Source: Stramenopiles sp. TOSAG23-6 (lineage: Eukaryota; Sar). From it: a stretch of 20,190 nt of DNA. This document shows, one piece after another, positions 1-20,190 of the stretch (position 1 is its first letter; every line of letters begins with the position of its first letter). Both the position numbers and the translations under genes were made by a program. A model generated the notes under the pieces. The model searched no databases, was not told the origin of the DNA, and saw nothing but the letters and a program-made list of their open reading frames with translations. The DNA lies in the NCBI GenBank assembly GCA_900128565.1, contig LT636040.1:1-20190 (forward strand). Reading direction: 5' to 3'.

Positions 1-55
1 TCGTACGAAATTTTGTACCTAACAAATTTCGAATTTAATTTTTTTTACAATACAT
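1..55 (+). repeat. 3' part of introner-like intron in the ZW10 gene (copy 1, cut by the window edge)
   Basis: Only the 3' part is visible. It holds the family core (positions 1-17), the CCTAAC branch-site-like motif (18-23), a T-rich stretch and the family 3' end ACAATACAT (47-55). The intron end is placed at 55 by homology with the complete copies. The next base is G, as in three of the four complete copies. The copy lacks the usual TGAAA/TTTCA hairpin but has a different one, AAATT (24-28) pairing with AATTT (32-36) across a 3-nt loop. From the branch A to the intron end is 33 nt, as in the other copies. The donor lies outside the window. Confidence 0.75.
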
Positions 56-1952
56 GTCTCACTTTGTTAAACCTATAAAAGTTCGAGATATTTTTTCGGC
101 ATTTCGTGTTATTGGAATGCATTCTGAAGTACTCGAGTATATGGTGTCTGATCTTAGTACAAATCTACTTCAACCTTTGATAGAAAATTCATATTCCCGA
201 AATAATAACCCAAACCTTAATTCAATTCAAAGTTCTTGGCAACGTTCACAGGACCAACGTGATTCAATCGTATTTCGTTTAGTACCCGGAAATAATAATG
301 TAAGAAAGGATAATAATAATACTAATTGTACTTCAAATGAACAAGGAACTCAATTAGATCATAAAATGTCAAATACTATATCAGTTCCTTTTGACAATCT
401 TTTACAATTATTCACATTTCTGAAAAATGATGTTCTTGGTTCGGATGGTGAAATGGTCACTGCTGTTGGTCAAGGAATTTTTACTGCACTACAACCGTTA
501 CTTTTGAAGCGAATGCGGCATGCACTACCCCAAAGTTCAAGCAATTTAGTTTCAGTTCAAAAGGTTTTAAAGGACCAAACGACAATTTTTCTCTCCAAAC
601 TGGCTAAACTAGGTTTTCTACCTTCATCGATGGACCTAAATACGGATAATAATAATTCCACTACTGCTGAAAATAATACTGCCACTGGTACAAGAAAGAA
701 TCATACAAATGATATTCAAACTGGGTCTGAACTTTTATTGTTCTGTGAAAACTTTGAAGAACACTTTGCCGATTCTCGTCGTAATTTCTTATTATCAAAA
801 GCGCGTGCTATTATTTTAGATCAGAGTAAGGTAGGGAAAACTTTATTTGTTTCAGAGAGATCTGATCCAAGCACATTAGCTACTACTACTCATGGTACTA
901 CGATGGGAGAATCACATGAAAATAATAATGATCTTAAAAATGCATATGACTTACGTAGTCATGATTGCGATGACACTTCGTTGAGAAATGAAAAGCAAAA
1001 AAATATGCCAATTAATTGTTTTCGATTGCCTACATGCCTTGTGTCACAGGCTGCTGTGGATATTGTACGCTTAGCTCATTCTACACTCCAGGAAGCTTGT
1101 AACGATTGTCCTCCTTATAGCGCGGGTGTATTATTCCGTGCTGCTCGTGACATGTTCGATATCTTTCGATCATTATGCCCACTACTAATGCAAAGATCAG
1201 CCAAACAATTCCATGAAGGTGGCAGACGAAATTCCCTTCGCCTAGGAGTACTGTTTCATAATGATTGCATGTATTTATCTCATCATACCATGAATATTGG
1301 ACATAAATATAGGGATGGTTTACCCCTGTCCCTTCAATCAATTGCGACGTTTGTGGATCTTGCACCTCCACTTCGAGCGTTAGGTGAAGGAGCTCTGAAT
1401 GGCCAGTTAAATTTTTTGGGTTCACAGATTAAACGTGTTGTGACTAATCTGGCGAAAGAACTAGCAACCAATGAAACACAACCTGGATTGAAAAATCGAT
1501 TATCTATTGAAAACTTGTCCAAAGAAGCAATACAGATTGTTTCAAACTTTGTGAGTGTTTGCATTAAAAGCTTACCCAATGGCGTTTTTAAACGTTGTGT
1601 CAGTATTTTAATCAATATGCTTGCAACGTCTATAATTACTATGGTAATAGATTTAGGTATTATTACACCCTCACAGGCAAAAACGATTAGTCTCGTACTT
1701 GAGTCTGTAATTAGTATGGGGAAAAAGATAGAGACAGAAATAAAAGTATCACTATCTTCTATGAGGTTAACCCAGTGGCAACCTCTCGTAGAGATGTCAG
1801 GTGTTGTTGGTGAGCCATTTAGTAGTGTGCGAGATGCTTGGGAAGAAGGGAGATTGTCGTCCTTGGGTGGTAAACGAACAACGTCACTTATCAGTGCATT
1901 GTTTCCGCCATCACATGAGTGCCAGAAATTACTTGACTCTATTTCGTATTAA
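56..1952 (+). CDS. ZW10: ZW10-family kinetochore/membrane-tethering protein, 5'-truncated by the window edge
   Basis: About 631 residues of a ZW10/Dsl1-family protein. In animals and yeast this family acts in the NRZ/Dsl1 complex that tethers Golgi-to-ER vesicles, and in animals also in the RZZ kinetochore complex. The recognised blocks are ARDMFDIF (near 1141), HNDCMYLSHH (near 1257), ATFVDL (near 1345) and the C-terminal stretch around WQPLVEM...DAWEEG (1777-1850), in the family order. Asn-rich low-complexity insertions (near 290-330, 640-690, 915-935) look like loop expansions. An ATG at 54 exists, but it straddles the 3' border of an introner-like intron, so I read the first visible exon as starting at 56 with the third base of a split codon. 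Human ZW10 is about 780 aa, so an N-terminal portion should lie upstream. The stop TAA lies at 1950-1952. The family call is firm; the exact function in this organism is inferred. Confidence 0.85.
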
Positions 1953-2187
1953 ATTTCGTATAACCTACTTCTCATAATCAAAATGGTATAGGGAATATAT
2001 TAAAAAATACAAAATAGATAGTATTATTTTATTATTTTGTTAACTTGTGTTTCTTAATATTTTACGTCCTTATGTCTGTTCAAACTTCAAATACATTCAT
2101 TTTCAAAGAAAAGTCCCATCGAAAGAGTTTTAAAAAACGGCAAACTTCTTTTTATTTTTTTTTCAAATATTTAATTTTAATAACATT

Positions 2188-3846
2188 TTAACGTCTCAAG
2201 TGATGCTCACCTTGTTCATATAAGGTCTTCAAAACATATGCTTCACCCAACAATTCCTCAATATCATCTATTGTCCAATTATCAGTAGGAATATCTTGAA
2301 GAAATGTTAACATTGATTGGAACTCTAATTCTAGAAGATGTTTAGACCAACGCTTCAAAAAAGCAGCACAAAGAAATACATGGAATGATCGGAAGCCATT
2401 TTCTTCAGAAATGCAAGCGTCCCAAAGACGTATTATATGTGGCAAAGATAATTCTCGAAGTAAAAGACAATTCATCCAACGAAATGCAAATTGCATGTAA
2501 TCGATTCCACATTTTTCAAAATGTGCATTTAACTTTGGGTCAATACGACACATTAGTTCTTTCAATTTGTATACCATTTTTTGTAATCCAGGTTGAGCAA
2601 ATGTATAGTGATCTTGTATTCCATCAATTAACTTAGTTAAGCACCAAAATGTATCAGCTTCTACTTCCGTACAACAATCCTTACCTAAACTCTCAACATC
2701 ACAACATAAAGGATTTTCAGAATCTTTTAAACGTTGTGCGAGAAATGCTACAATAAATGGAGTAGCCAGATCATTAATACCTTGTACATAACCACTAGCA
2801 GGATGTCGCAGTGCCCATATATATAAAACACGTTCAAGCAAACGGCGAATAATCGGTTGGTGAAATAATGGCACATTTGGTCTAGTTCGAGGCACATCTA
2901 CTAAAATTTGACGAAGAATTTGTTGTTCATGTTTTGTTCTTCTTTCTCCGGGTGTTTTGTAATATTTTCGTACAAATTCTGCATATTCTTTTCGTTTTCG
3001 ATCAATTGTTGCTTCACGTCGTCGTCGGTTATATGGAAGGTACCCCAATAACATTTGCCATGACATTGCACGATATTTTTGTGGACAGCCATTCCAAGTT
3101 TGTTTTTGAAGTATTTTTATATCAACATTGTCTGCAGAAAAAAGTTTCTCGAATTTTTCGTATTTGTATTCTTTTTGACTAAAATTTAATTTTTCGCGTT
3201 TTGTTTGATCAGCAACGTCAGCTGAAATAGCCAAGGCTGTCACACTAGAGCTTGGTGAATCTGATACATCATTTAGAGAACTAGAACGTGGAGTATTACT
3301 CACTGAAGTAGCTGGGCGAATAGATGATTCCGAGGTTGACGCACTTTTCAATATCACTGGTCTTGGAAATGTATCTGGATTTGAATTACTAGGCTCCGCG
3401 GCAACCACTCTGACACCAGGACTACTACTCTCAGTACCAGTTTTAACAATCTTGGAAGTAGGACTTGCCCCCCTTCTTGGCGGAAACGCTGCACCTCGAT
3501 ACTTAACAACACCTGGTGTAGCTGTACCTTTACCCCTACCAAATCGAGAAAAGAAACCAGAACCGAGTCGTGTTTTACTAGCACTTCCCTTTCTAGGTAT
3601 CGTATTCTTTGGTGTTTGTGAAGGGGACGTTGGCAATTCAAATGGATTATCCATTTTGGATTTTGGTTGTGCTACTGCCGAATCCGACGTTGATGTATTC
3701 ATCGGTCTTTGTTCAATTTCTACGTTTGCTTCTGTTGCAGTCGAAGTATCCATAGCTTTAATGTTTTCCGGTTCATCAACATCACCAATTACAACACTAC
3801 GAACTCTCTTAAAAGCATTCATAAAGAAACCATCTCCTTTTGACAT
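2188..3846 (-). CDS. TBC-domain Rab GTPase-activating protein, TBC1D22-like
   Basis: A 552-aa intronless gene. The N-terminal 220 or so residues are Ser/Thr/Pro-rich and probably disordered, with many SP/TP sites (for example TSPSQTP and NTPRSSS). A complete TBC domain follows from about residue 250. It has the arginine finger in ILVDVPR (R320) and the glutamine finger in YVQG (Q355), so it should be catalytically competent. The stretch WNGCPQKYRAMSWQMLLGYL and the long basic linker after it match TBC1D22A/B, Golgi-associated Rab-GAPs of about 510 aa. The frame stays open upstream of 3846 but has no ATG there, only a TTG, so the ATG at 3846 is chosen. It is convergent with the ZW10 gene (235 bp between stops) and divergent from the nucleotidyltransferase gene. 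The Rab target cannot be read from the sequence. Confidence 0.88.
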   Translation of the reverse strand: MSKGDGFFMNAFKRVRSVVIGDVDEPENIKAMDTSTATEANVEIEQRPMNTSTSDSAVAQPKSKMDNPFELPTSPSQTPKNTIPRKGSASKTRLGSGFFSRFGRGKGTATPGVVKYRGAAFPPRRGASPTSKIVKTGTESSSPGVRVVAAEPSNSNPDTFPRPVILKSASTSESSIRPATSVSNTPRSSSLNDVSDSPSSSVTALAISADVADQTKREKLNFSQKEYKYEKFEKLFSADNVDIKILQKQTWNGCPQKYRAMSWQMLLGYLPYNRRRREATIDRKRKEYAEFVRKYYKTPGERRTKHEQQILRQILVDVPRTRPNVPLFHQPIIRRLLERVLYIWALRHPASGYVQGINDLATPFIVAFLAQRLKDSENPLCCDVESLGKDCCTEVEADTFWCLTKLIDGIQDHYTFAQPGLQKMVYKLKELMCRIDPKLNAHFEKCGIDYMQFAFRWMNCLLLRELSLPHIIRLWDACISEENGFRSFHVFLCAAFLKRWSKHLLELEFQSMLTFLQDIPTDNWTIDDIEELLGEAYVLKTLYEQGEHHLRR

Positions 3847-4238
3847 TTCAAAGAATGAACAATAGTAGACTATATACAACCTATAGACGCAATTTTCTTT
3901 CTAACCATACCTCGTTATTTATTTTTATCAACTGTTGCTATACTCTAAGGGGTAACCTCGATTCCGAGTCGATTTTTTTCTTCTTTTTTCCAAACTTCGT
4001 CAAACAAACAACAACAAAACGCAAAAGATAAAAAAAAAAAGAAAAAAAAAAGACTAACCCTAACCCTAGCGCTAGCTGCCCAATCATCTTCTAAAATTAA
4101 AATAAATTGGATGACTTGACTTGACTGGCTACTAAATATTTCTGTGTACACCTCCAAAGTTCTACCTTTCTTCCACAATAATCTTAACAAAACAACCTCT
4201 TTTATACTTTTCTCCTCGTGGTGCGCTTCAAGATACCG
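3847..4238. promoter_or_regulatory. Divergent intergenic region with A-tracts and telomere-like repeats
   Basis: This 392-bp gap separates two divergent start codons, so it should hold both promoters and 5' UTRs. It contains two adjacent A10-class tracts (4030-4051), then two CCCTAA telomere-type units (4054-4069), then the perfect 10-bp palindrome CTAGCGCTAG (4066-4075). I see no credible gene. Open frames here are interrupted, low-complexity and without homology that I recognise. Confidence 0.6.
4054..4069. repeat. Interstitial telomere-like CCCTAA units
   Basis: The sequence CTAACCCTAACCCTAG carries two consecutive CCCTAA-type units directly after a 22-bp A-rich tract. It lies in the shared promoter region of two divergent genes. 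It could be a telobox-like promoter element or a relic of telomere repeat insertion. Confidence 0.6.
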
Positions 4239-6430
4239 ATGATTCCGACATCCACTCAAGTTGACGAGAGTGTGATTTTAAATCGGAGCGTTGACAAAGT
4301 ATGGTGTCTTGTTCGAAAATTAGATTTTGCTACGTTATTTCCTGGTTTGGTATCAAAAAGCGTTAGAAACAATGACAAGGTCAACTCAAATGTTATCGTA
4401 ACTTTTGTTGACGGAACAATCTGGGAAATTCGTATGACAGGCATGAATGATTTATCACATAGTGTAAGTTGGGAGCTAGTTTCTGCGAATCCACCCACGT
4501 CATATTTGTCCCGTGTTGATACTATCTCTGTGCAACGCGTTACTGCGAAGTCATTGGAGTCTTCTTTTCTCAAGTGGTCGACGACGTTCTCGTCTGATTC
4601 AGGCGTATCTGTTATACAAGATTGCAAGCTAAAGAAACGCGAAGCCCTACAAAAGCTGCGTTTACTTTTTAGTTGTGATATGCAATTATCAAATATTGAT
4701 TTGATGGATGGTGCTGCGTGCGGCTTTGACATTGTTATTGTCTGCACTTCTAATACTGACATGGAAAACTTCTGGCAACTTCGTTTAAACCTTGCACGCG
4801 GAAGTATTATTCCAATTAATACTATTGTTGTAGTAGTAACCGAGGATTGGGATGGTGGTGCAGGAAATGGACTAGGAACTTTGTATGCATTTCAAAAAGC
4901 TGTGAAAAAAGCTGAAACTGTAAATGGAGTAAATCTCAATACCTTATTGAGTGAAGGCGCTTCTGCAGCTTTGTACCACACTGCTGGCAAAGGTACCCGT
5001 CTCGCCCCTCTTCCTGGTAGTGAATGTAACAATAAACCTGCAGTAAAACTTCCTGGTCTTGTGCGTTTACAGGGAGTTACTACTAATATACCTACTAAAA
5101 CCCCGGTCACAATATTAGAGTCTGTTATTCGACAAACGGGAGTATGTATGTTTTGATTTTTTTTCAATTTCGAATTTATTTTTCGTACGAAATTTCGTAC
5201 CTAACGCTTTTAATGTTTGAAATATTTTTTCATAATCCATATTCTACATCAAGACCTGGCAGACTTTCTGTATTTTGGGGTGATCAATTATTTATTCCAT
5301 CAGTTAAAATGGATTATACTCCAGTTCATCATGCAGATATTTTGTGTATGTTGGGACCAATGCCAAGTGCTAATGAGTGGAAATCTCGTGGTCTCTCTGC
5401 TTTTGGTCTGATTGCAGTCAATTCCAATGGCGATGTACAATTTCATGATGAATTTCAAATTCAAGTTTTTTTTTCGTACGAAATTCCGTACCTAACGATT
5501 TTTTTCATAAAATATTTTTTCACAATACATGCAGCTCAAGTAGAAAAAGTAGATTATCGTACTGCAACAAACTTATTACAAAATATGGGAAAAGTTGTTT
5601 CTGTTGGTACCAGTCTTGGATCCTTTTCTGTATCGTTTGCGTTATTAAATGAGTTAATGATGGAATTTAAGAAGGAATTATCTACAAAAATTGGTAAATT
5701 AGATTCTGATCCTCATTGGTGGATGCCTCTAACACTTCCACGCAGTGGTTATATAACGTTGATGCAACGAAAAGGAATGTCTAATGCTGGTGAACATTGG
5801 GACAGAATTGCAGTAATGAAAAAACGTTTCATGAATAAAGAATTATTGAGTAATTCTCAACACTTTGGATTGTTTGGTGCGGTAGACGTTGGCTCTGAAC
5901 CATTTTGGTGGGATTATGGACAGCTGCATAGCTACATGAGTAATAACATAAAACTCACACAATGCAGTATTGAGTCAGATGCTATGAAAAAGTTTTTTGG
6001 TGTTGATAGTAGTGTAGGTGGTTCTGTTGAACTTATCTCGTCAAAATCTAAGGGCTTATCTCTCAACTCAGTTGTTGTGGACTCTACAGTAGGTAACTTA
6101 AATGTTGAAAATTGCGTTTTATTCAACGTCTCAGCAACTTCATTGCGAGGTAAAAATTGTCTTGTATATAATCTGTACGATTCTTCACTCGAAGGGCTTG
6201 ATCTTCCAGATGGTACCGTATTGTGTGACATTCCTATTCCAAATGAAAAGAGGTTTATACGTATGCAAAGTACGATAAGTGTCAATGCTGGAACAATTTG
6301 GAAGGAAATTGTTCACGACAATGAAAAGTCTTTTGAAGAGATCTATTTGACAAATAACAATGTGTCTTTAGCAGATGCCGAAAAATTATGTGAAATAAAA
6401 CGCAAGGCTATAAGGGCAAAGTTGATGTAA
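4239..6430 (+). CDS. SRPBCC-domain / sugar-nucleotidyltransferase-like fusion protein, three exons
   Basis: Exons are 4239-5145, 5241-5434 and 5531-6430, joined to 666 codons plus stop. The frame upstream of 4239 has only GTG, so the ATG at 4239 is the start. Residues of about 8-140 look like an SRPBCC/START-like ligand-binding fold (VDESVILNRSVDKVWCLV at the start, FLKWSTTF near the end). A nucleotidyltransferase-like part follows, with GAGNGLGTLYAF (about 206-217), the nucleotide-binding-type loop AGKGTRLAPLPG (about 249-260), NNKPAVKLP just after, and GRLSVFWGDQ in exon 2. The C-terminal quarter has a repetitive beta-strand pattern like a left-handed beta-helix cap. The general resemblance is to UDP-sugar or GDP-fucose pyrophosphorylase-type enzymes, but I cannot assign the sugar or the nucleotide. 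Both introns are AT-ended introner-like elements. The second intron is 96 nt and stop-free in frame, so its retention would insert 32 hydrophobic residues. Confidence 0.72.
5146..5240 (+). repeat. Introner-like intron, copy 2 (95 nt, GT...AT)
   Basis: The donor is GTATGT and the 3' end ATAATCCAT. The core palindrome is at 5181-5200 and CCTAAC at 5200-5205. Hairpin 1 pairs GTACG (5185-5189) with CGTAC (5196-5200). Hairpin 2 pairs TGAAA (5218-5222) with TTTCA (5228-5232). Removing 5146-5240 joins ...QTGV to YSTSRPGRLSVFWGDQ in frame (phase 1). The only alternatives that keep the same residues shift the border by one or two bases (TG...CA or AT...CC), and neither is GT-AG. The nearest AG lies 15 nt further on, and using it would delete conserved-looking coding sequence. 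Confidence 0.8.
5435..5530 (+). repeat. Introner-like intron, copy 3 (96 nt, GT...AT)
   Basis: The core is at 5472-5490, CCTAAC at 5491-5496 and the 3' end ACAATACAT at 5522-5530. The best donor is GTACAA at 5435, which joins GLIAVNSNGD to AAQVEKVDY in phase 0. A start at 5447 (GATGAA) is also in frame, but it adds four residues and has no GT. Hairpin 2 is weaker here (AAAA/TTTT only). Using the nearby CAG (5532-5534) as acceptor would create an immediate in-frame TAG. The element is a multiple of three and lacks stops, so it can be read through. Confidence 0.72.
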
Positions 6431-6570
6431 AAATACTGTACTTTATAGTACATAGTAGAAATATTTTTAAGGTTGAAAAAACAGTTGCCGCGATTTAACT
6501 TGAATAAAAGCATTTTATTTTTTATACTCTACCAAAACATACTTGAAGTCATATATCATACACTAAAGAA

Positions 6571-7176
6571 CTAGATGGCCTCAAAATCAAACGCACAATC
6601 AACTGCGTCATCATTACCATCACCTGGAATACCATTCAGTTCACCAATCTTAGCTGAGTCAGGAAGCTCACCATACAATTTGAGGTTACGTGCCTCATCA
6701 GCGGAATATTTCTGAATTACATCTGCTTTTGAATCTTGAAATTCACGAAGCCCAATAAGTATAATATCACCAACTCCTACCCAAACACGCTTTCTCATTT
6801 TACCTCTGATGTGACACAAACGTTTCTTTCCGTCAAAGCAATAAGCTTCAAGACGACCATTTCCAAGCATTTTCAATACTTGTGCGTATTCTGTAATAAG
6901 TGAAGGTAAATTTCAAAAATATAGGTTAGCATATAAAGAAAGGGTAAATGACGTTTCATTAAAGAAGATGAGATGAAATTTAAAGAATATTTCATCCAAA
7001 ATTCATGTGAAAGTACAAACAAAAAAATTTGGACAGTACTGATGGAAGAAGGACTAGATGTGTATATGTGACGTACCTTGACCGTGTTCTTTGAATTCTA
7101 ATTCACGCCTTTCATCCTCGTTTTCATTCTTTCCACGACGTCTGTTCTTACCGCCTTTTCCTTTGTTTTTTGGCAT
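6571..7176 (-). CDS. EIF1A: Translation initiation factor eIF1A, two exons
   Basis: Exons are 7176-7077 and 6890-6571 on the minus strand, joined to 139 codons plus a TAG stop. The protein starts with the basic tail [18 protein letters not shown], followed by the OB-fold with [40 protein letters not shown] and [16 protein letters not shown]. It ends in an acidic tail ([13 protein letters not shown]). This is the full eIF1A layout; the family is usually about 140-150 aa. eIF1A binds the A site of the 40S subunit and promotes scanning and start-codon selection. The intron is an ordinary GT-AG one. The gene is convergent with the nucleotidyltransferase gene (140 bp between stops) and divergent from the TPR gene. 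Confidence 0.95.
6891..7076 (-). other. Canonical GT-AG intron of eIF1A (186 nt)
   Basis: On the minus strand the donor is GTACGT and the acceptor TTATTACAG. It splits the codon for Glu between GHGQ-type and EYAQVL-type conserved segments of eIF1A (HGQ|EYAQ). A CTAAC branch-site-like motif has its second A 35 nt before the intron end. No introner core is present. It serves as an internal reference for normal splice borders in this genome. Confidence 0.92.
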
Positions 7177-7514
7177 TGTGGGTGGGAAAAGTAATAATAA
7201 AATTAGTCGCAGACAACACAAGCGCACCAATACACAGAGGTGAATCAAGACGATCAAGTCAGAGTCTCAGAGACTGACCGGTTTCGCAAATTTGTGACAC
7301 GTGGCATTACAAAGGAAAAAGGTCAACTACTACAAATAGCAAAAAGAGGTGATCAGGACTGAGGAGGTAGTATATTCTAACAAATTGAAATTTTGAGATT
7401 CATTGAATTTTATCGAAAAGAGTCAACAACTCGCTTTTCAGTGAGCATTGTGAGAAACTACTCATCAAAAGATCAAAAACTACAACGCATTTTCCACGCT
7501 GAGAACAAAAAAGT
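7177..7514. promoter_or_regulatory. Divergent intergenic region between eIF1A and the TPR gene
   Basis: This 338-bp space lies between two start codons and should hold the 5' UTRs and promoters of both. No open frame of note, no RNA gene and no obvious repeat is visible. Confidence 0.5.
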
Positions 7515-8565
7515 ATGACAGAACTTCAAGATATTTCAACTGTACGATCTGAAGGCAATGTTGCTTTCAAGGGTGGTGAATATGCAAAGGCGCTAACGAA
7601 GTATACAAAAGCGCTTGAACTTGCTACCAACGACAAATTATTTGAAGACAGACACAAATTATTAAGCAACCGAGCTGCTACCCATATGAAATTGAGGCAA
7701 TACAATGAAGCTTTAGCGGATGCAACAGCAGCAGTATTAGAAAAGCCTACATGGGTAAAAGCATACCATAGAAAAGCACTCGCCTACTTAGCTTTGGAAG
7801 AACCAGGAAATGCTCGCGAAGTGTATCTCGAATTTCAGAGATTAGCAGGAGATTCTGAAAATATATTTGTTAAAAAACAGTTGCAAAAGCTTCAAGATAA
7901 AGTGCCAATACAATCCGTAGATGAATTTCTCGACCTATTCAAGTCAATTCGTTCAGAGACACGTCTTCGATTATTTACATTAGCCTCTTTCTGGAATCGC
8001 TCAAAGCGTCATGAGCGTTTAGCTATATTAAAAAGAATTATGACTTTAATCGGTGGAGAGAGTGGACCATCACCAGCTGTGGAAAAATTTCGTTCGGAGG
8101 AAATGAATCGTATGTTTTATATGAATTTCTAATTTAATTGTTTTTTCATACGAAATTTCGTACCTAACGATTTTTTTTGAAATATTTTTTCACAATACAT
8201 GTCTTCCTCTTGAAATTTATAAAGACTTGACCTTGCCCTCAACTTGGTTAAAATGGTATCAGTTATGCACGAAATCTGAAAAGGTGACTATATTGGATAT
8301 GATATGGCGTGAGTGTACTGCCGAAGAGCACAATTTCATCATTGTTGATCTCCAGGCATTTTTTAGTGTAACAGGGTCTACAAAAAAATCAGTTGTTCAA
8401 AGGAAAAACATGAAATTGAAAAATCCAAAAGTTCTTTCAAAAAAAGAAGTTATCGTGCCATGCAGCAACCCTAACCCTAATCCAAAAGTTCTTTCAAAAA
8501 AAGAAGTTATCGTGCCATGCAGCAACCCTAAGGAGAAATCTAATAAAATTAACTCAAATAGATGA
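7515..8565 (+). CDS. TPR-domain protein with Hsp70/Hsp90-type carboxylate clamp, two exons
   Basis: Exons are 7515-8109 and 8201-8565, joined to 319 codons plus TGA. Residues of about 8-110 form three TPR motifs resembling HOP/STI1 and related co-chaperones. The clamp positions are filled as R11 (usually Lys), N15, N52, K82 and R86, which predicts binding to the EEVD tails of Hsp70 or Hsp90. Past about residue 130 there are two similar helical segments, FLDLFKSIRSETRLRLFTLA...W and WLKWYQLCTKSEKVTILDMI, possibly a diverged internal duplication. I do not recognise this region. Between them lies an introner-like intron. Unspliced, the frame ends at a TAA eleven codons past the splice point. The C-terminal tail is Lys-rich and contains a 19-residue exact tandem duplication with CCCTAA units at the DNA level. 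Confidence 0.8.
8110..8200 (+). repeat. Introner-like intron, copy 4 (91 nt, GT...AT)
   Basis: The donor is GTATGT and the 3' end ACAATACAT. The core is at 8144-8163 (with CATACG in place of CGTACG), CCTAAC at 8163-8168. Hairpin 2 pairs TGAAA (8178-8182) with TTTCA (8188-8192). The downstream coding frame (CLPLE/RLPLEIYKDLTLP...) requires exon 1 to end after one base of a codon. The only GT that satisfies this is at 8110, giving ...EEMNR|LPLEIYKDL. Splicing gives the Arg codon as C|GT. Confidence 0.8.
8422..8530 (+). repeat. 57-bp tandem duplication inside the TPR coding sequence
   Basis: A 57-bp unit starting at 8422 recurs at 8479, identical over about 52 bp and then diverging. It encodes NPKVLSKKEVIVPCSNP twice. 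The junction contains AACCCTAACCCTAA (8467-8480), a telomere-like stretch that is also in frame. The length is a multiple of three, so the frame is preserved. The near identity implies recent duplication. Confidence 0.9.
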
Positions 8566-8775
8566 TTGGAAGGGTTACAAAGAAATTTTAATTTGAGTTT
8601 TAATTTGAGTTTTGTGTAAGTTGAATAATTTTATAACAGTTTTCAACATAAAAACAAAGAAAATATTCCTGATAATTTTGTGTTGAAGCTCTCAAACGAA
8701 ACAGATGATGCTGTAGTCTGTAATAGCGGAACTTCAAATAAATTTATAGTAAAGTAGCTATATATAGTATTGTTT

Positions 8776-9384
8776 CTATTGTACCACACAATTTTCTGAC
8801 ATGGCAGTGACAAGTGAATGACAACCATCACTAAATATTTTCTCCTGCTTTTCTTCATGTTTTTTGCATGGAACACTTTCTACACTCAAAATATTGCCAG
8901 TGCTGTTTTTGATTCTTTGATTTTTATTACAAAGGATATTTTCCCCAGCCTCGCGAGTTGAGTTATTCATATTATTGTTTGAAAATACAAGTTGTGTAGT
9001 TGAACTGTCTATAGTAGTTTGCCAGCGATGAAGCAGTTCTAATTCTTGGGACTTTGGTGAAAGTGAAGCAAGTGATATAGGAGAAGCCAAACGCTCACGT
9101 TTACGTACTCGGTGAATTAGTCGCTCAAGTCGGGTTTTGCGTCTTATTTCTGCTTCTTCATCAAAAGTGGAATTTTCTACTTGTTCAAAAAGTTCCGTCT
9201 CACTAGATGCACAATAATCAAAATCTTCTATCTCTCTATCAGAATATGTAGGTCTATCAATATCATGTTTCGGAGTTCCTCCAGCTATCACTCCCTGATT
9301 CTCATCTAAATCAGGCAATGTTTTCGTAATTGTTGGAACAATATGTGGAACCTGAATATTCCCTGAAACTTCTCGAAGTGCCAT
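8776..9384 (-). CDS. Hypothetical protein, 202 aa
   Basis: I do not recognise this protein. The open frame continues upstream of 9384 in a low-complexity Phe-rich stretch, but the ATG at 9384 (MALREVSGNIQVPHIV) is the more credible start. It is hydrophilic with no signal peptide or membrane segment. The middle is acidic then strongly basic (FDEEAEIRRKTRLERLIHR and RVRKRERLASPISLASLSP), which suggests a charged helix followed by a Ser/Pro linker with possible SP phosphosites. The C-terminal part is Asn/Ser/Thr-rich and probably disordered. It is convergent with the TPR gene and divergent from CCZ1. The codon pattern and lack of an overlapping better frame support a real gene. Confidence 0.6.
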   Translation of the reverse strand: MALREVSGNIQVPHIVPTITKTLPDLDENQGVIAGGTPKHDIDRPTYSDREIEDFDYCASSETELFEQVENSTFDEEAEIRRKTRLERLIHRVRKRERLASPISLASLSPKSQELELLHRWQTTIDSSTTQLVFSNNNMNNSTREAGENILCNKNQRIKNSTGNILSVESVPCKKHEEKQEKIFSDGCHSLVTAMSENCVVQ

Positions 9385-9631
9385 TTTGATTGAGAAGTCA
9401 AATATAATAATATTATTACGCAGGAATAGACTAGAAGAAATAAAAAAATTTGATGTGTGGTGCGGTACCCGGTACTGTACTTTAAAAAAAAAAATCAATC
9501 TGAAATCGCGCGGATGATGGACACTTGACTTGATGATGATATTTTATCCAATATAATATAATATTGTAGAGAGAAGAAGAAGAAGAAGAAAGAGCTAAAA
9601 AAAGCAACCAATAATAAGTGCTTCCTTTAAA
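9385..9631. promoter_or_regulatory. Divergent promoter region with GAA microsatellite
   Basis: This 247-bp space separates divergent starts. It contains an ATCCAAT box-like site and an AT-rich block (9546-9567), followed by a GAA/AAG microsatellite (9570-9592) just upstream of CCZ1. Which of these has promoter function is not determinable from sequence alone. Confidence 0.4.
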
Positions 9632-11542
9632 ATGAGCATAGCTGAAATTGACCCTCCTATAGATTGTTGTTTCATATTTGATAGAAGCCTTTCTCCTGAA
9701 GGAGAAAATGCAAGCATTTTGGAACAGTCTGCTCAGCTTTTGTTTTATACTCCCAAAGAGACACCTTTGAAGGACAAGTTAGGGCGAGTGAACCTTGCTG
9801 CAGGTTTTATAGATTTCCATCGAACTTTTGCCGACTCTTCTGCTTGTATTCACACGGTGGAAACGTCAAATCTTTGTTGGGGCTTTTTAAAATCTGAGCC
9901 TGGTGTCTGGCTTGTAATGGTTTTACAAAAAACTTATTTTNTTAGTATCAGTCAATTTAGTAAAAACTCTGGAAGACTTTCTTATCGTTCAGACAAAACT
10001 GCGGATAATTCTTTAAAATCATTCATTGGAGGGTTAGGAATATCAGTGGCGAAATCTAGTGAAAGCCACAGTAAAAAAAAATCGCTTAGGACTAGTTCTG
10101 CCAACAGTCGTCGTGGGGCTGTTCTTGCCAAATCTGATGATGCAACAGAAACCAGATTTTCTCCTCGAATTCTCAGTGCAGTTTTGAAAAGTTTATATTC
10201 ACGTTACACCCTTCTCCATGGAAGTATAACATCAGCCGTTCATGTTCCAAATATATTAAATAGTCAAGTAATTGCTCTGCAACGTTTACGGAAAATCGTT
10301 CGGAAAGCTAAAGAAGCAAAAAGTGCAGTTCTATTAGCAACTGCGACGAAAACGGAACAGCGAACCAAGCAAATTGAAAACTTACCATCTAAGATTAAGG
10401 AATTAGAAATAGCCGAAATGGCATCACCTCTAATACCACTTCGAAGTAGTTTATTTTCTTCATTTTGTTCAAGTATCAATGATTTAGTCTTCCCATTGCA
10501 TTTTGTGCATGGGCTTTCAACATGCAAATACTTTTCACTGAACAGAGTGACATATTTAGCATCACAATATCTCATTTATCAAATGAAAACAACATTTACA
10601 AGTATAAAACACTACGCATTCTTGTATGACCTCCATTTAGTACATAATGACGTACCTGATGTGTTTTTTGGTACTGAAACTGACAGTGAAACGTATAATA
10701 CTATGAATATTTTATATCATTATTTACACTCTCCATATTTAAAAAATTTAATACACCATGCCCAACAAATGTCATTACCGTTTCTATTAAATTCTAATGG
10801 ACTTATTTACTCACATCCGGTGTTCCATCGTGAGCTATGTTCACCCAGTAAAATACCAAAGTATACGGAACTTGGTAATTTATTGATTTATCAGGAATCT
10901 CGCATAACTATAGTACTTATTGTTGATAAGATGATTGATTTTAAAGTAAATAATAGAAATAGTGTTGACTTTTGTAACCAAATTACAAATTTCCTTAGAA
11001 AAGATACGAAGCAGCTAAATTCTATGATTGTTGATGAATTAGATAGACAAAGTCATCAACATTCTGCTCCATTTTCATCATTTATATCAGCAAATTCAGC
11101 CAATGCTTCTTTAGCTCATCATGGATTTCAGTCTCCTGAACTTGTTTCATTGATGCCACACCCAAAGAAAGACATAACAAAAAAGCCAGCTTACATATAC
11201 TTTAGTGGTAGCAATTGTGCTATTAAGATGGTCGGGTTTTCAACTCCGAAAAGTAGAAAAATAGATAATGGCAAATTAGTAACAATATCAATGAAGGATT
11301 TAAATTTAGGTATAAAGCAGTGGCAGTTTGAAGGGTTTGATGCAATATTTAATGGAATAAGTGAAGATTTAGTAGGAACCTATATAAAGATTGAAGGTAC
11401 AGGTTGGATTATTTTTCGAATGTGTGGTAGACGTTTGTTATATACAGTTTTTGGTAAAGATAGTAAAACCGAGTCTCTTTATAATGCCGAAAAACAACTA
11501 ATTAATTTATGCCAGAATTGTTTTTTGAATATATTCTTGTAA
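9632..11542 (+). CDS. CCZ1: Vacuolar fusion protein CCZ1 (Mon1-Ccz1 Rab7 GEF subunit)
   Basis: A 636-aa intronless gene matching CCZ1, the partner of MON1. Together they activate Rab7/Ypt7 on late endosomes, autophagosomes and the vacuole or lysosome. The first longin-like region is visible: FIFDRSLSPEGE near the N-terminus, then LLFYTP, FHRTF, and EPGVWLVMVLQ (about residues 89-99). The block ILSAVLKSLYSRYTLLHG (from about residue 180) matches the next conserved segment. The C-terminal third (YIYFSGSNCAIKM and WIIFRMCGRRLLYTVFG) fits the last longin/roadblock-like portion. One base is ambiguous (n at 9941, first base of codon 104). Human CCZ1 is about 480 aa; the extra length is mostly a Lys/Ser-rich linker near residues 125-180 and a central insertion. 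It shares a divergent promoter with the 202-aa unknown gene. Confidence 0.85.
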   Translation: MSIAEIDPPIDCCFIFDRSLSPEGENASILEQSAQLLFYTPKETPLKDKLGRVNLAAGFIDFHRTFADSSACIHTVETSNLCWGFLKSEPGVWLVMVLQKTYFXSISQFSKNSGRLSYRSDKTADNSLKSFIGGLGISVAKSSESHSKKKSLRTSSANSRRGAVLAKSDDATETRFSPRILSAVLKSLYSRYTLLHGSITSAVHVPNILNSQVIALQRLRKIVRKAKEAKSAVLLATATKTEQRTKQIENLPSKIKELEIAEMASPLIPLRSSLFSSFCSSINDLVFPLHFVHGLSTCKYFSLNRVTYLASQYLIYQMKTTFTSIKHYAFLYDLHLVHNDVPDVFFGTETDSETYNTMNILYHYLHSPYLKNLIHHAQQMSLPFLLNSNGLIYSHPVFHRELCSPSKIPKYTELGNLLIYQESRITIVLIVDKMIDFKVNNRNSVDFCNQITNFLRKDTKQLNSMIVDELDRQSHQHSAPFSSFISANSANASLAHHGFQSPELVSLMPHPKKDITKKPAYIYFSGSNCAIKMVGFSTPKSRKIDNGKLVTISMKDLNLGIKQWQFEGFDAIFNGISEDLVGTYIKIEGTGWIIFRMCGRRLLYTVFGKDSKTESLYNAEKQLINLCQNCFLNIFL

Positions 11543-11744
11543 TAATATAAAAAAGTGAATGCTTGTATTGTAGGTTTAAAATTTAACAATCAAAAGTTGT
11601 ATATCATTAGAGATTTTGAAGTAAATATATTTATTTCCATTGTGCAATTTTTATTTTCTATGTAAGAAACATTATCTGTACGTCTAATTAATAGTATAAT
11701 TAAAAATATTATCATGTCCTAAATTTCAATATTCATCATGAAGT

Positions 11745-13010
11745 TTACAGTTCATTTTCTTCATTCCAGTATGCTTCAGCTTCTTCATATATTTTGTTGA
11801 CCATAGCTAGGCGTGTTGAATGCCCAGAAGTTGATTTAGACGGATCATGTAGCAAAAGTAATTGATTGTACCGTTCTTTTCGCGCTGCGGCATCTTCGGG
11901 CCATTCTTCAATCAGTGTTGTAGTCTCTATCGAGTCCCAATCACTAGCCATCACATCCGTTGATTTAAGTTTGATTTGAATTCCACTCTTTGCCATGTCT
12001 TTAAGCTCTTCTCCAGCAGATTTACCAATCATTGCAGTAAATATTGTGACTTCATCTTCGAGTATATCCCCACCAGCCATTGTAACAAGAACATCACTGT
12101 TATTCACTACTAATACCCCAATTGCTCCAGCAGCTTCCGCGTATTCAGATTTTTTTGTAAACGAACAACCTCCTCGCCAAATTAGAGCAACCTTACCTTT
12201 CAAGTCACTCGAGTTCGTCAACTCTTCACAACCATTCATTGGTTCAGAACGAACAAGTTCGACCGCATGTGTAGGATAGTTTGGAATAGGTCCACCAAAT
12301 TCAGCTCGGAGATATTCGAAACTGGAATTTTCTGCTGTTGTGAGGAGACCTCCGTCAGCAGAGAGCATTTCAACACCATCATAGTGGACTTTTTCATCTA
12401 TGTTATGTTTATCATTGTATTGCTGACTACATGGACCTGTCAGATATGTTCCTTCTTTAGACCACTTTTTAGCAACGACTGCGCCTAAGACAATTGTTTC
12501 TCTGGATAAAATTTTCTTTAGCGCCGAGCCTGCGGATTGTCGTATGGCCGTAACGGGAATTGTAATTTCCGGTTCATGTTCCTCAGTGACATTCATAAAT
12601 GCTGCCGGTAAACGAGGAATAGCTTGATCGCTATTTATAAGTATCATACCAACAGCGCCGGCGGATTGTGCATAAAAAGCTTTGTCTGCAAAAGAACACT
12701 TCCCACGGTCTACAAGAAGGATCGCACCTGAGGCAACAGCAGGGTCTGGCTTTTCACAACAATTAACTGGCTCAGACATTCGAATTGGTTCGTACTTACA
12801 ATGTAATGATGAACCGAATAACGCCTTAACAAATTCATATGAACTTCCTCCACCAAGAAGCTCTATTGATCCCCATGCTTCACTGCGGTCCTTATTAGCA
12901 AGTGTACTAATACGTACAGCCGGGGTCTCTGCTTGTTCATTATCTTCAGCGGAAACAACCATATTTCGTCGCACAATAACAATTGCTAATAAATAGCTCA
13001 ACTTTAACAT
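11745..13010 (-). CDS. Secreted or luminal protein with two tandem protease-associated (PA) domains
   Basis: A 421-aa intronless gene. The N-terminus MLKLSYLLAIVIV...VVSAED is a plausible signal peptide, although it carries two Arg residues in the middle. Two homologous PA domains follow. The first is centred on DRGKCSFADKAFYAQSAGAV (about 101-120) and the second on WRGGCSFTKKSEYAEAAGAI (about 278-297), each followed by an (I/V)N(S/N) strand end. PA domains bind peptides or substrates in vacuolar sorting receptors, SPPL2 and subtilases. Here there is no protease, RING or membrane segment, so the protein is predicted soluble in the secretory pathway or outside the cell. Several N-glycosylation sites (NVT, NSS) fit that. 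The last 70 residues are charged and helical, without a recognised domain. Precise role unknown. Confidence 0.82.
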   Translation of the reverse strand: MLKLSYLLAIVIVRRNMVVSAEDNEQAETPAVRISTLANKDRSEAWGSIELLGGGSSYEFVKALFGSSLHCKYEPIRMSEPVNCCEKPDPAVASGAILLVDRGKCSFADKAFYAQSAGAVGMILINSDQAIPRLPAAFMNVTEEHEPEITIPVTAIRQSAGSALKKILSRETIVLGAVVAKKWSKEGTYLTGPCSQQYNDKHNIDEKVHYDGVEMLSADGGLLTTAENSSFEYLRAEFGGPIPNYPTHAVELVRSEPMNGCEELTNSSDLKGKVALIWRGGCSFTKKSEYAEAAGAIGVLVVNNSDVLVTMAGGDILEDEVTIFTAMIGKSAGEELKDMAKSGIQIKLKSTDVMASDWDSIETTTLIEEWPEDAAARKERYNQLLLLHDPSKSTSGHSTRLAMVNKIYEEAEAYWNEENEL

Positions 13011-13527
13011 TTTCTAGCAAGCCTTGTATATATTTATTAATTCTCTGTTGGGACTTTCAAGAAAAAGTAATTGGAGAAAATGAAATCTCTCTCAGAGTAT
13101 CTTCTTCTATATTTATCGAGGAAAAAAAACGTATCCTCTGGATTCCTCTCTCTCGAATTTCGAAATCTTCGATGGCGATAAGCAGGTTTGTAATTTTCAC
13201 TGTCAAATTTGAATTTTTTCGAAAAGCAAATTTGAAAATTCATTTCCAGATTCCCAAATTTTGTTACAGAATTTTGTACCAATCGGCAATAATTCAAATC
13301 ATTCAAATCTGGCCATAAAGCCAATTCTTTCAATTCAAACAAAAAAGAAAGTGAAGAGAGAATTTCTTCAAAACGACATTCATAATTTCGTTCTTTCAGA
13401 TTTGTCCAACAAATTTTCGCATTTGAAGCATTAGAAACTCAAATAGACAACAAAGTATCACTGTCGTTGATCCAGGTGGTTGAATTTGTTGTTTTTTGTG
13501 TTTGCATAACGATAGCTAATACTCAAT
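13011..13527. promoter_or_regulatory. Divergent intergenic region, no supported gene
   Basis: This 517-bp space lies between the PA-protein start and the FHA-RING start. It contains several short frames on both strands (for example 13037-13342 minus), but none has an ATG start or recognisable protein character. It is rich in AAATTTGAA-type short inverted repeats near 13200-13260. It probably holds both promoters. An unannotated 5'-UTR intron of the FHA-RING gene is possible. Confidence 0.5.
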
Positions 13528-15282
13528 ATGTCTTCTGAAGTTCAAACTCCAATCTGCTCGAATACTTCTTGTCTCCACCAGTTGGTACTTCGAGATAACA
13601 ATTCAAAAGTTGAACCAAAGATCATTCATCTTCATAGTAGTGGGAAAAGTTCATTTAAAGTAAGTTATTGTTTTCATACAAATAATCATTTTTCTCCTTC
13701 ATTCTTGTTTATCTTAAACTTTTTTTTATCTTCATTTGTTGTTACTTCGATTACACTTCGTTTCTGTACCTATTTTTTCAGATAATTTGTGTAACTTAAC
13801 GAAGCAAGTAATTTTAAAAAAATTCATTCAATACAGCTTGGAAGGAGTCGGTCTTCAGCTGATGTTGTCTTTAGTTCTAAAGGAGGTCCCCTAATGATTT
13901 CTAGAGTTCACGCAATACTTTCTCGGTCTAAAGCATCTGAAAAGATTTCCGAGAATAATACTTTAATTGGCAATAGTATCAACAGTTTAAATAGTAAATC
14001 ATCACTGGAAGTTTCTAAGAGTACTGTATGGTGGAAGATTGAAGATAATAATAGTAGAAATGGTATGTTTGTCAACTCTATTAAGTTAGCTGAGGCGACT
14101 CTGTCTCATGGAGACATAGTGACTTTTGGTGGGGGAGGCACTCTCCCTTACGGTACCCATAAAAACAACATTGAATCTGATTATCAGTATGTATTTTTAA
14201 AAGTTTGCTCTAATCAAGATGAAGATAATATATCAACAAACGAATATAAGGAAAAGAATAGCAAGAAAAATATGTTTCAAAGAAATTCTTTCCCGACAAC
14301 GGGCTCTTCAAGTCGTCGGAAGCGGCCACTTACTGAAAAGATTGATCTTTCCTCGAAGCGTCCTAGACTTGATACATCATGCATTGTTTCAAATACGATG
14401 AATATACATAAAAAACATGAAATACCAATAACGAAGGAAGGTGATAACGCGATAGCTACAGGGATTTGCGGGGATGGAGTCTCACTAAATTCACAGAAAA
14501 ATGTTGATTTATCAACTAAAAGCACTGCATTAGTTCCTTTTTCTTCTGTGCTTCCCCAAGGTACTGTCAAAGTTAATTGTTTGCAAGAAGAATTGACGTG
14601 CCCGATATGTTTGGATTATTTACTTCAAGCTCACACCCTAGGATGTGGTCATTCACTATGTATGCTTTCAAAATTGAATTTCAAATTTTTCAAATTTATT
14701 TATTTTCGTACCAAATTTTGTACCTAACATTATTTTTTGGAAATATTTTTCCACAATATATGTGCTCCGTGTATTGTAAAAACGCTTGAAAACAAACGAG
14801 CTTGTCCTTGTTGTCGTGCACCAACAACCAAGCCACCTATACGTTCACGTGTTCTAGATAATGCAATTAACAAATTATTGAAACAAGAAGGATGCGAGTC
14901 AAAATATTCTGAGTACCTACACCGATTAAAAAAATGGGAAAAAGATATCAGTTTGAGAAAAGCCCAAGCAAAACAATTGAAAAGAGTTATATGTAACGCA
15001 AAGCGAGAAGGAAAGCATTTCCTCTGTATCACTGATAAATGGACAAGTAATGAACAACAAGTTTTTCAAAAAGGTGTTGCTCTTTATCATGGTGTTGCTC
15101 GAGTTGTATACTGCAACACCACAAGTTTGACAGCAGAGTATATAGAAAGTGCTTCAAAAGAAGAATTAAAGCTCGCTAGTTTAAATGTCGGTGTGGTAAA
15201 TAAGAAATCAGTATCAACCTTAGATGCATCAACAATGCGATCATTGTTACACATGTTCAGATTATATGGTGGCCGTGAATAA
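13528..15282 (+). CDS. FHA-RING E3 ubiquitin ligase-like protein, three exons
   Basis: Exons are 13528-13659, 13837-14659 and 14762-15282, joined to 491 codons plus TAA. The N-terminal part is an FHA phosphothreonine-binding domain: LGRSRSSADVVF after exon 1, ISRVHA, then SRNGMFVN and HGDIVTFGGG. A basic disordered linker (RRKRPLTEK...SSKRPR) could be a nuclear signal. A C3HC4 RING follows: CPICLDYLLQAHTLGCGHSL, CAPC and CPCC, all eight ligands present once the second intron is removed. This layout resembles CHFR and RNF8, which act in mitotic checkpoint and DNA-damage signalling. The C-terminal 150 residues (Lys-rich helix, then LYHGVARVVYCNT) are unrecognised. The first intron is canonical GT-AG and the second is an AT-ended introner-like element inside the RING. 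Confidence 0.82.
13660..13836 (+). other. Canonical GT-AG intron of the FHA-RING gene (177 nt)
   Basis: The donor is GTAAGT and the acceptor CAATACAG, in phase 0 within the FHA domain (SFK|LGRSRSS). A CTTAAC branch-site-like motif has its second A 37 nt before the intron end. Its 3' end CAATACAG is strikingly close to the introner 3' end CAATACAT, differing in the last base. Confidence 0.9.
14660..14761 (+). repeat. Introner-like intron, copy 5 (102 nt, GT...AT)
   Basis: The donor is GTATGC and the 3' end ACAATATAT. The core is at 14704-14723 (CGTACC variant) and CCTAAC at 14723-14728. Hairpin 2 pairs TGGAAA (14738-14743) with TTTCCA (14748-14753). Removing it restores HSLCAPCIV in the RING finger, with the first Cys codon split as T|GT. 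Five bases (TATGT) are shared at both ends, so the exact cut is ambiguous within that stretch. None of the allowed positions is GT-AG, and GT...AT is the only one with a GT donor. Confidence 0.85.
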
Positions 15283-15421
15283 TAGTTGTTCTCTATGTGT
15301 AAAAGCTCGGGACATTTTTATTGAGGCACTATTGACGATTTCAGTATTGAGTTTATAGTGAAAGAATAAAAATTGTATTTTACTTATTCCCACTCAGAAC
15401 TAAACTTTTATTTATTTATTA

Positions 15422-15844
15422 TTATAAGCCCTTTCTCTGTAGAAGAGCAGGTGATGTTGGTGGAGAGTCCTGCATTGCAGTACTGTGTAAGTTTCTTCCT
15501 GCGACTGCAGCAGCTGTTGGGGGATTTCGCAAAGAGTTGCCATTTTGGGTATTCGTGGTCCAATTCTGGTGGAATACCTCAACTGGTACACTATGTGTAT
15601 CAACCCGTGAAAATTGAGTTGGTTTATCATATATTTCGCTTGACGGGGCGCGTTTGCGTCTTGTTACATCAGTTTCTGGTGCATAAAAGTTTGGTTGTGA
15701 CGGAGGATTCCAAGACTGCTGACCTCCCCACACTTGCGTTGTATTACCCTGTGCAGCCGCTCTTCTGGCTGCAACAGCATCCATGTGTACTTGAAGTTTC
15801 CAGGCTTGCTCTGCAAGTGAAGTATGGCTTTTACCTGGATTCAT
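15422..15844 (-). CDS. Hypothetical protein, 140 aa
   Basis: I do not recognise this protein. The frame begins with TTG further upstream; the first ATG is at 15844 (MNPGKSHTSLAEQAWKLQVH). An Ala/Gln-rich helix (AEQAWKLQVHMDAVAARRAA) is followed by a Pro/Gln/Asn/Trp-rich disordered region with a basic patch (TRRKRAPSS) that could be a nuclear signal. There is no signal peptide or membrane segment. The opposite strand has a longer frame (15373-15885), but that translation is hydrophobic and without domain character, so I prefer the minus strand. It is convergent with the FHA-RING gene (139 bp between stops). Confidence 0.5.
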   Translation of the reverse strand: MNPGKSHTSLAEQAWKLQVHMDAVAARRAAAQGNTTQVWGGQQSWNPPSQPNFYAPETDVTRRKRAPSSEIYDKPTQFSRVDTHSVPVEVFHQNWTTNTQNGNSLRNPPTAAAVAGRNLHSTAMQDSPPTSPALLQRKGL

Positions 15845-16367
15845 TGAACAACTATTCAATGAAATTTCACCGTGGATACTATTAGATTGTAGAGAGAGAA
15901 AGAAGAATAATTTATAATCTTTGCTCTCTCTCTCTCTGTCCTGTTCCTGTGCTTAAATTTTTTTTTTGGTCTTTTTTTTTGGTCTTTTTTTTTGGGTTTT
16001 TGGTATTACAATTTGCGTTTACAGCCATAGATTACACATATTATTTTCTTTATACTAGCTAGGTCTAGACACTAAAAATTCAAAATTGTCCCAACCATGA
16101 TGACTAGAACTTTTTATTTAACTATTAAAGTACGTGTAGTAATATATATAGAAAAACCGCGTAATATGAATTTATTGAAGAAAATTTTGCCTAATTCATC
16201 AAAAATGTAACTTCTACTTGATTGGATTCACTTACTACTAAAAAATCTATGACTATTCAATTTACTGATAAATATAAACCAAAATGTTAAACTTATTATC
16301 TTAGCACTATGTGTATATATTGTACTCGAGATTCAAAAATGACACTAAAAAATTTCAGCCGTTGNCT
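15845..16367. other. Gene-free region with CT microsatellite and 13-bp GGTCT(9) repeats
   Basis: Between the 140-aa gene and TRAPPC1, both on the minus strand. It contains a GA-rich stretch (15889-15903), a CT microsatellite (15923-15937) able to pair with it, and a 13-bp tandem unit of GGTC plus a T-tract (15968 onward, three units, the last degenerate). From 16001 to 16364 it is AT-rich with no frame or structure that I can support. One ambiguous base (n) lies at 16365. Confidence 0.6.
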
Positions 16368-16814
16368 TCAAGTTCTCAATACAGATTGTCCATTCTGTGA
16401 CGCCGGAATACTCTTCACATAATCATCTAGTAATCTCGCAAAACGACTGGAAGTCACCTCACCGCCAGCATATAGTGGATTTTTTGCGACATTCTCTACA
16501 TATATTTTACCATAAATATACTGAAGATTTGACTGCATATTTACATTTTCATTGCTAGAGTTTAGCACAAAGCGAAGTCCTGAAGGGGTGTGTAATAAAT
16601 GCATTGTGTATTTACTTGTACGAAGTGTGCGCATACCAGTTAGAGGTGGCACAGGCGCAATTTTTTCCACAAAATTTTTGAACGAAAATAGTAGACCATA
16701 AAGCATTTTTTTATCCTGCTCAGGCTCATCACGAAACGCAAACTTGGGTCGATTCCATTCTTTGTAATAAAGACAATCTCCAAGTCGGTTAAAGATATAG
16801 AAATTGTACAGCAT
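16368..16814 (-). CDS. TRAPPC1: TRAPP complex subunit TRAPPC1 (Bet5)
   Basis: A 148-aa intronless gene, the usual length for Bet5/TRAPPC1 (about 145-159 aa). The longin fold is recognisable throughout: LYNFYIFNRLGDCLYYKEWN at the start, LMYG-like MLYGLLFSFKNFV, LRTSKYTMHLLHTPSGLRFV, and YVENVAKNPLY before the C-terminal helix FARLLDDYVKSIP. TRAPPC1 is a core subunit of TRAPP, the GEF for Rab1/Ypt1 in ER-Golgi and autophagy traffic. The ATG is the first in frame. The TGA stop is 3 nt from an ambiguous base. Confidence 0.95.
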   Translation of the reverse strand: MLYNFYIFNRLGDCLYYKEWNRPKFAFRDEPEQDKKMLYGLLFSFKNFVEKIAPVPPLTGMRTLRTSKYTMHLLHTPSGLRFVLNSSNENVNMQSNLQYIYGKIYVENVAKNPLYAGGEVTSSRFARLLDDYVKSIPASQNGQSVLRT

Positions 16815-17241
16815 ACTTGAGCGCTGTATCCAAGCAATTTTATGACTTACACTAATTTGTAATGCTATTGATTATCATAGGCTCTATGATTATTACTAAC
16901 AAGCTAGCTATTAAAAGTAGATAGGTTACCAGGTCGAAGCTACAGTGTGTGTATTAATAGTATTCACTTCAACTTCTTCAGGTAGGCTTCAGGTAGTACG
17001 TTTTATGATTGTCAAAATATTCATGACAAATCGCGATCGATCTGAAGTCAAGGATTTCGTGTCGTGTGTTTAATTTATGGACAGGTTTGCGCGCCGCTGG
17101 TGTCCTTTCTTCACTTGTCAAAAAATCTGCCCAACGGCTACTTTTCAAGGAAACGGAAGTCAAAGTGATAGGTGGTCGTTACAGAACACCAACGGCAACT
17201 TGTTTTTATACTTGTTTTTATACATAAAAACAAGATTTACG
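16815..17241. promoter_or_regulatory. Divergent intergenic region between TRAPPC1 and the EGF-repeat gene
   Basis: This 427-bp space contains both promoters. Its right part (17077-17241) is in frame with the EGF gene and could be read as a 55-aa extension, but that extension has no signal character. A direct repeat and an 11-bp inverted repeat sit just before the chosen ATG. The rest shows no feature. Confidence 0.5.
17211..17234. promoter_or_regulatory. 24-bp inverted repeat just upstream of the EGF-protein start
   Basis: CTTGTTTTTAT (17211-17221) and ATAAAAACAAG (17224-17234) are perfect inverted copies with only AC between them. A further direct copy of CTTGTTTTTATA lies immediately upstream (17199-17210). 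The right arm ends 7 nt before the ATG at 17242, so it could be a transcription-factor palindrome or a 5'-UTR hairpin. Confidence 0.6.
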
Positions 17242-19698
17242 ATGCAGAAATTTCTTTTTCTTTTGATATCATTGCTTAGTACTCCAACCAGTCTCGGGTG
17301 CTACGTAAACAAGGAATCGGGTCTTCTTTGTTCTCATAATGGATATTGCGACAGACAGGTCTGTAAATGCTGGGAAGGTTACGAAGGTCCAGCATGCGAG
17401 TATCGAACGTGCCCAAAAGGGAAAGCCTGGTCTGATTATGCAATTGGTCCTGATAATGCTCACAATCTTTCCGTCTGCTCGGGCAGGGGCACCTGTGACA
17501 CAAACACAGGACAGTGTATATGCCTTCCTAATTTTGAAGGTGTAGCGTGTGACAAACTTAGGTGCCCTGGTGCGCCTTTGTGTGGTGGACACGGTAGATG
17601 TCTATCGCAAGAAGATAACTCTCTTAATATATATGGTATGCAGTATTCGCACTGGGATAAAGATATGATTTTTGGTTGTGTCTGTGATGAAGGTTGGTTC
17701 GGTTCTGACTGTTTACTTCGTATATGCCCTACAGGTGATGACAAAATGACAACTGGACAAGTCAATGAAAAGCAGTTAATCAAGTGTGATGGTGATATGG
17801 ACCCAAGCGCAGAGACGTATTTTTATGTTGGGTTCATGGGTGAGTGGACTCGAAAAATATATTTTAAAGATACAAAGGATGAATTTACCAAAAAATTGGA
17901 AGAGCTCAAAACAATTGGCTCAGTTGGAGTTGTGTTCAAGAATACAGAAATGAACCAAATCTGTTCACATGATGACCCTAATGGATTTGGAGCATCTCAA
18001 GAAGCACAAATTGCCGAAATCGAGTTCACCGAACAGTATGGAGATCTACCGCCCCTTCGAGTTATAGTGCCAGAAGGTGGTCCTATAGTTGAAGTTGCGT
18101 GTGATACACAAAACGAGTGGAGCCAATGTACAAGCACGACACTTGATATTAAGGGGCAAAGTGGTAATACTCAGACATCTTCGGCTGTAATGGGAACAAA
18201 GGAGGAATCTCAATGTGCAGGACGCGGAACATGTGATTATACAACTGGAATTTGTACGTGTTTTTATCCCTTTATATCTTCCGGTACTCGAGGTGATTGT
18301 GGCGATACACAAACAGGTATATCACCTTATGATTGTCCAGGAGAGACGCGATGTTCAGGACATGGACAATGTAGTGATTCACCCCAGTATGTATGTACTT
18401 GTCAAAATGGTTGGACTAGTGCGTCTTGTCACGAGCGTACATGTCCTCAGGGACCGGCTTGGTTTGGTGCACCGGAAGGAGTCGATAATTCACACAGACA
18501 AATGGAGTGTTCTAATAGAGGAATTTGTGACATAACTACAGGAACGTGCTCATGTTTCGATGGCTTTGAAGGAGATGCATGCCAAACTATGGCTTGTGCG
18601 GTCAGTGAAGACAATTCCGAACTTGGTATGTGTAGTGGTCATGGTACCTGTCTAACAATGAAAGATGTAGCAAAATTTTCAGACAACAATGGTGACTTAA
18701 TTGAAAATGCTTCATATGGTTTAGTGCCAAATAATGAAAGTACTTGGGACTTTGATCAAATCAAACATTGTCATTGTGACGCTGGTTACACTGGCATTGG
18801 TTGTGCCGATCGTGAATGTCCAAGAACAGATGACATTAATACCCTTGGAGAAAATGAAGTACAAAAAATTACATGTGGAACGCAAAGCAGCAGAGGCTGC
18901 TTCAGCGAAGAATCAGGTAAACGTCTTGGCAGTTCCGATCTTGTGGTGGGTAGTGCCATAAACACATCATCCCTGGCGACATCAACCGATGATCTGTACG
19001 ATACCCTTCATGAAGCCTTGCATGAATGCCACAGTAATTCCAGTTGCACGGGTGTATTGAAAGCCCGGAATGGTGTTTATCAAAATTCAAGTTGGACGGA
19101 GAACCCAAGGGTTAATGGTGTATATGAATATAAATATGGCTTACGAACAAATCCTCCAAGTGAAACAAACACTTTGATAGATTCGGCAGGCCAAACTTCA
19201 TATGTGTTGGAGGACTGTAAATTTAAACTTACTTTTCGGCAGCAAAGTACACCCTTTTTCACTAAAACTAGCACAGCTCAAAATGTCATAGATGAGTTTA
19301 ACAAACTATCAACAGTTGTTACAGACGGTGTCAAAATTTCAGTTCATACAACCAACGATAAATTATGCCCCGAAGAAGCTATCAGCAGTTTTAGTCTGAC
19401 ATTTGAACGCGATTATGGTGACTTGCCTGATGTAAAGTTTGAAGGTTCCAAATTTGGATGGGTATCAATTAGAGACTCGAATTTTGTTAATTCAACAAGT
19501 GTACTTGTCGAAGAGACTACTAAAGGAACCAAGGAAAATGTTATTTGTGGTAACCATGGCCTTTGCGATTACACCACTGGCGAGTGTGATTGCGCTGTTG
19601 GTTATGCCGCATCAGATGGTGCTGGGAAAAAAGGTAATATTCGTGACTGTGGATATCGACTCCCAACAGTAGGTGGAGGTGGTGGCGAAGGTGAATAA
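17242..19698 (+). CDS. Secreted EGF-repeat (tenascin-like, SIG1/mastigoneme-type) protein
   Basis: An 818-aa intronless gene. An upstream in-frame ATG (17077) exists, but the ATG at 17242 gives a clear signal peptide, MQKFLFLLISLLSTPTSLG, so it is preferred. About eight EGF-like motifs of the CSGxGxCD...TGxCxC type are visible (near 17329, 17476, 17578, 18214, 18346, 18508, 18631 and 19546). They flank two copies of a longer module that opens with CPTGDDKMTTGQVNE (17728) or CPRTDDINTLGENE (18820) and ends with EQYGDLPPLRV or ERDYGDLPDVKF. The second copy carries an insertion. The C-terminus is GGGGGEGE. This architecture resembles stramenopile SIG1 and mastigoneme proteins, which decorate the flagellum, though I cannot exclude another extracellular matrix role. 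There is no membrane anchor, so it is probably secreted and disulphide-rich. Confidence 0.8.
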   Translation: MQKFLFLLISLLSTPTSLGCYVNKESGLLCSHNGYCDRQVCKCWEGYEGPACEYRTCPKGKAWSDYAIGPDNAHNLSVCSGRGTCDTNTGQCICLPNFEGVACDKLRCPGAPLCGGHGRCLSQEDNSLNIYGMQYSHWDKDMIFGCVCDEGWFGSDCLLRICPTGDDKMTTGQVNEKQLIKCDGDMDPSAETYFYVGFMGEWTRKIYFKDTKDEFTKKLEELKTIGSVGVVFKNTEMNQICSHDDPNGFGASQEAQIAEIEFTEQYGDLPPLRVIVPEGGPIVEVACDTQNEWSQCTSTTLDIKGQSGNTQTSSAVMGTKEESQCAGRGTCDYTTGICTCFYPFISSGTRGDCGDTQTGISPYDCPGETRCSGHGQCSDSPQYVCTCQNGWTSASCHERTCPQGPAWFGAPEGVDNSHRQMECSNRGICDITTGTCSCFDGFEGDACQTMACAVSEDNSELGMCSGHGTCLTMKDVAKFSDNNGDLIENASYGLVPNNESTWDFDQIKHCHCDAGYTGIGCADRECPRTDDINTLGENEVQKITCGTQSSRGCFSEESGKRLGSSDLVVGSAINTSSLATSTDDLYDTLHEALHECHSNSSCTGVLKARNGVYQNSSWTENPRVNGVYEYKYGLRTNPPSETNTLIDSAGQTSYVLEDCKFKLTFRQQSTPFFTKTSTAQNVIDEFNKLSTVVTDGVKISVHTTNDKLCPEEAISSFSLTFERDYGDLPDVKFEGSKFGWVSIRDSNFVNSTSVLVEETTKGTKENVICGNHGLCDYTTGECDCAVGYAASDGAGKKGNIRDCGYRLPTVGGGGGEGE

Positions 19699-19750
19699 TA
19701 TGGAAAAATATCTCGTAGGTAGAATGATAAATAATATATAACTTATCTTT

Positions 19751-20190
19751 TGAATAAAAACAAAAATACTGCAAATAATCTGTACAATATGTCAATGGTA
19801 TTTGAAATAAATAAACATTATTATTCTCGTAAAAGCAAACATCATTCATCTTTTGAATAAAAACAAAAATACAAGCAATAATATGTACAATATGTCAATA
19901 GTATTTGGAATAAATAAACATCTTTATCACATAAAAGCAAACATCATTCATTGTTTGAATAAAAACAAAAATACGTTAAATAATCTGTACAACATGTCAA
20001 TAGTATTTGAAATAAATATACATTTTTTTCATATAAAAGCAAACATCATTCATTGTTTGAATAAAAACAAAAATACTGTAAATAATCTGCACAATATGTC
20101 CATAGTATTTAAAATAAATAAACACATTTATCACGTAAAAGTAAACATCATTCATCTTTTGAATAAAAACAAAAATACCACCAATAATCT
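19751..20190. repeat. 102-bp tandem repeat array, continuing past the right edge
   Basis: A unit beginning TGAATAAAAACAAAAATAC starts at 19751, 19854, 19956, 20058 and 20160, giving spacings of 103, 102, 102 and 102 bp. That is four full units and the start of a fifth. Units differ by scattered substitutions. Each carries AATAAA-like hexamers and ATAAAAGCAAACATCATTCAT-type sequence. No stop-free frame persists through the array. It begins about 50 bp after the EGF-protein stop, so the first unit may also supply that gene's polyadenylation signal. Confidence 0.93.

Follow-up and report, generated by a model that had tools for sequence, protein, structure and literature searches.

The genome of Stramenopiles sp. 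TOSAG23-6, probably an uncultured, marine, single-celled MAST-3 stramenopile, contains what look like more than 1000 related, apparently mobile introns that start with GT and mostly end in AT. Among spliceosomal introns, a 3' AG is close to universal. The elements are very probably introners, short non-autonomous mobile elements present in many genes in sense orientation and excised from the pre-mRNA as spliceosomal introns. Judged from their sequences, introners with mostly non-AG 3' ends would represent a new form of introner and, given the copy number, hundreds of genes would be affected. The genome carries the name GSMAST32 in EukProt.

Structure, abundance and orientation of the elements

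The window, the whole stretch of 20,190 nt that was analysed, holds four complete elements and a partial one, all on the forward strand; the positions and ends that an earlier note had assigned to them were verified in the sequence. Copy A (5146..5240; 95 nt, GTATGT...AATCCAT, phase 1) and copy B (5435..5530; 96 nt, GTACAA...ACAATACAT, phase 0) interrupt the same pyrophosphorylase-type gene, which we take to be UGP3-like. Copy C (8110..8200; 91 nt, GTATGT...ACAATACAT, phase 1) lies in a gene for a TPR protein, and copy D (14660..14761; 102 nt, GTATGC...CAATATAT) lies in an FHA-RING gene, within the RING finger between SLC and APC. Copy E (1..55), upstream of a ZW10-like reading frame, is represented by its 3' part only, the contig starting within its core. 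In copy A, the core (5184..5205, forward strand) consists of the 16-bp palindrome GTACGAAATTTCGTAC followed by a branch-like CTAAC, and the T run and 3' end motif (family consensus TTTTTTCACAATACAT) occupy 5225..5240. The forward-strand cores of B (5475-5496), C (8147-8168) and D (14707-14728) show changes relative to that of A.

Read 5' to 3', the consensus of about 95 nt is GTAtGTTTT ... CGTACGAAATTTTGTACCTAAC ... TTTTTTCACAATACAT. The donor is mostly GTATGT or GTACGT, and the start of the element reads (AT)GTATGTTTT. The branch motif TACCTAAC is followed by a T run with the octamer CACAATAC, and ATAY is strongly conserved immediately 5' of the last two intron bases. By inspection, the consensus has a terminal inverted repeat, (AT)GTAT...ATAC(AT), of 4-6 nt, where a DNA-transposon-type introner would be expected to have at least 6 nt.

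Allowing up to three mismatches, the 22-base core gives 988 + 931 = 1919 matches in the 8.03-Mb assembly, where the reversed core gives 0 + 0. Second counts of the palindrome within the core accounted for none of 32 matches in 200 kb of contig sequence chosen blind to the element. The total is somewhat inflated, since some contigs (C2, C13/C14 and C37) look mirrored or duplicated; blind-chosen contigs totalling 200 kb contain 33 good full copies, which extrapolates to about 1300 per assembly. The genome search that the earlier note had proposed reveals a large family, in sense orientation where the coding strand could be called, whose removal restores the frame only at the borders given there. 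Its members were, however, called near-identical, which overstates their likeness: pairwise identity among 53 copies has a median of 71% (5-95%: 59-84%). Similar introns are found at unrelated sites of the one genome, in different genes.

Of 129 candidate copies, 86 lay above score limits that favour GT and AT: 49 from core-selected loci or the window, 4 of the window's own and 33 from the blind-chosen contigs. All seven rows of L025, four of which would have passed, were excluded from this set because the copies overlap, and L019, which duplicates the window, was likewise omitted. Relative to the coding strand, 71 of the 86 copies are in sense orientation, none is antisense and 15 are unclear. 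Apart from AT at -2..-1 and, weakly, GT(A) at +1..+3, their exon flanks show no clear conservation. One copy in a conserved gene (L003 363) starts with GG instead of GT.

Two ordinary GT-AG introns also lie in the window. That of the eIF1A gene (6891..7076, reverse strand; 186 nt, GTACGT...CTAAC...TTACAG) serves as a control, its spliced protein aligning without a gap between KEHGQ and EYAQV to an eIF1A chain. The other, in the FHA-RING gene (13660..13836, forward strand; GTAAGT...ATACAG), is supported by sequence and frame, with the FHA domain (PF00498) just downstream. Since the exact GT-AG intron of eIF1A lies in the same window, the non-AG ends are a property of the family, as the earlier note had held. 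A coding-score scan of 220 kb for further ordinary introns returned mostly noise and is too weak for counting them; the eIF1A intron and L036 2396 were convincing among its matches, whereas the FHA intron was recognised by visual inspection.

Intron ends and the route of insertion

Cutting at the GT and at the end of the 3' motif keeps the reading frame in 53 of the 56 copies whose flanking frames are both confident; the same cut moved by 1 or 2 bases is in frame in 2/56 or 1/56. The three exceptions are L049 5121, which is in frame if cut at an AG two bases earlier, L034 5482, which would meet TGA at once, and L033 2208, which is without explanation. The 53 in-frame copies are 85-129 nt long, and 31-55 nt (median 36) separate the branch motif from the intron end. 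Their 3' ends are AT in 46 cases, AG in 3 and other dinucleotides in 4. A second end-calling, with the last two bases unscored, covered 102 rows, L025 included; 11 of these were mis-calls at the boundary of GAAATAT and TT and were dropped from later in-frame and agreement counts. This blind calling left 52 of 57 copies in frame and five out of frame, the in-frame introns ending in AT in 41 of 52 cases and in AG in four. Where the octamer CACAATAC lies 3' of the branch motif (n = 349), it is followed by AT in 249 cases, by AG in 11 and by other bases in 89. AT is therefore the predominant end, as first proposed, but the 3' dinucleotide is not fixed: AG, GT, TT, AA and AC were all seen. When copies were joined out, 93 of 103 junctions lay 60 nt or more within reading frames of at least 90 aa, compared with 40/103 and 37/103 when the end was slid by 1 or 2 bases.

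Of 700 exact donor-branch matches, 531 also have AT at the exon end before the donor. Among 91 copies, 55 have the same dinucleotide at the exon end and the intron end, and in 49 this is AT. A non-AT end repeats the dinucleotide that precedes the donor in 6 cases against 0.9 expected (2/10000 shuffles), or in 8 against 2.2 with the 11 mis-calls still in; three of the six are AG/AG pairs, a combination that could be favoured by splicing. Because non-AT ends tend to repeat the exon dinucleotide, a target duplication, of 2 bp only, is suggested as the source of the intron end. AT may also belong partly to the element, because it is the intron end in 24 of the 36 copies whose exon ends otherwise.

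We propose that the element would supply its own donor (GTATGT/GTACGT), its branch motif and the T run with its octamer. Insertion would duplicate a 2-bp target with a strong preference for AT, giving XX-[GTATG...AATAC]-XX, the likeliest origin of the last bases, and the product would then be spliced as GT...XX, with the 3' site chosen through the octamer and the branch distance instead of AG. A further-reaching reading, which we hold tentatively and at somewhat below even chances, is that most introns of this organism derive from a single mobile family, with the duplicated dinucleotide as the last two bases. The 3' site would be read from the octamer, lying a fixed distance from the branch, with the AG rule dropped and the GT donor rule kept; if the final dinucleotide is whatever the insertion duplicated, the 3' site would therefore not be read as AG.

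The route of spread could have been reverse splicing rather than a DNA transposase, which we consider possible but unlikely; this estimate concerns the route only and is compatible with the splicing part of our explanation. The mobile unit would then be exactly GT...AT, inserted without duplicating its target, and a target preference would account for the AT that precedes the donor. The lack of copies called antisense fits such a route, as do the AT ends kept beside non-AT exon ends and an inverted repeat of just 4-6 bp by inspection. Selection, however, could simply remove antisense copies in exons, and the agreement of non-AT ends with the exon dinucleotide speaks for duplication.

Reading frames and protein alignments at the junctions

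Homologous proteins support the junctions formed by GT...AT removal at several places. In the UGP3-like protein, the copy A junction, between V and YSTSRPGR, has no adjacent gap in 59 of 59 database proteins among the matches listed, the GSMAST32 model aside, and the copy B junction, between NGD and AAQVEKV, is gapless in 58 of the 59 listed, P0050 being one residue shorter. The copy D junction is spanned by Pfam PF13923 (residues 269-306 against profile positions 2-40 of 40). Elsewhere in the genome, an SHMT with two junctions aligns without a gap over 488 columns to P0122 at 81%. This comparison is a pairwise BLASTP; the multiple alignment was unusable at junction 1, where the query has a 6-column gap, and among the matches listed it flagged 120/120 rows there and 1/120 at junction 2. 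Protein alignment also supports two junctions in a thiamine-dependent enzyme and one in a diaminopropionate ammonia-lyase, whose best match has a one-residue gap about 8 residues before the junction. Three protein searches yielded no same-species protein with these junctions among the matches listed, besides the differing GSMAST32 models, and PDB searches with two reading frames that we take to be PIG-A and SGT1 gave nothing useful.

The earlier note had regarded the borders as fixed and GT...AT as the only solution with a common donor. Frame and homologues do fix the borders, but only to within short junction repeats. Where AT is the end of the exon as well as of the intron, the registers GT...AT and AT...AC give the same product, and copies A, B and D fit either equally. 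The same introners could thus have the true register AT...AC, that is AT-GTATG...AATAC with the second AT exonic, and be removed by the major or the minor spliceosome. The identical product in the 55 of 91 copies with equal ends and the strong conservation of ATAY would agree with this register. We nevertheless judge it improbable. Its donor would sit two bases upstream of the conserved GTATGT. Minor-type (U12) introns have their own donor type and a branch site about 10-20 nt from the end, whereas the elements start with (AT)GTATGTTTT and have a branch distance of 31-55 nt. Copy C, whose exon ends in TC, distinguishes the registers: GT...AT gives M-N-R across the junction (EEMN followed by RLPL) and the -2 register gives M-K-C. 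The closest homologue, P0241, has M-N (EHMN-SMTT, with no gap at the junction), obtained only in the GT (or +2) register. Among the 23 proteins found with the TPR protein, P0241 alone covers the junction well, and copy C, through this one distant protein, weakly favours GT...AT.

We consider it very improbable that these are ordinary GT-AG introns whose AG is hidden in the presumed exon or further upstream within the element, and that short protein indels merely create the impression of AT borders. A few copies do end in AG (3/53; 11/349 octamer matches), AG is mildly depleted between branch motif and end (15 versus 23.3 +/- 3.7 in base shuffles), and the two EukProt GSMAST32 models compared, P0001 (UGP3-like) and P0155, place the borders elsewhere. 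Those models, however, are unlike the homologues at all four junctions compared in the UGP3-like protein and SHMT: P0001 is without YSTSR and has an extra FFFRTKF, and 59 other proteins among the matches listed have the length of the GT...AT product. The first AG from the element end onward is in frame in 21/56 copies and the first AG 3' of the branch motif in 19/56, near the one third expected by chance, and cutting at an AG 4-7 nt upstream of the used end, present in four in-frame copies, breaks the frame in all four. AG-ended borders were therefore rejected on frame counts and homologue alignments.

Excision from DNA, like that of ciliate internal eliminated sequences, is equally improbable: the elements are short, AT-rich, flanked by dinucleotide repeats and precisely frame-restoring, but GTATGT, CTAAC and the T run, all of them conserved, are signals for the spliceosome, the sense bias (71/86, none antisense) is not required by it, and we know of no such elimination in stramenopiles.

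For the splicing machinery, searches of the assembly for U2 and U6atac gave no matches, with the controls equally silent. A zf-CCCH search for U2AF1 gave 8 matches, spread over 6 places of the partial assembly; neither of the two sites inspected resembles U2AF1, L051 being presumably RBM26/27-like and L052 unrelated.

Significance and comparison with known systems

A free-living protist with an estimated thousand or more introns that have a strong donor and branch site, mostly without AG, would offer a direct test of how the 3' splice site is selected, for which U2AF1, second-step factors and distance are candidates. It would also allow one to ask whether mobile introns can alter how their host splices. 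Families of this kind can be overlooked or misrepresented when gene models and introner surveys presuppose GT-AG.

Introners are known from Micromonas, Aureococcus, Florenciella and other protists and are common in aquatic protists, and some families obtain a splice site from target duplication (Gozashti et al. 2022, PMC9860276). Like those introners, the present elements recur in many unrelated genes of a single genome as introns of similar sequence; unlike them, they have AT as the main 3' end, a feature of no family in the sections of that paper used here, whose main text has no match for MAST. That survey began from annotated introns, whereas the two annotated proteins compared here have other borders. 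With AG in 3/53 and 4/52 in-frame copies, the family falls outside the canonical GT-AG class, and its donor and branch distance set it apart from the U12-type AT-AC class.

The sections consulted on euglenid and diplonemid non-conventional introns (PMC6221363, PMC12621601) describe non-canonical ends, as found here, and a MITE-like origin has been proposed for the diplonemid ones. The euglenid introns fold into a stable structure and have neither conserved borders nor a U1-like donor; the donor and branch motif here are, in contrast, spliceosomal. The introners of Amoebophrya, likewise a marine protist, also combine non-AG ends with direct repeats at the borders. According to the relevant part of PMC7789003, however, their borders vary strongly and carry inverted repeats (8-20 nt) as well as direct repeats (3-5 nt), whereas the present elements have mostly a GTA(T/C)GT donor, a branch motif with T run, an inverted repeat of 4-6 nt and mostly an AT end. 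In the tunicate Fritillaria, AT is the commonest 3' end (44% in F. pellucida, 34% in F. borealis), and the portion of PMC13326754 used here discusses introner transposons as a source, among others, of weak splice sites. U2AF1 is duplicated and divergent there, whereas here it was not recognised in the partial assembly at the two zf-CCCH sites inspected. Fritillaria is an animal with many kinds of intron terminus and a duplicated U2AF, whereas the stramenopile has one dominant family with a conserved donor.

The introner family and its copy number

Four complete elements of 91-102 nt lie in the window (contig C90 of assembly G000): copies A (5146-5240) and B (5435-5530) in a gene that we take to be UGP3-like, C (8110-8200) in the TPR gene and D (14660-14761) in the FHA-RING gene. 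A fifth, at 1-55, is cut off by the contig end. The window sequence bears out the coordinates that an earlier note had assigned to all five. Each complete copy starts with GTA(T/C), continues with the palindrome GTACGAAATTTCGTAC (altered in some copies) joined to CTAAC, and runs through a T-rich stretch to CACAATACAT or a close variant. These elements belong to a repeated family that carries a donor, a branch motif and a T run and lies predominantly in the sense orientation (71 of 86 copies sense, 0 antisense and 15 unclear).

The earlier note had proposed a genome-wide search with the core, and in the 8.03-Mb, 408-contig assembly this returned 1919 matches with at most three mismatches, against 0 for the reversed control. 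The exact donor-to-branch pattern GTATGTTTT-N25-55-GTACCTAAC occurs 700 times genome-wide, and 33 good copies in 200 kb of contigs picked without regard to the element extrapolate to ~1300 per assembly. Contigs C2, C13/C14 and C37 look mirrored or duplicate, which fits amplified single-cell DNA, and repeat counts are therefore inflated. Several contigs start inside or within ~30 bases of an introner core (window position 1; C57, C82, C132, C160 and C214), as if the repeat had broken the assembly there. Introns of the ordinary GT-AG type appear to be scarce: three could be pointed to in 220 kb, albeit with a weak scan, and the eIF1A one agrees exactly with a solved chain.

Other repeats are also present. 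The TPR gene holds an exact tandem duplication (8422-8531; 53-nt stretch, period 57) with telomere-like CCCTAACCCTAA within the coding frame, the only case flagged of such a repeat inside a local duplication. Interstitial telomere-like CCCTAACCCTA was found 19 times in 220 kb against 0.0 expected from base shuffles, some being counted twice because locus L034 lies in a mirrored contig; the sites are at window 4057-4067 and in L034, L036, L038, L039, L041, L044, L045, L047, L048 and L050. Four tandem copies with 102-103-nt spacing occupy the contig end (19718-20190), after the EGF-domain gene.

Intron borders from reading frame and homologous proteins

For 56 of the 86 good copies, the frame on both sides could be assigned with confidence by a codon model whose training set was 84 long reading frames from L031-L050 and the window. 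With cuts placed at GT and at the end of the motif, 53/56 are in frame, compared with 2/56 and 1/56 when the end was moved by +1 or +2. Since phases 0/1/2 (20/20/13) and intron lengths mod 3 (17/13/23 for 0/1/2) are both spread, frame restoration is not a fixed-length effect. Were the element retained, 48 of the 53 would be frameshifted or gain a stop. Taking the first AG past the branch motif as the intron end keeps 19/56 copies in frame, and taking the first AG counted from the end keeps 21/56, both close to one third. An end-caller blind to the last two bases gave 52/57 in frame. A second check, which makes no use of the codon model, asked whether junctions fall 60 nt or more within reading frames of at least 90 aa: 93 of 103 do, compared with 40 and 37 when the end was slid by 1 or 2 bases; a looser 15-nt margin, run with no control, gave 98/103, and some frames hold four junctions. 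Of the three copies that do not fit the motif-defined cut, L049 5121 comes into frame with a cut at the AG that lies two bases upstream, L034 5482 would run into TGA, and L033 2208 has no explanation.

Homologous proteins agree with these borders. With the GSMAST32 model excluded, UGP3 junction A has no adjoining gap in 59/59 database proteins and junction B is gap-free in 58/59, P0050 being one residue shorter. SHMT aligns with the database protein P0122 (81%, 488 columns) gapless across both junctions. In a thiamine-dependent enzyme, two junctions align to a solved chain with no gap and the third falls outside the aligned part. The alignment is also unbroken at one junction in a diaminopropionate ammonia-lyase, although the best match has a one-residue gap ~8 residues before that junction. 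PF13923 spans junction D almost end to end. Two EukProt gene models of the same genome differ at the four junctions compared: the UGP3-like product matches GSMAST32.ASY1.ANO1.78.1 (91% identity, 77% of query) with the same exonic residues in the stretches shown, and that model lacks YSTSR and has FFFRTKF in place of AA. The match of the SHMT product, GSMAST32.ASY1.ANO1.1608.1, departs at both SHMT junctions.

Terminal dinucleotides, register and a possible target duplication

The earlier note had held that the family ends in AT. This stands for most copies: the last two bases of the 53 in-frame copies are AT 46, AG 3, AA 1, GT 1, TT 1 and AC 1, and the blind end-caller gave AT 41, AG 4, GT 3, TT 2, AA 1 and AC 1 for 52; the remainder depart from it. 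Genome-wide, GTACCTAAC-N15-45-CACAATAC (n=349), ending in the octamer that precedes the last two bases, is followed by AT in 249 cases, AG in 11 and others in 89, an upper figure as the pattern does not separate true intron ends from other octamers.

Exon and intron share their last two bases in 55/91 copies. GT...XX and XX...AC then yield one product, and only copies with unequal ends tell the registers apart. For copy C, the protein reads EEMNRLPL in the GT register and EEMKCLPL in the -2 register; the closest homologue has EHMNSMTT. From sequence, we prefer GT...AT over AT...AC on a further ground as well: the GTATGT donor shows strong conservation (among copies partly chosen for having it) and occupies the position at which U1 and U6 would set the cut.

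The exon upstream of GTATGTTTT ends in AT in 531/700 cases genome-wide. Outside AT/AT, exon and intron ends agree in 6 of the 91 copies with mis-calls removed (AG/AG 3, AA/AA 1, TG/TG 1, TT/TT 1), against 0.9 expected (2/10000 shuffles); with mis-calls kept, the figures are 8 and 2.2. These figures are most simply explained by a target duplication of 2 bp that strongly favours AT and would supply the intron end. Against this, 24/36 copies with a non-AT exon end still end in AT, and the AG/AG agreements could be kept by splicing itself. Copies at L016 1461-1553, L013 minus 1232-1331 and L049 minus (core 5121) have AG at both exon and intron ends and are thus canonical GT-AG introns within the family. 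At L028 1355-1554, two introners adjoin end to start with nothing between them, which suggests that one of them inserted at the other's border.

Possible splicing mechanism and known systems

The first step would be carried out by the ordinary spliceosome, and the second would cut at the end of CACAATAC-XX with no need for AG. The branch motif lies 31-55 nt (median 36) from the intron end. An AG is present between them in 15/53 copies, and the 15 AGs compare with 23.3 +/- 3.7 in base shuffles, so some AG avoidance remains. In four in-frame copies, an AG lies 4-7 nt ahead of the used end, and cutting there would break the frame. This points to a 3' end that may be recognised by octamer or distance, perhaps read by an altered U2AF1, as the accessible part of the Fritillaria paper describes (PMC13326754).

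Among the papers listed by our literature search, which covered few subscription titles, we found no report of this family or of MAST-3 introners. The main text of PMC8163842 does not contain the word 'intron', and the accessible part of PMC5778133, on MAST-3A and MAST-3F single-cell assemblies, has it twice, neither on introners. In the accessible parts of the respective papers, many protists are described as carrying introners that have target duplications and inverted repeats (PMC9860276), and those of Amoebophrya have highly variable ends (PMC7789003). We call this mostly AT-ended family a variant of known introners and not a separate kind of element. AT is also the most frequent 3' end in Fritillaria, according to the part of that paper available (PMC13326754), as it is dominant in the introner family described here.
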